Positions 1-64,000 of a DNA stretch of 64,000 nucleotides are shown here, piece after piece. Source of the DNA: Oceaniferula marina (GTDB lineage Bacteria; Verrucomicrobiota; Verrucomicrobiia; Verrucomicrobiales; Akkermansiaceae); the NCBI RefSeq assembly GCF_013391475.1, contig NZ_JACBAZ010000002.1, forward strand, positions 409,104 to 473,103, written 5' to 3'. The position numbers and the translations under genes were made by a program. The number at the start of each line of letters is the position of its first letter. Positions within the stretch are counted from its first letter, which is position 1. The notes below the pieces were generated by a model. It was not told the DNA's origin. It saw only the letters and a list, made by a program, of their open reading frames with translations, and did no database searches.

Positions 1-366
1 GTGGCTGATTTGGAGCGGCGTTTGGCCGAGTTGGAGCAGTCCGACCCGGTGCGGCAGGAGGTGAAGGTGCTGGCCCTGCATCGCAAATGGGTATTGCAAG
101 AGATCAAGGTGAATACGATGGAGAATATGATGAAGGTGCATCCTGAATATCAAAAGCTGGCCGACCAATATTCAGGCACTCGACAGGCAACTCTGGCACA
201 ACATGATGCCGAGCGGACGGCCGTCCGGATTGAGCAGTTTGCCAAGCAGGCATCAGCGAGGAAGGACAAAACGGAGCATAAGAGAGACTCAAAGCGACCA
301 GCGAAGTCGGATGTGGATTTGCCAACGGATCAACGGCGAATACCGAGGAATCCGTTGATCAGGTGA
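1..366 (+). CDS. Hypothetical charged protein, probably 5'-truncated by the window edge
   Basis: The reading frame is open from the first base and ends at TGA 364-366. The first codon is GTG, but this may be an internal valine of a longer gene, so the start is unknown. The 121 visible residues are rich in Glu, Lys, Arg and Gln, with heptad-like leucine spacing near the N-terminus (LERRLAELEQ) that suggests a coiled coil. The last ~40 residues form a very basic, low-complexity tail. No signal peptide or membrane segment is visible. I do not recognise the family, and the only support is the open frame and protein-like composition. Confidence 0.45.
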   Translation: MADLERRLAELEQSDPVRQEVKVLALHRKWVLQEIKVNTMENMMKVHPEYQKLADQYSGTRQATLAQHDAERTAVRIEQFAKQASARKDKTEHKRDSKRPAKSDVDLPTDQRRIPRNPLIR

Positions 367-453
367 TGCCGGCTGCTTGATAGCTTTACTTGGTAGGATG
401 TTTGCAGGCCAATGAGGGGTCGACAAGCAGAGTGCTTGATTTAGAGTGGAGGT

Positions 454-804
454 ATGATCATTCAGCAGCTAGACCAACAGGAAGCATTTACCACCGCTGA
501 CGGTTCAACGATCCGGAGCATTTTGGATGCGACCAATGCTCCGGTGAAAAATCAAAGTCTGGCAGAGGCCAGTTTAGCTTTGGGTGGAAAAACCGATAGG
601 CACTATCACAAGCTCAGTGAGGAAATTTATTTTATTCTTGAGGGGCGGGCTTCGATGGAAGTGGGTGGTGTCTTTCAGACGGTCGGGCCGGGAGATGCCA
701 TTTTAATTCCACCCGGTGCCTGGCATCAGATCGAAGCCTTGAGCGAGCTACGCTTCCTTTGCTGTTGTGCTCCCGTGTATTCCCACGAGGATACGTATTT
801 TTAA
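454..804 (+). CDS. Small single-domain cupin protein
   Basis: This 116-residue protein carries both cupin motifs. Motif 1 is HYHKLSEEIYFILEG (H-x-H-x4-E-x6-G) and motif 2 is PGDAILIPPGAWH, giving the usual metal-binding set of three His and one Glu. Small cupins of this kind bind a divalent metal and act as dioxygenases, isomerases, sugar-binding proteins or storage proteins, so the substrate cannot be named. It has no signal peptide and is probably cytosolic. A GGAGG stretch lies only one base before the ATG, closer than usual. The gene stands alone, with about 60 bases to the toxin-antitoxin pair downstream. Confidence 0.85.
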   Translation: MIIQQLDQQEAFTTADGSTIRSILDATNAPVKNQSLAEASLALGGKTDRHYHKLSEEIYFILEGRASMEVGGVFQTVGPGDAILIPPGAWHQIEALSELRFLCCCAPVYSHEDTYF

Positions 805-866
805 GTTGAGGCGTTGAGGGGAAAAGAGCGCCTAGACAGACCGGTCCAATGTGATACAGTTGCTAC

Positions 867-1061
867 ATGGAAAGTGCGCTACAATACGTCACAGATGGCT
901 CAGGGGCAAAGACCGCTGTGTTGCTGCCTATTCATGAGTATGAGGCATTAATGGAAGACCTTAGTGACCTTGCTGTTATCGCTGACCGACGTGGTGAAGA
1001 GACGATTGCACACGATGAATTTTTAGCTGAATTACGTAAAGATGGAATCCTTTCCGATTAA
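867..1061 (+). CDS. Antitoxin of a RelB/Phd-like type II module
   Basis: A 64-residue acidic protein immediately upstream of, and overlapping, a RelE-like toxin gene. The N-terminal half has the strand-helix pattern of Phd/YefM/RelB-type DNA-binding antitoxins (AVLLPIHEYEALMEDL). The C-terminal half (about residues 40-64) is charged and likely wraps the toxin. In this family the antitoxin neutralises the toxin and the complex represses its own promoter. The exact subfamily (Phd/YefM versus RelB) is not settled by eye. The 20-base overlap with the toxin supports translational coupling. Confidence 0.8.
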   Translation: MESALQYVTDGSGAKTAVLLPIHEYEALMEDLSDLAVIADRRGEETIAHDEFLAELRKDGILSD

Positions 1062-1308
1062 GTGGCGTAAATCCACTAAGAAAGATTTGCGTCGCATATC
1101 ACAAGTTGAGGTCAGCAAAATCGTAGCTGCTGTCTCATCTCTTTCTGATGATCCCAGACCTGAGGGGTGCAAAAAGATGCAGGGTAGTGATTGTGCCTAT
1201 CGAATTCGAGTGGGGGACTATCGGGTTATCTACGAGGTCTATGAGGATCAGATCATTATTGAAATTATTAGGGTGCGGCACCGCAGGGAGGTATACCGCA
1301 AGAAATAA
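1042..1308 (+). CDS. RelE/ParE-superfamily toxin
   Basis: An 88-residue basic protein whose second half (YRIRVGDYRVIYEV, then IIRVRHRREVYRK) is the characteristic core of RelE-type ribosome-dependent mRNA interferases. The Arg/His/Tyr-rich C-terminus is the usual RNA-contacting and catalytic surface. Length is normal for RelE. It starts inside the antitoxin gene, an arrangement typical of type II modules. ParE-type gyrase poisons share the fold, so the target is inferred, though the strong RVGDYRVIYE signature favours RelE. Nothing looks truncated. Confidence 0.87.
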   Translation: MESFPIKWRKSTKKDLRRISQVEVSKIVAAVSSLSDDPRPEGCKKMQGSDCAYRIRVGDYRVIYEVYEDQIIIEIIRVRHRREVYRKK

Positions 1309-1553
1309 GTGCCACGCTTGCGGTCTCATTAAGAACGGCTTGCCAGTTTTTTCTGCTGCTTGTCAGCTCAGGAGCGTTAAATCTTGAATGAGCGCGTCAT
1401 CGTGACCGATGTGCTTTTCGAAGTTCTGGAGTTGAGTTTGCGAGGGGGCTTCGTTCTACGGGTGGTGTTGCTCTACAAATCTTTATCGGCTTTGTAATGG
1501 TCATACTTTGATTTTTGGTAGATGGTCTGATCGTCAACTTAAACACTCTCAGC

Positions 1554-1994
1554 ATGATGGAATATGAAGCAACAATTCTTTGGTTTATTGCCGGTCTGGT
1601 ATTGATTTTGTTGGAGTTTGTTATCCCCGGCGTGGTGATTATCTTTTTTGGTCTGGGTGCCTGGATGGTATCGATCGGACTGTGGCTCGGCTTGATTGAT
1701 TCGGTGGCTGCGCAGTGTATGGTTTTTTCCACTTCCTCTTTGTTGATGCTGTTTGTGTTACGGCGTTATGTTTCCTCGTGGTTTGTTGGAGGGTCTTGGA
1801 ACGGGGGATCGAATGTGGATGAAGAATTTGTTGGGAAAAGTGTCCGGGTTGTTCACGCCATCGGTGGTGGGGACAATCCGGGAAAAGTGGAGCTCAAAGG
1901 CGCCGAGTGGGTGGCTTTTGCTGATCAGGCCATGGACGTGGGAACTCACGCCACGGTCGTTAAACGAGATGGTATTCATTTGATGGTTGAATGA
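1554..1994 (+). CDS. NfeD-family membrane protein
   Basis: The protein begins with two or three hydrophobic segments (about residues 6-70: ILWFIAGLVLILLEFVIPG and following). A soluble C-terminal OB-fold domain of ~65 residues follows (FVGKSVRVVHAIGGGDNPGK onward), as in short NfeD (NfeD1b) proteins. Such proteins lie in the inner membrane next to SPFH/stomatin partners, and the next gene is exactly that. I chose ATG 1554 rather than an in-frame TTG at 1515 because the membrane segment begins directly after it; ATG 1557 is equally possible. Together with the SPFH gene it probably forms a two-gene unit involved in membrane organisation or quality control. Confidence 0.82.
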   Translation: MMEYEATILWFIAGLVLILLEFVIPGVVIIFFGLGAWMVSIGLWLGLIDSVAAQCMVFSTSSLLMLFVLRRYVSSWFVGGSWNGGSNVDEEFVGKSVRVVHAIGGGDNPGKVELKGAEWVAFADQAMDVGTHATVVKRDGIHLMVE

Positions 1995-2042
1995 GTTGCA
2001 TCACCCCAACAATAAAAACAGAGAAACCCAAATACGACTATT

Positions 2043-2963
2043 ATGTTACCCTATATTGTATCCTTCGGACTGGTTGTCCTCGTTGTTATTACCTTGCTGA
2101 AAACGGCAAAAATCGTTCCACAGCGCAAAGCCTTTGTGATTGAGCGGCTTGGAAAATATAACCGAACTCTCGGTGCGGGATTTCATATCCTGCTGCCATT
2201 TATTGATCGGATTTCCTATAAGCATTCCTTAAAGGAAACGGCTATTGATGTCCCATCACAGATGTGTATCACCAAAGATAACATCGCGATTGAAATCGAC
2301 GGTGTGCTTTACATGCAAGTGCTCGATGCCAAAAAAGCCAGTTACGGTATTGAGAATTATTATTTTGCTTCCAGTCAGCTCGCCCAGACGACGCTTCGTT
2401 CGGAAATAGGTAAGTTGGAGTTGGACAAGACCTTTGAAGAACGGGAGACGATCAACGCCAACATCATTGATGCTCTTGATAAAGCCAGTGAGCCATGGGG
2501 TTTGAAGATTACCCGATATGAAATTGCCAACATCACCCCTCCTCGGTCCGTGCAGGATGCATTGGAGAAGCAGATGCGCGCGGAGCGTGAGCGTCGTGCC
2601 CAGATTGCTCATTCCGAAGGTGAACGGGAGGCGGCCATCAACGTTGCCGAAGGTCAGAAACAACAAGTCATCAAGGAGTCCGAAGCCGAAAAAATGCGTC
2701 AGATCAATGAGGCTGAAGGTAAGGCCAAGGAGATTACCTTGTTGGCTGATGCCACCTCGGAAGGATTGCGCAGGATTTCCGAATCCATCATTGCCCCGGG
2801 TGGTAAAGAAGCGGTGAACCTTAAGATTGCCGAACAGTATGTGAAGGAATTCGGAAACCTGGCCAAGGAGAACAACACCATGATTCTGCCCAGTAACGTT
2901 GCTGATATCGGAGGCACCGTGGCCGCTCTTGGTAAGGTCTTGAGTGATAGCAAAGCAAGTTAG
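2043..2963 (+). CDS. SPFH/Band 7 (stomatin/paraslipin-like) protein
   Basis: A 306-residue protein with one N-terminal membrane helix (residues 3-22). It continues into a Band 7 domain (KIVPQRKAFVIERLGKYNR, then GFHILLPFIDRI) up to about residue 180. A long charged coiled coil follows (QMRAERERRAQIAHSEGERE to about residue 245), and a hydrophobic alanine-rich C-terminus drives oligomerisation in this family. The closest named relatives are QmcA and paraslipins. It follows the NfeD gene by 48 bases, the usual bacterial partnership. It is predicted to form large ring assemblies on the cytoplasmic membrane and organise microdomains or proteases; the specific client is unknown. Confidence 0.9.
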   Translation: MLPYIVSFGLVVLVVITLLKTAKIVPQRKAFVIERLGKYNRTLGAGFHILLPFIDRISYKHSLKETAIDVPSQMCITKDNIAIEIDGVLYMQVLDAKKASYGIENYYFASSQLAQTTLRSEIGKLELDKTFEERETINANIIDALDKASEPWGLKITRYEIANITPPRSVQDALEKQMRAERERRAQIAHSEGEREAAINVAEGQKQQVIKESEAEKMRQINEAEGKAKEITLLADATSEGLRRISESIIAPGGKEAVNLKIAEQYVKEFGNLAKENNTMILPSNVADIGGTVAALGKVLSDSKAS

Positions 2964-2978
2964 CCGCGCGCATGCAAA

Positions 2979-3749
2979 GTAGGACAGCTTTTTAAGCTGT
3001 CGGCATCCCAAGGGGAGTTGATAGGGGCTGGGGTTGATGACGCCAAAGCCAGTCGACAGGTTGAAAAACCTGTCCTACTTTCCAGAGCAGAAGATACGGA
3101 ACAATGGATTGGGGATCGTGTGCTTGGACGAGCGCAAGGTAGGACGGCTTTTTAAGCTGTCGGCATCCCAAGGGGAGTTGATAGGGCTGGGCTTGATGAT
3201 GCCAAAGCCAGTCGACAGGTTGAAAACCTGTCCTACTTTCCAGAGCAGAAGATGCGGAACAATGGATTGGGGATCGTGTGCTTGGACGAGCGCAAGGTAG
3301 GACAGCTTTTTAAGCTGTCGGCATCCCAAGGGGAGTTGATAGGGGTAGGGCTTGATGATGCCAAAGTCAGTCGACAGGTTGAAAACCCTGTCCTACTTTC
3401 CAGAGCAGAAGATACGGAACAATGGATTGGCTGTCGTGTGCTTGGACGAGCGCAAGGTAGGACAGCTTTTTAAGCTGTCGGCATTCCATGGGGAGTTGAT
3501 AGGGCTGGGGTTGATGATGCCAAAGCCAGTCGACAGGTTGAAAAACCTGTCCTACTTTCTGGAGCAGAAGATGCGAAACAATGGATTGGCTGTCGTGTGC
3601 TTGGACGAGCGCAAGGTAGGACGGCTTTTTAAGCTGTCGGCATTCCATGGGGAGTTGATAGGAGCTGGGCTTGATGACGCCAAAGCCAGTCGACAGGTTG
3701 AAAAACCTGTCCTACTTTCCAGAGCAGAAGATACGGAACAATGGATTGG
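2979..3749 (+). repeat. Five-copy ~160-bp tandem array built from paired palindromes
   Basis: Units begin with GTAGGAC at 2979, 3139, 3297, 3457 and 3616, a period of 158-160 bp with only scattered substitutions. Each unit contains palindrome A (GACAGCTT/AAGCTGTC around a few T) and, about 60 bp later, palindrome B (GACAGGTT/AACCTGTC around GAAA). The pair is bounded by GTAGGACAG and CTGTCCTAC, so the whole is itself an inverted repeat, like a REP doublet or BIME. Every unit ends with a copy of the bases that form the start of the downstream methyltransferase gene. Open frames crossing the array are translations of the repeat and are not annotated. A single dispersed doublet of the same type lies at 20834-20927. 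Confidence 0.95.
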
Positions 3750-4337
3750 GAACAACGCTATCTGGACGATGATATACCATGGGACCATGGTGAGGCGGCC
3801 CCTGCCATCGTGGAAGTTGTGAGTCGGCAGATCGTGCCAGAGGGTGCACGGGTGTTGGTTCCGGGCTGTGGATTGGGGCACGATGTGCGTGCTTGGTCGG
3901 ATGCAGGCTTTGCGGCCACTGGCTTGGACATAGCATCAACGGCCTTGGAGCGGGCGCGTTGTCGATATGGCACGGACGGGATGTCGTGGCTTCAGGCAGA
4001 TCTTTTTGACCCGGAACTGCCTCGTCGTGGCCTCTATGATGTGGTGTGGGAGCACACCTGTTATTGTACGCTGCCCTTGGAGCTTCGCTCCGCTTATGTG
4101 GATGCCGTTGCTCGGTTGCTGAAGCCGGGGGGCTTGTTTTGTGCCTTGTTTTTTACGGATACGGGGAACGGGCCGGGCGAGGGACCTCCCTACAGTGCGG
4201 ACCGGGATGAGGTGTTTGAGCTGTTTAGCCCGATGTTCGACTTGGCGTGGGAAAAGCGTCCAGATCAGGCCTATACTTCACGTGTTGGGCGGGAGTGGCT
4301 GATGGTTTGGACTCGCCGGATGCATGACAATATCTGA
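3741..4337 (+). CDS. TPMT-family SAM-dependent methyltransferase
   Basis: A 198-residue class I methyltransferase. The N-terminal WEQRYLDDDIPWDHGEAAP matches the conserved opening of thiopurine S-methyltransferase-like proteins. The SAM-binding motif I is RVLVPGCGLGHD (about residues 36-48) and is followed by the acidic GLDIA at the end of beta 2. DVVWEHTCYCTLP corresponds to the family's conserved catalytic-face segment. Bacterial members methylate sulfur, selenium, tellurium or halide acceptors; the acceptor here is unknown. The start codon and first nine bases lie inside the last unit of the upstream tandem array. The family-conserved N-terminus argues that this start is nevertheless real. 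Confidence 0.85.
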   Translation: MDWEQRYLDDDIPWDHGEAAPAIVEVVSRQIVPEGARVLVPGCGLGHDVRAWSDAGFAATGLDIASTALERARCRYGTDGMSWLQADLFDPELPRRGLYDVVWEHTCYCTLPLELRSAYVDAVARLLKPGGLFCALFFTDTGNGPGEGPPYSADRDEVFELFSPMFDLAWEKRPDQAYTSRVGREWLMVWTRRMHDNI

Positions 4338-4396
4338 GCAAGGATTCCGAGCAAATTGACTAGACGCTCTGGCTTCGCTGGCTTAGCTTGCGCCGC

Positions 4397-5596
4397 GTGA
4401 GCACAAGTGAAAACATGCCGGAGCAGCAGACGTCTGACCTTGAGGTCAAGGACGCCCAGGTTATTTTCAGTTCCCTCTGGCAGGAGCTGGAGCATGAATT
4501 AGGACGCAAGAATATGCGTTTCCCCAAGGAGATGATCCTGCTGGGAGGTGCTCCTGGCGCGGGTAAGGGAACCAATACCGATTACATCCGAAAAGTTCGC
4601 GATATCGTTGCCGAGCCGATTGTCATGAGCTCTTTGCTCAATACTCCGGAAATGGAGGCTCTCAAGGCTGGAGGCAACATGGTCGGTGACCGTGAGGTCG
4701 TGAATATTTTGTTCCGTGAAATGCTGAACTCACGCTATCGCGAAGGCGTGGTGCTCGATGGATTTCCCCGGACCAAGGTGCAGGTGGAGGTTATCAAGAT
4801 GCTCTATGATGCCATGATCGAGCTTCGCACCGAGTTTGCGAATACGAAATATGCCGTCCATTTCAAGCAGCCGATTTACCACATCATGATCCTTTTTGTT
4901 GATGAAAAGGAGAGTATCAACCGTCAGATGCACCGTGGGCGTGAAATCATCGAACACAATAAACGGGTGCGCGAGTCCGGGAAAGGGGAGCTGCTAGAGG
5001 AACGCCCTACCGATACCGATGAAAACTTGGCGCGAAATCGGTACACGATTTTCAAGGAGAAGACCTACGATGCCCTGCTATCTCTGAAGCAGTTTTTCCA
5101 CTACCATTTGATTGACGCCCATCCTCCGCTGGATGAGGTAAAGGCAAATATCCTTTCGGAAATGGAATACCAGAGCTCGCTTGAGCTCGACCCCCGGACC
5201 TACGATGCTCTGAGCCCATTGCCGTTAGCCAGTGACATCACAACGCATGCCCGCCGTGATCTGGTGTATCGCTTGGATCGTTATGAAATTGGCAATCAGG
5301 ATTTATTCCACAAGGTCATCGCCTTGATTGAAAACAAGATCATGCCGATTATCAAGCCGCACGCGATCTCAGGTCGGGCGCTGATCAATATCGAAGATGC
5401 CTTGTTATCCGAGCCGCTGGCTTTGTCGATGTTGATCGATATTTTCTCCGAGCGTGGCTTTTTTGCCAGTGTCGATGTGCACTTGCTTGAGGTTCCGGAG
5501 CACTTTGATGTGACCACTGGTAAAATCCACTGCAGGCATAAGAAGATTTACCGAATTAACATCCGCTTCAAAGGTTCTGAGATCCGGATCGGCTGA
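4397..5596 (+). CDS. Adenylate-kinase-like P-loop protein with a long C-terminal extension
   Basis: The N-terminal ~230 residues look like a nucleoside monophosphate kinase. There is a Walker A loop LLGGAPGAGKGT (about residues 48-59) and a GFPRT motif in the NMP-binding region. A long lid-like insertion with many Arg follows (NRQMHRGREIIEHNKRVRES). Normal adenylate kinases are about 215 residues; this protein continues for ~160 more with no recognised fold. Candidate starts are TTG 4388, GTG 4397 and ATG 4415, none with a clear ribosome site; GTG 4397 was chosen for a plausible N-terminus. Whether it phosphorylates AMP or another nucleotide is open. It is cytosolic and stands alone. Confidence 0.75.
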   Translation: MSTSENMPEQQTSDLEVKDAQVIFSSLWQELEHELGRKNMRFPKEMILLGGAPGAGKGTNTDYIRKVRDIVAEPIVMSSLLNTPEMEALKAGGNMVGDREVVNILFREMLNSRYREGVVLDGFPRTKVQVEVIKMLYDAMIELRTEFANTKYAVHFKQPIYHIMILFVDEKESINRQMHRGREIIEHNKRVRESGKGELLEERPTDTDENLARNRYTIFKEKTYDALLSLKQFFHYHLIDAHPPLDEVKANILSEMEYQSSLELDPRTYDALSPLPLASDITTHARRDLVYRLDRYEIGNQDLFHKVIALIENKIMPIIKPHAISGRALINIEDALLSEPLALSMLIDIFSERGFFASVDVHLLEVPEHFDVTTGKIHCRHKKIYRINIRFKGSEIRIG

Positions 5597-5672
5597 TACC
5601 ATTCCGTCGTCGCGCCTTGCCGGAATAGCAATCCGTCTCGGCAATCGACCCATCGGTTTTGCGACCTGGTAT
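5596..5672 (+). repeat. Diverged short relative of the dispersed inverted-repeat element
   Basis: This 77-bp stretch starts with ATACCATTCC, directly at the stop codon of the preceding gene, and ends with ACCTGGTAT. Its ~65-bp right part aligns base for base, without gaps, with the right arm of the elements at 6376 and 20609. Shared words include TCGTCGCGCCTT, TCTCGGC and GTTTT before the terminal TGGTAT. It lacks the middle of the element. In one frame it encodes SSRL...LGNRP..F.TWY, similar to the peptide encoded by the longer copies (SSRL...LGYR...F.TWY). Confidence 0.6.
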
Positions 5673-5876
5673 GGGCTGTGGACGATGATCCGCCAACGAA
5701 ATCGATGCTTTGGCCACGGGCCGTGGCTGATTGACGGCGTGTTGATGGTTTTTCTAAAGACATCACCCTTGACCTGCGCTTACGCTCATCCCACCAGCAA
5801 GAGGGACAAAAAAATGCTGGTGGAGTAGATCGTGATCGCAGCAGATCAAGGGTAAAAGGGTCTGAGGCGTCGTGGT
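5673..5876. other. Intergenic stretch with a 9-bp stem hairpin
   Basis: No supported gene. A perfect 9-bp stem, CCACCAGCA (5791-5799) with TGCTGGTGG (5815-5823), surrounds an A-rich loop. It has no T-run and is not a clear terminator. An open frame continuing from the upstream repeat relative runs to about 5828 (ending in KKMLVE) and may be decayed coding sequence of that element family. Confidence 0.4.
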
Positions 5877-6110
5877 TTAGCCCGCTTTATCGAGGGTTTT
5901 GTTGAGGTGATCCTTGATGTCTCGAAAAATGTTATTGCGGCGTGTCCGGGCAATGTGGACGTCGCCTGTTTGAAGGGAAAACCGGTGACGTTGTGATGTT
6001 CCGTCAGCGTTGTGTGTGGTGAAGCTGCACCACCAGATGTCCTGGTTTTTCCAGATGTGGTGATTTGGGTTTTTGGGATCGAGCTGCGAGATGAGTTTAA
6101 TGGCAGACAT
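5877..6110 (-). CDS. Small protein resembling the arm-type DNA-binding domain of tyrosine integrases
   Basis: A 77-residue basic protein. The pattern KNQDIWWCSFTTHNADGTSQ, then RHRFSLQTGD, then ARTRRNNIFRDI is the three-strand-plus-helix layout of the N-terminal arm-binding domain of phage-type integrases (WW-x-x-F, then R-x-S-L-x-T-x-D, then A-x-x-x-R). No core-binding or catalytic domain follows, so it is either a stand-alone DNA-binding protein or the surviving start of a deleted integrase. It lies in a 1-kb gap otherwise filled with repeat elements. A longer overlapping frame (5846-6250) has poor composition and was not preferred. Confidence 0.5.
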   Translation of the reverse strand: MSAIKLISQLDPKNPNHHIWKNQDIWWCSFTTHNADGTSQRHRFSLQTGDVHIARTRRNNIFRDIKDHLNKTLDKAG

Positions 6111-6375
6111 GGTGTTTTTTGGTTCAGGTTGTTGCTCACGTTCTGTGATTCACAAGTTGCTTCATCCGCTTGTGATCGGAATGCAATGTAAGCACCAGTG
6201 GTGGAAATTGTAAGATGCGATCTGTTCTTTTTTTTATGATATCGGGTCAAATGAGGATTTTGAAGGTTTTGAGAGTTTGGTTTTGAAGGCAGATGCGGGG
6301 CACTGGATAGAAGGTGGTGTCGATGGCGTTAAAATATCCTTGCCTCATGTTGACAGATTAAGGCAGCGTGGACTT
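6111..6375. other. Non-coding stretch, AT-rich
   Basis: No supported gene. The stretch is more AT-rich than its surroundings and holds the upstream region of the minus-strand integrase-like gene. Nothing else recognisable was seen before the inverted-repeat element begins at 6376. Confidence 0.4.
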
Positions 6376-6588
6376 ATACCACTCCGCAAAACAGACGAGA
6401 CGATTGATCGTTGTTGAGGTATTTGGAGCACTGTGGAAAAGCACTGCGTGATCCATGAGAGTTCCGGATGAATGACTCCTTTGGCTTTGTTTCTCCTTAG
6501 TCATGGTGCCCGCACCATTGCTTCGTCGCGCCTTACCAAAGAACTCATTCATCTCGGCTATCGTTCCGTCTGTTTTACTACTTGGTAT
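6376..6588 (+). repeat. Dispersed inverted-repeat element (MITE-like), copy 1
   Basis: A 213-bp element beginning ATACCACTCCGCAAAACAG and ending with the inverted counterpart (TCTGTTTTACTACTTGGTAT), giving imperfect ~22-bp terminal inverted repeats. It is nearly identical to copy 2 at 20609-20811 except for a 10-bp insertion (AGCACTGTGG) in the left part. Copy 3 (57309-57408, opposite strand) is an internally deleted derivative. TA dinucleotides flank the ends. It carries a short frame starting ATGACTCCT at 6470 (peptide MTPLALFLLSHGARTI onward, 46 residues) that runs out past the right end to TGA 6608-6610. No transposase is present, so it would be non-autonomous. Confidence 0.85.
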
Positions 6589-6608
6589 TATTCAGCGTTT
6601 GAGAAGAG

Positions 6609-7373
6609 ATGAAACAAAAGGGATTAAAAGCAGAATGGGGGTTTTTTATTTATATGGGAGCCTTGATCGTGGGGTCGGCTCTGCAGGCGCATGAGCCGGA
6701 AGTGCAGCGGGTGTTTGGCTATCCCCACGCCCATGAGAACTTGGAGGTACAAGTCCATACCACCTGGGAGAGTCGATATTTTTCCGAGGGTAGGGATGCC
6801 TTGGATGGTGATAGTTTATGGGCTACCGGGTTCGACGCCGGTTGGAATCATCTGACTGCCGGGGTGTGGTATGGGGTATCGCCCGAGCAGTCTTACAATG
6901 AGCTTCAGCTATCGCTTGGGATGACTCAGAGTTTCGGCGATTTCAGTGTGTCTGCGGGGTATACCCACCTGCGGTTTCCATCGGACGGGGCTTATGACAA
7001 TGAGCTCGGGCTCGGGCTCGGATGGTCGAATCTGCCGCTGGATCTCGAATTGGCGCTGGATGTCTACTACTCCTTTGATGCGCAGGGGGCATTTTCGGAG
7101 GTAGTGTTGATCAAGCCTGTGGAACTGACAGATGGCTGTGACCTCTATCTCAGTGGTGTGTTTGGAATGAACCACGGCTATGTTTCGGACGGGCACGACG
7201 GAGCGAACCATCTCGCGTTACGGGCGGAGTTTGATTGTTCTCTCAGTGAGGATTGTTCACTCGTGTTACACGGATCCTATAGTTGGGCGCTTGACGAGGA
7301 CTCCGGCGCACCGGGTGATGAGCTCTTGAGGGATTTCTTCCACGGTGGTGTTGGTCTGCGTTGGTCGTTTTAG
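6609..7373 (+). CDS. Exported outer-membrane beta-barrel-like protein
   Basis: A 254-residue protein with a hydrophobic signal segment (GFFIYMGALIVGSALQA, cleavage after ALQA, about residue 27). The mature part is made of alternating amphipathic strands rich in Gly, Tyr and Trp (LQLSLGMTQSFGDFSVSAG and similar). It ends in the aromatic VGLRWSF expected of barrels inserted by BamA. It resembles small barrels annotated as TorF-like or DUF481-like putative OMPs, but no specific family was recognised. Its role is unknown. The ATG lies 20 bases after inverted-repeat element copy 1, which may therefore supply its promoter or leader. Confidence 0.7.
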   Translation: MKQKGLKAEWGFFIYMGALIVGSALQAHEPEVQRVFGYPHAHENLEVQVHTTWESRYFSEGRDALDGDSLWATGFDAGWNHLTAGVWYGVSPEQSYNELQLSLGMTQSFGDFSVSAGYTHLRFPSDGAYDNELGLGLGWSNLPLDLELALDVYYSFDAQGAFSEVVLIKPVELTDGCDLYLSGVFGMNHGYVSDGHDGANHLALRAEFDCSLSEDCSLVLHGSYSWALDEDSGAPGDELLRDFFHGGVGLRWSF

Positions 7374-7411
7374 CCCGCGCTGTGGAGTGCGGAGGGCGGC
7401 CTGCCAGGTTC

Positions 7412-7939
7412 TTACTTGGAGCTTTTTTGGGGAGTGGCTCTTTTTTTCAGGAGCAGTGCCTCGAGTTCTTTCAGCAGGGGCTCCGGCATGCGCATGTTGA
7501 GTGTGATCGGGGCTTCGTCGTCGAACTCCTTGAGCCGTTGTCGGGCTCCGACGTCCATCATTTCACGGACGACGTAATAACCATAGGTTTTTGAGGCTTT
7601 GTCGATAAAGCCGCCGACGGCCATAAATAAGGATTCTTCGAGATCGAGCAGGGGTTTGAGTTTAAAGGTTTGTTTTTTGAGCACACCTTTGGCGACCAAG
7701 TCATCGAGCAAGGAGTCGATTTCACGAATCTCTTGGACGAAAGCGTCCGGTTGCTCATCATCTCCGTTATCCACGCCGAGCATATGAATTTTATGGCCTG
7801 CATTCTGGCTCACAACCGAGAGCTTAAGCCAGGTATCTTTTTCTGTTAGTTTGCCCGGATTTGAATCGCTCATTTCGGCGTTTGCGAGTAAGTTGAGTGA
7901 GCAAAAGATGGCGAGTAGGTGGATTGGCAGGGTCTTCAT
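7412..7939 (-). CDS. Secreted hypothetical protein
   Basis: A 175-residue protein with a typical signal peptide (KTLPIHLLAIFCSLNLLANA, cleavage near residue 21). The rest is mostly helical and charged with no cysteine-based haem motif. It converges with the barrel gene and is divergent from actA, with 175 bases between the two starts. No family was recognised. A periplasmic location is likely. Its position beside the respiratory operon may be coincidental. Confidence 0.6.
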   Translation of the reverse strand: MKTLPIHLLAIFCSLNLLANAEMSDSNPGKLTEKDTWLKLSVVSQNAGHKIHMLGVDNGDDEQPDAFVQEIREIDSLLDDLVAKGVLKKQTFKLKPLLDLEESLFMAVGGFIDKASKTYGYYVVREMMDVGARQRLKEFDDEAPITLNMRMPEPLLKELEALLLKKRATPQKSSK

Positions 7940-8114
7940 GCTTGGTGTGGGTAAAGGTTGAAATATCAGGGTGTTTCCTTGGTATTCATAGAGCTTTTAT
8001 TGAGGCGTGGCGAATCAAAATGTGCATAGTGGAAAAAAAAGTGCGTCATCTGGGGGTTGGGGCCAAAATTTCCTTGCGCTTTTTTAAAAACAGATTAGAC
8101 CCCGCGGGGACGAC

Positions 8115-8846
8115 ATGGCTAATTTTTTTCCGAGATGGTCCAATTTACTACCGCTTAAGATTGCGGTATGTGTAGTTTTTGTAGTGATGGGGCTGGTAGC
8201 AGCCTTTGCATATTATGGCACGCCGAAGGCCCAGCGTGTTGGATACCAGCCTGATCAGCCGATTGATTATGATCATGATCTGCATGCGAACCAGTTGGGG
8301 ATCGATTGCCGGTATTGCCACAGTTCGGTCGATAAGTCCGCGAGTGCCGGGGTGCCGACGGCGAATACCTGTTGGAATTGCCACCAGCACGTGCAGAAAG
8401 GGAATCCCAAATTAGCCCCCCTGCGTGCTGCGATGGGCGTGGATGAAAACCATACGCCGATTGAAGGAGCTGAGAAGAAGCCCATCAAGTGGGTCCGGAT
8501 TCACAAAACCCCTGACTATGCGTATTTCGATCACTCGGCCCACGTCAACCGCGGTGTTTCCTGTAAGAGCTGCCACGGTGACATTCACAAGATGCGTAAG
8601 GTGCATCACGTCGAGCCGCTGAGCATGGATTTCTGTTTGAACTGTCACCGCAAACCCGAGCTTCACCTCCGCCCACTCGAAGAGGTTTATAACTTGGACT
8701 ACGATGCCGAAGAGTATCTGGAGGAAAACAAAATCATCGACCCGGAGACGGATAAACGCATTACAACCCAAGAGGAGTTCGGCAAACTGCTGAAGAAAAA
8801 CTGGAACATCCAGCCGAAAGAAAGCTGCGCGACCTGTCACCGATAA
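8115..8846 (+). CDS. actA: Alternative complex III pentahaem cytochrome c subunit ActA
   Basis: ACIII oxidises membrane quinol and passes electrons to periplasmic carriers; ActA is its membrane-anchored multihaem subunit. The 243-residue protein has one N-terminal transmembrane anchor (about residues 14-34). Five CxxCH haem c sites lie at 65-69, 86-90, 150-154, 174-178 and 238-242, matching the pentahaem count of known ActA. Further His residues (HKTP, FDHSAH, KVHHVEP) could supply distal ligands. It opens the act operon. The ATG follows a perfect CCCCGCGGGG palindrome (8100-8109), which overlaps the only purine-rich stretch that could act as a ribosome site. Confidence 0.95.
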   Translation: MANFFPRWSNLLPLKIAVCVVFVVMGLVAAFAYYGTPKAQRVGYQPDQPIDYDHDLHANQLGIDCRYCHSSVDKSASAGVPTANTCWNCHQHVQKGNPKLAPLRAAMGVDENHTPIEGAEKKPIKWVRIHKTPDYAYFDHSAHVNRGVSCKSCHGDIHKMRKVHHVEPLSMDFCLNCHRKPELHLRPLEEVYNLDYDAEEYLEENKIIDPETDKRITTQEEFGKLLKKNWNIQPKESCATCHR

Positions 8847-8943
8847 ACGGTAGGCCAATCCGAGCCGCTAGAGCTCCCTCGGCCCCTCACGACCTGTCCT
8901 TCTCAATCTATTTCCCAATTTTCCCAACTTTCCAATCAAGCAC

Positions 8944-11900
8944 ATGAGCAATCGGAAGACCACACCGCCCGCCGACACTCCCGTTAATGAGTCCGGCACC
9001 AAGATTTGGCGCAGCCTTGGCGAACTCGAACAGACACCACGATTCCAGAATGCTCTGGAGCGCGAATTTGTCGAAGGATCATCACACATGGAGACTGAGG
9101 AAGAACGTGAGATCTCTCGACGTTCATTTGTCAAACTCATGGGGGCATCCTCCGCATTGGCCGGATTTGGCCTGGCGGCCTGCCGCCGTCCGGAAAAACT
9201 GATTGTGCCCTTTGCTGAATCCCCCGAGTGGAGCATTCCAGGCAAGCCGGTCTATTATGCCTCATCGATGCCGCGGGCCAATGGTGCGGTGCCGATTGTC
9301 GTGACCACCCATGAGAATCGTCCGACGAAGATCGAGCCCAACAAGCGCTTTGATTCACTCACCGGAACCGATTCCTTTACTCAGGCTTCGGTCTTGGATA
9401 TGTATGACCCGGCGCGCTCCCGCGAATTCTTGCAGCAAGGGGAGAAGTCGAGCCGTGATGCCTTTGTCAAAGCTCTGGCAGCAATCAAGCCGGATGCCAA
9501 GATTGGCTTTGTCTTTGGTGAAGATGAGTCACCGACCCGGAGTCGTCTGGCCAAGGAGCTGCAGGCGAAGTTTGCTGGAGCGAAGTTTTACAGTTACGAG
9601 CCCTTGACCGGGGAAGCCCGCAAGCAGGCGAATGTCGATGCCTTTGGTTCCGGTGCGGACGTGGTGGCGGATTATTCCGATGCCAAGGTGGTGCTGTCTC
9701 TCGACAGTGATTTTCTTGAGCTTGACCAGCAGGGGCCGGTAAGTGGTTTCTATAAGAACCGTTTTGTGGAAGGTGCCGGATATGACAAGGCGCCAAACAA
9801 AGATGATTTGAACCGTCTCTATGTGGTTGAAGGTGGCTTCAGCCTGACCGGGGGCATGGCGGATCACCGTTTGCGGATCGCGCCCAGCCAGGTGCTTGGG
9901 ATTGCGGCAGAAATTGCCAAGCATCTCGGTGTTTCGGTGAGCGTCACTGGCTCCAAGCTCGATGCGCATCAGCAGAAGTGGGCACTCGAATGCGCCAATG
10001 ACCTGAAAGCCAACAAAGGAAAGAGTGTGGTTCTTGCCGGCAGCCGCCAGAGCAAGGAACTGCAGCAGGTCGTGATTGCGATCAACACCGCCCTTGAAAA
10101 CTACGGCAAGACGCTGAAGCCTGTCGTGACCGAGCGTGCAGGCTATGGCGATATCTCCGGCCTGATCAAGGACCTTGGAGCGAAGCAGCTCGATACCGTT
10201 TTTCTGCTGACCCCGGCAAACCCCTATTACGATGCCGATGGATTTGCCGCCGTCGCCGGCAACGCCCAAATCATTCACCTCGGATGCCGCAAGCATGCCA
10301 CGGCCAATGCCGCTGACTGGCACGTGCCGGCTGCCCATTACCTCGAAAGCTGGGGTGACTCCCGCACCGCACTTGGTGCGTATACCGTGGTGCAACCTTT
10401 GATTCTGCCCCTTTACGGTGGCGTTTCCGAGCTGGATCTCCTTGATGCCTTGTTGACCGGCAGCTTGTTCAACTCCGACAAGGATGGCGAAACGGCCTCA
10501 CCAGCATACGCTGCCGTGCGTAAGACCTTTGCCTCGCTCGCCGATGATTCGGATACCAGCTGGATGAAACTCCTGCGCGATGGATTCTGGAAGGAGTCGA
10601 CGTATGCGGCAGCGGCACCCGTGGCTGTGGCTCCTGTTTCGGTAACGGTTCCAGCCGCACCGGCGGTGGGCTCCTACGAAGTGATTTTCTCGACCGACGG
10701 ATCGATTTACGACGGACGTTATATCAACAACGCCTGGCTGCAGGAAGCACCGGACCCGATCAGCAAACTGACTTGGGACAACGTCGCCATGGTTTCGCCC
10801 CAGACCGCCAAGGATATGGGCTTGTATGAGAAGATTCTCAGGCTTGAACCGGACGGTAAGATTTACGGAGTGATCCCGGTGAAGAAAAATGCCGGCGTCG
10901 GTCCTGATGGTGAGGCGGAAAACCACACCAACCCGATGGTTAAACTGACGGTGAATGGACGCGAGCTCGACCTGCCGATCATGATTGGTTTTGGCCATGC
11001 GGATAACGTGATTTCGGTTTCTCTTGGATACGGACAAGGGTTTGACCAACACGATGAACTGGAACGAGGGCCTGAAAATGAGGCCGACGTCTCTCTGGTG
11101 AGTGTGAACCGTGGCTTCAATGCCTACACCTTGCGCAGTGCGGAAACGCCCTACTTGGTTGCCGGTGGCACGATCCAGGACCTGGACAAACGCTATCACA
11201 CGGCGATGACCCAGGAGCACCATGCGATGTATGGGCGGGCGCTTGCACGTGAGATCTCCACGGTTCCCACCGAAGGGGGCCACGGTCAGGGAGCGAAAGA
11301 CTTTGATGCCCAGCTGAAAAATGTGCGCAAGCAGGGGATGGATTCCCACGCTCCGGAAAATATTTCTCTCTACAAACCCAAGGGGTCGACGACCTGGCAC
11401 GATGAGGCCAAGGCGAACAAGCACCTCTTCGATGAGCGCCAGCAGTGGGCGATGACCATCGACCTGAGCAACTGCATCGGATGTAACGCCTGTCTGGTGG
11501 CTTGCCAGGCAGAAAACAACATCCCGGTCGTAGGTAAAGAACAGGTGGCCAAAGGCCGCGAGATGCACTGGATCCGGATGGACCGCTATTTTGCAGCAAC
11601 GCCGGTAATCGGTGAAGATGGGCACCTCAAGAAGGATGATCACGGACATCTGGTGGTGGACGAATCCAACCCCGAGATGATTCCCCAGCCGGTTGCCTGT
11701 GTGCAGTGCGAGTCCGCTCCCTGTGAAACCGTCTGCCCGGTGAACGCCACGGTGCACTCCGAGGACGGCCTGAATACCATGGCTTACAACCGTTGTATCG
11801 GAACCCGCTACTGCGCCAACAACTGCCCATACAAGGCGCGTCGATTCAATTTCTTTGATTACAACAAGCGCAACCCGCTGATCCACAAGAACCTTTACAA

Positions 11901-12375
11901 GGGACCCGCCGGTAAGAAGGCCGTGGGCGAAGCCCCGCACCTGCAGCGTAACCCGAACGTTTCCGTCCGGATGCGTGGTGTGATGGAGAAATGCACCTAC
12001 TGTGTGCAGCGGATCCAGGCTGCCAAGGGTAAGGTGAAATCCAACCTCAAGAAGAAGGCAATTGCCGCCGGTATACCATCCGAACAGGTCACGATCGAGG
12101 ACAAGGAGCTCCGGATTAAAACCGACTCCGTCACGGTGGCGTGTCAGGACGCCTGTCCTGCCAATGCAATCACCTTCGGAAACTTGCTCGACCCCAAGGC
12201 GAAAATCAGCCGGATCAAGAACAAGGACAACAGCATCAAGATCGACCGAGCTTACGACCTCTTGCACTACATCGGAACCCTGCCCCGGACATCTTATCTT
12301 GCCCGGGTGAAGAATCCGAACCCGAAGATGCCCGACGGTAAGACGGTTGGTCGTGCCACGGTCAACATGCACTAG
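8944..12375 (+). CDS. actB: Alternative complex III molybdopterin-like/iron-sulfur subunit ActB
   Basis: A 1143-residue fusion of a molybdopterin-oxidoreductase-like domain (up to about residue 800) and a four-cluster ferredoxin domain. The twin-arginine motif RRSFVK (59-64) is followed by a hydrophobic stretch ending LAAC80, which could be a lipobox, so export by Tat and possible lipidation are likely. Iron-sulfur cysteine sets are visible at [11 protein letters not shown] (from ~843), [13 protein letters not shown] (~919), [11 protein letters not shown] (~951) and CTYC (~1017) with CQDAC (~1066). ActB proteins are known not to bind molybdenum despite the fold. The fused architecture and length match ACIII ActB. 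The upstream spacer is pyrimidine-rich without a Shine-Dalgarno motif. Confidence 0.95.
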
Positions 12376-12479
12376 GGAGGCAATCACGAATTATACGAAA
12401 CCATTCACCAACCACGGAAGACACTGAAGACACGGAACAGGAATTCGATTCAGCTCATTCTGTAACCAACTAACCAATC

Positions 12480-13946
12480 ATGTCGCACGAAACGACTATC
12501 CAAAAAGACCCGAACAAGCCGGTGATCCCGGTGATGGAGCGTGAACAGCTCGTTCTCAATAACCGCTCCTACAACTGGATCACGGAGCGTATCTGTGGCA
12601 TTCTGGAAAACAAGCAGCCTGCCATCTGGTGGATGCTGTTTATCCCGAGTGTGCTGATTGCCATCATCGGTGTTGGTGGCGGGCTGTTTTACCTGGTATC
12701 CACCGGTGTGGGTGTCTGGGGTAACAACAACCGCGCGATGTGGGGCTGGCCGATTGTGAACTTTGTGTTCTGGATTGGTATCGGTCACGCCGGAACCTTG
12801 ATTTCCGCGATTCTTTTCCTGACGCGCCAGAATTGGCGGACCTCGATTAACCGAGCGGCCGAGGCGATGACGATTTTTGCGGTTTGTTGCGCGGGTATTT
12901 ACCCGATGTTCCACGTTGGTCGTCTTTGGATGGTGTGGTTCCTCGCCCCGATTCCGAATGCCAATGCGATCTGGCAGAACTTTAAATCGCCCCTGCTCTG
13001 GGACGTGTTTGCGGTTTCAACCTATTTTACCATCTCCCTGATCTTCTGGTACCTCGGCATGGTGCCCGACCTGGCCACCATCCGTGACCGTGCCAAACCA
13101 GGCCTGCGCAAACTGCTTTACGGGATTTTCTCCCTCGGCTGGCGCGGTGGTAACCGCCAGTGGAGTCACTATGAAGTGGCTTACCTTCTGCTCGCTGCCC
13201 TTTCCACCCCGCTTGTGCTTTCGGTGCACTCGATCGTGAGTTTTGACTTTGCGACCTCGGTGGTGCCCGGCTGGCATACTACGATTTTCCCACCTTACTT
13301 TGTGGCGGGTGCTGTGTTTGGTGGATTTGCCATGGTGCTGACCATCATGATCCCGGCCCGTTATATCTACGGCTTGCACGACATGATCACGATGAAGCAC
13401 ATCGAAAACATGTCGAAGATCATCCTGCTGACCGGAACGATCGTGGGATACGCATACCTGATGGAGCTCTTTGTCGCATTCTACTCAGGGGCAAAATACG
13501 AGGGCGCCGCATTCTATTTCCGTCTCGCGGGCCCCTACTGGTGGTCGTACATCGCGATGATGGGATGTAACGTGATTGCTCCGCAGCTTTTCTGGTTCAA
13601 ATTCTGCCGTGAAAACCTCTGGGTGGTCATGGGCGTCTGTATGGCGGTGAACGCCGGTATGTGGTTTGAGCGATTTGTGATCATTGTGACCACCCTGCCA
13701 CGGATGTGGCTGCCAGGTGACTGGAAATACTACAACCCGAGTTGGGTCGACATCATGACCTACGTCGGAACCATCGGTATGTTCCTCACCTTGTTCCTTC
13801 TTTTCCTGAAGTTCCTCCCGTGCATCAACATCGCCGAGGTGAAATGGACACTGCCGAAGAGTGATCCGCACTTCGACGACAAGGAGGCCATCGATGACCA
13901 GGGCACCGAGGCGGTTGCTCCTTACCAGCACGAATTGCAGAACTAA
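12480..13946 (+). CDS. actC: Alternative complex III NrfD/PsrC-like membrane subunit ActC
   Basis: A 488-residue polytopic protein with about ten transmembrane helices and the NrfD-type pattern ([20 protein letters not shown], then [20 protein letters not shown]). In ACIII, ActC faces ActB and carries a quinol-binding site. The C-terminal ~40 residues are acidic and soluble. The 104-base gap after actB is the longest in the act part of the operon. It contains a low-complexity stretch (ACCACGGAAGACACTGAAGA) of a kind scattered between genes in Verrucomicrobiota. No Shine-Dalgarno motif precedes the ATG. Confidence 0.93.
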
Positions 13947-13981
13947 GCTCCATCTCCCAACATCCATCTTCCATATTTCCT

Positions 13982-14533
13982 ATGACTCCTAAACGTGTTT
14001 ACGGCTACCTCGCCGAGTTCGAAAGCGCCTCTGCCCTCTACAAGGCAGCGGAGAAGGTGCGTGATGCAGGCCACAAGAAGTGGGACTGCTACTCACCCTA
14101 TCCGATTCACGGCCTGGACAAAGCGATGGGTATGAAAAAATCGATTCTCCCATGGTTGGTCTTCTGTGGTGGATCGCTGGGATTTTTGACGGCGATCACG
14201 CTGGCCTACACCACTCAGGTGGTGATTTACCCGACGGTCGTCCAGGCGAAGCCTGCCAACATTTTTACGACGGCGGCATTTTTCCCGATCATGTTCGAGC
14301 TGACGGTTCTGCTATCTGGATTTACCACCTTGTTTGGATTGCTGGCCTTGATGGGGCTTCCCCGTCTCAACCACCCTTTGTTTGAGAGTGAGCAATTTGC
14401 CCGTGCGACCGACGACGGCTTTTTTATCGCGATCGAAGCCCGTGACCCACGGTTCTCCTCGGAAGAAACGAAAACCCTGCTGGAAGACGCCGGCGGTTCC
14501 AACATCGAACTTGTCGAGGAGCCCGAAGCCTAA
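13982..14533 (+). CDS. actD: Alternative complex III subunit ActD (DUF3341)
   Basis: A 183-residue protein beginning with the DUF3341 signature (VYGYLAEFESASALYKAAEK...DCYSPYPIHGLDKAMG). Two transmembrane helices follow (about residues 57-80 and 94-117), then a soluble C-terminal tail. This is the usual ActD architecture; the subunit helps assemble the membrane part of ACIII and has no redox cofactor. It lies 35 bases downstream of actC behind a CT-rich leader with no Shine-Dalgarno motif. Length is normal. Confidence 0.93.
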   Translation: MTPKRVYGYLAEFESASALYKAAEKVRDAGHKKWDCYSPYPIHGLDKAMGMKKSILPWLVFCGGSLGFLTAITLAYTTQVVIYPTVVQAKPANIFTTAAFFPIMFELTVLLSGFTTLFGLLALMGLPRLNHPLFESEQFARATDDGFFIAIEARDPRFSSEETKTLLEDAGGSNIELVEEPEA

Positions 14534-14589
14534 CCAGCCGACCCCGCCATCCCATTTCCTGATAACTAATAACAGATAACTATTCTCCC

Positions 14590-15213
14590 ATGCGCTACTT
14601 CTTTTTAGCCTATGCCCTGATCATTGTAATGGTGATCGGTTTCTTCGGATTCCGTGGACAAATGTTCAGTGGAACGCCACTGCGCCTATTCCCGGATATG
14701 GATGATCAGGACAAAGTCAAAACCCAGACGGTGAGCAACTTCTTTGCCGACGGTATGAGTGCCCGTAAGCCGGTTGTGGGCACGGTGCCCCGCGGATTTG
14801 AAATCGACGGTTCGGGTATCAGTTTTGGCAACAGCACGGCTTACAGCCACACCGGTGTGATCGGTGATGCATACGGTGACGGCATTCCTTTCGAAGAGCT
14901 TGGCCTCGCCGATATCGATCCTCAGGCATTTCTCCGTCATGGCCAGGAGCGTTTCAATATCTCCTGCATGCCGTGCCACGGTGAGTCCGGCAATGGCAAG
15001 GGAGCCGCCGCAGTGAAGGGAAATATTCCAGCCACGGACCTGACCGGCTTTGCCAAACCCACCTACCCTGACGGTAAGATGTTTGAAACCATCACCAAAG
15101 GCAAAGGCCAGATGAGTGGCTATGGTTACAATATTCCGGTGCAAGACCGCTGGGCGATCATCGCTTACGTCCGAGCCCTGCAAGCCGCCCGCAGCGTTCC
15201 CGCTGACCAGTAA
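14590..15213 (+). CDS. actE: Alternative complex III monohaem cytochrome c subunit ActE
   Basis: A 207-residue protein with an N-terminal membrane anchor (residues 4-21) and a class I cytochrome c domain. The single haem site is CMPCH at 126-130. The later GKGQMSGYGYNIP (about residues 170-182) supplies the probable methionine ligand. In ACIII, ActE is the likely exit point for electrons towards soluble or oxidase-bound cytochromes. The gene keeps the canonical act order and spacing. There is no Shine-Dalgarno motif before the ATG. Confidence 0.93.
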   Translation: MRYFFLAYALIIVMVIGFFGFRGQMFSGTPLRLFPDMDDQDKVKTQTVSNFFADGMSARKPVVGTVPRGFEIDGSGISFGNSTAYSHTGVIGDAYGDGIPFEELGLADIDPQAFLRHGQERFNISCMPCHGESGNGKGAAAVKGNIPATDLTGFAKPTYPDGKMFETITKGKGQMSGYGYNIPVQDRWAIIAYVRALQAARSVPADQ

Positions 15214-15258
15214 TTCTTTTTATCCCCGAATTTCCACTTTCAACTTCCTACTTCTAAA

Positions 15259-16614
15259 ATGGGTCACTTCGTAACATCCAAAGACATCCCAGCCGACGGC
15301 GAACATATCGCTCCGGGTAAACTTGCACTGCCGATGATGGTATGTGGCGTGATTGCCTTGCTTGGGATCATCCTCAGCGTGTACTTGTTGTTCATCCACG
15401 GTGATTCGACTGAGGTCAACCAACCGGCCGATACCGTGCAGGGGCAGTATGCTTACTCGTGGTTGTTTGCCTTTATCTTTTTCATCAGCATCACCTTGGG
15501 TGGCACGTTCTGGATGTTGCTCCACCACGTTTCCAACTCTGGTTGGGGAATCGCCGTGCGTCGCTTGATGGAGAATCTGGCGTCTGTTTTTCCATGGTTT
15601 GCCATCCTTGCCATTCCCTTCTTTTTCCCCGAGGTGCAGAAGCACTTGTATGAGTGGATGAACGAACACCGGATCGCAGGAACCGGCACCTATGGCAGTG
15701 TGACTCCAGAGGTCAAAGAAACCCTGTATGCCAACCATCAGGCATTGCTTGCCGCCAAGGAGTTCTACATGAACCTGCCGTTCTGGTTTGGCCGGATGGT
15801 GTTCTACTTCGTCGCCCTCGGTGGTGGGATCATTTGGTTGAAGAAAATTTCCGTTGCCCAAGACCACGACCCGAACCCGGGCGTTGAGCGTCTGATTTTC
15901 TCCCGCAAACTCAGTATGTTTTTCCTCGTGGTGTTTGGTTTGACTGCGACCTTCCTCGTGTTTGACCTGGTCAAGGCACTTGATTTCAAATGGTTCTCGA
16001 CGATGTACGGCGTTTATTTCTTTGCGGGTTGCGTGCTCAATGGCATGGCCTTGCTGATTTTGACTTCCATCCTGCTGCGTCGTGCCGGATACCTGCAGAC
16101 GGTGATGAGCCCTGAGCACCATCACGTCATGGGTAAACTGACCTTTGCCTTTGTGGTCTTCTGGGGATACGTCACCTTCTCCCAGTTTTTCCTGATCTGG
16201 TATGCCAACATTACCGAGGAAACGAGCTACTTCCTATTGCGTAACACCGGCAACTGGAACACCGCGAGTGTCTGCCTCGTCTTCGGCCACTTCGCCTTGC
16301 CTTTCCTCTTCCTGCTGCGCTCCGATGTGAAGAAAAAGCCGGGTCTGATGATTCCGATCACGATCTACTTGTTCACCCTTCATGCGCTCGACCACTACAT
16401 CATGGTCACGCCGGAACGTGGACCCTCCCTGACGATGTTCAGCGAAGGAGGACCACAGCTGTTTTCCACTGGGAACGTCTTCTGGCTCGACCTGATTGCC
16501 TTTGTTACGATCGGTTGTTTCTTCGCCTATTTCTATATGCGGGCACTGACCAAGAGCAGCCTGTTCCCACACCGCGACCCGCGCATTCTCGAATCCGCCA
16601 ACTTGTTCAACTAA
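15259..16614 (+). CDS. actF: Alternative complex III NrfD/PsrC-like membrane subunit ActF
   Basis: A 451-residue protein with about ten transmembrane helices, the second NrfD-like subunit of ACIII. Recognisable features are the conserved WMLLHHVSNSGWGIAVRRLM segment near residues 80-100 and HHHVMGKLTFAFVVFWGYVTF near residue 295. ActF pairs with ActC to form the membrane base of the complex and has been discussed as a possible proton path. The stop codon is 21 bases before the chosen start of the next cytochrome gene, so the two are probably cotranslated. Small ActG- or ActH-like proteins were not seen in the window. Confidence 0.93.
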   Translation: MGHFVTSKDIPADGEHIAPGKLALPMMVCGVIALLGIILSVYLLFIHGDSTEVNQPADTVQGQYAYSWLFAFIFFISITLGGTFWMLLHHVSNSGWGIAVRRLMENLASVFPWFAILAIPFFFPEVQKHLYEWMNEHRIAGTGTYGSVTPEVKETLYANHQALLAAKEFYMNLPFWFGRMVFYFVALGGGIIWLKKISVAQDHDPNPGVERLIFSRKLSMFFLVVFGLTATFLVFDLVKALDFKWFSTMYGVYFFAGCVLNGMALLILTSILLRRAGYLQTVMSPEHHHVMGKLTFAFVVFWGYVTFSQFFLIWYANITEETSYFLLRNTGNWNTASVCLVFGHFALPFLFLLRSDVKKKPGLMIPITIYLFTLHALDHYIMVTPERGPSLTMFSEGGPQLFSTGNVFWLDLIAFVTIGCFFAYFYMRALTKSSLFPHRDPRILESANLFN

Positions 16615-16635
16615 GTGACTAATTTCCCTCAGGAT

Positions 16636-17535
16636 ATGACTACCCAGTATTCCAACCATCGCGACACACCGATCCGCAGATTCAGCAGTTTTTGCTGGGG
16701 ACTAGCAGCCTTTGGCTCCTTCGGTCTGGTGTCGGTCATTGCCTATTACTCGACTTCCGGAAATGCCGGTGATGTCGAAACCTTGCGCGCGACCGAACGC
16801 CTGGCCTTGAAAGCCGAAGTGGAAGCCGCCCAATCGGCACTTCTGGTCGAAAAAGATGTCGAAGCGGGAAAAAGCAAGCAGGTGCCACCGGCCAAGGTGT
16901 TTGATCGCCTCGGCAATGAGATTAAAAGCAAGCCCGGCAAGTCGGACACCTTTGTCCCCGGAAGTGAAGCTCACAAAAAGCAGCTGGAAGCCCTGAGCCA
17001 AGGCCCTGGCGACGGTGAGGGCTTGAAACTGTTCCAGGAAAAAACCTGCGCAACCTGTCACGGCATGGATGGCAATCGTCCGATCGCCCCGATGTATCCA
17101 AAACTTGGTGGCCAGAATGTCGATTATGTGCTCGCCCAGATGAAGGATTTTAAGGATGGCAAACGCACCAACGGCCAGGCTGTGGTGATGAAGCCGCTGA
17201 TGGAAGCCCTGAGCGACGACGAAATGCAGAAGCTGGCGAAGTGGATTTCCGAGCAAAAGCTTGAGATCGAACTCAAGGAAGATCACCCCGGTGCAGCCGC
17301 CTACATCGCCAAAGGATGTGTCGCTTGTCACGGCCCGGATGCCAAGACCCCGCTTGCACCGAACTATCCGAACCTGCGCGGGCAGAGCAAGGATTACATT
17401 GTCAACCAGATGAAGGACATCAAGTCAGGTGCCCGGAACAATGGCACCAGTGCTGCCATGCAAGCGATTATGACCGGCGTCAGCGATGACGAAATCGAGG
17501 TCATTGCCGAGTGGTTGAGCACCCCGGCGAAATAG
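16636..17535 (+). CDS. Membrane-anchored dihaem cytochrome c (c4/c553-like)
   Basis: A 299-residue protein with an N-terminal transmembrane anchor (about residues 18-38), then an Ala/Glu/Lys-rich linker, then two tandem class I cytochrome c domains. Haem sites are CATCH (138-142) and CVACH (228-232). Both domains share the YPxLxGQ and QMKDxKxGxRxNG patterns of cytochrome c4/c553, with downstream Met as probable axial ligand. It sits where some ACIII operons carry an extra cytochrome and could move electrons from ActE to the downstream CcoO/CcoP-like proteins. ATG 16636 was chosen; an in-frame GTG at 16615 directly after the actF stop would add seven residues. Confidence 0.88.
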   Translation: MTTQYSNHRDTPIRRFSSFCWGLAAFGSFGLVSVIAYYSTSGNAGDVETLRATERLALKAEVEAAQSALLVEKDVEAGKSKQVPPAKVFDRLGNEIKSKPGKSDTFVPGSEAHKKQLEALSQGPGDGEGLKLFQEKTCATCHGMDGNRPIAPMYPKLGGQNVDYVLAQMKDFKDGKRTNGQAVVMKPLMEALSDDEMQKLAKWISEQKLEIELKEDHPGAAAYIAKGCVACHGPDAKTPLAPNYPNLRGQSKDYIVNQMKDIKSGARNNGTSAAMQAIMTGVSDDEIEVIAEWLSTPAK

Positions 17536-17591
17536 CCCCACCTCTTGTCAGGAATTACCTAACGAACATTACCTTTCCAAACCATTTCATC

Positions 17592-19034
17592 ATGTCCACT
17601 CAAAGTCACGAATCAACCGTTGAGGATACCCAACTGCGATCAGAGATTGATCGTTCGTTGCGGCATCCTGTGATGTTTTTCTTCACCAGTGGAGCGGCCT
17701 GGCTTGCCGTTGCGCTTTTCCTTGCGATTGTTTCCATGGCGAAGCTTTACGCTCCCGGGTTTTTGGGTGAGTGCTCCGGGTTGCAATACGGCCGGGTGTT
17801 TCCTGCGCACTTGAATGTGTTGGTTTACGGATGGGGTGCCCAGGCAGGATTTGGTGTGCTGATTTGGTTGATGGCCCGTCTGTCACGCCAGCCCAGCAAA
17901 AATGCTGGTACGATTTTGGTTGCCGGACATATTTGGAATTTTGCCGTTGCCGTGGGAACGATTGGAATTCTCTGCGGTCACGGAACCGGTAAACATTGGA
18001 TGCAGTTCCCGACCTTCGTCTGGCCGGTGCTTCTCGGCGCCTACGCTGCGATTGCGATCTGGGTGGTGATCAGCTTCCGTATCCGCCGTGGTGATTCGAC
18101 CTATATCTCCCAGTGGTACTTGCTTGGCGCGACCATTTGGTTCCCTTGGATTTATTTGACGGCCAACCTTTACGTCAATGTGTTTGATGTGCAGCCATTG
18201 ATGGCCGCCGCGATCAACGCCTGGTTCCGCTTTGCCCTGATCTTCTTGTTCTTCACGCCGATTGCGATTGCATCGATCTATTACATCGTGGCGAAGATTA
18301 CCGCCCGCCCAATCTATAACTCGACCTATTCGATGGCTGGGTTCTGGGCGCTTGCCGTGATTGCCCCTTGGGCAGGAATGCAGGCACTGATGGGTGCTCC
18401 CATCCCGGTCTTTGTCCAGTATGCCGGAGCTGCCGCAACCATTCTCATCGCCGTGCCTTTGCTGCTCAGTGGAGTGAATATTTTGAAAACAACCTCGGGA
18501 CAGACCGAGGCCATCGCTAACAGCCCATCGCTGCGGTTCAGTATTGCCGCTACGGTTGGCATGTTGATCCTTGCCCTGATGAGTGTGATCCTCGCTCACC
18601 CCGCCGCCCTGAAGTTCACCCAGTTTACCATCGCCGGTTACGGCTATGAGCTGCTTGCTCTGTATGGCTTTTTCAGCATGGCGATGTTTGGTGCGATTTA
18701 TTTCATTGTCCCCCGGATCACACGACGTGAGTGGCTTTCAGCCCGGATGATCCGAACCCACTTCTGGTTCTCCATCTATGGCATTCTTTTTGTTGTGATC
18801 TTCTGTGCCTTGCTTGGTGGCTTCCAGCAGGGTGCCGCCCAGGAAAATCACGTTCATCCGTGGAGGCAAGCAGTGGAGGCGGTTTCTCCCTTTGCCATTG
18901 GTATGACCGTCGCCTGGTGCTTTATCCTGATCTCCAACATGTTCTTCTTCCTTCACCTCACGCTGATGTGGTTGCGTCTCGGCCGCCGCAGTGCGCACCC
19001 GACCCTGCTGCGTCGTGAAAGTGCCAGCGCCTAA
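17592..19034 (+). CDS. CcoN-like cbb3 oxidase subunit I lacking all CuB ligands and all but one haem ligand
   Basis: A 480-residue, ~12-helix protein that aligns across its length with cbb3 oxidase subunit CcoN. Matched segments include PAHLNVLVYGWG in TM2, QWYLLGATIWFPWIY, ARPIYNSTYSMAGFWAL and YFIVPRI. The catalytic positions are replaced. The first CuB histidine is F214 (in WFRFALIFLFFT). The cross-linked tyrosine is A258. The CuB His-His pair after WAG is Q264-A265. The HVH pair that binds haems b3 and b is the GYGYE stretch around residues 349-353. Only H73, one of two low-spin haem b ligands, remains. The frame is intact. It should therefore not reduce O2 or NO and may be a membrane scaffold for the two following cytochromes. 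An upstream in-frame start inside the previous gene was rejected for ATG 17592. Confidence 0.9.
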   Translation: MSTQSHESTVEDTQLRSEIDRSLRHPVMFFFTSGAAWLAVALFLAIVSMAKLYAPGFLGECSGLQYGRVFPAHLNVLVYGWGAQAGFGVLIWLMARLSRQPSKNAGTILVAGHIWNFAVAVGTIGILCGHGTGKHWMQFPTFVWPVLLGAYAAIAIWVVISFRIRRGDSTYISQWYLLGATIWFPWIYLTANLYVNVFDVQPLMAAAINAWFRFALIFLFFTPIAIASIYYIVAKITARPIYNSTYSMAGFWALAVIAPWAGMQALMGAPIPVFVQYAGAAATILIAVPLLLSGVNILKTTSGQTEAIANSPSLRFSIAATVGMLILALMSVILAHPAALKFTQFTIAGYGYELLALYGFFSMAMFGAIYFIVPRITRREWLSARMIRTHFWFSIYGILFVVIFCALLGGFQQGAAQENHVHPWRQAVEAVSPFAIGMTVAWCFILISNMFFFLHLTLMWLRLGRRSAHPTLLRRESASA

Positions 19035-19069
19035 ACCCATTCTGAAATCTATCCGCTCCTATTTTCATC

Positions 19070-19792
19070 ATGACCTTTAAAACTTTTCTCATTGGAATGT
19101 TCGCCAGCTTCGGTCTGGCGTGGACGTGCATTATTGCCATCCCGGTGGCGAGTACGGACGCTCGTCCGCCTGTGAAAATGAACGACGATGAAGACGCCGC
19201 CTATTACCAGCATGGTGTCGCCGGACGGAAACTCAATGGAGGTGAAATCTATAAGGCAAATGGATGTTATACCTGCCACACCCAGTTGGTTCGCCCAACC
19301 TATGCCGGATCGGAAATTCACCGCGAAGGCATTGCCGGAGTAAAAAATGACGATGGCGATACCCGCCGTGAGACGAGCTACGCCGACTTCACAGGTGAGG
19401 ACTTTGCCCAGATCGGTCTGATGCGGATGGGGCCGGACCTGAGTAACTTTGCCTATCGTGCTGAGGCATATGGAAGCAAAGTTGGCATGACTGCCGAAGC
19501 CTGGATTTTCGAGCACCTTTACAACCCGCGTAACAATGAGATCCGCCTTGGGAAGCACGGAGAGAAACTCGACATGAGTTGGTCAAATTGTCCGTCGCAG
19601 AAGCAGATGTTTGAAACCGTTGATGCCGTTGGGCAGGATGGTGTTTTTGCCCTGACTGCTGATGCGGGTGAGGGTCGTGTGATTCGTCCGAAGCAAGATG
19701 CCAGAGTGCTGGCCAGCTATTTGTTATCTTTCAAGCGTGATGACAAGATGCCCAAATCACTGGATTACAGTGGCAAGGATGAAGAAGAGTAA
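19070..19792 (+). CDS. CcoO-like membrane-anchored monohaem cytochrome c
   Basis: A 240-residue protein with an N-terminal membrane helix (residues 5-26). Its haem site GCYTCHTQLVRP (CxxCH at 66-70) is the family signature of CcoO. The usual later sections are present: MGPDLSNFAYR, then EHLYNPRN and a C-terminal helix with ARVLASYLLSFKR. It lies 35 bases after the CcoN-like gene, in the order of cbb3 operons. CcoO normally hands electrons to the binuclear centre of CcoN. Here CcoN lacks that centre, so the electron acceptor is unknown. Start at ATG 19070 without a Shine-Dalgarno motif. Confidence 0.88.
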   Translation: MTFKTFLIGMFASFGLAWTCIIAIPVASTDARPPVKMNDDEDAAYYQHGVAGRKLNGGEIYKANGCYTCHTQLVRPTYAGSEIHREGIAGVKNDDGDTRRETSYADFTGEDFAQIGLMRMGPDLSNFAYRAEAYGSKVGMTAEAWIFEHLYNPRNNEIRLGKHGEKLDMSWSNCPSQKQMFETVDAVGQDGVFALTADAGEGRVIRPKQDARVLASYLLSFKRDDKMPKSLDYSGKDEEE

Positions 19793-19849
19793 GCCTCTCG
19801 TTTCAAAACCCTCTCTGATTTTTTCAACAACCCTTTACAGTTAATCAAC

Positions 19850-20596
19850 ATGTCCCAGCAACCTACCAGCCAACCGGATCTTGACGATCGTTCGAGTGTG
19901 CTAACAGACGCCGCTGCAGCGCAACGTGAAAACCATATGTTTACCGAAGGTGCCGAGCCCTTATCGATTTGGTTTATCCTCGGTAGTGCCATTGTGGTTT
20001 TGATCGGTGGTGGTGTGCTCTTCGGCGGTGGTAATCTGTTTAATTACACCAAGACGGTCAAACCGGGATATGAGCGTGCTGCAGCCGAAGGTGAGGAGAA
20101 TTCAGGACCTAAACCCAAACCTGCCATGGTCGCCTATAACAAGGTGGGAGGGAAAATTTATTCTTCCTGCGCCGGTTGCCACGGCAACGATGGCATCGGA
20201 ACGGATGCCTATCCTCCACTGGCCAACTCGGAGTGGGTGAATGGTCCGAGTTTGCGTCCGGCGATGATTATTCTCAACGGATGTAAAGACCCGATCACGG
20301 TTGCTGGTAAAACCTACAACGGTGTGATGCCTGCTCAGGGATCCGGGATGGGTGCGAAGGAGCTTGCCGGTATCCTCAACTATATCCGGAATAACTTTGG
20401 CAATAAAAACGATCAGCTGATTACATTGGAAATGGCACAGGATGCCCTCGATGCCAGCAAGGAGCGGAATGGTGGTGCAATGACTGCTACAGAGCTCGAT
20501 GCCGACTACAAGCGGGATCTCAAAGGTGAACCGCTGGATCCGGCCACCATGGTCAACCCCAAGACCCTTCAACCGGTAGCTCCCGCTTCCGAGTAG
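19850..20596 (+). CDS. CcoP-like membrane-anchored monohaem cytochrome c
   Basis: A 248-residue protein with a soluble N-terminus, one transmembrane helix (about residues 38-60) and one class I cytochrome c domain, haem site CAGCH at 107-111. The later GVMPAQGSGM probably supplies the axial methionine. Placement after CcoN- and CcoO-like genes marks it as the CcoP position, but true CcoP normally has two haems; the second is missing here. The C-terminal ~60 residues are charged and unusual. It appears to be the last gene of the operon; the next 374 bases hold only repeats. Confidence 0.8.
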   Translation: MSQQPTSQPDLDDRSSVLTDAAAAQRENHMFTEGAEPLSIWFILGSAIVVLIGGGVLFGGGNLFNYTKTVKPGYERAAAEGEENSGPKPKPAMVAYNKVGGKIYSSCAGCHGNDGIGTDAYPPLANSEWVNGPSLRPAMIILNGCKDPITVAGKTYNGVMPAQGSGMGAKELAGILNYIRNNFGNKNDQLITLEMAQDALDASKERNGGAMTATELDADYKRDLKGEPLDPATMVNPKTLQPVAPASE

Positions 20597-20608
20597 GAGG
20601 TTTACCTA

Positions 20609-20811
20609 ATACCACTCCGCAAAACAGACGAGACGATTGATCGTTGTTGAGGTATTTGGAAAAGCACTGCGTGATCCATGAGAGTTCCGGATGAATGACT
20701 CCTTTGGCTTTGTTTCTCCTTAGTCATGGTGCCCGCACCATACCTTCGTCGCGCCTTACCAAAGAACTCATTCATCTCGGCTATCGTCCCGTCTGTTTTA
20801 CTACTTGGTAT
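20609..20811 (+). repeat. Dispersed inverted-repeat element (MITE-like), copy 2
   Basis: A 203-bp near-identical copy of the element at 6376-6588, lacking only the 10-bp insertion in the left part. Ends are ATACCACTCCGCAAAACAG and CTACTTGGTAT. The internal frame starting ATGACTCCT at 20694 encodes a 42-residue peptide (MTPLALFLLSHGARTI onward) and stops just outside the right end. It lies 12 bases after the CcoP-like stop codon and 22 bases before a REP doublet, so the whole spacer is repeat DNA. Confidence 0.87.
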
Positions 20812-20833
20812 AAGTGCTTTTAGGAGGATGGCA

Positions 20834-20927
20834 GTAGGACAGCTTTTCAAGCTGTCGGCAGGCTTGGGAACAAGATCTTGTAGCTTGGGTTCACCAAGGT
20901 TGCCGACAGGATGCAATCCTGTCCTAC
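20834..20927 (+). repeat. Single REP-like palindrome doublet
   Basis: The stretch begins GTAGGACAGCTTTTCAAGCTG and ends ATCCTGTCCTAC. It holds two palindromes of the same type as those in the five-copy array at 2979-3749, bounded by the inverted GTAGGACAG/CTGTCCTAC. The middle differs from the array units. It lies 44 bases upstream of pxpA and could form a cruciform or transcript hairpin. Confidence 0.85.
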
Positions 20928-20970
20928 TTTGGTGCTTCACCCGGATAGTTGTTTGGGGCATGATCCGACC

Positions 20971-21705
20971 ATGAAACTGAATGCAGACGTGGGCGAGGGC
21001 TTTGGTCCGTGGTCGGTAGGGGACGACGCCGCATTGATGCCATACTTGGACATGGCGAACATCGCTTGTGGCTTCCATGCCTCGGACCCGGATGGCATGG
21101 ACCGGACGGTTTGTTTGGCTTTGGATCACGGAGTGATGGTCGGCGCACATCCGGGGTACCGCGACCTTGAAGGTTTCGGACGTCGATCAATCCCTCACGA
21201 AGCGGAATCGATCACCCGCCTGGTGGCTTATCAAGTTGGCGCACTACAGGCGATATGCGACTTGCATGGTGCTCAAGTTGAATACGTCAAACCGCACGGG
21301 GCACTCTATCACGATATGATGCGATGTGAGGCAACGTTTGAAGCTGTTCTTACTGCGGTGGCAGCCATGCCCGGTCATCCGGCATTGATGATTTTAGCCG
21401 GAGCACAAAACGAGAAGCGAAAACAAATGGCGGAATGTCATCAGGTGCCCTTGTTGATGGAGGCTTTTGCTGACCGGGCCTACTCCGATGGGGGATCTTT
21501 GCTGCCTCGCGGTCAACCAGGTGCGGTTTATGCATCGACCCAACAGATGGTGGATCAGGTGATGCAGATAAAAACTTCCGGGACGGTGACGAGTGTAAAT
21601 GGCAGGGAGTTTCCTCTATCCGCCGATACGGTGTGCGTGCATGGGGACAATGCAGAATCGATTGCCGCCGTAGCCCGCATCCGCAAGGCATTGCAGACTG
21701 GGTAA
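20971..21705 (+). CDS. pxpA: 5-oxoprolinase subunit A (LamB/YcsF family)
   Basis: PxpA works with PxpB and PxpC in ATP-dependent cleavage of 5-oxoproline (pyroglutamate) to glutamate. The 244-residue protein shows the family motifs LNADVGEGFG at the N-terminus, ACGFHASDPDGM, GAHPGYRDLEGFGRR, VKPHGALY and SDGGSLLPRG. The start was set at ATG 20971, which begins MKLNADVGEG; an upstream in-frame ATG at 20911 lies inside the REP doublet and adds non-conserved residues. It is followed by pxpB after one base, forming a compact operon. Confidence 0.95.
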   Translation: MKLNADVGEGFGPWSVGDDAALMPYLDMANIACGFHASDPDGMDRTVCLALDHGVMVGAHPGYRDLEGFGRRSIPHEAESITRLVAYQVGALQAICDLHGAQVEYVKPHGALYHDMMRCEATFEAVLTAVAAMPGHPALMILAGAQNEKRKQMAECHQVPLLMEAFADRAYSDGGSLLPRGQPGAVYASTQQMVDQVMQIKTSGTVTSVNGREFPLSADTVCVHGDNAESIAAVARIRKALQTG

Positions 21706-21706
21706 A

Positions 21707-22411
21707 ATGATGAAGGAAACGAAGCTGCGGATCGAACCGGTGTCGGAAACGAGTTGGATTCTCTACCTCGGTGAAGAGATAGATGTTCATCTGGCGCCGT
21801 TGATTGGTCAGTTTTCTGAGCGTATCGCGAATCGATGCCCGGAAGTGATCGAGGTGACGCCATCTTATACATCGATTTTGGTCGAGTTGGATGTGCTGCA
21901 CGCCGATTTCGATAAATTTCCTAACCGGGTTCGGCGATTGCACTCCGAACTGGTGCAGGGTAAGAGCGATGACTCCAGTCGTTTACATCTCTTGCCGGTG
22001 TATTATTCTCCCGAGGTGGCCCCTGATTTGATAGAACTTGCCGACCACTGCGGGGTGCCGGTCGAGGAGGTGATTCGATTGCATAGCTCCTGTGAGTATC
22101 ATGTTTGTGCGATTGGTTTTGCTCCTGGCTTTGCTTTTTTAGCTGAGCTTGACGAGCGGATTGCACATCCGAGGAAGACCACTCCGCGGAAGAAAGTGGC
22201 CGCCGGCAGTGTGGGTATTGCCGATCGGCAAACGGCGGTTTATCCGTCGGAGTCGCCTGGTGGTTGGCAGATCATTGGCCGTTGTCCGGAGCTCTTGTTT
22301 GATCGCATGAAGGATCCGGTTTCTCCCTTTGTTGTTGGTGATCGGGTGAAGTTTGAACCCATTTCAAAGGATGAATATCTGCGTGCGGGAGGGGAGATCG
22401 GGAATGGTTAA
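21707..22411 (+). CDS. pxpB: 5-oxoprolinase subunit B (KipI family)
   Basis: A 234-residue PxpB/KipI protein with the motifs IGFAPGFAFLAEL, PRKKVAAGSVGIADRQTAVY and PGGWQIIGRCP. It forms part of the 5-oxoprolinase complex. Some Bacillus members act as KipI-type inhibitors of a sporulation kinase, but the full pxpABC context supports the metabolic role. It starts one base after pxpA and its end overlaps the start of pxpC by eight bases, pointing to translational coupling. Cytosolic, normal length. Confidence 0.95.
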   Translation: MMKETKLRIEPVSETSWILYLGEEIDVHLAPLIGQFSERIANRCPEVIEVTPSYTSILVELDVLHADFDKFPNRVRRLHSELVQGKSDDSSRLHLLPVYYSPEVAPDLIELADHCGVPVEEVIRLHSSCEYHVCAIGFAPGFAFLAELDERIAHPRKTTPRKKVAAGSVGIADRQTAVYPSESPGGWQIIGRCPELLFDRMKDPVSPFVVGDRVKFEPISKDEYLRAGGEIGNG

Positions 22412-23366
22412 GGGGCTCAGGGTGGTCAGGCCGGGAATTCGGTCGGAGCTTCAAGATTGGGGGCGATACGGTTTTGCTCCCCAGGGGATGAGTCAAGGGG
22501 GACCGATTGATGTGCATGCGTATGCCTGGGCGAATAAGCTGCTAGAGAACAGGATGGAAGCTCCGCTTATTGAGTTGACGGTGGGTAGAGCTACCTTTCA
22601 AGCGGAGCAGGAGCTATGCCTCGCCTTGACGGGGGCGGATATGCAGGCACGGCTTGACGCTTGCCCGATCGAACACTGGCGAACGTTCAGGATGAAGCCG
22701 GGGCAGATCTTGACCCTGGGCGCTGCGCGGGATGGCATGCGGGCATATCTGGCGGTGAGAGGTGGTTTTCAAGTGCCTTCGAGCCAGGAGAGTGTCTCCA
22801 CGGTTGCAAGAAATAGGATGGGCGGGCTGGAAGGTGATGGACGTTCCCTGCAAGCGGGGGATCGTTTACCCTGTCTGTCTGACCACGGATCGAAGTGTGG
22901 TTCAGCAGGTCATGGCTTGGCATCGCTTGGAAATGTCAGGGTTCCGCCACGAATGATCCCTGAGTATCGGCAATCGGTTTGTTTACGCGTGGTGGAGTCG
23001 TATCAATCGAGTCTTTTTTCTAGCTCCGAGATGGACGCCTTTTACCGGCAGACCTATTCCTTGAGTGCACTGGGTGATCGGATGGGGGCCCGCTTGGAGG
23101 GGGCTGAAATAAGGGTTCCGTCATCAGGGGTGATCTCGGAAGGTTTGGCATTGGGCTCGGTCCAGATTCCGCCTGACGGGCAGCCGATTATTTTACTCAA
23201 TGACCGTCAAACCTTGGGAGGTTACCCGAAGTTAGGGTGTGTGGCTCGGGTGGATTTGCCAAAATTGGCTCAATTGCGCCCCGGAGCACAGGTTTCCTTT
23301 GTCCCTGTAGCGCTGGAGGATGCTAGGGCTGCATGGTTGGGCTTTTGTCGGTTTTTTGTAAGGTAA
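22404..23366 (+). CDS. pxpC: 5-oxoprolinase subunit C (KipA/biotin-dependent carboxyltransferase-like)
   Basis: A 320-residue PxpC protein. Motifs: RPGIRSELQDWGRYGF near the N-terminus, GMSQGGPIDVHAYAWAN, LALTGADM, and GSVQIPPDGQPIILLNDRQT with TLGGYPKLG near the C-terminus. ATG 22404 was chosen because it gives the conserved start (MVKGLRVVRPG). A longer frame from 22353 would overlap pxpB deeply and is unlikely. It completes the operon. Cytosolic. Confidence 0.95.
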   Translation: MVKGLRVVRPGIRSELQDWGRYGFAPQGMSQGGPIDVHAYAWANKLLENRMEAPLIELTVGRATFQAEQELCLALTGADMQARLDACPIEHWRTFRMKPGQILTLGAARDGMRAYLAVRGGFQVPSSQESVSTVARNRMGGLEGDGRSLQAGDRLPCLSDHGSKCGSAGHGLASLGNVRVPPRMIPEYRQSVCLRVVESYQSSLFSSSEMDAFYRQTYSLSALGDRMGARLEGAEIRVPSSGVISEGLALGSVQIPPDGQPIILLNDRQTLGGYPKLGCVARVDLPKLAQLRPGAQVSFVPVALEDARAAWLGFCRFFVR

Positions 23367-23409
23367 GTCCATGGACCCACGTTAAGCATTACAGCAATTT
23401 TTACCTACT

Positions 23410-24786
23410 ATGATGAAACGAAATTTGATGGTCCTACTAGCGGCCAGTTTGTTGTTGCCGGCGGTGGCCGAGCAAAAAAAACCGAACATTGTGTTTATTT
23501 TTGCCGATGATCAAACCTTTGAAAGCGTCGGGGCTTATGGTTTAACCGATTGTAAAACGCCGAACCTGGACCGCCTGGTGCATGAGGGAGCTACCTTTTC
23601 CCAAGCGTTTAACATGGGGGCATGGAATGGGGCGGTCTGTCTGGCCAGTCGCGCTATGCTCAACAGCGGTGCGTTTGTGAACCGGGCACAAAAAATCATT
23701 CGCTCCCAACCGCATTGGTCTGAGATGATGCGGGATGCCGGCTATAAAACCTACATGACGGGTAAATGGCATGTGCCTGGTAAGCCCCGTTTTGATGTGG
23801 TCCAGGATGTGCGCCCGGGGATGCCGAAGGGCTCCGGATACAATCGTCCAACCAGTAAGGAGGATTACGAAAAGGGATGGAAACCTTGGGATAAAAGCCA
23901 TGGTGGTTACTGGGCTGGTGGCACACACTGGTCGGAGGTGGTCGCCAATCACGGCGTGGATTTTCTCGAACAAGCGAAGAAGGATGACAAACCATTCTTC
24001 ATGTACCTCGCCTTTAATGCACCACATGATCCGAGGCAGGCACCAAAGGAATACGTGGATATGTATCCGCTGGATACAATCAAGGTGCCGAAGAACTATT
24101 TAGAGGTTTACCCATACCACAAAGAGATCGGTTGTGGGCCCGGGCTCAGGGATGAGAAGCTGGCGCCCTTTCCTCGTACTGAGTTTGCCGTGAAGGTCCA
24201 CCGACAGGAGTATTTTGCCTGCGTCACCCACATGGATGCTCAGATCGGAAGGATTTTGGAGGCCTTGGAAAAGACAGGCAAGGCGGACAATACCTATATT
24301 ATTTTCACTGCGGACCATGGATTGGCCGTTGGGCATCATGGATTGATCGGAAAACAAAACATGTATGAGCACAGCATGCGTGTTCCCTTTATGATCGTTG
24401 GTCCGGGGATCAAAGCGGGCAGCCAATTTGAGATGCCTATTTATTTACAGGATGCGATGGCAACCTCACTCGATTTGGCAGGGGTGGAAAAACCGGCCCA
24501 TGTTGAGTTCAATAGCCTGATGCCATTGATCAAGGGGGAGCGCAAGGTGCAGTATGATCGAATCTATGGAAAATACGTCAACTCACAGCGGATGATTTCG
24601 ATGGGTGGCTGGAAGATGATTTATTATCCAAAGATCAAGAAGTTCCGACTCTACAACGTAAAGAAGGACCCGGATGAGATGGTCGATCAGGCTGATAACC
24701 CGGAGTATGCGGGGAAACTCAAGGAGCTGAAAAAAGCATTCAAAGAACTCCAGAAAGAAATGGATGACTCTTTGCAGATCGATTAG
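23410..24786 (+). CDS. Secreted type I sulfatase
   Basis: A 458-residue arylsulfatase-superfamily protein with a signal peptide (LMVLLAASLLLPAVA, cleavage near residue 20). The metal-binding pair is D33-D34 in FADDQTF. The formylglycine motif is C77-L-A-S-R, the C-x-A-x-R variant. Later metal ligands are in FTADHGLAVGHHG. The HGL..GK region and C-terminal RLYNVKKDPDEM pattern are standard. It hydrolyses sulfate esters, probably on a polysaccharide or mucin-like glycan, in the periplasm or outside the cell. A formylglycine-generating enzyme is required and is not in the window. Its stop overlaps the stop of the convergent membrane-protein gene. Confidence 0.92.
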   Translation: MMKRNLMVLLAASLLLPAVAEQKKPNIVFIFADDQTFESVGAYGLTDCKTPNLDRLVHEGATFSQAFNMGAWNGAVCLASRAMLNSGAFVNRAQKIIRSQPHWSEMMRDAGYKTYMTGKWHVPGKPRFDVVQDVRPGMPKGSGYNRPTSKEDYEKGWKPWDKSHGGYWAGGTHWSEVVANHGVDFLEQAKKDDKPFFMYLAFNAPHDPRQAPKEYVDMYPLDTIKVPKNYLEVYPYHKEIGCGPGLRDEKLAPFPRTEFAVKVHRQEYFACVTHMDAQIGRILEALEKTGKADNTYIIFTADHGLAVGHHGLIGKQNMYEHSMRVPFMIVGPGIKAGSQFEMPIYLQDAMATSLDLAGVEKPAHVEFNSLMPLIKGERKVQYDRIYGKYVNSQRMISMGGWKMIYYPKIKKFRLYNVKKDPDEMVDQADNPEYAGKLKELKKAFKELQKEMDDSLQID

Positions 24787-25337
24787 GCCGGAGGTGCTGC
24801 AACTGGCATTTTCGGAGGTTGGCCGCGCTCAAGCTTCCGTGCTAAGAGGGCGAAGAGCGCTGAGCAAAACAGGCAGAGGCCAATGAGCAGGCCGATGATC
24901 ATTCCGAATCCCAAGATGATGTGCATCAGGCTGCCAAGGCCGGTGAAATCCGGGGGCGGGCCATCCTCGCCACTGGCATCAAACGCAACTCTGGCTGCTT
25001 GGATTTGTTGGTAGCTGGTCACGATGGAGACGGTGCCTGCCAAGCCAACCAGCATGGCGGGAATGGATAAACACAGCGTGACAATGTGAAAGGTTCGCTG
25101 CCGTTGATACCAGGAATGAAGCAGTGACATCAGATAGAGCCCTGCAAGAAAAGCCGCCCCAAGACAGATATAAAACAAATAGTTCATGGACTGATTGTCG
25201 GTATCTATCGAAAAGACAATGGTCATCAAGGTGAATAGAAAGATCGCCATGGCGATACATAATAAACCGAGCAGTGGAGCAAAGCTGCAGGATGAGATTA
25301 TACGGTAGAGGCTCGGTTTTGTGATTGTCGGGGGCAT
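24783..25337 (-). CDS. Four-helix membrane protein of unknown function
   Basis: A 184-residue protein with four strongly hydrophobic segments (about residues 20-40, 50-72, 84-106 and 135-165) and a short Pro/Lys-rich C-terminal tail. The architecture is like the protein at 28762-29253 (four helices, similar length, Pro-rich end), which may be a distant paralogue. The stop codons of this gene and the convergent sulfatase overlap (TTA 24783-24785 against TAG 24784-24786). Function unknown. Confidence 0.65.
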   Translation of the reverse strand: MPPTITKPSLYRIISSCSFAPLLGLLCIAMAIFLFTLMTIVFSIDTDNQSMNYLFYICLGAAFLAGLYLMSLLHSWYQRQRTFHIVTLCLSIPAMLVGLAGTVSIVTSYQQIQAARVAFDASGEDGPPPDFTGLGSLMHIILGFGMIIGLLIGLCLFCSALFALLARKLERGQPPKMPVAAPPA

Positions 25338-25508
25338 GACATCAGCGACCCTAGTGTCTCGGGACGGTGACTGTCAAGATGCTGATGGCTAACAGAAAGG
25401 TCATTCAAGCCTTTCTAGCGGAATGTAGGCAGATTGGTAGCCATCAGATGGAGATGCTGGCATAGTGGGATTTTCTGCTTGTCACTCGAGGGCATAGCTT
25501 GTCAGTTC

Positions 25509-27011
25509 ATGGATATGAGATTGGTGATTTGTACTTTGCTGACGGCCTTGCTTGTTCCTTTGAGTGCCAAGCCGATGAATGTGGTGTTTATTCTGGCGGA
25601 TGATTTGGGGTTTATGGATATCACACCGAACAATCCGGAGAGTTTTTATGAAACCCCACATTTGGAAAAACTGGCCAAGTCCGGGATGCGTTTTACCCAA
25701 GGCTACGCCGCCTGTCCGGTGTGCTCTCCCACCAGGGCGTCGATCATGACGGGACAGTATCCTGCCCGGACTCGCAACACCGACTTTTTTGGAGGCCCCA
25801 ATGAGTTTCACAAAACCATTCCGACGGATTACGACGCACTGAAGAGCGACAAGTTGGGGCGTTTCACCAAGCGCCCGGTGTTGCCGGCACCGTATGAAGG
25901 TTTCCTTGCCAAAGAGCACACCAGCTTGGCTGAGGCTTTTAAAAAACATGGTTACGCCACCATGTTTGCCGGTAAATGGCATTTGGGAGGGAAAGGTTCG
26001 TGGCCAGAAGACCATGGATTTGATGTCAACAAGGGAGGCTGGACCCGGGGTGGTCCTTACGGTGGAAAAAAATACTTTTCTCCTTACGGAAACCCGAGGC
26101 TGGAAGATGGGCCGGAGGGCGAGCATTTACCCGACCGTCTGGCGAGTGAGACGGTGAAATTTATCAAGGCGAACAAGGAGAAGCCTTTTCTCGCCTATCT
26201 CTCGTTTTATTCGGTGCACACGCCCCTGATCGGACGCGAGGATCTGGTGGAGAAATACAAAAAGAAAAAGCAGGCATTGGGGGCCAAGGATAGCGAGATC
26301 TGGGGTTATGATAAACCGCGACGCGTCCGCGAGGTTCAGGAACATGCTATTTATGGTGCGATGGTTGAGGCCATGGACCTGGCAATCGGCAAGGTGATGC
26401 AGGCGCTCGACGAGGAGGGACTTGCCGACAATACGATTGTGGTGTTTTTCTCTGACAATGGTGGTTTGTCGACATCCGAGGGGTCGCCAACATCCAATAA
26501 ACCCTATCGCGCTGGCAAGGGCTGGCTCTATGAAGGTGGTGTGCGGGAACCGATGCTGGTTCGCTGGCCCGGGAAAACCGGCCCCGGCAGTGTGTGTAAG
26601 ACTCCGGTGATCTCGACCGATTTTTACCCGACCTTGCTTGAAGCCTGTGGATTGCCCGCGCTTCCTGAACAGCATGTGGATGGGGTGAGTTTGGTTCCCC
26701 TGCTGAAGGACCCGGCCGCCCCATTGGGACGTAAGGCGATCTATTGGCATTACCCACACTGGGGGAATCAGGGAGGGATTCCCGGCTCCGTGATTCGTCG
26801 GGGAGATTGGAAGTTGATTGAGTTTGCCTGGGGAAAAGAACCAGAGCTCTACAACATGGCCGAAGATATTGGTGAAGAAAAGAATCTAGCCGAAAAACAT
26901 CCGGAGAAGGTGAAGCAGTTGCTGGAGGAATTGAAACAGTGGAAGAGTGAAACCAAGGCACTTCCGGCTGTCGCAAATCCTCGATTCAAGGGAACGTTTG
27001 AGAAGTGGTAG
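25509..27011 (+). CDS. Secreted type I sulfatase
   Basis: A 500-residue sulfatase. The start is ATG 25509 (or 25515), giving a clean signal peptide (RLVICTLLTALLVPLSAKP). Motifs: metal pair D31-D32 in LADDLGF, formylglycine motif C72-S-P-T-R, FAGKWHLGG near residue 158, and FFSDNGGLST around residue 320. The C-terminal RRGDWKLIEF...ELYNMAEDIGEEKNL pattern is typical. It resembles the N-acetylgalactosamine-6-/arylsulfatase A group, but specificity cannot be assigned by eye. An M60-like peptidase follows in the same direction. Confidence 0.93.
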   Translation: MDMRLVICTLLTALLVPLSAKPMNVVFILADDLGFMDITPNNPESFYETPHLEKLAKSGMRFTQGYAACPVCSPTRASIMTGQYPARTRNTDFFGGPNEFHKTIPTDYDALKSDKLGRFTKRPVLPAPYEGFLAKEHTSLAEAFKKHGYATMFAGKWHLGGKGSWPEDHGFDVNKGGWTRGGPYGGKKYFSPYGNPRLEDGPEGEHLPDRLASETVKFIKANKEKPFLAYLSFYSVHTPLIGREDLVEKYKKKKQALGAKDSEIWGYDKPRRVREVQEHAIYGAMVEAMDLAIGKVMQALDEEGLADNTIVVFFSDNGGLSTSEGSPTSNKPYRAGKGWLYEGGVREPMLVRWPGKTGPGSVCKTPVISTDFYPTLLEACGLPALPEQHVDGVSLVPLLKDPAAPLGRKAIYWHYPHWGNQGGIPGSVIRRGDWKLIEFAWGKEPELYNMAEDIGEEKNLAEKHPEKVKQLLEELKQWKSETKALPAVANPRFKGTFEKW

Positions 27012-27067
27012 GCGTGGTCGACCACCGGTGATTGGAAAGATCGCCGGAGCCAACGCGTATCAGGGGT

Positions 27068-28678
27068 ATGCGTTTATCATACTTATGGATGGCCGGTTGG
27101 ACCTTGGCCGGAGTGTTGGGGGTTCAGGCGGCACTTTCCGAGGATGCACAGGCATTGGGTCAGGATATTTTAGGGTATGGTAAGCTCACCGGCGAACAGC
27201 GTGAGCAATTGGTCGAGCGCTTGTCGAAGAAGTCGCTCAAGCCGCTGAGTTCGGAACAACGTGAGCAAATCCAGCGTGCTTGTGTGGATGCGTCGGCGAC
27301 GATGATCGGGCACAATGCCAAAGGGCAACTCAAGGTGGTGAAGGACCCGGGTGCCAAAGCTATTATGAAACTTGCCGGGGATTACCTGAACCGGCTGCCC
27401 GCCGCAACAACGCCAGCCCACCCGGCAGCGGAAGACTTGTTTGGTCAAATCCCGGAGAAAGCCCCCCGGGTAAAACAATCCGTCAAGATTGATCCCGCGG
27501 TGGTGCGTTGGCAGGCCACGGGGCTATACGCTGCCCCCGGCGAACTGGTGACTCTGGTGTTTCCGGACGCCTGGGTGGGCAAGGGCTTGCAGGTGCACGT
27601 GTCCGGTCACCGTGACAACATTTCGGTGAAAAAAAACCTGATGCGTTTACCCACCAAACCGTCCCGCAGCTTTCCCGTCGACAGTAAAGAAGTGAAGGTT
27701 GCCGCTGCATTTGGTGGTGCCCTGTATATCGACACCGGCAACAAAGTTCGGGCAGGGAAATCTTTTCAGGTGCAGGTAAACCATGCTTTACAGGCACCGT
27801 ATTTTGTTTTGGGGAAATCCGACCCCAAAGCGTGGCGTGAGCAGGGGCGCCTGGCTCCCGCCCCCTATGCCGAACTGGTGACCGATCGGATCGCCTTGTC
27901 GTTTCCCTCCGCTTGGATTCGTGATCTGGCCGACCCGACGGAGTTATTGAAATACTGGGACAAGGTGGTGGCATTACACGATGAGCTTGGAGGGATGGCG
28001 CACACCCGGTATGGCCCTGAGAGGGTGAATGTGGATGTGCAAATATCCGTGGGTTTGTTCCATGCCGGATACCCGATGCAGGGGCCGCAAAAGCAATGCC
28101 GGGGAGTGGTGGATTTGGAAAAACTCAAGATCCAGGGGAACTGGGGGTGGTTTCATGAGTTAGGGCACGAAGCCCAGCGACGCCCGGATAAAGCCTGGGG
28201 GTGGAATAACCCCTACACCTTTGATGGATCGGTGGAAGTGACGGTGAATTTGTTTTCCTCGCATGCCATGGATCGCTTGAAAATGGAGAACCGTGGTGGT
28301 TGGAGCTGGACGGCATCACCGGAAGAGGTCAGGCAACGTGCCCACAAGGCACTGTCGACCGGAAAAAGTTACTCGGAATTTGGTGCCGGAGAAAAGCTGG
28401 CGATGTATCTTTTGCTGCGGGATCAGTTTGGATGGGAAAGCATCGGCAAAGTCCTGGCTGGATACTGCAAAGACCAGGATGCAGGGAAAGCCATGCCAAA
28501 AGAAAATCAGGCAAAGCGGGATGCCTTTGTGCTCCGCATGTCTAAACAAACCGGACATAACCTGACACCCTATGTCGAAAAACTTTGGGGCGTGAAGATC
28601 AGTCCCGAGACAGCTGAACAATTGAAAGCATTACCTGTGTGGATCCCCAAAGGGTTCGACAAATATATGGAAGGGTAA
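27068..28678 (+). CDS. M60-like zinc metallopeptidase (mucin/glycoprotein-targeting type)
   Basis: A 536-residue exported protein with a short signal peptide (LSYLWMAGWTLAGVLGVQAA). The active site HELGHE at 363-368 fits the HExxH core of the M60/enhancin family, and DGSVEVTVNLFSSHAM, about 25-30 residues on, supplies the third glutamate region. The preceding LVTLVFPDAWVGKGLQVHVSGHRDN is the conserved beta-sandwich part of M60 proteins. Members in gut and marine bacteria cleave O-glycosylated or mucin-like proteins. Its position after sulfatases fits attack on sulfated glycoproteins. Start: ATG 27068 (MRLSYLW), with GGGG just upstream. Confidence 0.85.
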   Translation: MRLSYLWMAGWTLAGVLGVQAALSEDAQALGQDILGYGKLTGEQREQLVERLSKKSLKPLSSEQREQIQRACVDASATMIGHNAKGQLKVVKDPGAKAIMKLAGDYLNRLPAATTPAHPAAEDLFGQIPEKAPRVKQSVKIDPAVVRWQATGLYAAPGELVTLVFPDAWVGKGLQVHVSGHRDNISVKKNLMRLPTKPSRSFPVDSKEVKVAAAFGGALYIDTGNKVRAGKSFQVQVNHALQAPYFVLGKSDPKAWREQGRLAPAPYAELVTDRIALSFPSAWIRDLADPTELLKYWDKVVALHDELGGMAHTRYGPERVNVDVQISVGLFHAGYPMQGPQKQCRGVVDLEKLKIQGNWGWFHELGHEAQRRPDKAWGWNNPYTFDGSVEVTVNLFSSHAMDRLKMENRGGWSWTASPEEVRQRAHKALSTGKSYSEFGAGEKLAMYLLLRDQFGWESIGKVLAGYCKDQDAGKAMPKENQAKRDAFVLRMSKQTGHNLTPYVEKLWGVKISPETAEQLKALPVWIPKGFDKYMEG

Positions 28679-28761
28679 TAAATCTCAACTGTGTGAGGCT
28701 GTTACCTTGCAAGGCTGATTTTTAGATTCCGAATCGTCGGCTTATATGTTAGGTAGGGGAT

Positions 28762-29253
28762 GTGACGACGCAACCTCCACCGATGCAAGCTCCCGTGACG
28801 CCCCCGACTGCCTACCCGGTGGATCCGAGGGTGAAAGATGACGAGCATTTGCGCCTGCTGGCGGTGTTTCATTATGTGTATGCCGGATTGACGGCCGCAG
28901 GTTTGATTTTTTTGGTGATCCACTTCCTGGTCATGAAATCTGTGATGATGACCGTGCAGGAGGTTGATGTTGCAACAACGGGGTCTACTCCCGCCGGTCC
29001 CTCACCGACCGCGTTGATGGGTGTGTTTGTTTGGTTTTATCTATTGTTTGGATTGCTGATGCTTGCGATGACTCTGGCTAACGCTTATTCGGGTGTTTGT
29101 TTGCGAAAGAAAAGCCGACGGACGTTTTCCTTGGTGATTGCCGGTGTCAACTGCCTGAACATGCCTCTCGGGACTGTGCTTGGAATCTTCACAATCATGG
29201 TCTTGGTCCGGGATTCGGTGGCGCGGGCGTATCAAGAGAGAGAGCAGCGATGA
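28762..29253 (+). CDS. Four-helix membrane protein of unknown function
   Basis: A 163-residue protein starting at GTG 28762 behind a good AGGTAGGGG ribosome site. After a Pro-rich, disordered N-terminus come about four hydrophobic helices (near residues 38-58, 83-108 and 120-150). Short cytoplasmic basic loops (LRKKSRRTFS) suggest inner-membrane placement. It resembles uncharacterised verrucomicrobial membrane proteins such as the one at 24783-25337. Its stop overlaps the start of dprA (ATGA), so the two are coupled. Function unknown. Confidence 0.65.
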   Translation: MTTQPPPMQAPVTPPTAYPVDPRVKDDEHLRLLAVFHYVYAGLTAAGLIFLVIHFLVMKSVMMTVQEVDVATTGSTPAGPSPTALMGVFVWFYLLFGLLMLAMTLANAYSGVCLRKKSRRTFSLVIAGVNCLNMPLGTVLGIFTIMVLVRDSVARAYQEREQR

Positions 29254-30392
29254 TGACCGACCGTGAGTCATATGTGGCACTGAATATGTTGCCTAAAATC
29301 GGTCCCGTGCGGGTGCGCCGCCTGATCGAATCCTTGGGAGGTCCAGAGCAGGTTCTCTCGGCGACACACTCCCGCCTGCAGGTTGTGGACGGGATTGGCC
29401 CCGAAATTGCCAAAATTATTCACGATTGGGAAAGCCGGATTGATCTGGCTGAGGAAATACGCGAGGCGAATCAGCGTGGTATCGAGGTGGTGACACTCGC
29501 AGATGAAACGTATCCGGCGGCGTTGCGTCACTTGTATGACCCTCCCTTGGTTCTTTACGTCTGGGGTGATTTGCAGGAGAGGGACCGTCATGCGCTGGGT
29601 ATCGTCGGTTCGAGAAAGTGCTCTCATTATGGCACCCAGTGTTCGCGGCAGTTTGCCTTTCAGTTGGCGGCCAGTGGTATGACGGTGGTATCGGGTTTGG
29701 CCAGAGGGATTGATACTCATGCGCACGAAGGGGCGATTGCGGCCAAGGGGCGGACGATCGCGGTGATTGGTTCAGGACTTGGTCAGGTTTACCCACCTGA
29801 AAACATGGGACTGGCAGAAAAAATTGCTTCTGGTTTTGGCGCTGTGGTTTCCGAGTTTCCCTTGCATACGGCCCCGAGTAAAAAAACATTCCCGATGCGC
29901 AACCGGATTGTCGCCGGTTGGTCTCAAGCGATGGTGGTTGTGGAGTGCCCGGCTTGGTCAGGCGCCTTGATCACGGCTAACCTCGCAGGAGAGATGGGAA
30001 AGCCGGTTTATGCCGTGCCCGGTCAAATTGACCGACCGAGCTCGGCTGGTTGCAATCGGCTGATCCGCGACGGGGCGATTCTCGTGACAGGCGGTCAGGA
30101 TATTCTCGATGATTTTCAAATGCTGCCTGTGGCAGACAGCATCCAGGTTGGCTGCGGGAGCACTTCTGAAAAACCAGATCGATCCGGAGAGGCGACCAGT
30201 CGTGGTGCCGATCTACCGATGTCGGATGATGAGCAGGCGATTCTGCAGGTTCTCGACCAGGATCCGATGTTGATGGACCAGCTGTTGGAGGAGACCGGGT
30301 TGGCGTTACCCACTCTCAATGCCACGCTGTTGAAACTCGAAATGACAGGTCGTTTGCGCCAGTTCCCGGGTGGGCGAATTGGCAGAAAATAA
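29250..30392 (+). CDS. dprA: DNA-processing protein DprA
   Basis: DprA binds incoming single-stranded DNA and loads RecA during natural transformation. The 380-residue protein has an N-terminal helix-hairpin region (LPKIGPVRVRRLIESLGG, then VDGIGPEIAKII). Its Rossmann-like core shows GIVGSRKCSHYG, SGLARGIDTHAHEGAI and NRIVAGWSQA...VVECPAWSGALITANLAGEMGK. A C-terminal winged-helix domain follows (LDQDPMLMDQLLEETGLALP). Length is typical. ATG 29250 overlaps the upstream gene by four bases. No other competence genes are present. Confidence 0.95.
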   Translation: MMTDRESYVALNMLPKIGPVRVRRLIESLGGPEQVLSATHSRLQVVDGIGPEIAKIIHDWESRIDLAEEIREANQRGIEVVTLADETYPAALRHLYDPPLVLYVWGDLQERDRHALGIVGSRKCSHYGTQCSRQFAFQLAASGMTVVSGLARGIDTHAHEGAIAAKGRTIAVIGSGLGQVYPPENMGLAEKIASGFGAVVSEFPLHTAPSKKTFPMRNRIVAGWSQAMVVVECPAWSGALITANLAGEMGKPVYAVPGQIDRPSSAGCNRLIRDGAILVTGGQDILDDFQMLPVADSIQVGCGSTSEKPDRSGEATSRGADLPMSDDEQAILQVLDQDPMLMDQLLEETGLALPTLNATLLKLEMTGRLRQFPGGRIGRK

Positions 30393-30494
30393 GATTGGCC
30401 AGACTGAGAAACCTCGCTAGAGTATGATTTTCCATCCCTCGGAATCCTTGATTCTACTGATAAAAATAACCTGTTATCTTCATCCTGTTCAAAA

Positions 30495-30511
30495 TTGGCA
30501 CGATGCTTGCT
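30495..30511 (+). promoter_or_regulatory. Sigma-54 promoter of the PII gene
   Basis: TTGGCACGATGCTTGCT matches the sigma-54 consensus (TTGGCACG-N4-TTGCT) at every conserved base. The GG at 30497-30498 and the GC at 30509-30510 are exactly 12 bases apart. This places transcription start near 30522, about 34 bases before the ATG. It implies nitrogen-responsive control by an enhancer-binding activator; the activator and its sites were not identified. Confidence 0.85.
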
Positions 30512-30540
30512 TGCCATCATAGACACGGAGGATAAACTAG

Positions 30541-30903
<363 letters not shown>

Positions 30904-30963
30904 TGATTCATTTTCGCCAGTTGCGGTTGATCCTCTGGCGATTCCCGTTATTCTGACCGGGTC

Positions 30964-31398
30964 ATGGTATCCATTGAGCCGGTCAATATTCACTTCTCCA
31001 TACCTGCCACCGATCCCCTTGGGCGCGAGGCAGTGCTGGGGAAGTTGCGTTTTATGCCCGATCGTGTTGCCTTGAGTTGGCGACTAAAGGGAAATGTGTT
31101 TCGCGGGGGGAAGAGTGAGATGTTGACCATCGACCTTCCCTACGGACAAATTGACCATGTGGAATTGGTCAAAAAGTGGTTTCGGATCCGTAGCTTGGTC
31201 TTACGCATTGCGGACCCCTCCTTGGTCAAGGACATCCCCGGAGTGGATATGGGAAAAATGGTGCTCGAAATCGATGACCGCTCCCGTCAGGAAGCGAAGA
31301 AGCTGGCTGGACTGATTGATTTCAAGCGCTCGATGTTCATATTGGACGAACACGAGACCCGATTGGCGTCGATGCGCGATTCTCTGGATGACTCCTAG
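30964..31398 (+). CDS. Hypothetical 144-residue soluble protein
   Basis: No signal peptide or membrane helix is visible. The sequence alternates short beta-strand-like stretches with charged loops (LRFMPDRVALSWRLKGNVFR, then MLTIDLPYGQIDHVEL, RSLVLRIADP). This resembles a PH-like or small beta-sandwich domain, but that is only an impression. It lies 60 bases after glnB in the same direction and may share its transcript. Its stop overlaps by four bases the stop of the convergent acetyltransferase gene. Function unknown. Confidence 0.6.
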   Translation: MVSIEPVNIHFSIPATDPLGREAVLGKLRFMPDRVALSWRLKGNVFRGGKSEMLTIDLPYGQIDHVELVKKWFRIRSLVLRIADPSLVKDIPGVDMGKMVLEIDDRSRQEAKKLAGLIDFKRSMFILDEHETRLASMRDSLDDS

Positions 31399-31979
31399 AT
31401 TGATCGAAGCACCCGGCAGGGGTTGCCGACTGCGACGCAATTGTCCGGGATATTTTTGGTGACCACGCTGCCTGCTCCGATGGTGGTGTTTTTTCCGATG
31501 CTGATGCCAGAGAGGATTGTGGCACTGGATCCAACCCAGGCACCCTCTCCAATCCGGACGGGTGCTGAAGTCGTGGCGTAGCCCTGATGTTTGCCGTCAT
31601 GTTCAAGGATCCGTTGGCTGGCCTCGACTGGATGGCTCGCGGTGCTGATATTTACCCCGGATCCAATCAGGGCATTGTCGCCGATGTGGATGTGGTTATT
31701 ATCCACAAAGGTGCAGTTCAGGCCAATGTAGACATGGTCGCCGATGAAGATGTGTTTGCCGTAGTCGCAGTAGAACGGGGTGTCGATGTAGACCTGATCT
31801 CCCAGTCCGCCGAGAAGCTGCTGAAGAATGTGAGTTCGTGCTGTCAGGTCATCGGCGGCAAGTTGGTTATACTGTCCGGTGAGCTTCCGCGCTTGCACAA
31901 TCATTTCAATGAGCTCGGGGGCCGATGACTCAAAGGGTTCACCTACCAGGCATTTTTCCAATTCACTTCGTTCCGTCAT
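31395..31979 (-). CDS. Maltose/galactoside O-acetyltransferase-family protein
   Basis: A 194-residue acetyltransferase with a left-handed beta-helix. An N-terminal helical Maa domain (SELEKCLVGEPFESSAPEL to about residue 65) is followed by hexapeptide repeats (IFIGDHVYIGLNCTFVDN, HIHIGDNALIGSGVNISTA, then VRIGEGAWVGSSATILSG and SIGKNTTIGAGSVVTKNIP). The catalytic His is probably in TASHPV. It transfers acetyl from acetyl-CoA to a sugar hydroxyl; the sugar is unknown. It is probably cotranscribed with the GH31 gene upstream (32 bases apart). Confidence 0.9.
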   Translation of the reverse strand: MTERSELEKCLVGEPFESSAPELIEMIVQARKLTGQYNQLAADDLTARTHILQQLLGGLGDQVYIDTPFYCDYGKHIFIGDHVYIGLNCTFVDNNHIHIGDNALIGSGVNISTASHPVEASQRILEHDGKHQGYATTSAPVRIGEGAWVGSSATILSGISIGKNTTIGAGSVVTKNIPDNCVAVGNPCRVLRSI

Positions 31980-32011
31980 GCGAGCACCCTAGCGTGTTTT
32001 AGTTGGGTGCG

Positions 32012-34282
32012 CTAGTGGGCATTTGAATGTTGCGGGGGGGAAGGTTGGGCGTTCCATAATTCCCGGCAAACGGGTAGTCCTCCGAATCCTTCATTGACGG
32101 TGATTTGGATTATTTTGGATGGATGCATGTCGTCGGAACAGGAGACGGGTTCGGGATAGATGGGCAGGCTTGCTCCTTCGCGGACAAAAACGGGTAGGTG
32201 ACTAAGGTCATGGTGCAGCTTGCGTAGCCACTGGCCGCCAGTGATGTGTTCCCCTGTCCAGAAATCAATCCACGAACCGGCGGGTAGGTAAACATCTCTC
32301 AGTCCTTCGTCATTCATGATCGGGGCGACGATAAAATCGTTCCCAAAGAGGTATTGGTCGTCGATGTGCCAGCAGCTGGTATCGGGTTCATCGGCGAGGA
32401 TGAGGGCTCTGAAGACGGGCAGGCCGGCAGAGGCCGAGAGATTGGCCTGTTCCATGATATAGGGGATCAGAGCGTAGCGGAGTTTCCACCATGTGCGGAT
32501 GCGGTTTGCGATGGCCGGGTATTCGTAGGGTTCGCGTGGACTGCAGCCGTGGTAACGGATATGGGAAGAAAACACCGCCAGCTGGGTCCAGCGCATGTAA
32601 AGGTTGTCCGAAGGCCAACTATTCATAAAATCGGGTGTCCCGTGGAACCCGGGAACGTCGTGGGACCAGTAAGTGAAGCCGCTGAGCCCCAGATGGAGAC
32701 CTCCTCGAATGGTGGCGGCCATGCCCTCCCATGAGCATTCAGCGTCGCCTCCCCAATGAACCGGATAGCGCTGGCAGCCAGCCCATGCGGCGCGAGCCCA
32801 AATCAGCGATTGACCTTCACCGAAAACGGATCGTGTGCACTCGAATGCTGATTTCTGGTAGAGCAGTGCATAGCGGTTACGCAGTTTGTTTGCTGTTAAT
32901 CCGTGATACTCGGCTTGCATCGGGATGTTTTCGCCGAAGTCTGTTTTGATCGCTGATGCCCCCAGTTTGAGAAGGGGCAGGATGAGGTCATTTTGGTACC
33001 ATTGCACGGCGCCGGGGTGGCTGAAGTCGATAGGGCCGAGAATCCCCTGCCGGCTGAAATCGGAGCCTGCATCTTGTTTCTCTTTGACGCGGGGAAGGTA
33101 GCCCATGAACTGGGCATGCTCTGAGACTCTGCTTTGTTCCGAGATGTCCGGGGTTTGCCAGAGCGTGATACGAAATCCTTGCTGGCGCATCCCGGCCATC
33201 CATGAAGCGGGCTCGGGAAAGCTCTCGGGGCTAAATTGCCAATCGCAGACCCAGTCGGTTGGAAACCAACCGGTGTCGAGATGCAGGACATCGCATGGAT
33301 AATCCTCATCGCGCAGCCGTTGAGCGACTTGCTGCACTTCTTCTGCCGAATAATAGGTCATCCGGGACATCCAGATGCCATAACTCCAGGTTGGAAGATC
33401 TGGAGCTAATCCGGTCAGGCTGACGTAGTTGTGTAGAATGGATGCGCTTGAACCTCCGCCACACAGAAAAAGATCCAGTGAGTCATCTTCGACGAGCCCC
33501 TGCGCGGCCCGGGTGGAGAGGTCGGCGAGCGAGAGGTGGATGCGATTACTGCTGTGAACGAAGAGACCGTAGGGGCGGCTGGAAAGGAAGAATGGAATGT
33601 TTTTGTAGGTGCGCCGGGAGTTGACTCCCAGTCCGTCGTCATTTTCAAGTGTGATGGTTTTTCCCGACAGATCCATTTTGGCAAAGCGCTCACCTGTGCC
33701 GGCAAACCGTTCGTCACTCGATGCCTGGAATGAAAAGAGGGTGTGTTCAATCCGGCCATTCTGTTCGAGATAGCCCAATGCCACTGAATCTGTGATGCCG
33801 TGAGCAAAACGGTCGTAGGATGCCATGGGAACCTTGGTGACGGCATCGGGAAACCACTCGGCCTCGAAGAGTTTCTCGCCGGGAGGAAGGAGGTCGCTCC
33901 ATTGTCGGGTCGGAATGGAAGCCAGATTGAAGCGTGCTCTTACCCGCTTGCTCGGGTCGCGCAGTTCTATCTGGTCGCCGGTCTGTCGGATGCTCAGAGC
34001 TTGGGGCTTCGGCATCGTTTCCGGGTTGAGCATTTCACTCTCCAGCTCGGCATGATCGACTGGGTCGAAGCTGATGCGCAGGATGTGGTCGCCGTAGGCG
34101 CGAACCCGCAGGATGTGATGAACCAAGGGCGTAGATGTTTGCCTGATCAGGCCGGGTTGGCCGGCGTAGGCGGCAAAAGGAATTGTCAGCCGGGCTTCAC
34201 CATTGACAATTTCCATATCGGAAGTGGGCAAGGGAAGGCGCAGGACCGCGCCTGCCGGGACGTGGGTGAAGGAATGATTCAT
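32012..34282 (-). CDS. GH31 alpha-xylosidase/alpha-glucosidase (YicI-like)
   Basis: A 756-residue GH31 enzyme. The nucleophile is D448 in IKTDFGE and the acid/base is D513 in WGGDAECSWEG. The 65-residue spacing is close to that of E. coli YicI. The N-terminal beta-sandwich (to about residue 280) and C-terminal domains are present. There is no signal peptide (MNHSFTHVP), so it is cytosolic. KTDFGE is the pattern usual in alpha-xylosidases, so it probably removes alpha-xylose, or another alpha-linked sugar, from imported oligosaccharides. Related alpha-glucosidases cannot be excluded. The adjacent O-acetyltransferase suggests a small sugar-handling unit. Confidence 0.92.
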   Translation of the reverse strand: MNHSFTHVPAGAVLRLPLPTSDMEIVNGEARLTIPFAAYAGQPGLIRQTSTPLVHHILRVRAYGDHILRISFDPVDHAELESEMLNPETMPKPQALSIRQTGDQIELRDPSKRVRARFNLASIPTRQWSDLLPPGEKLFEAEWFPDAVTKVPMASYDRFAHGITDSVALGYLEQNGRIEHTLFSFQASSDERFAGTGERFAKMDLSGKTITLENDDGLGVNSRRTYKNIPFFLSSRPYGLFVHSSNRIHLSLADLSTRAAQGLVEDDSLDLFLCGGGSSASILHNYVSLTGLAPDLPTWSYGIWMSRMTYYSAEEVQQVAQRLRDEDYPCDVLHLDTGWFPTDWVCDWQFSPESFPEPASWMAGMRQQGFRITLWQTPDISEQSRVSEHAQFMGYLPRVKEKQDAGSDFSRQGILGPIDFSHPGAVQWYQNDLILPLLKLGASAIKTDFGENIPMQAEYHGLTANKLRNRYALLYQKSAFECTRSVFGEGQSLIWARAAWAGCQRYPVHWGGDAECSWEGMAATIRGGLHLGLSGFTYWSHDVPGFHGTPDFMNSWPSDNLYMRWTQLAVFSSHIRYHGCSPREPYEYPAIANRIRTWWKLRYALIPYIMEQANLSASAGLPVFRALILADEPDTSCWHIDDQYLFGNDFIVAPIMNDEGLRDVYLPAGSWIDFWTGEHITGGQWLRKLHHDLSHLPVFVREGASLPIYPEPVSCSDDMHPSKIIQITVNEGFGGLPVCRELWNAQPSPPQHSNAH

Positions 34283-34450
34283 GTTGAGAAGAAGAACGCG
34301 AGGAGCATTAATACAGCGTATTTTGTCACCTCCTCTTTTGCGATGAAAAGCGAAAGAGGCAGGGGTGAGGCATGATGATCTTCATAGGTGAGTCGTCAGA
34401 CGAACCTTTCGAGTTGTGCAAGTTGGACGTATTCCGTGAGGGGTGTCGGA

Positions 34451-35245
34451 TTACCTCTTGCGGCGCAGGACCAGAGCGAGTCCACTCAAGCCGAGTAATG
34501 TAGCGGAAGAGGGTTCGGGAACAGCCGTGAAGGAAAGGTTGTCAACGGTGTCACCTGAGAGGGCGTTACGAATATAGAGGCTGTCCCAATTGAGTGGGTT
34601 TTTGCCGTCTGAGGCATTCGTATCCAAAGCTGAGAAATCAAAATCGGTCATGCCTGTGGGTGTTTGCCAGGTGCCGCCGCTGTCTTTGTATTCAAAGGTG
34701 CCGGTTTCGTTGGTCAGATCGATGGTGAGACGAAGGTCAACACCGTCTGCCGTATAATACCCATCCGTAGAGGAGGCAATTTCAATACCGCCGCCTGTGC
34801 CGCTTCCCAAATAAACGGCCCATCCTTTTTCCCGTCCTGCACCGAAATAAAAACCAGGGTTGATCGAGGTTCCGTCAAAATAGGCGAGGCCTGCCCGGGA
34901 GAACCGGGTGCCGATTCTGGCAGAAAGTTCAAAGGTGAGGGTTGTCGTTGCTGATGTTAGGTAGGCGTTGCCATCGTGGCGGTAGGCATGTCCTGAGCTA
35001 TTTTTAGAATAGGCCACATTTCCGTCGAAGCTGCCAGTAGTGAAGTCGTTTCTGACATTGACCGATCCGAGATTCTTAACCCAACCGCCTTGACCGTCGA
35101 TGCTGGTCCCAGGATTGTATCCGCTGCCGGTGAGTCCGTCGAAGTTTTCACTGACAACAACGCTGGCCGCCTGTGCAGAGATGCCACTGCAGAGGAGTCC
35201 ACCTGTGAGCAGAAGGGCGCCTGCTGAGAATGATTGTTTTTTCAT
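34451..35245 (-). CDS. PEP-CTERM exported protein
   Basis: A 264-residue protein with a signal peptide (SAGALLLTGGLLCSGISAQAA) and a PEP-CTERM tail at the end (VPEPSSATLLGLSGLALVLR and RKR). The tail marks it for exosortase processing and surface or exopolysaccharide attachment. The middle (about residues 30-235) looks like a jelly-roll/concanavalin-like domain (SENFDGLTGSGYNPGTSI, later YIRNALSGDTVDNLSF). The last ~75 bases, coding for the tail, are almost identical in DNA to those of the next PEP-CTERM gene upstream. No exosortase gene is in the window. Confidence 0.9.
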   Translation of the reverse strand: MKKQSFSAGALLLTGGLLCSGISAQAASVVVSENFDGLTGSGYNPGTSIDGQGGWVKNLGSVNVRNDFTTGSFDGNVAYSKNSSGHAYRHDGNAYLTSATTTLTFELSARIGTRFSRAGLAYFDGTSINPGFYFGAGREKGWAVYLGSGTGGGIEIASSTDGYYTADGVDLRLTIDLTNETGTFEYKDSGGTWQTPTGMTDFDFSALDTNASDGKNPLNWDSLYIRNALSGDTVDNLSFTAVPEPSSATLLGLSGLALVLRRKR

Positions 35246-35459
35246 GTGATTGTTGGTTGGCTTGTTATGCGTTTTCTAAAAAGCATCTGTGGGTGAGCTA
35301 CACGCCTTTTGACGCTTCTTTTTAGAGAGCTTAGTTGAAGTTGTTTCCCGGCTGCGTCAACCTTTAAACGAGAGGTGGAGCGATTGTATAAAAATACAGA
35401 TTAAAAAGGTAAAAGTTGTGGCAGGGTGTATAGGCTGAGCTTGGGAGAAAAGCTTTTGT

Positions 35460-36281
35460 TTACCTCTTTCGGCGCAGGATCAGAGCGAGTCCACTCAAGC
35501 CGAGTAATGTAGCGGAAGAGGGTTCGGGAACAGCCGTGATACTGATGTTATCCATGCCTCCGAAACCTCCCATGCTTGCATAGAGTCCCGTCATGTCTGA
35601 GCCGTTTATCGTTCCGAGGTTCATGTTGATGTTCTGAAGGCCTGCAATCGCGGTTCCTGATTCACTTCCTATATCGGCCAAGGAGATGGAGATCGCTCCG
35701 TTACCTCCATTGGCAGCCAGGTCTACACTGGCCAGTAGGTTTTTGTATGTGCTGGCTGATCCTACCGAGGTCCCGCTTGTAGTGGTTCCGTTGAGATCCG
35801 TGAAAGACCACTGGCCTCCTGTGACACCAAAGCCAAAAAGGAGCTTGTTGAAGCTGTCTGTTAAACCGAATCTGGAAAACCTGGAGGTTCCGGCTCTTAC
35901 GTCTATCGAAAGCGTAAAACTCGAACTGTCGGCAATAAGATAGGAAAAGCCGGCATTGTTTTGTCGTGTCGAGGTGCTTGTGCTGTTTGCCAAGAGGCTG
36001 TTATTGCCACCGAAACTCGCATCTCCTGATCTTACACGTAGGGAGGTGGAAGCTCCTGATTCGTTGATCCACCCATCTTGGCCATTGAGTAAGGTTCCGT
36101 AATTGTTCGTTGAAAGGAACCCCGAGCCATTCAAGCTTTCAAAGTCATAGGTGTAGGTTGTGGCGGCTTCAAGCTGTGGTAAAGACCATAGGCAGGTCAG
36201 TGACAGTAATGAGCCATACAGCTTCACTTTCGAGTGGCGGGCGGTGGAAGATGTGGTCGTTGAGGTGCAATGTTTTTTCAT
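35460..36281 (-). CDS. PEP-CTERM exported protein
   Basis: A 273-residue protein with an N-terminal signal region (SLLSLTCLWSLPQLEAA) and the C-terminal tail VPEPSSATLLGLSGLALILR plus RKR. The body shares the layout of its neighbour at 34451-35245 (TYDFESLNGSGF, GQDGWIN, SRFGLTDSFN, then MDNISITAVPEP). The two are therefore paralogues, with a jelly-roll or LamG-like fold. It is transcribed divergently from the AraC-type gene at 36541, with a 259-base shared upstream region. Surface localisation is inferred. Confidence 0.9.
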   Translation of the reverse strand: MKKHCTSTTTSSTARHSKVKLYGSLLSLTCLWSLPQLEAATTYTYDFESLNGSGFLSTNNYGTLLNGQDGWINESGASTSLRVRSGDASFGGNNSLLANSTSTSTRQNNAGFSYLIADSSSFTLSIDVRAGTSRFSRFGLTDSFNKLLFGFGVTGGQWSFTDLNGTTTSGTSVGSASTYKNLLASVDLAANGGNGAISISLADIGSESGTAIAGLQNINMNLGTINGSDMTGLYASMGGFGGMDNISITAVPEPSSATLLGLSGLALILRRKR

Positions 36282-36540
36282 GCCAATGTCAGGGAGAAAT
36301 GGATGTCTGAGCTTCAGAGATGGTGACTACTGAAATAGGGGCTTGGGTAGGGGTGGATCAAGCTCGCAATGCGAAACGAAATCGATGGACAACAATACGC
36401 GACAATATGACAAATGAACGTTTGTGAAGAATGAGCATTTGGGGGCGCGAACACCTTTAGGTGTATCTATTCTTGTCTTGTTTTCTTGTTTTGAAGGCTA
36501 GATTCAAAATGACCAATCGTCGGATAAGGGCGATTGACAG

Positions 36541-37434
36541 ATGACCTTGGAGGAATTATCAACATCATCGCTTATGAACGACATGGTGACACCCTATGAA
36601 CCGGCTTTGCGTTTGCGAGTTGGATTCGGCCATACGGTTCCTGTCGAGGGTGCATCGGGAGGTTCTCCTCGTCGCCGGCGGACCCTGCGTCCTCAAGGAA
36701 CTCCTGACTGGTGTCTCTTGATTATCTTAAAAGGTCACTATGTTGTTTCTCCCGAAAGTGAGCATGCCATCGATCTTCATCCTGGTAGCGCGGTGCTTTT
36801 TCCTCCTCATCGCACACAGGATCACATTTTACATGAAAGTTGTGACGAAGGTAAAATGTTTTGGGCTCACTTTTTTCCAGAGGCCTCGATGCTCCCCTAC
36901 TTGGATTGGCCGAAACCACCGAAGCAAGATGCGCGGGTGATGCGTTGGGATTCTGCCTCGTTTCTCAATGAGCAGATTCATGAGGCTTGCAGGCATTGTG
37001 CGCAATACATGGATTCAAATTACGACAGAAAACGTTCTTTGGCCTTGCTAAGGTTAGAGGAAGTTCTGGGGCTGATTTACCAGTCGCATCCGGACAAAAA
37101 AATCAAGCAAATGGATGACAGGGTGGTTCAGTCGCTGCAGCATATTTCCGACGGTATTGGATCACCTCTTAGTGCACAAATGCTCGCGGCAAAAGCGGGT
37201 TTGTCTGTTTCGAGGTTTTCCCTTTTGTTTCGGCAAAACATGAAGTGTTCGATCATGGAGTACGTGGAAGGGCAGCGTTTGTCCATAGCGAGGCGTATGC
37301 TGGCCGATACTACCCTTCCGGTTTCTCTTATCGCAGAAACATGCGGTTTTTCATCCGTCTATTATTTTTCAAAACGGTTTCGTAAGTTCCATGAAATGAG
37401 TCCTTCGGAACACCGGCATCAGTCTAATCTTTGA
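36541..37434 (+). CDS. AraC-family transcriptional regulator
   Basis: A 297-residue regulator. The N-terminal half is an AraC-type cupin sensor (LRPQGTPDWCLLIILKGHYV, HPGSAVLFPPHRTQDHIL, FWAHFFPEASMLPYL). The C-terminal ~100 residues hold two helix-turn-helix units (LSAQMLAAKAGLSVSRFSLL and VSLIAETCGFSSVYYFSKRF). It is clearly paralogous to the regulator at 43765-44625. The alignment suggests the true start may be ATG 36574 or 36583 rather than 36541. The divergent PEP-CTERM gene and the convergent CotH gene are possible targets. The ligand is unknown, probably a sugar. Confidence 0.92.
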   Translation: MTLEELSTSSLMNDMVTPYEPALRLRVGFGHTVPVEGASGGSPRRRRTLRPQGTPDWCLLIILKGHYVVSPESEHAIDLHPGSAVLFPPHRTQDHILHESCDEGKMFWAHFFPEASMLPYLDWPKPPKQDARVMRWDSASFLNEQIHEACRHCAQYMDSNYDRKRSLALLRLEEVLGLIYQSHPDKKIKQMDDRVVQSLQHISDGIGSPLSAQMLAAKAGLSVSRFSLLFRQNMKCSIMEYVEGQRLSIARRMLADTTLPVSLIAETCGFSSVYYFSKRFRKFHEMSPSEHRHQSNL

Positions 37435-37617
37435 ACTTTGTCATAGATGCGGTTTGTTGGCTTCTGCATTTGTTTGGGTGAGGGCATCAGTTAGGGGGGG
37501 CTTGACAATGGTTGCTCACTGCCGTGCCCGTATCGGATGGTCCTATTTTCTTCCGCCTGAAAATATGCAGGTGAGCAAGTGGACGTGGATTTCTGATAGA
37601 AGAAGGGGAGCCCGATT

Positions 37618-40600
37618 CTATCGCAGTTGGACGTGGTAGCGGAGGAACATACGTTCACCGTGCAAGGGAGAGTCGGATTCAAAAATCATTTCGGCGTATC
37701 CATCCGATGTAGGGGTGATCTGGATCGGAGAAAAGCGATCATCCACAGCTTCCCAATCGATGAGATTGCTGGACTGTTCGATGCTTCCAACAAGGTCTTC
37801 CGCCGCATAGTTCCGTTCCAAAACCAATGCGGTGTTTCCGTTGGGAAGAATATGGTTTTTTTGTGCGCGGACGGCATAAGTGAGTAAACTGCCGTGATAC
37901 TGGTTATCATAGGTTGAGCCGTCGGTGTACCCCGGAGTTCCGGCTATGGCTGTGCTGGATCGCCAGTTGAAGGCGTCGCTATGATCGGGTAGCCCGATCG
38001 GGTCAATGAGCACAAGGCTCGCACCTTCACCATCCGGCGGTGTCGGCCAGGGAGAAACATCATCATAGGTGAAATCGTGAATTGCCTCTCCGGCACCAAA
38101 GGAGAGTTTGAGTCGTTCCCCGCCGTTATCGAGTTTGCCGCTCCATTGGCCCGCAACTCGGGAGTTGTTGCCATACCGATAGCTAAAGGCGCCCGCGTCT
38201 TCGACAAGCAGCACATACTCACCGGGGGCGAGCGAGGTGATGCCGCTGCCAGCAAAGTCAAAATCAACCCCTTTGGTGAAACGCAGTTCTGTTAGGTTGA
38301 TGCTTTGATCGCTGACGTTGCGGATTTCAACAAATTCGAAATCGTCGGCATCGATGAATCCTGCTGCCCGTTCCGAGGAGGTAGGTGGTGGTGGGTGGTA
38401 CATGATCTCGCTGATGACGAGACTTTCTTTGAATCGACTCAGATTGGATGCAGTGGTGGTAAATTCAATGGGGGCGGACCAGTGGCTCCAGCGACCTGAC
38501 TGATCGGCATGGCGCACGCGGGCGCGATAGGTATGTCCCGGGCGGGTGGCCACGGCAGGCAGGCTGAGGGAGTTTTGAAAGGTGGTTATTTCACCGGATT
38601 CCCATGGATGGTTCCATTCGAAGGTGGCAGGCAGGAACGATGGTTGCCAGTGTGCGGTGAGTTCGAAGTCGAAGCTCATGTCGCCACTGCCGGGGTCATG
38701 TTGGTGGATGGAGACAGCGATGGTGTTGAGACCTTCTACAAAGGCACTGGGGGGAATGCTGAATGGATGGGCTACGGATTCATCGCTTCCTGATGCCGCG
38801 GCCGAGGCGAGGGTGAGATGGTTGATGGGTCCGTCGGGCATCTGGTTGCGCCAGACTTCGGCGCCGTTGACATAGACCACGGCGCCATCGTCGCGGATGA
38901 TGGCGGCATCGATGTGGGAGAGGGATTCTGCGTCGGTGATGTTGAGTGTTGTGCGGAAAAATGTGGCTGCTCGGGACGGGCCGCTTACTGTGGTTTTTTG
39001 GTCGGATTCGCCGTAGCCGATTTGTGTCTGACCTTCGGCCCATGTGGAGTCATCGAAGCTGCTCTCTGTCCAACCGGTGCCCGGGTCGCCGCCGATGTCG
39101 TGGTATTTCCAGGTGTCGCCGCTGGTGATAAGCTTGCTGGATCCCTGGGCATTGGTGTCGAGATTGGCCACCTCGGCGACGCGCCATTGCATTTTGCCGA
39201 AGGTGTTGGCTCCCTGGCTGTCAGAGAATGCGGAGCAGTTGAACTGGAGGCTGTCGGTGGGGTAGTCCGCTTCTCCTGTGTAGCTGATGCTTGGCGTGTC
39301 CGGGATCTGCTCGTCACTGGCGATTTGATCTAAAAAGGCGGCCCGCCCACCTGCCAGTTCAGAGCCGTAAACCGTATCGCTTGCAAAGGCCACGTCCTTC
39401 ATCGGGTCGGTGATGTCACTGAGGTTCACCATGGATTCGCTGCCCGCCTCGGCGGGAGCACCATCCCAACGGTCGCGGTCGGCCAGGCAGAATGCTTCGA
39501 TGGCGTTGGCATGTTCGTCGATCATGCGGTTGACGGTTTCTTTTTGCCAGAGCAGATCGCGGAACTCGCGGATGAAGTTGCGGTAGGCGATGGTGAAGGT
39601 TTCTTTTTCCTGGCTGCTTGGCGGGCGGGTGGTGTCATTGAAGATCGAGGCCCAGGGAAAGCCGATGCCGATGGCGATGCCTGTGGCGTTATACTGGTCG
39701 TGGTAGCCTTTGATCCAGGTGGCGTCATGGTCATGCGGGATTAGCCGGAGCAGGCCGTGGATGCTTGCGCTGTCCGGCTTGAAGTACCAGGTGCGGTTTT
39801 TCAGATGGCTGGCGGTGGTGCCGAAGTCGTAATGGCGGACGGCTTCCACCACGGCGTGGTAGCGCATCCACTGGTCCCAATCGACGTGTGACTCGAGCCA
39901 GGAATCGCTTCGCGATGCGTTCAGGTTGTTTCTGATGTTAGTGAAGTCCGAGCCGTCCGTTACGCCTTGACGGCTTTGGTTGCGTTGCAGGTCGAGCGGG
40001 TTGCTGACGCCGTCCTTGAGTTTATAGATATTTCCGTTGGGTAGATCTCTCTCGTCGAGCAGGCGGCCGTCGATATCCTGGATGACGGTGGCGAGACCGA
40101 AAAAATCCCCGTTGTACTGGTCGGGGGCTTCTTCGGCGTCATCGATCATGCGGAAGTGGACTGGGAAGAATCTGGGACATTCCACGCCAACCATGCGCCA
40201 AAGTTTGGAATTGATGGTTTCCGGGATGCCGTAGGTGTTGGTGCCGCTGAAGCGGGCCATTTTTCCCGTGTTGAGGCTGCGCCATTTTTCCTTGAGTAAG
40301 TTCCCGTTTTCATCCCGGGCCTGGAAGTAGTGGCCGCGGTTGAAGCGGAAACGCATCGAGCGTTTGCCGTTGCCGGTGTAGCGGTCGTTGCGCTGCCGCA
40401 GCCGCCACAGGACGTGGTCGTAAACGACGCCGTCATAAACGAGAGTGCATTCCCAGTTGAATGCCTTGGTGGCGGCGACATTGTTCTTCGGGATTTGCAG
40501 GCCTCCGTCTCCGGTCGAGCTGTAGGCGTAGGCGTAGCGCCGGTCGGCGTCGCGGGTGATCATGGTGTAAACCGGCAGGGTGTTGAGTATGTCGGCGGAA

Positions 40601-41640
40601 TACGTATGGCCGGCTCCCTCCGGGTGGACGGAGTTCGAGGAGGCGGTGTAGGCTGGCAGGCCGTCGTAGACGAAATAGGCAAAATTCCTGGAGCCATCAT
40701 CTGCGTAGGGCACCCTGATTTGCCCCGCGAGCGTGTCCACGGCGGTGATCCGGTAACGGACCAAGGTTCGGTGTGCCTGTGCCGGCACCTGGCAGGTGTA
40801 GATGCTGTCACCTGCGATGGCATCCCCCTGGCTGCCGTCATCGACCATGGGAAGACTCGTCCAGTTAGCAGCCGCTTCAAACTCCGGGTTGTCTTGTAGG
40901 GGTGAGGTGGGGGCTCCCGTGAGTGTGGAATAGTCCCGGGGGAGGTAGGCTGGAAGATAGGCGCCAGGAGTAACGATCTGGACCAGCAGCTGCACCTGGT
41001 TGACCCCGTCACTGTCCGTGATTTTGGCTGTGACTGTGGTGTGCTCTTGCGAGTTTGGGGCATGCGGTGTGTGTGTGACCTGACGAATCAACGGAGGGGC
41101 ATTCGCTACTACGACGGAGTTGTCCTGGCTTGGTGTGGGAGGCGCACCACGCCAGGCACCACCGAGGTCGTTATCCAGTCCGGTCTGGACTAATTGCATG
41201 GAGTCTCCTTCACCGCCCGGACTAACCGGCCATGGGAAACCGACACGGTAGTCCACGCTGTCCATGAGGGCACCGGTGGCGTCGAGTAATTCCAGTTTTT
41301 CGCCGTCGTTGGACAATGAGCCGCTGTATTCCAGGACCTGTGTCTCTGGGGGGATTTGACTGAATTGAGCTGTCAGGGCGGCGGGGTCTTCTGCCAGCAG
41401 CAGAAAGGAACCGGGAGCCAGAAAGGTGCCAGTGGGGATGGTCAGCGAGACGCCATCGGCAAAGGTCCATCCGCTCAGGTCCAGTGGAGTCTCGCCTGTG
41501 TTCTTAAGCTCGATGAACTCAACAAATTCTGTTTTGGGTTCGGCGTCGTAGTGAATTTCGTTAATGACGATGCCAGCGCTGCTGTTCAGGCTGCTGAGCA
41601 GGGAGCAGAGTAGGGCAGCAGAGCAGCGGAGCATCTTCAT
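37618..41640 (-). CDS. Large secreted protein with lamin-tail and CotH-like domains
   Basis: A 1340-residue exported protein (signal peptide RCSAALLCSLLSSLNSSAG). A first lamin-tail (LTD) domain lies at about 22-130 (GIVINEIHYDAEPKTEFVEF). A CotH-kinase-like region runs from about 350 to 720 (LPVYTMITRDADRRYAYAYS, NIYKLKDGVSNP, LRLIPHDHDATW). A jelly-roll domain at about 840-1000 (WTESSFDDSTW, FFRTTLNI, YVNGAEVWRNQ) precedes an FN3-like part. A second LTD domain spans ~1070-1190 (LVISEIMYHPPPP, FEFVEIRNVSDQ). CotH proteins are atypical protein kinases; in Verrucomicrobiota such multidomain proteins are common but not characterised. It has no PEP-CTERM tail. Confidence 0.8.
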   Translation of the reverse strand: MKMLRCSAALLCSLLSSLNSSAGIVINEIHYDAEPKTEFVEFIELKNTGETPLDLSGWTFADGVSLTIPTGTFLAPGSFLLLAEDPAALTAQFSQIPPETQVLEYSGSLSNDGEKLELLDATGALMDSVDYRVGFPWPVSPGGEGDSMQLVQTGLDNDLGGAWRGAPPTPSQDNSVVVANAPPLIRQVTHTPHAPNSQEHTTVTAKITDSDGVNQVQLLVQIVTPGAYLPAYLPRDYSTLTGAPTSPLQDNPEFEAAANWTSLPMVDDGSQGDAIAGDSIYTCQVPAQAHRTLVRYRITAVDTLAGQIRVPYADDGSRNFAYFVYDGLPAYTASSNSVHPEGAGHTYSADILNTLPVYTMITRDADRRYAYAYSSTGDGGLQIPKNNVAATKAFNWECTLVYDGVVYDHVLWRLRQRNDRYTGNGKRSMRFRFNRGHYFQARDENGNLLKEKWRSLNTGKMARFSGTNTYGIPETINSKLWRMVGVECPRFFPVHFRMIDDAEEAPDQYNGDFFGLATVIQDIDGRLLDERDLPNGNIYKLKDGVSNPLDLQRNQSRQGVTDGSDFTNIRNNLNASRSDSWLESHVDWDQWMRYHAVVEAVRHYDFGTTASHLKNRTWYFKPDSASIHGLLRLIPHDHDATWIKGYHDQYNATGIAIGIGFPWASIFNDTTRPPSSQEKETFTIAYRNFIREFRDLLWQKETVNRMIDEHANAIEAFCLADRDRWDGAPAEAGSESMVNLSDITDPMKDVAFASDTVYGSELAGGRAAFLDQIASDEQIPDTPSISYTGEADYPTDSLQFNCSAFSDSQGANTFGKMQWRVAEVANLDTNAQGSSKLITSGDTWKYHDIGGDPGTGWTESSFDDSTWAEGQTQIGYGESDQKTTVSGPSRAATFFRTTLNITDAESLSHIDAAIIRDDGAVVYVNGAEVWRNQMPDGPINHLTLASAAASGSDESVAHPFSIPPSAFVEGLNTIAVSIHQHDPGSGDMSFDFELTAHWQPSFLPATFEWNHPWESGEITTFQNSLSLPAVATRPGHTYRARVRHADQSGRWSHWSAPIEFTTTASNLSRFKESLVISEIMYHPPPPTSSERAAGFIDADDFEFVEIRNVSDQSINLTELRFTKGVDFDFAGSGITSLAPGEYVLLVEDAGAFSYRYGNNSRVAGQWSGKLDNGGERLKLSFGAGEAIHDFTYDDVSPWPTPPDGEGASLVLIDPIGLPDHSDAFNWRSSTAIAGTPGYTDGSTYDNQYHGSLLTYAVRAQKNHILPNGNTALVLERNYAAEDLVGSIEQSSNLIDWEAVDDRFSPIQITPTSDGYAEMIFESDSPLHGERMFLRYHVQLR

Positions 41641-41649
41641 GGATGAGGA

Positions 41650-41693
41650 AATGCCCGCCCTGATCGAATAAAGCTCAAGGCGGGCATTTTTTT
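41650..41693 (-). terminator. Hairpin terminator downstream of a PEP-CTERM gene
   Basis: A perfect 10-bp stem (AATGCCCGCC at 41650-41659 with GGCGGGCATT at 41679-41688) lies between the PEP-CTERM gene at 41743 and the CotH gene. It is flanked by an A-run on the minus strand before the stem. The T-run after it is best on the plus strand, so it may act in both directions. A closely similar hairpin follows the next PEP-CTERM gene. Confidence 0.65.
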
Positions 41694-41742
41694 AAATCGT
41701 TTTCTATGCACGGCCTTTGGCCATGTGGGCTAAGCCGTTTGT

Positions 41743-42474
41743 TTACTTCCTACGGCGAAGGATCAAGGCCATTCCACCGAGGCCGAGCAGTGCTGCGGAT
41801 GTCGGCTCGGGAACTGTTTCAACCACCAAGCGGGGTCTGAACGCAGCATTGGTGGCTTCGCTGCTGTAGAAGCTCTGCACTCCTGATGGCAGGGGGCTTA
41901 CATCTGCATTATAAATGACCAAGCCATTGTTGCTACCGTCATTCCATTCGGCGAATAGCTGGCTAAAATCGGCATAGCTCGTTCCCGATACACTCAAAGG
42001 AATGCTGATCACGGTGTCGTTGAGAGCGTCGCTTGCAGTCAAAGCAAATGATGAGTTGAGTGTTTCGCTGTCGCCGGGGCGGGATCGGGCTCCAGCGGCT
42101 CCTGTCCAAGCGTTTGTGCCGTTCCTGGTATTCCATGTTGCTCCGGAATTTGTCCAATCGGCATTGCCGTCAACGAGGGCTCCCACAAATCCTCTGCGTG
42201 AGCCTGTTGAGTCCTGAAGTGTCAGTTCCAGAGTAACGGAAAGAATGTCAGCGGCGGGAATGGACGCGATCGTGCTGGCATCAAACCGGAACAGCATGGA
42301 ACGCGCTTGATTGTTTCCAGGCGCGCCAAAGCTGAAGGTGCTCTCTGTTGAGTAGTTGGTGTTGGATGAATTTTGCTGGGTATAGGTATCTTCGGTTGTC
42401 GTGAGGACAGTGGTTGCGGCTTGAGCTCCTAGAACAGAAAGCGTGGAGCCAAGCAGATAAGGTAATAGTTTCAT
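41743..42474 (-). CDS. PEP-CTERM exported protein with DNRLRE-like domain
   Basis: A 243-residue protein with signal peptide (KLLPYLLGSTLSVLGAQAA) and tail VPEPTSAALLGLGGMALILR plus RRK. The body has the DNRLRE pattern (TTEDTYTQQNSSNTNYSTES, then RSMLFRFDASTIAS..ADILSV and the TWNTRNGTNAWTGAAG segment). This beta-sandwich module occurs in many secreted proteins. Its role is probably structural or adhesive at the cell surface after exosortase processing. It is followed by a strong hairpin. Confidence 0.9.
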   Translation of the reverse strand: MKLLPYLLGSTLSVLGAQAATTVLTTTEDTYTQQNSSNTNYSTESTFSFGAPGNNQARSMLFRFDASTIASIPAADILSVTLELTLQDSTGSRRGFVGALVDGNADWTNSGATWNTRNGTNAWTGAAGARSRPGDSETLNSSFALTASDALNDTVISIPLSVSGTSYADFSQLFAEWNDGSNNGLVIYNADVSPLPSGVQSFYSSEATNAAFRPRLVVETVPEPTSAALLGLGGMALILRRRK

Positions 42475-42815
42475 TTCAGTTGTTGTTGGATTGTGTTTGT
42501 TTATGCCGAAGCATCAGAAACCAGTGTTGGCTGGTTCGATGTCAGGTATTGAAACTCAGGTTGTTACCTCTCGGGAATGTGTTCAATTACATTTTGATCT
42601 CACAGATCTAGAAGGAAAGTATTCAGTGTGAAAAGGCAAGATGCAGGATCTTGGGTGGATGATCATGTGTTTGTTTGTGTGTCGCTTGTTCAGGGCGACC
42701 TATGGATGTGCCTTTCCTTCTTGAATTGGAATACCCGCCTTGGCGCTGGGAGCATCAAGGCGGGCATGGGTTGTTTTCGTGTATGGCCAGTGGCCATGAT
42801 GCACGAGCCGTTTGT
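42475..42815. other. 341-base intergenic region between two PEP-CTERM genes
   Basis: No supported gene. It contains the upstream region of the PEP-CTERM gene ending at 42474 and, on the other side, the 3' hairpin of the gene at 42816-43526. Plus-strand open frames here are shadows. Confidence 0.6.
42734..42764 (-). terminator. Hairpin downstream of a PEP-CTERM gene, matching the one at 41650
   Basis: The 9-bp stem CCCGCCTTG (42734-42742) / CAAGGCGGG (42756-42764) has the same stem sequence as the hairpin at 41650-41693. The ~70 bases between stem and gene stop are also alike in both places (GGCCATG-type palindrome, then GCCGTTTGTTTA). There is no good T-run on the minus strand, so it could be an RNA-stabilising structure rather than a terminator. 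Confidence 0.55.
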
Positions 42816-43526
42816 TTATTTCCTGCGGCGCAGGATGAGGGCCACTCCGCCGAGGCCGAGCAGTGCAGAAGCGGATGGTTCGGGGACCGATTCCAGTTGG
42901 ACACCACTGAGTGTCAGAAATTGGCTGGTGCTGGCACTGGTAAGGAGCACCGTGGCATTCCCGGAGCCATCCGGCGTGAAACTAATGATGGAATTGTTAA
43001 AGTCGGCAGCCGTGGCAGTGGACCCTTTTTTGATATTGCTTGCCTGTCCATTGGTGGCGGTGCCAACCAGAGATCCGGTGGTGATGCTGGGTGTAATGGT
43101 GTAGCTACCCGAGGAAAAAGAGGAGCTGTCCGTTGCTGACACGTTGTGCCATGCGGTGAGTTGGTGCTCAGTATTGAGGGCGAGGCCGGAAAAGGTGATG
43201 ATCACTGTGCCATTACCGTTTCGTGCAGCGGCGGTGTCACCGACGAGGTTGTTCCAGTCCGCATCTGTCACATTGACGGCTCCCCATGTGCCACCTGCAC
43301 GTCCTTGAAAGTATCCACTTCCTCCGGCAGTGATGGTGACGCCAGCTGGAGTGGGCATTGAAGTTGCCGCGGAACCTCCGTTTGGAGCCACGCTTGCGGT
43401 CCAGCCGGTTTGGGTTGTTGACTGGGAGTCTTTCTGAAGGTCGAGCTGGTAGACGATGGCGGCACTCGCCGAGTGCGCCGCCATGACGGAGGCCGCGGCG
43501 ATGCTTACTAATTTTTTGGTTCTCAT
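42816..43526 (-). CDS. PEP-CTERM exported protein
   Basis: A 236-residue protein. ATG 43526 was chosen because it gives a standard signal peptide (TKKLVSIAAASVMAAHSASAA); a longer frame from 43733 adds 69 residues with no leader character. The body is Thr/Ser/Ala-rich with beta pattern (YFQGRAGGTWGAVNVTDADW, TVIITFSGLALNTEHQLTAW). The tail is VPEPSASALLGLGGVALILR plus RRK. It is divergent from the AraC regulator at 43765, mirroring the 35460/36541 pair. Surface protein of unknown role. Confidence 0.88.
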   Translation of the reverse strand: MRTKKLVSIAAASVMAAHSASAAIVYQLDLQKDSQSTTQTGWTASVAPNGGSAATSMPTPAGVTITAGGSGYFQGRAGGTWGAVNVTDADWNNLVGDTAAARNGNGTVIITFSGLALNTEHQLTAWHNVSATDSSSFSSGSYTITPSITTGSLVGTATNGQASNIKKGSTATAADFNNSIISFTPDGSGNATVLLTSASTSQFLTLSGVQLESVPEPSASALLGLGGVALILRRRK

Positions 43527-43764
43527 GGTTATCTTGCTTGGTTTGATGCCGGTCATGACGTGTAGCGTCATGGCATTACCATGCGTAAGAACATGCTCGT
43601 TGCAGCGTATGCAAGTGGATTTCAGCGGCTCAGCTTTGGGGGAATCGGATTTAGCAAGATATGGCAGATTGACGGATGATTTTCGTAAAAAGCTGTCCGT
43701 TGATTTGTGTGGAATTGCGTCTTTGTTTGACAAAGGGTAGGTTTGTTTCTAGCGGTAATATCAG

Positions 43765-44625
43765 ATGATGCAGTACACTCCCACGCCCTATGAGTCAGCG
43801 TTACGACTCCAGGCTGATTACGGCAAGGCCAGGCCCAAAGAGGGCGAGGGCGGGACCTCTGTTTATCGTCGCCGCACCTTGCGACCTGAGGGAACACCTG
43901 ACTGGCATCTCATGGTGATTTTGGAGAGTGAGTATGTGATTTGCCCGTATTCGGAGCATCAAATAACCGTAGCTCCAGGTCAGGCGGTTTTGTATCCACC
44001 GCATATGGCGCAAGATAATATGCTGCATCATGATTACCAAACAGGGAAGACATTTTGGGCTCATTTTTTTCCGGAAGTGACCATGATGCCTTTTTTGAAA
44101 TGGCCCAAATCAAAGGTCGGTCCGGGTATTCTCAAATGGGATGTTGATGGAGTCTTGCATCATAAGATTCAAGAAGCGTGCGGACGATGTGTTGCTTATC
44201 TCGAATCCGATTACGATCGACGCAGGTCACTTGCTTTATTGGCACTGGAAGAAATATTGAGGCTGATCTACCAAGTGCATCCAGGAAAGGACTTGAAGCG
44301 TTTGGATGACCGGGTTGCGTTGGCTCTTCAATATATGGCCGAGAATATTCGTGAGCCTCTCAAGATAAAACATGTTGCGGGTGTGACCGGTCTATCTGCT
44401 TCCCGGTTTTCTCATATTTTTAGTGACAATATGAAGTGCGGAGTGATGGAGTATATTGAGAATCAACGTATGAATATGGCATGCAGTATGCTGACTCATA
44501 CGGAGCTACCCGTGTCCGTTATCTCAGGGAAGTGTGGTTTTTCTTCGGCTGATTATTTTGCGAAGCGTTTCCGAAAATTGAATGATCTGAGCCCGTCAGA
44601 GTACCGGCAACAATCAACTGAGTGA
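43765..44625 (+). CDS. AraC-family regulator of the glycan-use cluster
   Basis: A 286-residue regulator, strongly similar along its length to the one at 36541-37434 (shared RRRTLRP.GTPDW, FWAHFFPE, YDR.RSLALL, DDRV). The N-terminal cupin sensor is followed by two helix-turn-helix units (IKHVAGVTGLSASRFSHIF and VSVISGKCGFSSADYFAKRF). It is the first gene of the co-directional series symporter-GH2-DUF5703-GH36-beta-helix and probably controls it, with a sugar or oligosaccharide as effector. Start ATG 43765 (or 43768). Confidence 0.92.
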   Translation: MMQYTPTPYESALRLQADYGKARPKEGEGGTSVYRRRTLRPEGTPDWHLMVILESEYVICPYSEHQITVAPGQAVLYPPHMAQDNMLHHDYQTGKTFWAHFFPEVTMMPFLKWPKSKVGPGILKWDVDGVLHHKIQEACGRCVAYLESDYDRRRSLALLALEEILRLIYQVHPGKDLKRLDDRVALALQYMAENIREPLKIKHVAGVTGLSASRFSHIFSDNMKCGVMEYIENQRMNMACSMLTHTELPVSVISGKCGFSSADYFAKRFRKLNDLSPSEYRQQSTE

Positions 44626-44746
44626 TTCGGATCATTCAGGGGATGCTGTTGGATTTCTATCCACAGCGCTATAAGGCAAGGATATATGTCAATATGCCAT
44701 TCCAATGTGGGAAAGGGCACGGTAGGGTGCTACCGAATCAAACGTT

Positions 44747-46921
44747 ATGTTTTGGGGTTTACACGTATTGGATATTGTTGCGATCATTGTTTATTTTTCA
44801 GTGACCGTCTGGATTGGTTATCGCGCGGCTAAGAAAGTAAAGAATCAAGAGGACTATTTCCTGGGGGGGCGGAATTTTGGTAAGTGGATTCAAACGTTTG
44901 CTGCATTTGGTCAGGGTACGAGTGCCGAGAGTGTGGTGACGACCACAGCGGGTACGGGTAAGAATGGAGCGGCAGGGGGTTGGCTGGTGATGGCGCCCGG
45001 GGTGCTGTGTTTGCCCTTTTTATGGTTTACGCCACTCATTCTCCGAAGGATGCGGTTATTAAATATGGCGGACTTTTTTGTGGACCGCTATCAATCCAAA
45101 GGAATGGCTGCCTTTTACGCGGTGACGCAGGCCATTTTCTTTATGTTGGTCGCTGCAATGGGCTTTAAGGCTATGACTGCGACCATTTCGGCGATTGCGG
45201 TGAAGCCCGCGACGGAGTTAAGCCAAGTGGAGCGTGTCGAGCACGACCGGGCCGTCAAGTGGATGGAATTGGAACAATCTCCGGCGTCTGCATTGAACCA
45301 AGCGGAGCTTGAACTGCTTGATCAATTGCGGATGGAAAAACCCCAGCGTGAGTTCAGCTATATTAATTCGAACTGGCTGATGATCGGCGTCGCGATCGTT
45401 GTTTTGCTGTATGCTGTGGCGGGCGGTTTGGAAGCCGCATTTGTCACGGATATGATTCAGGGGATCTTTATTCTTCTACTGACGATTATTCTCATTCCCT
45501 TTGCCTGGACAAAAATCGTTGCTCAAACCGGGGTTTCACCATTCACGGCAATGCACACGCACTTGCCGAATTCGATGCTGGAGTTGTTCGGTTCACCTCG
45601 TTTGGCTGATCTGACTTGGTATTACCTGCTGGTGTTTTCGATTGTCGCGGGATTGAACATCATTGCTCCGGCGAACCAGATGACGGCATGCGGATCAGCC
45701 AAGGATGACACCACAGCGCGGGTTGGATTTTTTACCGGGATTGTGATCAAGCGTTTTTGTAATGTGATTTGGATTTTTATCGGGATGTTGACGGTGATTC
45801 TGTATGGAACCACGGTTCAGGACCCTGATTTTATTTGGGGGCATACAACCAGAGATTTGCTTGGTGGCTTGGGGATTGGCTTGGTCGGCTTGATGATTGC
45901 TTGTCTGATGGCAGCGCTGATGAGCACGGCAGACGCCTTGATGCTGACCACTTCTTCCTTGCTGACCAATAATGTTTACAGGCTGTTTGTGCCAAACAAG
46001 GAGGATGCACATTATTTGTTTGTGGGTCGGATTTTATGTGCCCTCTACATCGTGGGTGGGGTGGCGATTGCGATGGTGTCGGGCGGCATTATGGAAATGT
46101 TCCTCTACATGGCCGTTTTTAATGCCGTGGTGGCTGCTGCCATCTGGATGGGGCTTTTATGGCGACGCGCAAATGCACCTGCTGCGTGGGGTTCGATGGT
46201 GGTTACTTTTATGATGATTCTCGCCTTGCCTGCCGGACTGGGAATGTTGCCTGGAGTTCGCAGTTGCGAGGCATTTCATCTGCAGACAGACGCCGCCGAA
46301 ATTACCAGCCAATACACAGCTTCAGAAGGTGATGTGAAGAGAAGACAAGCGCAAATCGAGGAGTGGCATAAACAGGATGGTCTCGGGAAAGCCTCCGGTG
46401 TGTGTCTCGAACCTTTAAAGAATGGGGAGTCGTTTGAAGATGTCCATGTCATTCCGGCGAGTCCCATCTTTTGGGGTGAGTTGGTCAAGGGTGAGGACGG
46501 TGAAGTGTTAGGAGATGGGTTTTTCAATATTGAGCTTCTGGCGATTCATTCGTTAGGCTTTGATTTGAGTAAGAATACATCATCACAGAATAAAACTCTG
46601 GCGATGTCCCTCAAGTTTTTTGTGCCATTCGGAGTGCTTATTCTGATAGGGTTGCTGACCAAACCTCAAGATTCGCGAGTTCTCGACCTCTTTTATGCCA
46701 AGTTGCGCACCCCCGTATCCAGCGATCATGAGGAAGACGCGAGGCGGATGGCTCTCACAACCGAAAACCCGGCACGTTTTGATCACGATCGTTTGTTCCC
46801 TTCAGGTAACTGGGAAATGCGCCGCTGGAACAAGGAAGACTGGATCGGGATCGCTTACTCGGTTCTTGCGATCGTTGGTGTGATCGGCTTGCTCTGGGGT
46901 ATGCTGAGTATCGGCCAATAG
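44747..46921 (+). CDS. Sodium:solute symporter with enlarged soluble loops
   Basis: A 724-residue SSS-family transporter. Core features are VWIGYRAAKKVKNQEDYFLGG, FAAFGQGTSAESVV (sodium-site region), YAVAGGLEAAFVTDMIQG and LMAALMSTADALMLTTSSLL. Typical members are 480-560 residues. Here there is an extra hydrophilic loop at about residues 150-205 and a second of ~100 residues around 510-615, before the last helices. It probably imports a sugar or sugar acid with Na+. Its position directly before intracellular GH2 and GH36 genes suggests it takes up oligosaccharides or sugars from the same glycan. Start ATG 44747. Confidence 0.88.
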   Translation: MFWGLHVLDIVAIIVYFSVTVWIGYRAAKKVKNQEDYFLGGRNFGKWIQTFAAFGQGTSAESVVTTTAGTGKNGAAGGWLVMAPGVLCLPFLWFTPLILRRMRLLNMADFFVDRYQSKGMAAFYAVTQAIFFMLVAAMGFKAMTATISAIAVKPATELSQVERVEHDRAVKWMELEQSPASALNQAELELLDQLRMEKPQREFSYINSNWLMIGVAIVVLLYAVAGGLEAAFVTDMIQGIFILLLTIILIPFAWTKIVAQTGVSPFTAMHTHLPNSMLELFGSPRLADLTWYYLLVFSIVAGLNIIAPANQMTACGSAKDDTTARVGFFTGIVIKRFCNVIWIFIGMLTVILYGTTVQDPDFIWGHTTRDLLGGLGIGLVGLMIACLMAALMSTADALMLTTSSLLTNNVYRLFVPNKEDAHYLFVGRILCALYIVGGVAIAMVSGGIMEMFLYMAVFNAVVAAAIWMGLLWRRANAPAAWGSMVVTFMMILALPAGLGMLPGVRSCEAFHLQTDAAEITSQYTASEGDVKRRQAQIEEWHKQDGLGKASGVCLEPLKNGESFEDVHVIPASPIFWGELVKGEDGEVLGDGFFNIELLAIHSLGFDLSKNTSSQNKTLAMSLKFFVPFGVLILIGLLTKPQDSRVLDLFYAKLRTPVSSDHEEDARRMALTTENPARFDHDRLFPSGNWEMRRWNKEDWIGIAYSVLAIVGVIGLLWGMLSIGQ

Positions 46922-46989
46922 ACACATGGAGTGGCGGATTTGATGCCGCGCTTGAGCCCTTTTACGATAATTTTAAAACCAAGATATAA

Positions 46990-49900
46990 ATGACCACGGA
47001 CAATAATGATTTTTTTGCTCATGTCGCCAGCCGCGATAATCAGAGGGTAACTCAGGATTTGTATGAGCCTCAACCTCCTGTGTTAGATCGAGTGGGTATC
47101 CCTGCACATCCTTCGCCAAGTGCGGCCCCAGCTTATGAAACTATTCAGGATGAATTCCAGCTCAAGCATGAGCTCAAGCTTCTCCGAGCCAAAATGCTTC
47201 CTTTTATGCAGAATCATGCGCCGGAGTTGCCTCGCTACAGAAAGTCGCTGAATCTTTCCGCGTTCGACTGGCGTGAAGAGTGTGAGGCTGACAAGGCTGA
47301 CTTCGTTGATCAGGTGATCAATGGTCAGGGTGAGTGGGAGAAAGTGACCATTCCCCATTATGGTCCTCCAATGGGTAAGGCCACAACCTTCTACCGGACA
47401 ACCGTAGAGATGGATGCCGAGGATCTTGCCATTGGCAGCACCTTTCTGTGTTTTAAGGGAGTGGATTATGAAGCCCATGTCTATCTGAATGGTGCCTATG
47501 TCGGTAGCCATGAGGGATTTTTCGCACCGTTTGAGTTGGATGTCAGTAAATGGGCGCGTGCGGGTGAGAATGTGCTGCTTGTTCGGGTCGACAACGATGC
47601 GATTAACATGGGGAACCGATCATGGGGAAATCCCGAGTGGGAAGGTGATAAAATTTACGGCGCGACAGGTCCGGGGTGGGACGATCCAAACGGAGGCTGG
47701 CACCACTGCCCTCCGGGGATGGGGATCTATCAGGATGTAAAGGTGGAGTTTCGTCCGACGGTATTTATCCATGATCTTTACGTGCGGCCGCTCGTCGAGC
47801 AGAGCAGCGTGGAGCTGTGGGTTGAGGTTTATAATACAGAGTCGACAGCAAGGCATCTGGATCTGCAATACAGCATTCACGGCAAGAACTTCAAGCAGGA
47901 GAACATCGCCGAGGGAACGTATGCCCCGGTGGTTCGGAATCAGCCTGGCTTCGGAGACATGGTGAAGCCAAACGACCACAAGCTGTTGCCGATGATGTGT
48001 GGTTCCGGGGTGAACTATTTCAAGATTGAAGTTTCCTTGCCGGACGTTCGTAGGTGGACCTTGGAGCAGCCGTGGCTGTATCAATTACACCTTACACTCA
48101 CAGACCAGCAGGGAGAGACTGCCGTGGACAGTGCAAGCCAGCATTTTGGGATGCGTACTTTTTGTTCAGATGAGGAACAGGAGCCCAAAGGCCGTATGTT
48201 CTTTAATGACGAGGAGATTCGTCTCAGGGGAACCAACACCATGGGGCACCTTCAACAATGTGTCATCAAAAAGGATTGGGATCAGTTGATCGACGATATT
48301 CTGCTCGCAAAACTGTGTAACATGAACTTCTTCCGGATGACGCAGCGTCCTGTGCAGCCGGAGATCTATGAGCATTTTGATCAACTGGGTATTTTGTCTC
48401 AGAGTGATTTTCCGATGTTTGGAAATTTGCGTAGAAACCAATATGACGAGGCTCTACGTCAGGTCCGCGAGATGGAGCGATTGCTTCGTTCCCATCCTTC
48501 TTGTGTGATCATCAGCTATATGAATGAGCCGTTTCCGAACGGGGACTCCAAACCCCACCGTAATCTTGATTTTGAGGAGATGCGAGCATGGTATGACATG
48601 GCGGATCAGGTGGTTCGCCAGGCCAATCCGGACCGGGTGATCAAAGCGGTGGACGGGGATTATGATCCACCGTCGCCGGGGATTGCCGACCGCCATTGCT
48701 ACAATATGTGGTATGGCAATCATGGGATTGATTTTGGCAAGATGCATCGTGGATTTTGGCAGGTGAGTAAAAAAGGTTGGGCCCATGGATGTGGAGAGTT
48801 TGGTGTCGAGGGACTGGACTCCGAAGAAGTCATGAATGCCCATTATCCCGCTGCATGGATGGAGGCTGTTGATGGCGATGGCAACTGGGTGCCTGACCCT
48901 ATTCCTTATAATCAGACACACAAGTTTCACCATCTCTGGTATGAAACACCGAAAGGTGGGGCTCCGGCGTGGGTGGCAAAAAGCCATGATTTCCAAGCAA
49001 TGGCGTTACGCCATATCGGGGAGTCGTTCCGGCGTGATAACCTCTGTGTGACTTGTGCTGTGCACTTATTTATTGATGCCTTCCCGTCGAATTGGATGAA
49101 GACCATCATGGACTATCACCGTAAACCCAAAGGCGGGTATTTTGGTATCAGAGAAGCTTTTTCTCCTTTGGCCGTCAGCCTGCGCACGGATCGATTCTCG
49201 TTCTATGCTGGAGAAGCATGTTCTATGGAAGCTTGGGTTGCCAATGATACGGCACTGAATGGTGATGGCTATCGCCTGCACTATCAAGTCGTCAATGTTG
49301 ATGGTGAATTGTTAGCCTCAGGTGGTCAGCCGCTATGCCTGCAAGCTTGCAAGGCAAACTATGAGGGTGATGTGCAATTTGAGGTGCCAAGTGAGATCGG
49401 CGAGCGTGCTGAAGTTCGGGTTCTGTTGACCTTGGTTGACCCGGATGGCAAGGCCGTGCATCAGTGTTCTCAACCATTGGTGGTCATGCCTAAGCCAAGT
49501 TTGGAAACATTGAATTTGTATTATCTCTCCGGTGGCGAGGACCTTGAAGGACAGCGTATTCTTGAGGCTCTCGGTGTTCAGTCTACCAAATCTATCAGCG
49601 AAGCTGAAACCATCTTGGTCGATTCGCTTGAGGTGTATCAGGCTCATGAGGAGTCGTTGCTTAAGGAAGCGCATTCTGGGAAGCGGCTGGTTCTATTGTC
49701 GCTTCCCTCAGGAGAACACCAGATCGCAGGGCTAGATATCGAAATTATGTCCGCCGGCATGGCGGAGCGTCACACGGTTTCCAGAGACACGGGGCATTCG
49801 GTGGTTGCAGGGCTTGCGGAAAACGATATGCGATTCTGGTATGATGAGGACAAGGGCTACATCACGCCATTCTGCCGGAACGTGATCAGCCCTCATGCCG

Positions 49901-50136
49901 GGATCAAACCCATGTTGGTTTCAGCTACGGGAACGAGTGGGCATGGCGGTGTCGAAGAATGGACATCGGTGTTGGTTGCCGGTGAAATCGAATATGGCGA
50001 AGGATCGATCTATTTGAATCAGATCGACCTAGGCAATCGACTGAAAACCAATTGTGCCGCAGGAACATTCGCTGCCGCACTTTTATCCATACGTCAGGTG
50101 AAAAAGAGCCCCGATCCTCAAGGGTGCCTTGTATAG
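46990..50136 (+). CDS. GH2-family glycosidase
   Basis: A 1048-residue enzyme of the beta-galactosidase/beta-glucuronidase/beta-mannosidase family. The N-terminal sugar-binding domain is seen in FYRTTVEMDAEDLAIGSTFL, CFKGVDYEAHVYLNGAYVG and HEGFFAPFELDVSKW. It is followed by an immunoglobulin-like domain and the TIM barrel (RLRGTNTMGHL, IISYMNEPFPNG). The acid/base is E513 (NEP) and the nucleophile candidate is E603 (CGEFGVEG). About 300 residues of additional C-terminal domains follow. No signal peptide is visible, so it is probably cytosolic and acts on imported oligosaccharides. Exact specificity is unknown. It starts 68 bases after the symporter. Confidence 0.9.
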   Translation: MTTDNNDFFAHVASRDNQRVTQDLYEPQPPVLDRVGIPAHPSPSAAPAYETIQDEFQLKHELKLLRAKMLPFMQNHAPELPRYRKSLNLSAFDWREECEADKADFVDQVINGQGEWEKVTIPHYGPPMGKATTFYRTTVEMDAEDLAIGSTFLCFKGVDYEAHVYLNGAYVGSHEGFFAPFELDVSKWARAGENVLLVRVDNDAINMGNRSWGNPEWEGDKIYGATGPGWDDPNGGWHHCPPGMGIYQDVKVEFRPTVFIHDLYVRPLVEQSSVELWVEVYNTESTARHLDLQYSIHGKNFKQENIAEGTYAPVVRNQPGFGDMVKPNDHKLLPMMCGSGVNYFKIEVSLPDVRRWTLEQPWLYQLHLTLTDQQGETAVDSASQHFGMRTFCSDEEQEPKGRMFFNDEEIRLRGTNTMGHLQQCVIKKDWDQLIDDILLAKLCNMNFFRMTQRPVQPEIYEHFDQLGILSQSDFPMFGNLRRNQYDEALRQVREMERLLRSHPSCVIISYMNEPFPNGDSKPHRNLDFEEMRAWYDMADQVVRQANPDRVIKAVDGDYDPPSPGIADRHCYNMWYGNHGIDFGKMHRGFWQVSKKGWAHGCGEFGVEGLDSEEVMNAHYPAAWMEAVDGDGNWVPDPIPYNQTHKFHHLWYETPKGGAPAWVAKSHDFQAMALRHIGESFRRDNLCVTCAVHLFIDAFPSNWMKTIMDYHRKPKGGYFGIREAFSPLAVSLRTDRFSFYAGEACSMEAWVANDTALNGDGYRLHYQVVNVDGELLASGGQPLCLQACKANYEGDVQFEVPSEIGERAEVRVLLTLVDPDGKAVHQCSQPLVVMPKPSLETLNLYYLSGGEDLEGQRILEALGVQSTKSISEAETILVDSLEVYQAHEESLLKEAHSGKRLVLLSLPSGEHQIAGLDIEIMSAGMAERHTVSRDTGHSVVAGLAENDMRFWYDEDKGYITPFCRNVISPHAGIKPMLVSATGTSGHGGVEEWTSVLVAGEIEYGEGSIYLNQIDLGNRLKTNCAAGTFAAALLSIRQVKKSPDPQGCLV

Positions 50137-50174
50137 AAGGTTTTATTATTAGTTAGAAATTAATTCTTAAGAAG

Positions 50175-52448
50175 ATGATCAAATCAGAAAATCCAGGAGC
50201 CAAGTGGTTTCTACGTTTGGCCGCCGCGTTTGTGTTTCAGACGGTAGCGCTTGGTGTCGATGCCTCACCGGAGGAACTCGACCGTTTTACGGTGCATTGG
50301 CAAAGCCCGAGTAAGAATGACAGTGGGACGATGCCGATCGGTAATGGGGATCTTGCCGCCAACGTGTGGGTTGAGCCGAGTGGTGACTTGCTCTTTTACC
50401 TGAGTAAGTCGGACGCATGGAGTGGTAATGGGCGCTTGCTCAAATTAGGCAAGGTGCGTTTGAAGCTGGAGCCGGGGCTGATTGCCAAAGATGCCGTGTT
50501 TTCCCAGAAGCTGGATTTGGCGACGGGCACGATCCGCATTCAGACAAGGGGCGTGAACATTGCTTTTTGGATCGATGCACACCGTCCCCTTGTGCATGTT
50601 GAAGTCGATAGCGAGAAAGAGCATCATGCTGCCGTTACCTTTGAACCGTGGAGAACCAAACAGCGAGTCCTCAAGGGGAAGGAAACCCATAGTGCTTATG
50701 GTCTTCTCAAAGGGCCTCCCGTAACCGTGGAACCCGACAAGGTCCTGCCATCGAAGAACCATAGCATCCGCTGGTTTCACCGGAATCAAAAGTCTTGTTA
50801 TGATGTGACATTGAAAAATCAGCATCTGGGTCATCTGATAGAAAAGTATCCGGATCCGCTGATGGGCCGCACCTTTGGAGGTATGATTCACGCGAGAGGC
50901 ATGGTGCAGAGGGATGATCGGACGCTGGCGACAAAAAATCCGGTGAAACAACTCCATCTGCAGATTCATGCTCTGACGGCCCAGACAGAAACCGAACAAG
51001 AGTGGCTGGATCAGTTGACCAAGCGTAAATCTGAACACGACGCGAAACCCTTGGCTGAGGCTCGCCAAGCGCATCAGGCGTGGTGGAAGCAGTTTTGGAA
51101 TCGTAGCTGGATCTACATTTCTGAGACGGGAGCTGAGGAAAAACAGCCAAACCCATCCAGTGATGCTTACCGGGTGACACAGGCGTATGTGTTGCAGCGG
51201 TGGATCAATGCCTGTGCGGGTAGGGGCAAGTTTCCGATCAAGTTCAATGGTTCGCTCTTTACGGTCACAGGTAAGGACGGAGGAACCTGGGATCCTGATT
51301 ACCGGCGGTGGGGTGGATGCTACTGGTGGCAGAATACCCGCTTGCCGTATTGGTCGATGTTGAGCTCCGGAGACTTTGACATGATGCAACCACTTTGGCA
51401 GCAATACACGAGGGTTTTGCCACTACTCAAAGACAGGGTGAAGGCCTATTACAAACATGACGGTGCTTATTTTTCAGAAACCATGTATTTCTGGGGGACG
51501 TTCAACAACGCCAATTTTGGTTGGGGCAACCCAGATGTTCATACGGAGAACAAATACGTTCGGCGCTATTGGCAGAGTGGGATTGAATTGACCATGATGA
51601 TGCTCGATTATTACGACCACACAAGGGACGATGCCTTTGTTAAACAGGCGATCATTCCTGTGGGTGAGGCCGTAACCACTTTTTATGATGAGCACTACAA
51701 ACGGGGTGAAGACGGGAAAATTCTGTTTGATCCGGCTCAGAGTTTGGAAACCTGGCAAAAGTCAAAAAATCCAACGCCGGTCATCGTTGGTCTGAAAGTG
51801 GTCATCGGTCGGTTGTTAGCCTTGGACCATGGGCTGACTTCTGTCGATCAGCGAAAGAGGTGGGAAAGTATTTTGAATGCCCTTCCTGAGATTCCTACCA
51901 AGAAGCAGGGCGGCAAGGAATGGATCCTTCCCGGGGAAACCTATTCACATAAGCAGAACACGGAAAACACCGAACTCTACGCAATTTTCCCTTATCGATA
52001 TTATGGGTTGCATCAAAAGGATTTGGATGTCGCCAAAGAAACGTGGCGCCGCCGTCAGATCAAACGGACCGGCGGGTGGTCACAGGATGCGATCAAAGCC
52101 GGATTGCTTGGACTGTCTAAGGAGGCGAAAGGGTATATTGTGAGCAATGCGAAAAGAAAGCATTCGGGGAGCCGTTTCCCCGCATTCTGGGGGCCGAACT
52201 TCGATTGGATCCCGGACCAGGATCATGGCACGGTGACGATGACGGCCATTCAGCGTATGCTATTACAGACTGATGAGGAGGAAATCTATTTGATTCCGGC
52301 ATGGCCGGAGGGGTGGAATGCTTCTTTCAAGTTGCACGCACCGGACAATACCACGGTTGAAGCCTGCGTAAAGGACGGGAAAGTGACGCATCTCAAGGTG
52401 CAGCCCGAGTCGAGGAAGCAGGATGTGATCATCAAAAGCGCACAGTAG
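50175..52448 (+). CDS. Exported DUF5703 / (alpha/alpha)6-type glycosidase-like protein
   Basis: A 757-residue exported protein (signal sequence FLRLAAAFVFQTVALGVDA). The N-terminal beta-sandwich carries the DUF5703 pattern (DSGTMPIGNGDLAANVWVE, LSKSDAWSGNGRLLKLGKV). A long helical part follows, resembling the (alpha/alpha)6 barrel of GH95/GH65-type enzymes (QAYVLQRWINACAGRGKFPI, NTRLPYWSMLSSGDFDMM, NTENTELYAIFPYRYYG). It ends with a beta-rich domain. GH95 enzymes are alpha-L-fucosidases or galactosidases, so action on an alpha-linked sugar is a reasonable guess. No activity can be assigned with certainty. Likely periplasmic. Confidence 0.8.
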   Translation: MIKSENPGAKWFLRLAAAFVFQTVALGVDASPEELDRFTVHWQSPSKNDSGTMPIGNGDLAANVWVEPSGDLLFYLSKSDAWSGNGRLLKLGKVRLKLEPGLIAKDAVFSQKLDLATGTIRIQTRGVNIAFWIDAHRPLVHVEVDSEKEHHAAVTFEPWRTKQRVLKGKETHSAYGLLKGPPVTVEPDKVLPSKNHSIRWFHRNQKSCYDVTLKNQHLGHLIEKYPDPLMGRTFGGMIHARGMVQRDDRTLATKNPVKQLHLQIHALTAQTETEQEWLDQLTKRKSEHDAKPLAEARQAHQAWWKQFWNRSWIYISETGAEEKQPNPSSDAYRVTQAYVLQRWINACAGRGKFPIKFNGSLFTVTGKDGGTWDPDYRRWGGCYWWQNTRLPYWSMLSSGDFDMMQPLWQQYTRVLPLLKDRVKAYYKHDGAYFSETMYFWGTFNNANFGWGNPDVHTENKYVRRYWQSGIELTMMMLDYYDHTRDDAFVKQAIIPVGEAVTTFYDEHYKRGEDGKILFDPAQSLETWQKSKNPTPVIVGLKVVIGRLLALDHGLTSVDQRKRWESILNALPEIPTKKQGGKEWILPGETYSHKQNTENTELYAIFPYRYYGLHQKDLDVAKETWRRRQIKRTGGWSQDAIKAGLLGLSKEAKGYIVSNAKRKHSGSRFPAFWGPNFDWIPDQDHGTVTMTAIQRMLLQTDEEEIYLIPAWPEGWNASFKLHAPDNTTVEACVKDGKVTHLKVQPESRKQDVIIKSAQ

Positions 52449-52480
52449 TGTGCCCACATGGAAGAACGAAATAGATAGTG

Positions 52481-54460
52481 ATGACGAATCAAATGACTCC
52501 GGATCTCCAGATTGTAGTAGGCTCACATGGTATCGATGTGTCGTTGAAGTTTGCTGTGGAATCGGCGGATGCCGGTGCAGAGTGGGTGGAGCAGGGGAAA
52601 CGTTGGGTCTGTTTGTCCCCTCAACTTCACTGTGAAGTATGCTTGAGTCAGCTGGGTGACCATTGTGTCTATGAACTCCGGGTTTCCAACTGTGGAGATC
52701 GGCCTGTTGCGATTCAGGGTATGAGCCTGGGGCCGGATCGCGTGAAATGGACGCGTGGCTTGGACCAACCGCATGCACTTTATGCGTTGCATCCCCGGGT
52801 GACGGGTGTCAATGATTACGATGCGGATGAGGTGTTGGGCTTGCCCCCGCTTGCTGCATTACCGAAGGACGAGTGGCATGCCTTGAGTGAGCGCTGTGCC
52901 GAGTTGCCCCACCTTGAGGCTTTGGTTCTGACCGATGCTTGGGACCGCCCGTCCCTGGTCGAAGGCCCACTGAGCCAGAATCACGCGCATCAGCGGAAAC
53001 GGGTGCGCTGGACAGGGGCGGGTCAGATCGATTTCGAGAGCACCTATCGGTTTATGGGCATTCGCGAACGGGTCTTGGCTCCGGGAGAATCCATTGCCGA
53101 ATCAGGTTTTATCCAGTGTCTGCCGAATGGTGATTTGAACAACGCGCTGCGCGATTATTTGGATGCTTTGGTGGCATCCACTGGAACGCGAGCTCCTCTC
53201 AACCCGCTGGTTGATCAACGGTTCTTCTGCACTTGGAATAATTACATTTACTGGGAAGCGAATCAGGAAGAAATCCTGCCATCCGTTCGTAAGGTTAAAG
53301 AGAAGCTTCCGGCCGTGCAGTGGTATCTGCTCGATGACGGCTACATGGTTTCGCAAGGGTCATCCTCGAAGCTGGAGCGTAAGGAAAATGGTGAACGTAT
53401 CCATAGCCTGGAGCGGGAGTTGCCGTGGTTTCATCATTGCCCCGGGATATCGTTTCTTTTCGATGGTGGCGAGGGGGTTGATGATGAAAAATTTCCGGAC
53501 GGGTTGGACGGCTTCGCCCGCAAGGTGAAGAGCTTGGGTATGCGTCCGGGGATTTGGATCGGAATGGAGACCTCGCGTTACGCCCCAGTGGCGGTTAAGC
53601 ACCCGGATTGGTTTATTGATATCGGGCATGAGTCCCACCTGTTACCCGACTTGTCTGTTCCCGAGGTTCGAGTTCAGATGGAGAAGGCCTTTAGCATTTT
53701 GTTTCACGATTGGGGGTTTGAGGCGGTGAAGATTGATTTTGTTACGCATCTAACTGATCACCCGAAGTTGAATTACCGATACCAGGAGAAGAGCGGGGCG
53801 GAGTTGAGGCGGTGGTTGTTTTCCACTGTGCGGGAGTATCTGCCCGAGGATGGATTTATTTCACTCGCCTGCTGGCTTTGTATGGGGTCTCCTTGGATTG
53901 CCCCCTGGGTGGATAGTTATCGGGACTCGATGGATGCCCGCGATGGCAATTGGCAAACCGTGCTGAGCAATGTGCGTTGGAGTATCCTACCAGCTCTGAG
54001 TGGTGGCTCCGGTCAGCCGATTCCCGATGCTGATAGCGTGAGTGTTTTCAAGGGGCTGGAGAAACAAGCCATGCAAACCTGGGTGAACTATGCGCGTGTC
54101 GGAGGCATGGTGCTTGAGGCGGGAGGTGATCTCTTGCGTTGGAGCGACAAAGAGGCGGCGCAGGTCAATGATAGCCTTATCGACGGGCAAGCGGGTGGTC
54201 GGGTATATTTTGCGGATACAACGTTTTGGTCACGCGATGGACTACCATGTGCCAGCTACCGTGCGCTTGATGATGAGAGCTACATCCTCGGACTCTATAA
54301 CTGGCAGGATCATGAGACGAACGTCAGCCCCGATTGGGTCGGTCCTATTGGAGCATGCTCAAAATTCATCTCACTGCTAACCGAGGAGGTGCTTTCACGT
54401 GATGATCTTACCCATTATCGACTACCTGCACGCGGTAGCGCCCTCTTTCGTGCAATCTAA
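52481..54460 (+). CDS. GH36-like alpha-galactosidase-type glycosidase
   Basis: A 659-residue protein with the clan GH-D barrel signature: WYLLDDGYMVSQ, MRPGIWIGMETSRYAP, then the nucleophile D419 in AVKIDFVTH and the acid/base region DSYRDSMDARDG about 60 residues later. An N-terminal beta domain (to about 230) and a short C-terminal beta domain complete the fold. It lacks a signal peptide. GTG 52478 directly precedes ATG 52481, and the ATG was preferred. It is probably an alpha-galactosidase or relative acting on imported sugar chains; GH27/GH31-clan alternatives are less likely. It lies 32 bases after the DUF5703 gene. Confidence 0.85.
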   Translation: MTNQMTPDLQIVVGSHGIDVSLKFAVESADAGAEWVEQGKRWVCLSPQLHCEVCLSQLGDHCVYELRVSNCGDRPVAIQGMSLGPDRVKWTRGLDQPHALYALHPRVTGVNDYDADEVLGLPPLAALPKDEWHALSERCAELPHLEALVLTDAWDRPSLVEGPLSQNHAHQRKRVRWTGAGQIDFESTYRFMGIRERVLAPGESIAESGFIQCLPNGDLNNALRDYLDALVASTGTRAPLNPLVDQRFFCTWNNYIYWEANQEEILPSVRKVKEKLPAVQWYLLDDGYMVSQGSSSKLERKENGERIHSLERELPWFHHCPGISFLFDGGEGVDDEKFPDGLDGFARKVKSLGMRPGIWIGMETSRYAPVAVKHPDWFIDIGHESHLLPDLSVPEVRVQMEKAFSILFHDWGFEAVKIDFVTHLTDHPKLNYRYQEKSGAELRRWLFSTVREYLPEDGFISLACWLCMGSPWIAPWVDSYRDSMDARDGNWQTVLSNVRWSILPALSGGSGQPIPDADSVSVFKGLEKQAMQTWVNYARVGGMVLEAGGDLLRWSDKEAAQVNDSLIDGQAGGRVYFADTTFWSRDGLPCASYRALDDESYILGLYNWQDHETNVSPDWVGPIGACSKFISLLTEEVLSRDDLTHYRLPARGSALFRAI

Positions 54461-54512
54461 CTAAATTTTACAAATTGAATATTTAACAAACAACCCAAAC
54501 AACAGAGAAAAA

Positions 54513-57281
54513 ATGAAGAAACATATCCTTAGCTATGGCCTGGCGGCTATAACGTTGACGAGTTCTCTTGGCCAAGCAGGGACATTCCATGTAGCTCCAG
54601 ATGGTGACGACGCCTATCCGGGAACCAAAGCCAAGCCGTTTGCCTCCCTTGAACGGGCTCGTACGGCCGCCCGGCAGTCAAAAAAATCGACGGTTGTTCT
54701 TGCTGAAGGAACCTATCGCCGGACGAAGACCTTTGAATTAAATGAAAAAGATTCCGGGACGACTTACCGTGCAGAGGAGGGGGCCGAAGTCAGGATTACA
54801 GGGAGTATTGATGTGCCGTCCCGTGTGGTGAAGCCTGTTTCCAGTCCGGCGATCCTTAAGCGATTGCTGCCAGAGGTGAGTGACAAGGTGCTGGAGATTG
54901 ATTTACACGCGTATGGAATCAAAGATTTTGGTGAGGTGGGGCCACGAGGTTTTCGTCGACCCTATATTCCGGCACCACTGGAACTGATTGTCAACGATCA
55001 GCCATTGGCCATTGCCCAGTGGCCGAACCCAGGCAAGCCGGGAGTGCGTATTGGTAAGGTGTTGGATCGGGGTTCGATCACTCGTAACGGAGAAAAACCG
55101 GTTCGAGGCGGAGTTTTTCAATTCGATACCGATCGTCCCGCGCGCTGGGCCAAGGCCAAGGATATTTGGATCACCGGACTTTTTCAAAATGGGTATGCCG
55201 ATAATACGGTCAAGGTGAAGTCCATTGACATGGATAAGAAGACTCTCACTACCGTCCACCCACATATGTATGGCTTTTCCTCAGGCAGGTCGTGGAACCG
55301 CTGGACCGCCATGAATTTGATCGAAGAGATTGATCTTCCCGGTGAGTTTTGCGCCGATGAGGCATCAGGTAAAATATACTTCCTGCCGCCTGCGGGTCTG
55401 GAGATGGGCAAAGCCAAGTTGACGATCACGATGCTGAAAGATCCCATGGTGGCCATCGAAGGCGCAAGCGAAGTGGTGTTTGAGGGAATGATCTTTGAAA
55501 ATGCCAGGGGGATGGGGGTTTATATTGAGCGGGGAGCTAACAACCGGATTCAAGCTTGTACACTGCGTAACTTCGGCATGGTTGCTGTCTGCATCGGTAA
55601 GGGGGTTTCTCCGGATCCGGATTACCGTCACGCATTTACCGGAAAACCCGTTTCTCGTGAACTCGGGTCTTGGCATGAACATATTTACGATAACATTCTC
55701 TTCGAGCGTGAGGCCGGAACAGGTCACGGAGTCGTGAGTTGTGATATCTACAATATTGGTGAGGGGGCGATATCATTGGGCGGCGGTGATCGAAAAACGC
55801 TCACTCCAGCAGGTAATTTTGTGAAGAATTGCGATATCAGTCATTTCAACCGCTGGGATCGGACTTACCGAGGAGCGGTGAATATCGATGGCGTGGGTAA
55901 CCGGATTGCTCATTGTAAAATCCACCAGGCCCCAGCACTCGCGATTTATTTGCATGGCAACGATCACATCATTGAATACAACGACATTCACCATGTCATG
56001 ATGGAGGGAGATGATATGGGGGCCTTCTACATGGGGCGTGACCCGACTGAACGAGGTAACATCATTCGTTATAATTATTGGCATCATCTTGCTCCGGCGC
56101 ATATGACCTGGTGTCTGTATTTTGATGATTCTGGAGGAGACTCCAGCCAGGTGATTGGCAATGTATTTTATCGTGCAGGTAACCGCAGCAGTGTCTTCGT
56201 TGCTGGTGGCAGTGATTTTAAGGTGGAGAACAACCTGTTCATCAACTGCCGCAAGGCGATCGAGCCACAGAGGTTCCGTGGGCGCTGCGCTCCCATTTTC
56301 AAGGAGCGTATGGCTGAGGTTAACTATAATAAGGGGGTGTGGGCAGAACGCTACCCCGGGTTTGTCGACTACTGGGAGAAGCCAAGACCCCATAATAATT
56401 CCTTTAAGAATAATTGGATCACCAACGATCAGGACGAACGCTTCGTTAATCCAAGCGGTGGCGACTTCACGCTCAAGTCCGGTGCTGATAACGGAGTGGC
56501 CGAGTGGAAACCCATTCCGTTTGGCAAGATCGGATTGTATGTAGGAGACGGCAGGACATCACTGCCCTTTGGTAAGCCAACGATTCAGACTAACACCCTT
56601 ATCTTTGAAGATGAGCTGGAAGTAAAACTGGATGTGCCGAAAAATGCAGAGGGCCTTGTCTACACTTTGGACGGAAGTGAGCCTGACGCATCTTCGAAGC
56701 GATACACCAAGCCAATCCGCTTGACCAAAACAAGCACTCTAACGGTCAGAGCCGTCGGGGCGGGTGAACACCCGGTGCTTAGCCCCTCAGTAAGCCAAAC
56801 CTATACAAAAATCAGTCGGGAGAACTTAGTCGCAAAGATTAACTTTCAGCCTTCGGATAAGGCAGCGCCTGACGGCTGGCTGAGCGATGATGGGTCCGTA
56901 TACAAAAAGCATGGCAAGGGGATCGCTTACGGTTGGAGCAAAGACAATCGTAAGGCCGCCCGCCGTCGTGGCAAGGTGGCCAATGATCTTACCGACACCT
57001 TGGTGCATTTTGCAGCCGGCAACCAATGGCAAATGGAATTGGAGAACGGGAAATACCAAGTGGTGGTGTGTTTGGGTGATTCAGAATTTCATTCGAACAA
57101 AGCCGTTTTGGCCATCGGTGCAAAGCAGGTTGTGAAAGGTGAGCATCTTCAAGCCAAGCAGTTTCGACTGTTGGCTTTCGAGGTGGAGGTCAAGGATGGC
57201 AAGTTGACGTTGTCTTCGGACGCCAGTACGCATGGACCTGACTTGACCCGTATGAACTATATCCTGGTTGAGAAGATGTAG
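54513..57281 (+). CDS. Secreted right-handed beta-helix protein with chitobiase-like C-terminal domain
   Basis: A 922-residue exported protein (signal SYGLAAITLTSSLGQAG). It opens with FHVAPDGDDAYPGTKAKPF, the usual start of parallel beta-helix polysaccharide-active proteins (pectate-lyase-like, GH141-like). The helix covers about residues 25-660 with repeated I..C.I...G and N-ladder positions. A CHB_HEX_C-like domain follows at ~695-770 (VYTLDGSEPDASSKRYT). The last ~150 residues form a carbohydrate-binding-like domain (INFQPSDKAAPDGWLSDDG). A lyase or glycosidase on a side-chain-rich polymer is likely. Last gene of the cluster. Confidence 0.82.
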   Translation: MKKHILSYGLAAITLTSSLGQAGTFHVAPDGDDAYPGTKAKPFASLERARTAARQSKKSTVVLAEGTYRRTKTFELNEKDSGTTYRAEEGAEVRITGSIDVPSRVVKPVSSPAILKRLLPEVSDKVLEIDLHAYGIKDFGEVGPRGFRRPYIPAPLELIVNDQPLAIAQWPNPGKPGVRIGKVLDRGSITRNGEKPVRGGVFQFDTDRPARWAKAKDIWITGLFQNGYADNTVKVKSIDMDKKTLTTVHPHMYGFSSGRSWNRWTAMNLIEEIDLPGEFCADEASGKIYFLPPAGLEMGKAKLTITMLKDPMVAIEGASEVVFEGMIFENARGMGVYIERGANNRIQACTLRNFGMVAVCIGKGVSPDPDYRHAFTGKPVSRELGSWHEHIYDNILFEREAGTGHGVVSCDIYNIGEGAISLGGGDRKTLTPAGNFVKNCDISHFNRWDRTYRGAVNIDGVGNRIAHCKIHQAPALAIYLHGNDHIIEYNDIHHVMMEGDDMGAFYMGRDPTERGNIIRYNYWHHLAPAHMTWCLYFDDSGGDSSQVIGNVFYRAGNRSSVFVAGGSDFKVENNLFINCRKAIEPQRFRGRCAPIFKERMAEVNYNKGVWAERYPGFVDYWEKPRPHNNSFKNNWITNDQDERFVNPSGGDFTLKSGADNGVAEWKPIPFGKIGLYVGDGRTSLPFGKPTIQTNTLIFEDELEVKLDVPKNAEGLVYTLDGSEPDASSKRYTKPIRLTKTSTLTVRAVGAGEHPVLSPSVSQTYTKISRENLVAKINFQPSDKAAPDGWLSDDGSVYKKHGKGIAYGWSKDNRKAARRRGKVANDLTDTLVHFAAGNQWQMELENGKYQVVVCLGDSEFHSNKAVLAIGAKQVVKGEHLQAKQFRLLAFEVEVKDGKLTLSSDASTHGPDLTRMNYILVEKM

Positions 57282-57308
57282 CTTGAATGATGGGTTATCC
57301 ATACACTT

Positions 57309-57408
57309 ATACCAAGCAGTAAACAGACGGAACTCTCATGGATCACGCAGAGCTTTTCCAAATACCTCAACAACGATCAATCGTTTCGTCTGTTTTGCGG
57401 AGTGGTAT
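57309..57408 (-). repeat. Dispersed inverted-repeat element (MITE-like), copy 3, internally deleted
   Basis: A 100-bp element in opposite orientation to copies 1 and 2. Both terminal inverted repeats are kept (CAAGCAGTAAACAGACGG at one side, CGTCTGTTTTGCGGAGTGG at the other). About 103 bp of the middle, including the small frame, are missing. The join lies between GAGAGTTCC and the right-hand terminal repeat. TA flanks the ends. It lies between the beta-helix gene and the convergent GH20 gene. Confidence 0.85.
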
Positions 57409-57500
57409 TATACCAACTCAAAAAACTATCTGGTAGAATTTGAGGTGATCTCGTTTAACCATTGGCTTCGCAGGGAAAAAATTTCGGTAATTTTGGCTCT

Positions 57501-59123
57501 CTATTTGATGGGTGGCTCCGGGGTACTTTTCGGATCGAATAGATTGAAATAGCCGGTCCCTTTCAGATCCAGTCTTTGAAGCATAGGCTTCAGCCGCTTT
57601 TCAAAATCCGCGTAATCCTTCCCTTCCACGGGTGTCCATGTGGTTTCAGCCAAGGCAAATAATCGGGGGTAGATCAGGAAATCCGCCCGTTTTTTGTTGG
57701 TGACCTTTTCGGTCCAAAGCGCAAGCTGAATACCAAGCACTTTCGACCAATCTTTTTGGTTGAAGCCGTCCAGAGACTTGGGATAGTCATAAATATTGGG
57801 GGTCGAACAAAGTGTTTTCCACCGGCGGAGAATTCGGTGACTCTCGTGCTGCGCAGTAGATATATAACAGGGAATATGAGGGCACAGGATCACATCGTAT
57901 CCGCTTTTAACAAAATCGTGTCGAAGTTTATTTTTACCATCCATCCACCAGATCTGCACAACATCTTCAGTGGGAACTTTGGCTGCTAGCATGTTCCCCC
58001 AGGAAACCCCCTTTTTTCCCAAGGCTTTGACCTGTGAGGCTACACGGCGGTGAAAATGGTTTTCCAAGTCATGTGTGTCCTTATAGGCATGCTTGGACAT
58101 AAGCTCCTTAACTCCAGGAAGGGAAAGCCAATTCAGTTTGATAAAATGAACTTCATCTCCCCCGGTATGAATCCATTGACCCGGGAACAGACCGGCAAGT
58201 TCAGTAAATACATCATTGGTGAAGGTGTAGACATCTTCGTTCGCCGGGTTGAGTGTGAAGCCCGGAAGCCTTTTATTCCCACCACCCGAAAATTCGGGGT
58301 AAGCCCTGGTAATCGCCCCTGAGTGACCAGGCATGTCAATTTCAGGTATGATGGTGATATGTCGAGCCTCAGCATAGGCAACGATTTCTCTGATTTGATC
58401 CTGCGTGTAAAACGTACCCGGAGCACGCTCCGCCGTTAGCTTGGGGTGTTTTTTTATTTCAATCACCCATCCCTCTTGATCCGTCAAATGCCAGTGCAGT
58501 CGGTTCATTTTGCACATCGCCATATTATCGAGTAGTTCGAGAACATACGCTTTACCTAAAAAATGACGAGCCTCGTCCAGCATGATGCCGCGCCAGCTAA
58601 AGCGAGGGGAGTCGATGATGCGTGCCGTTGGAATTTGCCACATCCTGTCCTTGATTACCTTGGTGGATTCAATCTCCGGAGGTAGTAAGTGCCTGAGACT
58701 TTGGCTGCCATAAAAGAGTCCTGCGGCATCTTTTGCCACGATGTGGATTAGGTTTTTCTGAATGTTTATCTGGTAGCCTTCTGGTTTCAGATCCTTATCA
58801 CCGGACAGTGAAAATGAAATATGGTTGTTTGTGGGTGGCGCAGCCGGAGAGGTTTGCACGACGAGATCAAACCCTGTGGCTTGTTTGAGAAACTTTGAAA
58901 AGTGGCGGGCACATGCTACCGCCTTTGGCTCTGTAGCGTGTATCACCGTCTTTGAGTTAAGCTCAAAGTGGCCCACACCGGCTCGATAAGATACTGGTTT
59001 AGGCGTAATCGGGCAGAGCGAAACGTCTGCGGCCCCTACTGTTTGGGCTGACCAAGCGGTGAAGAGGGTCACCTGAAGAGTAGCCACTACGAGGATCCGC
59101 TTGATTCGTGATAAAATATTCAT
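57501..59123 (-). CDS. Secreted GH20 beta-N-acetylhexosaminidase
   Basis: A 540-residue enzyme. ATG 59123 was chosen because it gives a clear signal peptide (RILVVATLQVTLFTAWSAQTVGAA); upstream in-frame codons add unstructured residues. A GH20b N-terminal domain (LCPITPKPVSYRAGVGHFEL) precedes the barrel (RGIMLDEARHF, NRLHWHLTDQEGW, IIPEIDMPGHSGA). The catalytic pair is D323-E324 in HTGGDEVHF, as expected for substrate-assisted catalysis by the N-acetyl group. The C-terminal WTEKVTNKKRADFLIYPRLF is typical. It removes terminal GlcNAc/GalNAc from chitin, mucin or host glycans in the periplasm or outside. Confidence 0.93.
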   Translation of the reverse strand: MNILSRIKRILVVATLQVTLFTAWSAQTVGAADVSLCPITPKPVSYRAGVGHFELNSKTVIHATEPKAVACARHFSKFLKQATGFDLVVQTSPAAPPTNNHISFSLSGDKDLKPEGYQINIQKNLIHIVAKDAAGLFYGSQSLRHLLPPEIESTKVIKDRMWQIPTARIIDSPRFSWRGIMLDEARHFLGKAYVLELLDNMAMCKMNRLHWHLTDQEGWVIEIKKHPKLTAERAPGTFYTQDQIREIVAYAEARHITIIPEIDMPGHSGAITRAYPEFSGGGNKRLPGFTLNPANEDVYTFTNDVFTELAGLFPGQWIHTGGDEVHFIKLNWLSLPGVKELMSKHAYKDTHDLENHFHRRVASQVKALGKKGVSWGNMLAAKVPTEDVVQIWWMDGKNKLRHDFVKSGYDVILCPHIPCYISTAQHESHRILRRWKTLCSTPNIYDYPKSLDGFNQKDWSKVLGIQLALWTEKVTNKKRADFLIYPRLFALAETTWTPVEGKDYADFEKRLKPMLQRLDLKGTGYFNLFDPKSTPEPPIK

Positions 59124-59225
59124 TCTTTTGTTCGTAGGATTTATGATTTGGCGAAGGATGGGTGTGGTAGTGTAAAACTTTGCGCCACCCTCTCCGGGGT
59201 GCAAGTGCCCGTCCAAAGCTTTTAA

Positions 59226-59580
59226 ATGAAAGTTCTAACACAGTCAAATAAGGCATTGAACGGAAAGAGCCAAACTACACATAACGAAAAAATCATCAAC
59301 CTTCTTCTCTCCGACGGACTTGAAAATAGTCTCTCGAAAATTGCCGAACTCTTCTTGAATGCCGCCATGCTCCTTGAGCGCATCCACCATATTGGAGCCG
59401 GCCCCTACGAAAGGAATGCGGAGCAACGCACCGCCAATGCCTGCGATACACTCAACAGCCAGATCAAACGCCGCACCCGGGTCCCCCAATGAGGACTCGT
59501 TACTGCGTCTCGTCACCGCTTTGCTGATCGAAATCTCCGAGACCTGGGAAACAGGGAAATCCTACCTCAAGCTCAACTAA
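59226..59580 (+). pseudogene. Remnant of an IS256-family transposase, internally deleted and frameshifted
   Basis: The first frame (from ATG 59226) carries the N-terminal hallmark of IS256/Mutator transposases (ELFLNAAMLLERIHHIGAGPYERNAE). It then jumps straight into C-terminal sequence (TLNSQIKRRTRV) and stops at 59490-59492. The remaining C-terminus, PNEDSLLRLVTALLIEISE, then WETGKSYLKLN, continues in another frame to TAA 59578-59580. Most of the transposase, including the DDE catalytic core, is gone, so it is inactive. The GTGTAAAAC near 59170 could be a left end; no matching right end is clear. Confidence 0.8.
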
Positions 59581-59945
59581 CCAAACAACAAACAGAAGCA
59601 AAATTCAAACCTTCAACAAAAATAATCAGCCTCTTACAGAAAAATGAGAGAGCGGCGGTGCGTTCCACAGGAAAAATTTCGTAATGGCCCGCTGCTTGCG
59701 ACAGAGGATAGAAATTTTAGCGTGCCGCGATTTTTATTCACAGATGCTGGCAATTTTCATGTCGCCGATTTAGACTCTGCCTATGGCATCAGCTATGGAG
59801 AAAGTTTTGAAAAAAGCAAGGCTGGCATTGCAGTCTTCATTTTTTTTTCTGTAACTGATGCCATGGTCAAAGTCTATAGAATTAACCATGAACATGACAA
59901 GTTTCTGTGAAGAAAATCCAAGAGTTCAATCCAAGCTTTCAACAC
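59581..59945. other. Non-coding stretch between two transposase remnants
   Basis: The first part is A-rich and probably the 3' side of the IS256 remnant. An 88-residue plus-strand frame (59644-59910) exists but has no recognised pattern and was not accepted. Nothing else supported. Confidence 0.4.
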
Positions 59946-60107
59946 CTAGACTGTGGACATCATTCCATACTTCTTGCGCCATCGGTGCCGGGTAGCCACG
60001 GATATTTGCTTCTGCTGACAGAAGCTCTCTTGGCTCATGTCACTGGCATCGCATTCGCGTAATAGAAGGGAGATTTTCTCGGGTTTGTGTCTTTTCTGTT
60101 TGTTCAT
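59946..60107 (-). pseudogene. Truncated IS3-family OrfA-like transposase fragment
   Basis: A 53-residue minus-strand frame (ATG at 60105-60107, TAG at 59946-59948). It encodes NKQKRHKPEKISLLLRECDA, then MSQESFCQQKQISVATRHRW and RKKYGMM. This is the helix-turn-helix start of IS3-family OrfA (K-x-E-x-I--LLRE-x-D, S-x-x-T-x-x-RWRKKYG). Full OrfA is ~90-100 residues, and this one stops just after the RWRKKYG motif. It is probably debris from the same insertion hot spot as the IS256 remnant next to it. Confidence 0.65.
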
Positions 60108-60266
60108 GTTGTTTGGATTTGGATGTTACCAAATCCTCTCACTCAACATGGATCACTTTTTCTGGCGGCGGCCATGGTTATATCTGTCTGAATTATCGCT
60201 GAAACGATGTGAGACGCAGGTTTTCTAGAGCCTACTCTTCTTGCATTGAGATTTTGCCTTGCAACG

Positions 60267-62102
60267 CTACTTATCAGAGGGGCTCACTATTCTCGTCAAC
60301 TCGAAGAAGTCGACATTGATCACCGCCTTTGATTTTTTCGTGTTCTTAAGACGAATCAACACTTTGTTGGCCTCTTCGATGCGGATGCTCTTCAATGCTA
60401 TCTCTTGCGAAAGCTTTCCTAGGGTCGCTGTCTTGTAACTTGCGGATACTTGAGCTGCATCATTCTCCACAATGGCATACGACACTTCGATCTGAGATGC
60501 AGTCTTACCAGCTTCATGCCCAATCGAAAGTTGATACGTTCCAGGTGCCATATCGACAACAAACTCAACATAGCTTCCAGCCCCCTTAATGAGCGCAGCC
60601 GATAGGACCTTGCCCCCTGAAGCCTGCCTAGAGCTACCTACATAATGATAGTTTCCGCGGCTTCGATACTCAGCAGAAGTTTGACGCGCTACACTTTCAG
60701 CCTCCAGTTTCACCCTACTTTCAACACGAGGTACAGAAAAAGTCAAATGCTCTGATAGTTTGTCAATCACCGCCTGGCTTTCCTTTTTAGCTGCTATATT
60801 TCGAAACTCGTGAGGATCATTTCTGAGATCATACAGCTCGACTTCTCCTGTAATCAACCTTGTCATTCTATACTGATTGCTCAGCACTACATCATAGCGG
60901 ACACCATCTTCTTCATGTGACATGACCACTGGCTTGTCCCACTCAAGCTCTGACTCATCGGGATCTATCAACTTACTCAGGTTTCGCCCGTCCAAAACAT
61001 GCGTTTTAGGAAGTTCTATCCCCATCTCAGAAACTAAGGTGGGGTAGAGATCGAGCAACGACACGGCATGGTCACAGCGCCGATCTTTCGCAACCCCAGG
61101 GCCCGCTATGATGAAATGTGAACGACAAGAATCGTACCATGGCTTAAACTTCCCCCATCCGCCTTTCTCGCCGAGCATGAAACCATGATCACTCCACAAC
61201 ACAATGTAGCCGTTTTTTGAATGAGGTGATGCATCCCAGGCGTCGAGTAATCTACCGAGCTGTTCGTCAGCGAAAGTAACTGCAGCCAAATACGCTCGCG
61301 CGAAATTCTTATCTTGACCCGCATCAACCAACTTCTGATGATATCCTTTATCAAACTTCGCTTTATTGCGTGCTAACAATTTCAGCCTTTCTGGAAGATC
61401 GCCAATGTCATTGTTTTGCATCTTCGGCATCTGAAACTTATTCAAGGGGTGCATCTCAAAGAAGCGCTTTGGCAGTATCCATTTCACGTGAGGCTTGTAA
61501 ATCCCAACGCAAAATAAACTGTGTCCTTCCGAGGACTGTATCTTCTTAATACCCCAATCAACCATCAGCTCATCTGGCATTTTTTCGCCAGGCTTAGCGT
61601 AAGCCCATCCAAGAGGCCCTGACGAAAATCCAACACCGGGTAATTTTGTGGGCTCCTTCTTCTTTAAAGGTAGGTATTCCTCAAATTCGCTGTCATTCCT
61701 ACCATGTAGATTTTTCCCACACGCATAAGTTGCCCAACCGTTATCCGCTAGGTGTTTAGGTAAAGTCCTTGCGTTCTTGGTGTAAAATTTCCATTCCTTC
61801 GCCCAATTGAAGTTTGATACGGCTCCTGACTTCGATGGGTGAATTCCACTATAAATAGCTGTTCGCGAAGGAAAACAAACTGGCGAAGGGCAAATGGTGT
61901 TTGTGAACACAGTGCCACGCTTCGCCAAACGATCCAAATTTGGGGTTATAGCTTGCGGATGTCCTCTTAAGACAGTCGTCCAGTCGTTCAAATCATCGAT
62001 GTTTACCATCAACACACTAGGTTTCTGATAAGTATTATCTTCACGACCAAACCCGATTTCGGATAAAAACAGGCAACAGCCAAATGTAACTAGCAATTTC
62101 AT
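60267..62102 (-). CDS. Secreted sulfatase, iduronate-2-sulfatase-like, with C-terminal extension
   Basis: A 611-residue sulfatase with a signal peptide (LLVTFGCCLFLSEIGFG). The metal pair is in NIDDLNDW, a form usual in iduronate-2-sulfatase-like enzymes. The formylglycine motif is C76-F-P-S-R. Other motifs: YACGKNLHG, VGIYKPHVKWILP and LWSDHGFMLGEKG near residue 305. After the catalytic part (to about 460) comes an extra ~150-residue beta-rich domain, possibly carbohydrate-binding. It probably desulfates uronic acid or another sugar in a sulfated glycan. It lies three bases after the next sulfatase gene, forming an operon. DNA here looks more AT-rich than the first half of the window. Confidence 0.92.
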   Translation of the reverse strand: MKLLVTFGCCLFLSEIGFGREDNTYQKPSVLMVNIDDLNDWTTVLRGHPQAITPNLDRLAKRGTVFTNTICPSPVCFPSRTAIYSGIHPSKSGAVSNFNWAKEWKFYTKNARTLPKHLADNGWATYACGKNLHGRNDSEFEEYLPLKKKEPTKLPGVGFSSGPLGWAYAKPGEKMPDELMVDWGIKKIQSSEGHSLFCVGIYKPHVKWILPKRFFEMHPLNKFQMPKMQNNDIGDLPERLKLLARNKAKFDKGYHQKLVDAGQDKNFARAYLAAVTFADEQLGRLLDAWDASPHSKNGYIVLWSDHGFMLGEKGGWGKFKPWYDSCRSHFIIAGPGVAKDRRCDHAVSLLDLYPTLVSEMGIELPKTHVLDGRNLSKLIDPDESELEWDKPVVMSHEEDGVRYDVVLSNQYRMTRLITGEVELYDLRNDPHEFRNIAAKKESQAVIDKLSEHLTFSVPRVESRVKLEAESVARQTSAEYRSRGNYHYVGSSRQASGGKVLSAALIKGAGSYVEFVVDMAPGTYQLSIGHEAGKTASQIEVSYAIVENDAAQVSASYKTATLGKLSQEIALKSIRIEEANKVLIRLKNTKKSKAVINVDFFELTRIVSPSDK

Positions 62103-62105
62103 AAT

Positions 62106-63488
62106 TTAATTTCCTTTCTTCATTTCACGTTGCCATGCCACAAGCTTCTGCTTTAGCTCAGCGACTACTTCTGGGTTATGCTCAAGTAGATTATTCATCT
62201 CACCGATATCCTTTGATAGATCATACAGCCGCCAGCCAATCACTGAATCCACAATCTGCAGACGAGAATTTGGGGGTTTATCTGTGTGAACGAGTTTCCA
62301 CTTTCCTTGCCGCACGGCTTGTTCACTGTGCGTAGCCCAAAACAACGGACGTTCCGCCAACAACTTCCCATCGATTGCCTCGATAAGATTGGTTCCATCC
62401 ATCTTAGCATGACCTGGGTGAGTTAACACTTTGGAAAACGTCGCGAAGAGATCCGTAGACATTACCGGCTGCTCGACGGTCCTAGCCTTCTTCCCTGGCC
62501 AACGCACTACCATCGGAACTCTCACACCACCTTCGTCCAAGGTATACTTGCCACCTTTCAATGGTATGTTGTTAGCATAGGTTACTAACGATCCACCATT
62601 ATCACTAAGCAGCACAACGACTGTGTTTTTACCAACCTCCGCTAAAACCTTATCAATCTCCTTGTCCAGCAAATGTAACTGTCCTCGGTAGTAATCACGC
62701 CCATGCTGGTCATTTGGGAAACCTATCTTCTTTCTCCAGTGCCAATACTTCTCATCCTTAGGTTGGAAGTCGGCGAGTTTCGGCAGCTTATGGGCTTTTA
62801 AATAGCCATCTGGCAACTGGTGCACGTAATTATGCACTGCGTTGAATGACAGCATTAGAAAGTAGGGCTTTTCTGACTGCTCGTTGATAAAGTTGCGAGC
62901 TCTCACACCAAACATCTCGGTGAGAAATCCATCACATTGTAATCGTTTTTTCCCGTCCCATAACGCCCCCTGATGCACCATATCTCCCTTGAAAGAATAG
63001 GCATCGCGATGACGAAGGTAATGCTTCGTTCCTCCTGAAAACCCAAAGAAAGTCTCAAATCCGTGATTCATCGGGAAATCTCGCCCGTCTGTTGACTTAT
63101 TCGTAGCACCATAGTGAAACTTTCCCACATAGCCTGTGCGATATCCCTTCTCTTGAAACATCTCCCCTAAGGTCGGGACGTCTGCTGGCAACCCTTTGCT
63201 CGTATACCAATACGTCCCAAACCGTTGCTGATACGCACCAGTCATCAAGCCTATGCGCGAGGCATTGCAAATCGGCGAAGTCACGTAGGCCGCGTTAAAG
63301 CTCACACCCTCGCGAAACAGACGGTCCATCGCAGGCGTTTTCACCTTCGGGTCCTTCGACCACAGCCCGACGTCATTGTAACCCAAGTCATCTACCACGA
63401 TCATAACCACATTTAGCGGCGCTTCTTTAGCCTGAGCTGACATACTCGCTAGCCCAAGTATTCCAAATATTGCAAGTTTCCTCATCAT
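62106..63488 (-). CDS. Secreted type I sulfatase
   Basis: A 460-residue sulfatase with signal peptide (LAIFGILGLASMSAQAKEA). The metal pair is D33-D34 in VVDDLGY. The formylglycine motif is C74-N-A-S-R (C-x-A-x-R form). GYVGKFHYG and VVLLSDNGGSLVT are the other core motifs, and the C-terminal WRLYDLSKDIGEMNNLLEHN is standard. The target is probably a sulfated polysaccharide but is not assignable. It ends three bases before the iduronate-2-sulfatase-like gene starts and follows the partial sulfatase by 56 bases, so the three probably form one transcript. Confidence 0.93.
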   Translation of the reverse strand: MMRKLAIFGILGLASMSAQAKEAPLNVVMIVVDDLGYNDVGLWSKDPKVKTPAMDRLFREGVSFNAAYVTSPICNASRIGLMTGAYQQRFGTYWYTSKGLPADVPTLGEMFQEKGYRTGYVGKFHYGATNKSTDGRDFPMNHGFETFFGFSGGTKHYLRHRDAYSFKGDMVHQGALWDGKKRLQCDGFLTEMFGVRARNFINEQSEKPYFLMLSFNAVHNYVHQLPDGYLKAHKLPKLADFQPKDEKYWHWRKKIGFPNDQHGRDYYRGQLHLLDKEIDKVLAEVGKNTVVVLLSDNGGSLVTYANNIPLKGGKYTLDEGGVRVPMVVRWPGKKARTVEQPVMSTDLFATFSKVLTHPGHAKMDGTNLIEAIDGKLLAERPLFWATHSEQAVRQGKWKLVHTDKPPNSRLQIVDSVIGWRLYDLSKDIGEMNNLLEHNPEVVAELKQKLVAWQREMKKGN

Positions 63489-63544
63489 ACTTAGAGAATG
63501 TCTTACCTGCTACTGGTTAACACAACAAATTTTATGACCTAGGT

Positions 63545-64000
63545 CTAGGTTTTGGCTTTTTTTCTTTTCTTCTTAGTCTCAGGATTAGGAGCACTTGCTC
63601 GCTCTTTTCTGATGTCAGATTGCATGATCCACTTCTTTTTCTCTATGAGCATTTGCTGAACGTTTTTCAAGGTACTAGCGTGCTCTGGATCTTTCACTAA
63701 GTTAACGAACTGCTGCGGATCTTTGACCATGTCATAGAGCTCAGCTCCATTGTCACCGTTTGCGTATTCAATATAGGCCCAGTTCTTGGTGCGCAGCAGC
63801 ATGCCGCGACCATTCATAGACAGGGCTGCATCACGGACACTGTGGGCCGGGTCATCGAATGTCTTATAGAGGCTCTTGCCTTGAATGTTTTTTGGGATAT
63901 CAAGACCACAGGCTTCGCTGATCGTGGGGTAGAGGTCTACCAGCTCTGTTAGAGTGTGGCAAACAGTGGCTTCTTTCCCTGGTACTTTGATGATCATTGG
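63545..64000 (-). CDS. Sulfatase C-terminal part, cut by the window end
   Basis: The last ~150 residues of an iduronate-2-sulfatase-like protein. Recognisable parts are TELVDLYPTISEACGLDIP, GKSLYKTFDDP, LRTKNWAYIEYANGDNGAEL and YDMVKDPQQFVNL. The formylglycine site and N-terminus lie beyond position 64000. It ends in a very basic Lys/Arg tail (ETKKKRKKAKT). It belongs to the same minus-strand sulfatase operon. Confidence 0.88.
   Translation of the reverse strand, partial: PMIIKVPGKEATVCHTLTELVDLYPTISEACGLDIPKNIQGKSLYKTFDDPAHSVRDAALSMNGRGMLLRTKNWAYIEYANGDNGAELYDMVKDPQQFVNLVKDPEHASTLKNVQQMLIEKKKWIMQSDIRKERASAPNPETKKKRKKAKT

Follow-up and report, generated by a model that had tools for sequence, protein, structure and literature searches.

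A CcoN-like subunit without the ligands of the haem-copper centre in ACIII operons of Verrucomicrobiota

In the window, i.e., the whole 64,000-nucleotide stretch of DNA analysed here, the genes for ActA, ActB, ActC, ActD, ActE, ActF, a dihaem cytochrome, a CcoN-like subunit (N), a CcoO-like subunit (O) and a CcoP-like subunit (P) follow each other in this order on the plus strand with gaps of 0-104 bases. ActA (8115..8846) is a pentahaem cytochrome c with Pfam cytochrome c7/c3 matches and five CxxCH motifs. ActB (8944..12375), the molybdoenzyme-like and iron-sulfur subunit, has Fer4 matches and is assigned by position and by homology across loci; we take it to have the molybdoenzyme-like part of ActB proteins. 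ActC (12480..13946) is an NrfD-like membrane subunit (PF03916), ActD (13982..14533) matches PF11821 with 203.9 bits, and ActE (14590..15213) is a monohaem cytochrome c (PF13442, PF00034) with one CxxCH. The membrane subunit ActF (15259..16614) has no match among the Pfam and NCBIfam models and is assigned by its position and the conserved act order. Thus, actA to actF are all present and ordered as in an operon for alternative complex III (ACIII), ActF by position only. The dihaem cytochrome c (16615..17535) starts with GTG, directly abuts ActF without a gap and contains two cytochrome c stretches with two CxxCH motifs. N (17592..19034) is an open frame of 480 aa, assigned by profile matches, alignment and a structure model. 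It is followed by two monohaem cytochromes c with one intact CxxCH each, O (19070..19792; PF02433, 31.1 bits at a cut-off of 29.6) and P (19850..20596; PF00034, PF13442). These genes agree with the preliminary description of the locus, made from the sequence, which placed N in an intact respiratory operon. In the window's family, ActF and N are often separated by a c-type cytochrome of varying kind, as they also are in L081 and L082; it was seen in L091, L092, L140, L141, L143, L145, L148-L150, L152, L153 and others, and some of the matches for it show no CxxCH. Genes at 20911-23366 resemble, by eye from their translations, 5-oxoprolinase subunits and stand where sister species have coxA, which suggests a local rearrangement.

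The same preliminary description regarded N as a CcoN homologue that keeps the cbb3 frame, and this is borne out by profile match, alignment and modelled fold. N matches PF00115 (COX1) with 139.5 bits at a cut-off of 34.8 and over nearly the full model length. A structure model built from 68 sequences (pLDDT 93.1, pTM 0.92) has the CcoN fold, with Foldseek TM-scores of 0.88/0.90 to 3mk7_A and, by VIA, a Z of 48.4 and an rmsd of 2.1 over 447 residues to 3mk7_D. A NorB-like enzyme was considered and rejected: CcoN chains outrank NorB in the fold comparisons, and a sequence search up to E 1 gave five CcoN sequences as its only matches. N therefore resembles the CcoN of cbb3 (C-type) oxidases in fold, in sequence homology and in having CcoO- and CcoP-like partners, of which O is monohaem as in a cbb3 oxidase. 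Canonical CcoP carries two haems, whereas P has a single CxxCH and scores 35.7 bits with the ccoP model, under the cut-off of 180.

The deviation of N itself lies in the six His and one Tyr of functional cbb3-type oxidases, residues that we take to hold haem b, haem b3, CuB or the Tyr cross-link. With P. stutzeri CcoN as the reference (3mk7_A numbering), only H60 is kept, as H73, i.e., one of the seven. The CuB ligands H207, H257 and H258 are replaced by F214, Q264 and A265, the cross-link Tyr Y251 by A258, and H345 and H347 of the HVH motif by Y352 and L354. N is thus without the ligands of CuB and haem b3, the bis-His ligands of haem b and the cross-link Tyr. F214, Q264, A265, A258 and the lone H73 had been named correctly beforehand; the replacement of HVH had been recognized as well, but under the numbers 347/349 instead of 345/347. 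In what follows, an N with all seven residues is called live, and one that, as in the window, lacks most of them is called dead. With the ccoN equivalog model, N scores 95 bits, under the cut-off of 583; this shortfall alone is not decisive because three live act-linked relatives also score below the cut-off (224-254). Among the titles, abstract openings and chosen passages of the literature covered, a scope that leaves Refojo 2010 and 2012 outside, we found no description of a CcoN without its ligands.

Dead N is widespread. Homologues occur in 85 of the 97 genomes of the same family (own genome included) and in none of the 10 genomes of genus g3; in a draw across the phylum at E 1e-30, 103 of 387 genomes have one. 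Among the matches listed in the family, some of them cut by contig ends, none has an internal stop, and among the 103 listed phylum matches two contain one in-frame TGA each (live G244 and dead G372). Sequencing error, named in the preliminary description as something that would refute the observation, is therefore an unlikely cause of the ligand loss: the family homologues are numerous and, as listed, free of internal stops, and the 80 named-genome relatives described next lack the centre as well, albeit in a set biased towards the dead clade. A set from named genomes, comprising the best 80 of 251 confirmed places and including Rubritalea, Luteolibacter, Haloferula, Persicirhabdus and Roseibacillus, is dead in 80 of 80 cases, which is no rate because likeness to the dead clade was the basis of selection; 69 keep one and 11 keep two of the seven ligands. 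At these loci, 79 genes for O and 79 for P were identified, each with a single CxxCH.

To span the family and phylum matches in Verrucomicrobiota, 101 loci were chosen (L055-L154 and the window; nine of the 80 named-genome N tails equal rows of this set). All seven ligands are present in 30 of them, zero to three in 71 and four to six in none. The act operon is not beside N in five of the 30 live loci (L055, L071-L074); the other 25 have act genes upstream in 24 cases, and in L105 the contig ends first. O and P have one CxxCH each in 70/70 dead loci with both genes, and P has a single CxxCH in live loci as well. The act-N-O-P layout is common to live and dead loci and thus probably goes back to an ancestral ACIII-cbb3 unit. 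In G097 (listed as 99% complete), PF00115 matches the live act-linked N alone, and neither bd nor PF13631 has a match; the live form is therefore probably a real terminal oxidase. More than one PF00115 match is present in 22 of 23 live genomes, and a further strong one (best E 3.1e-125 or lower; judged by score) in all 31 dead genomes checked. The window's genome also encodes an A-type COX1, with coxA ~370 kb from the locus, and a CcoN-CcoO fusion with all seven ligands that reaches 613 with the ccoN model (cut-off 583); PF13631 (bc1-type cytochrome b) and bd have no match in this genome, which is listed as 97% complete. One genome holds both kinds, a dead act-linked N (L153 on G090:C15) and a second, ligand-bearing N-O-P set with no act genes in the surrounding DNA available (L055 on G090:C2).

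Open frames and substitution rates bear on whether the gene is decaying into a functionless pseudogene, a reading that we consider highly improbable. Two features would fit decay: ligand position 207 differs even inside a genus (F, Q or H), and dead N evolves faster than ActC, with the in-frame TGA of dead G372 as a further sign. However, the listed same-family matches are free of internal stops, the gene is present throughout most of the family, the fold is kept, and dN/dS is well under 1. In 12 usable pairs of 16 dead pairs, dN/dS is 0.05-0.29 (median 0.13), and in four usable live pairs it is 0.046-0.139; six of the 22 pairs were left out for saturated dS (four dead, two live), and several pairs share lineages. 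Both pairs that involve the window are among those left out (dN/dS 0.08 and 0.11 at dS 2.4 and 1.8). The ratio of dN/dS in N to that in ActC has a median of 2.3 in nine dead pairs versus 1.0 in three live pairs, and constraint on dead N therefore seems partly relaxed.

The positions lost are not spread evenly. Across 26 live N, 161 columns are nearly invariant; the window's clade keeps 59 of them at 90% or more and has lost 32, and these 32 include five of the seven ligand columns (hypergeometric p 0.004). In the Opitutaceae-like clade, five of the seven are among 26 lost columns (p 0.001); in both tests the columns are not independent. Judged from these alignments, ligand loss is more than drift at random columns. 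R57, E122 and H337, which presumably have propionate roles, are also lost in the window's clade.

This pattern bears on the earlier suggestion that N binds no haem at all. The loss of the centre stands; total absence of haem is likely rather than settled, given that H60 is present in 80/80 named-genome relatives. We think it improbable that N retains a cofactor or ligand function through H60, e.g., as a single-ligand haem b, a quinone site or a proton path. Such a function would account for the constancy of H60, which extends to 30/30 of the clade-A set, but the partner position H347 is I, V or L in 80/80, the three presumed propionate residues have gone too, and both the methanotrophs and the Opitutaceae-like dead clade have lost H60 itself. 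The partial same-family sequence L058 has Q at position 60.

The number of losses depends on the tree. The N tree, built with the ligand columns masked, needs three live/dead changes. The Act tree, a quick LG+G4 tree without mixture of ActB, ActC and ActF for 88 of the 101 loci (13 loci without usable ActC plus ActF or ActB were omitted), needs nine changes, eight of them forced by starred branches, and 11 if regain is barred. A single loss is disfavoured on these counts. The long branches of dead N may be drawn together in the N tree; the Act tree should suffer less from such fast branches. The clearest single case is L075: both trees put this dead locus within a clade that is otherwise live, and on the Act tree a live clade stands closest to it, with dead L064 just outside. 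When placements from the Act tree were tried on the N data (a quick tree with 61 of the 102 tree rows), none was rejected: p-AU is 0.853 when L064 and L075 join five live rows and 0.773 when L107 is included as well, 0.258 when L109 joins four live rows and 0.64 when L081/L082 do. The groups were named with the Act tree already in view, and non-rejection is no proof of a clade. The mismatch between the N and Act trees could also stem from horizontal transfer of N-O-P in its dead form. Altogether, ligand loss is likely recurrent and the number of losses uncertain. The preliminary description proposed testing whether dead forms are one clade under purifying selection; purifying selection is supported, and a single clade seems improbable.

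The gene downstream offers a clue to function. Eight of the 101 loci were set aside because they are not act-linked or have too little downstream sequence. In the others, 35 of 68 dead loci have coxA after P on the same strand, versus one of 25 live loci. It does so in 28/30 loci of the window's clade, the window itself being an exception, and in 5/5 methanotroph loci, consistently placed ~1.4-1.8 kb past N; the sister species G012 retains coxA in place (L188). Among the 80 named-genome loci, coxA follows P in 67, eight are too short and five are without it. Most of these cases belong to a single clade and the methanotrophs and therefore represent few independent events. The only live act-linked locus seen with coxA after P is L131 (L192, G336), where coxB precedes coxA as in dead L194 (L079, G357), unlike in the window's clade.

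Known supercomplexes give this arrangement a context. In ACIII-caa3 of Rhodothermus marinus and ACIII-aa3 of Flavobacterium johnsoniae, act genes are likewise followed by oxidase genes. According to passages of the respective papers, direct electron transfer to the A-type oxidase is proposed for both, with contact made by a haem c on subunit II in R. marinus and by a sixth ActA haem in F. johnsoniae (PMC5928083, PMC8552683). By contrast, in the window's clade act and the A-type oxidase are separated by a dead C-type N-O-P set, subunit II of that oxidase is without haem c, and ActA is without the sixth haem. The 73 distinct subunits II from coxA loci all lack CxxCH, and the CuA motif is present in 72 of them; ActA has five haems in 41/41 distinct complete sequences, 28 beside dead N and 13 beside live N. 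Therefore, the link is missing unless a further cytochrome, e.g., O, P or the dihaem protein, supplies it, and the haems of O and P on dead N would be a natural one. The dihaem cytochrome, where present, may be another.

We therefore favour, at little better than even confidence, a reading in which dead N is a decommissioned cbb3 core, kept in the membrane as a dock where the haems of O and P are positioned to wire ACIII to an A-type oxidase. As the live act-N-O-P operons suggest, an ancestral ActABCDEF followed by CcoN-O-P would have coupled menaquinol oxidation to a C-type oxidase. Sequence and model show that several lineages, including the window's, lost the sites for haem b, haem b3, CuB and the Tyr and retained the membrane frame and both c-haem partners. 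N would now most likely anchor O and P beside ACIII. In the window's clade, their haems may pass electrons to CuA of the A-type aa3 oxidase that is mostly encoded just downstream, and outside it to other periplasmic acceptors. Of the earlier proposal of a non-oxidase role under selection, the centre loss and the purifying selection hold, and docking or wiring is the role that seems to fit best. More tentatively, and with more doubt than belief, these operons may represent a third ACIII-to-A-type wiring in Verrucomicrobiota, in which an entire cbb3 oxidase was converted into a permanent bridge of c-type haems, its core having been disabled some ten separate times with the ACIII-N-O-P gene set retained.

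Several observations count against the dock and wire. CuA could receive its electrons from ActE or the dihaem cytochrome with no part for O and P, the reading does not account for the constancy of H60 in the window's clade, and the window's own coxA is distant. Moreover, coxA is absent from the downstream DNA examined in 33/68 dead loci, every Opitutaceae-like one included; besides the Opitutaceae-like ones, loci without it in this DNA include L145, L077, L115 and L132. These 33 loci would also suit a role of N solely as an assembly or stability factor required for membrane insertion of O and P (or ACIII), with O and P feeding soluble cytochrome c or other acceptors and no bridge to aa3; so would the nos cluster inside the ACIII cluster of Methylacidiphilum caldifontis IT6, with aa3 and 'cbb3' genes beside it in the section of the report drawn on here (PMC11102522), which suggests several acceptors. 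We regard this role as rather unlikely, as it sits poorly with the consistent placement of coxA in the window's clade and the methanotrophs and with subunits II without haem c.

As a frame that outlived its cofactors, the dock would have a counterpart within ACIII. Cofactor loss in domain B1 of ActB is general in the ACIII complexes known, whereas that in dead N is patchy among close lineages. In the portions of the structural work used, domain B1 has a molybdoenzyme-like fold with no prosthetic group reported (PMC5928083).

The dead form has already entered the literature as an enzyme. The ACIII-adjacent set of Methylacidiphilum and Opitutaceae, the same gene set as the window's, is named a cbb3 oxidase and treated as working in passages of the Kam1 paper and of an FEMS review; the former ties it to high O2 affinity (PMC6688271, PMC8498564). 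However, in Methylacidiphilum Kam1 (G238, L069) and SolV (G132, L129), whose genomes here agree with the published pmoA counts of four and three, the act-linked N reads SESSHFV at the seven positions; on this evidence, the published 'cbb3 oxidase' of both is the dead form. The other listed PF00115 matches comprise two with A-type score, one with a ba3-type motif and one NorB (assigned by sequence) in Kam1, and two with A-type score, two with a ba3-type motif and one NorB (same motif as Kam1's) in SolV, where the act-linked A-type copy is assigned by score alone. The remaining match in each is taken as the dead N because it ranks below these, and a canonical CcoN should rank higher. If the centre is absent, physiological models that count the ACIII-adjacent set as a high-affinity terminal oxidase need revision, and oxidase counts from ccoN matches in Verrucomicrobiota are unsafe. 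The ACIII-oxidase gene set, live in some loci and dead in others, also provides a natural series in which the gain of a III-IV supercomplex from physical contact is directly testable. A term search of the Kam1 paper and the FEMS review, in the parts accessible to it, found no mention of cydA or a bd oxidase in Kam1. Kam1 has a strong cydA (bd oxidase) match at G238:C1:832979-834265, and this gene is a better candidate than dead N for its high O2 affinity.
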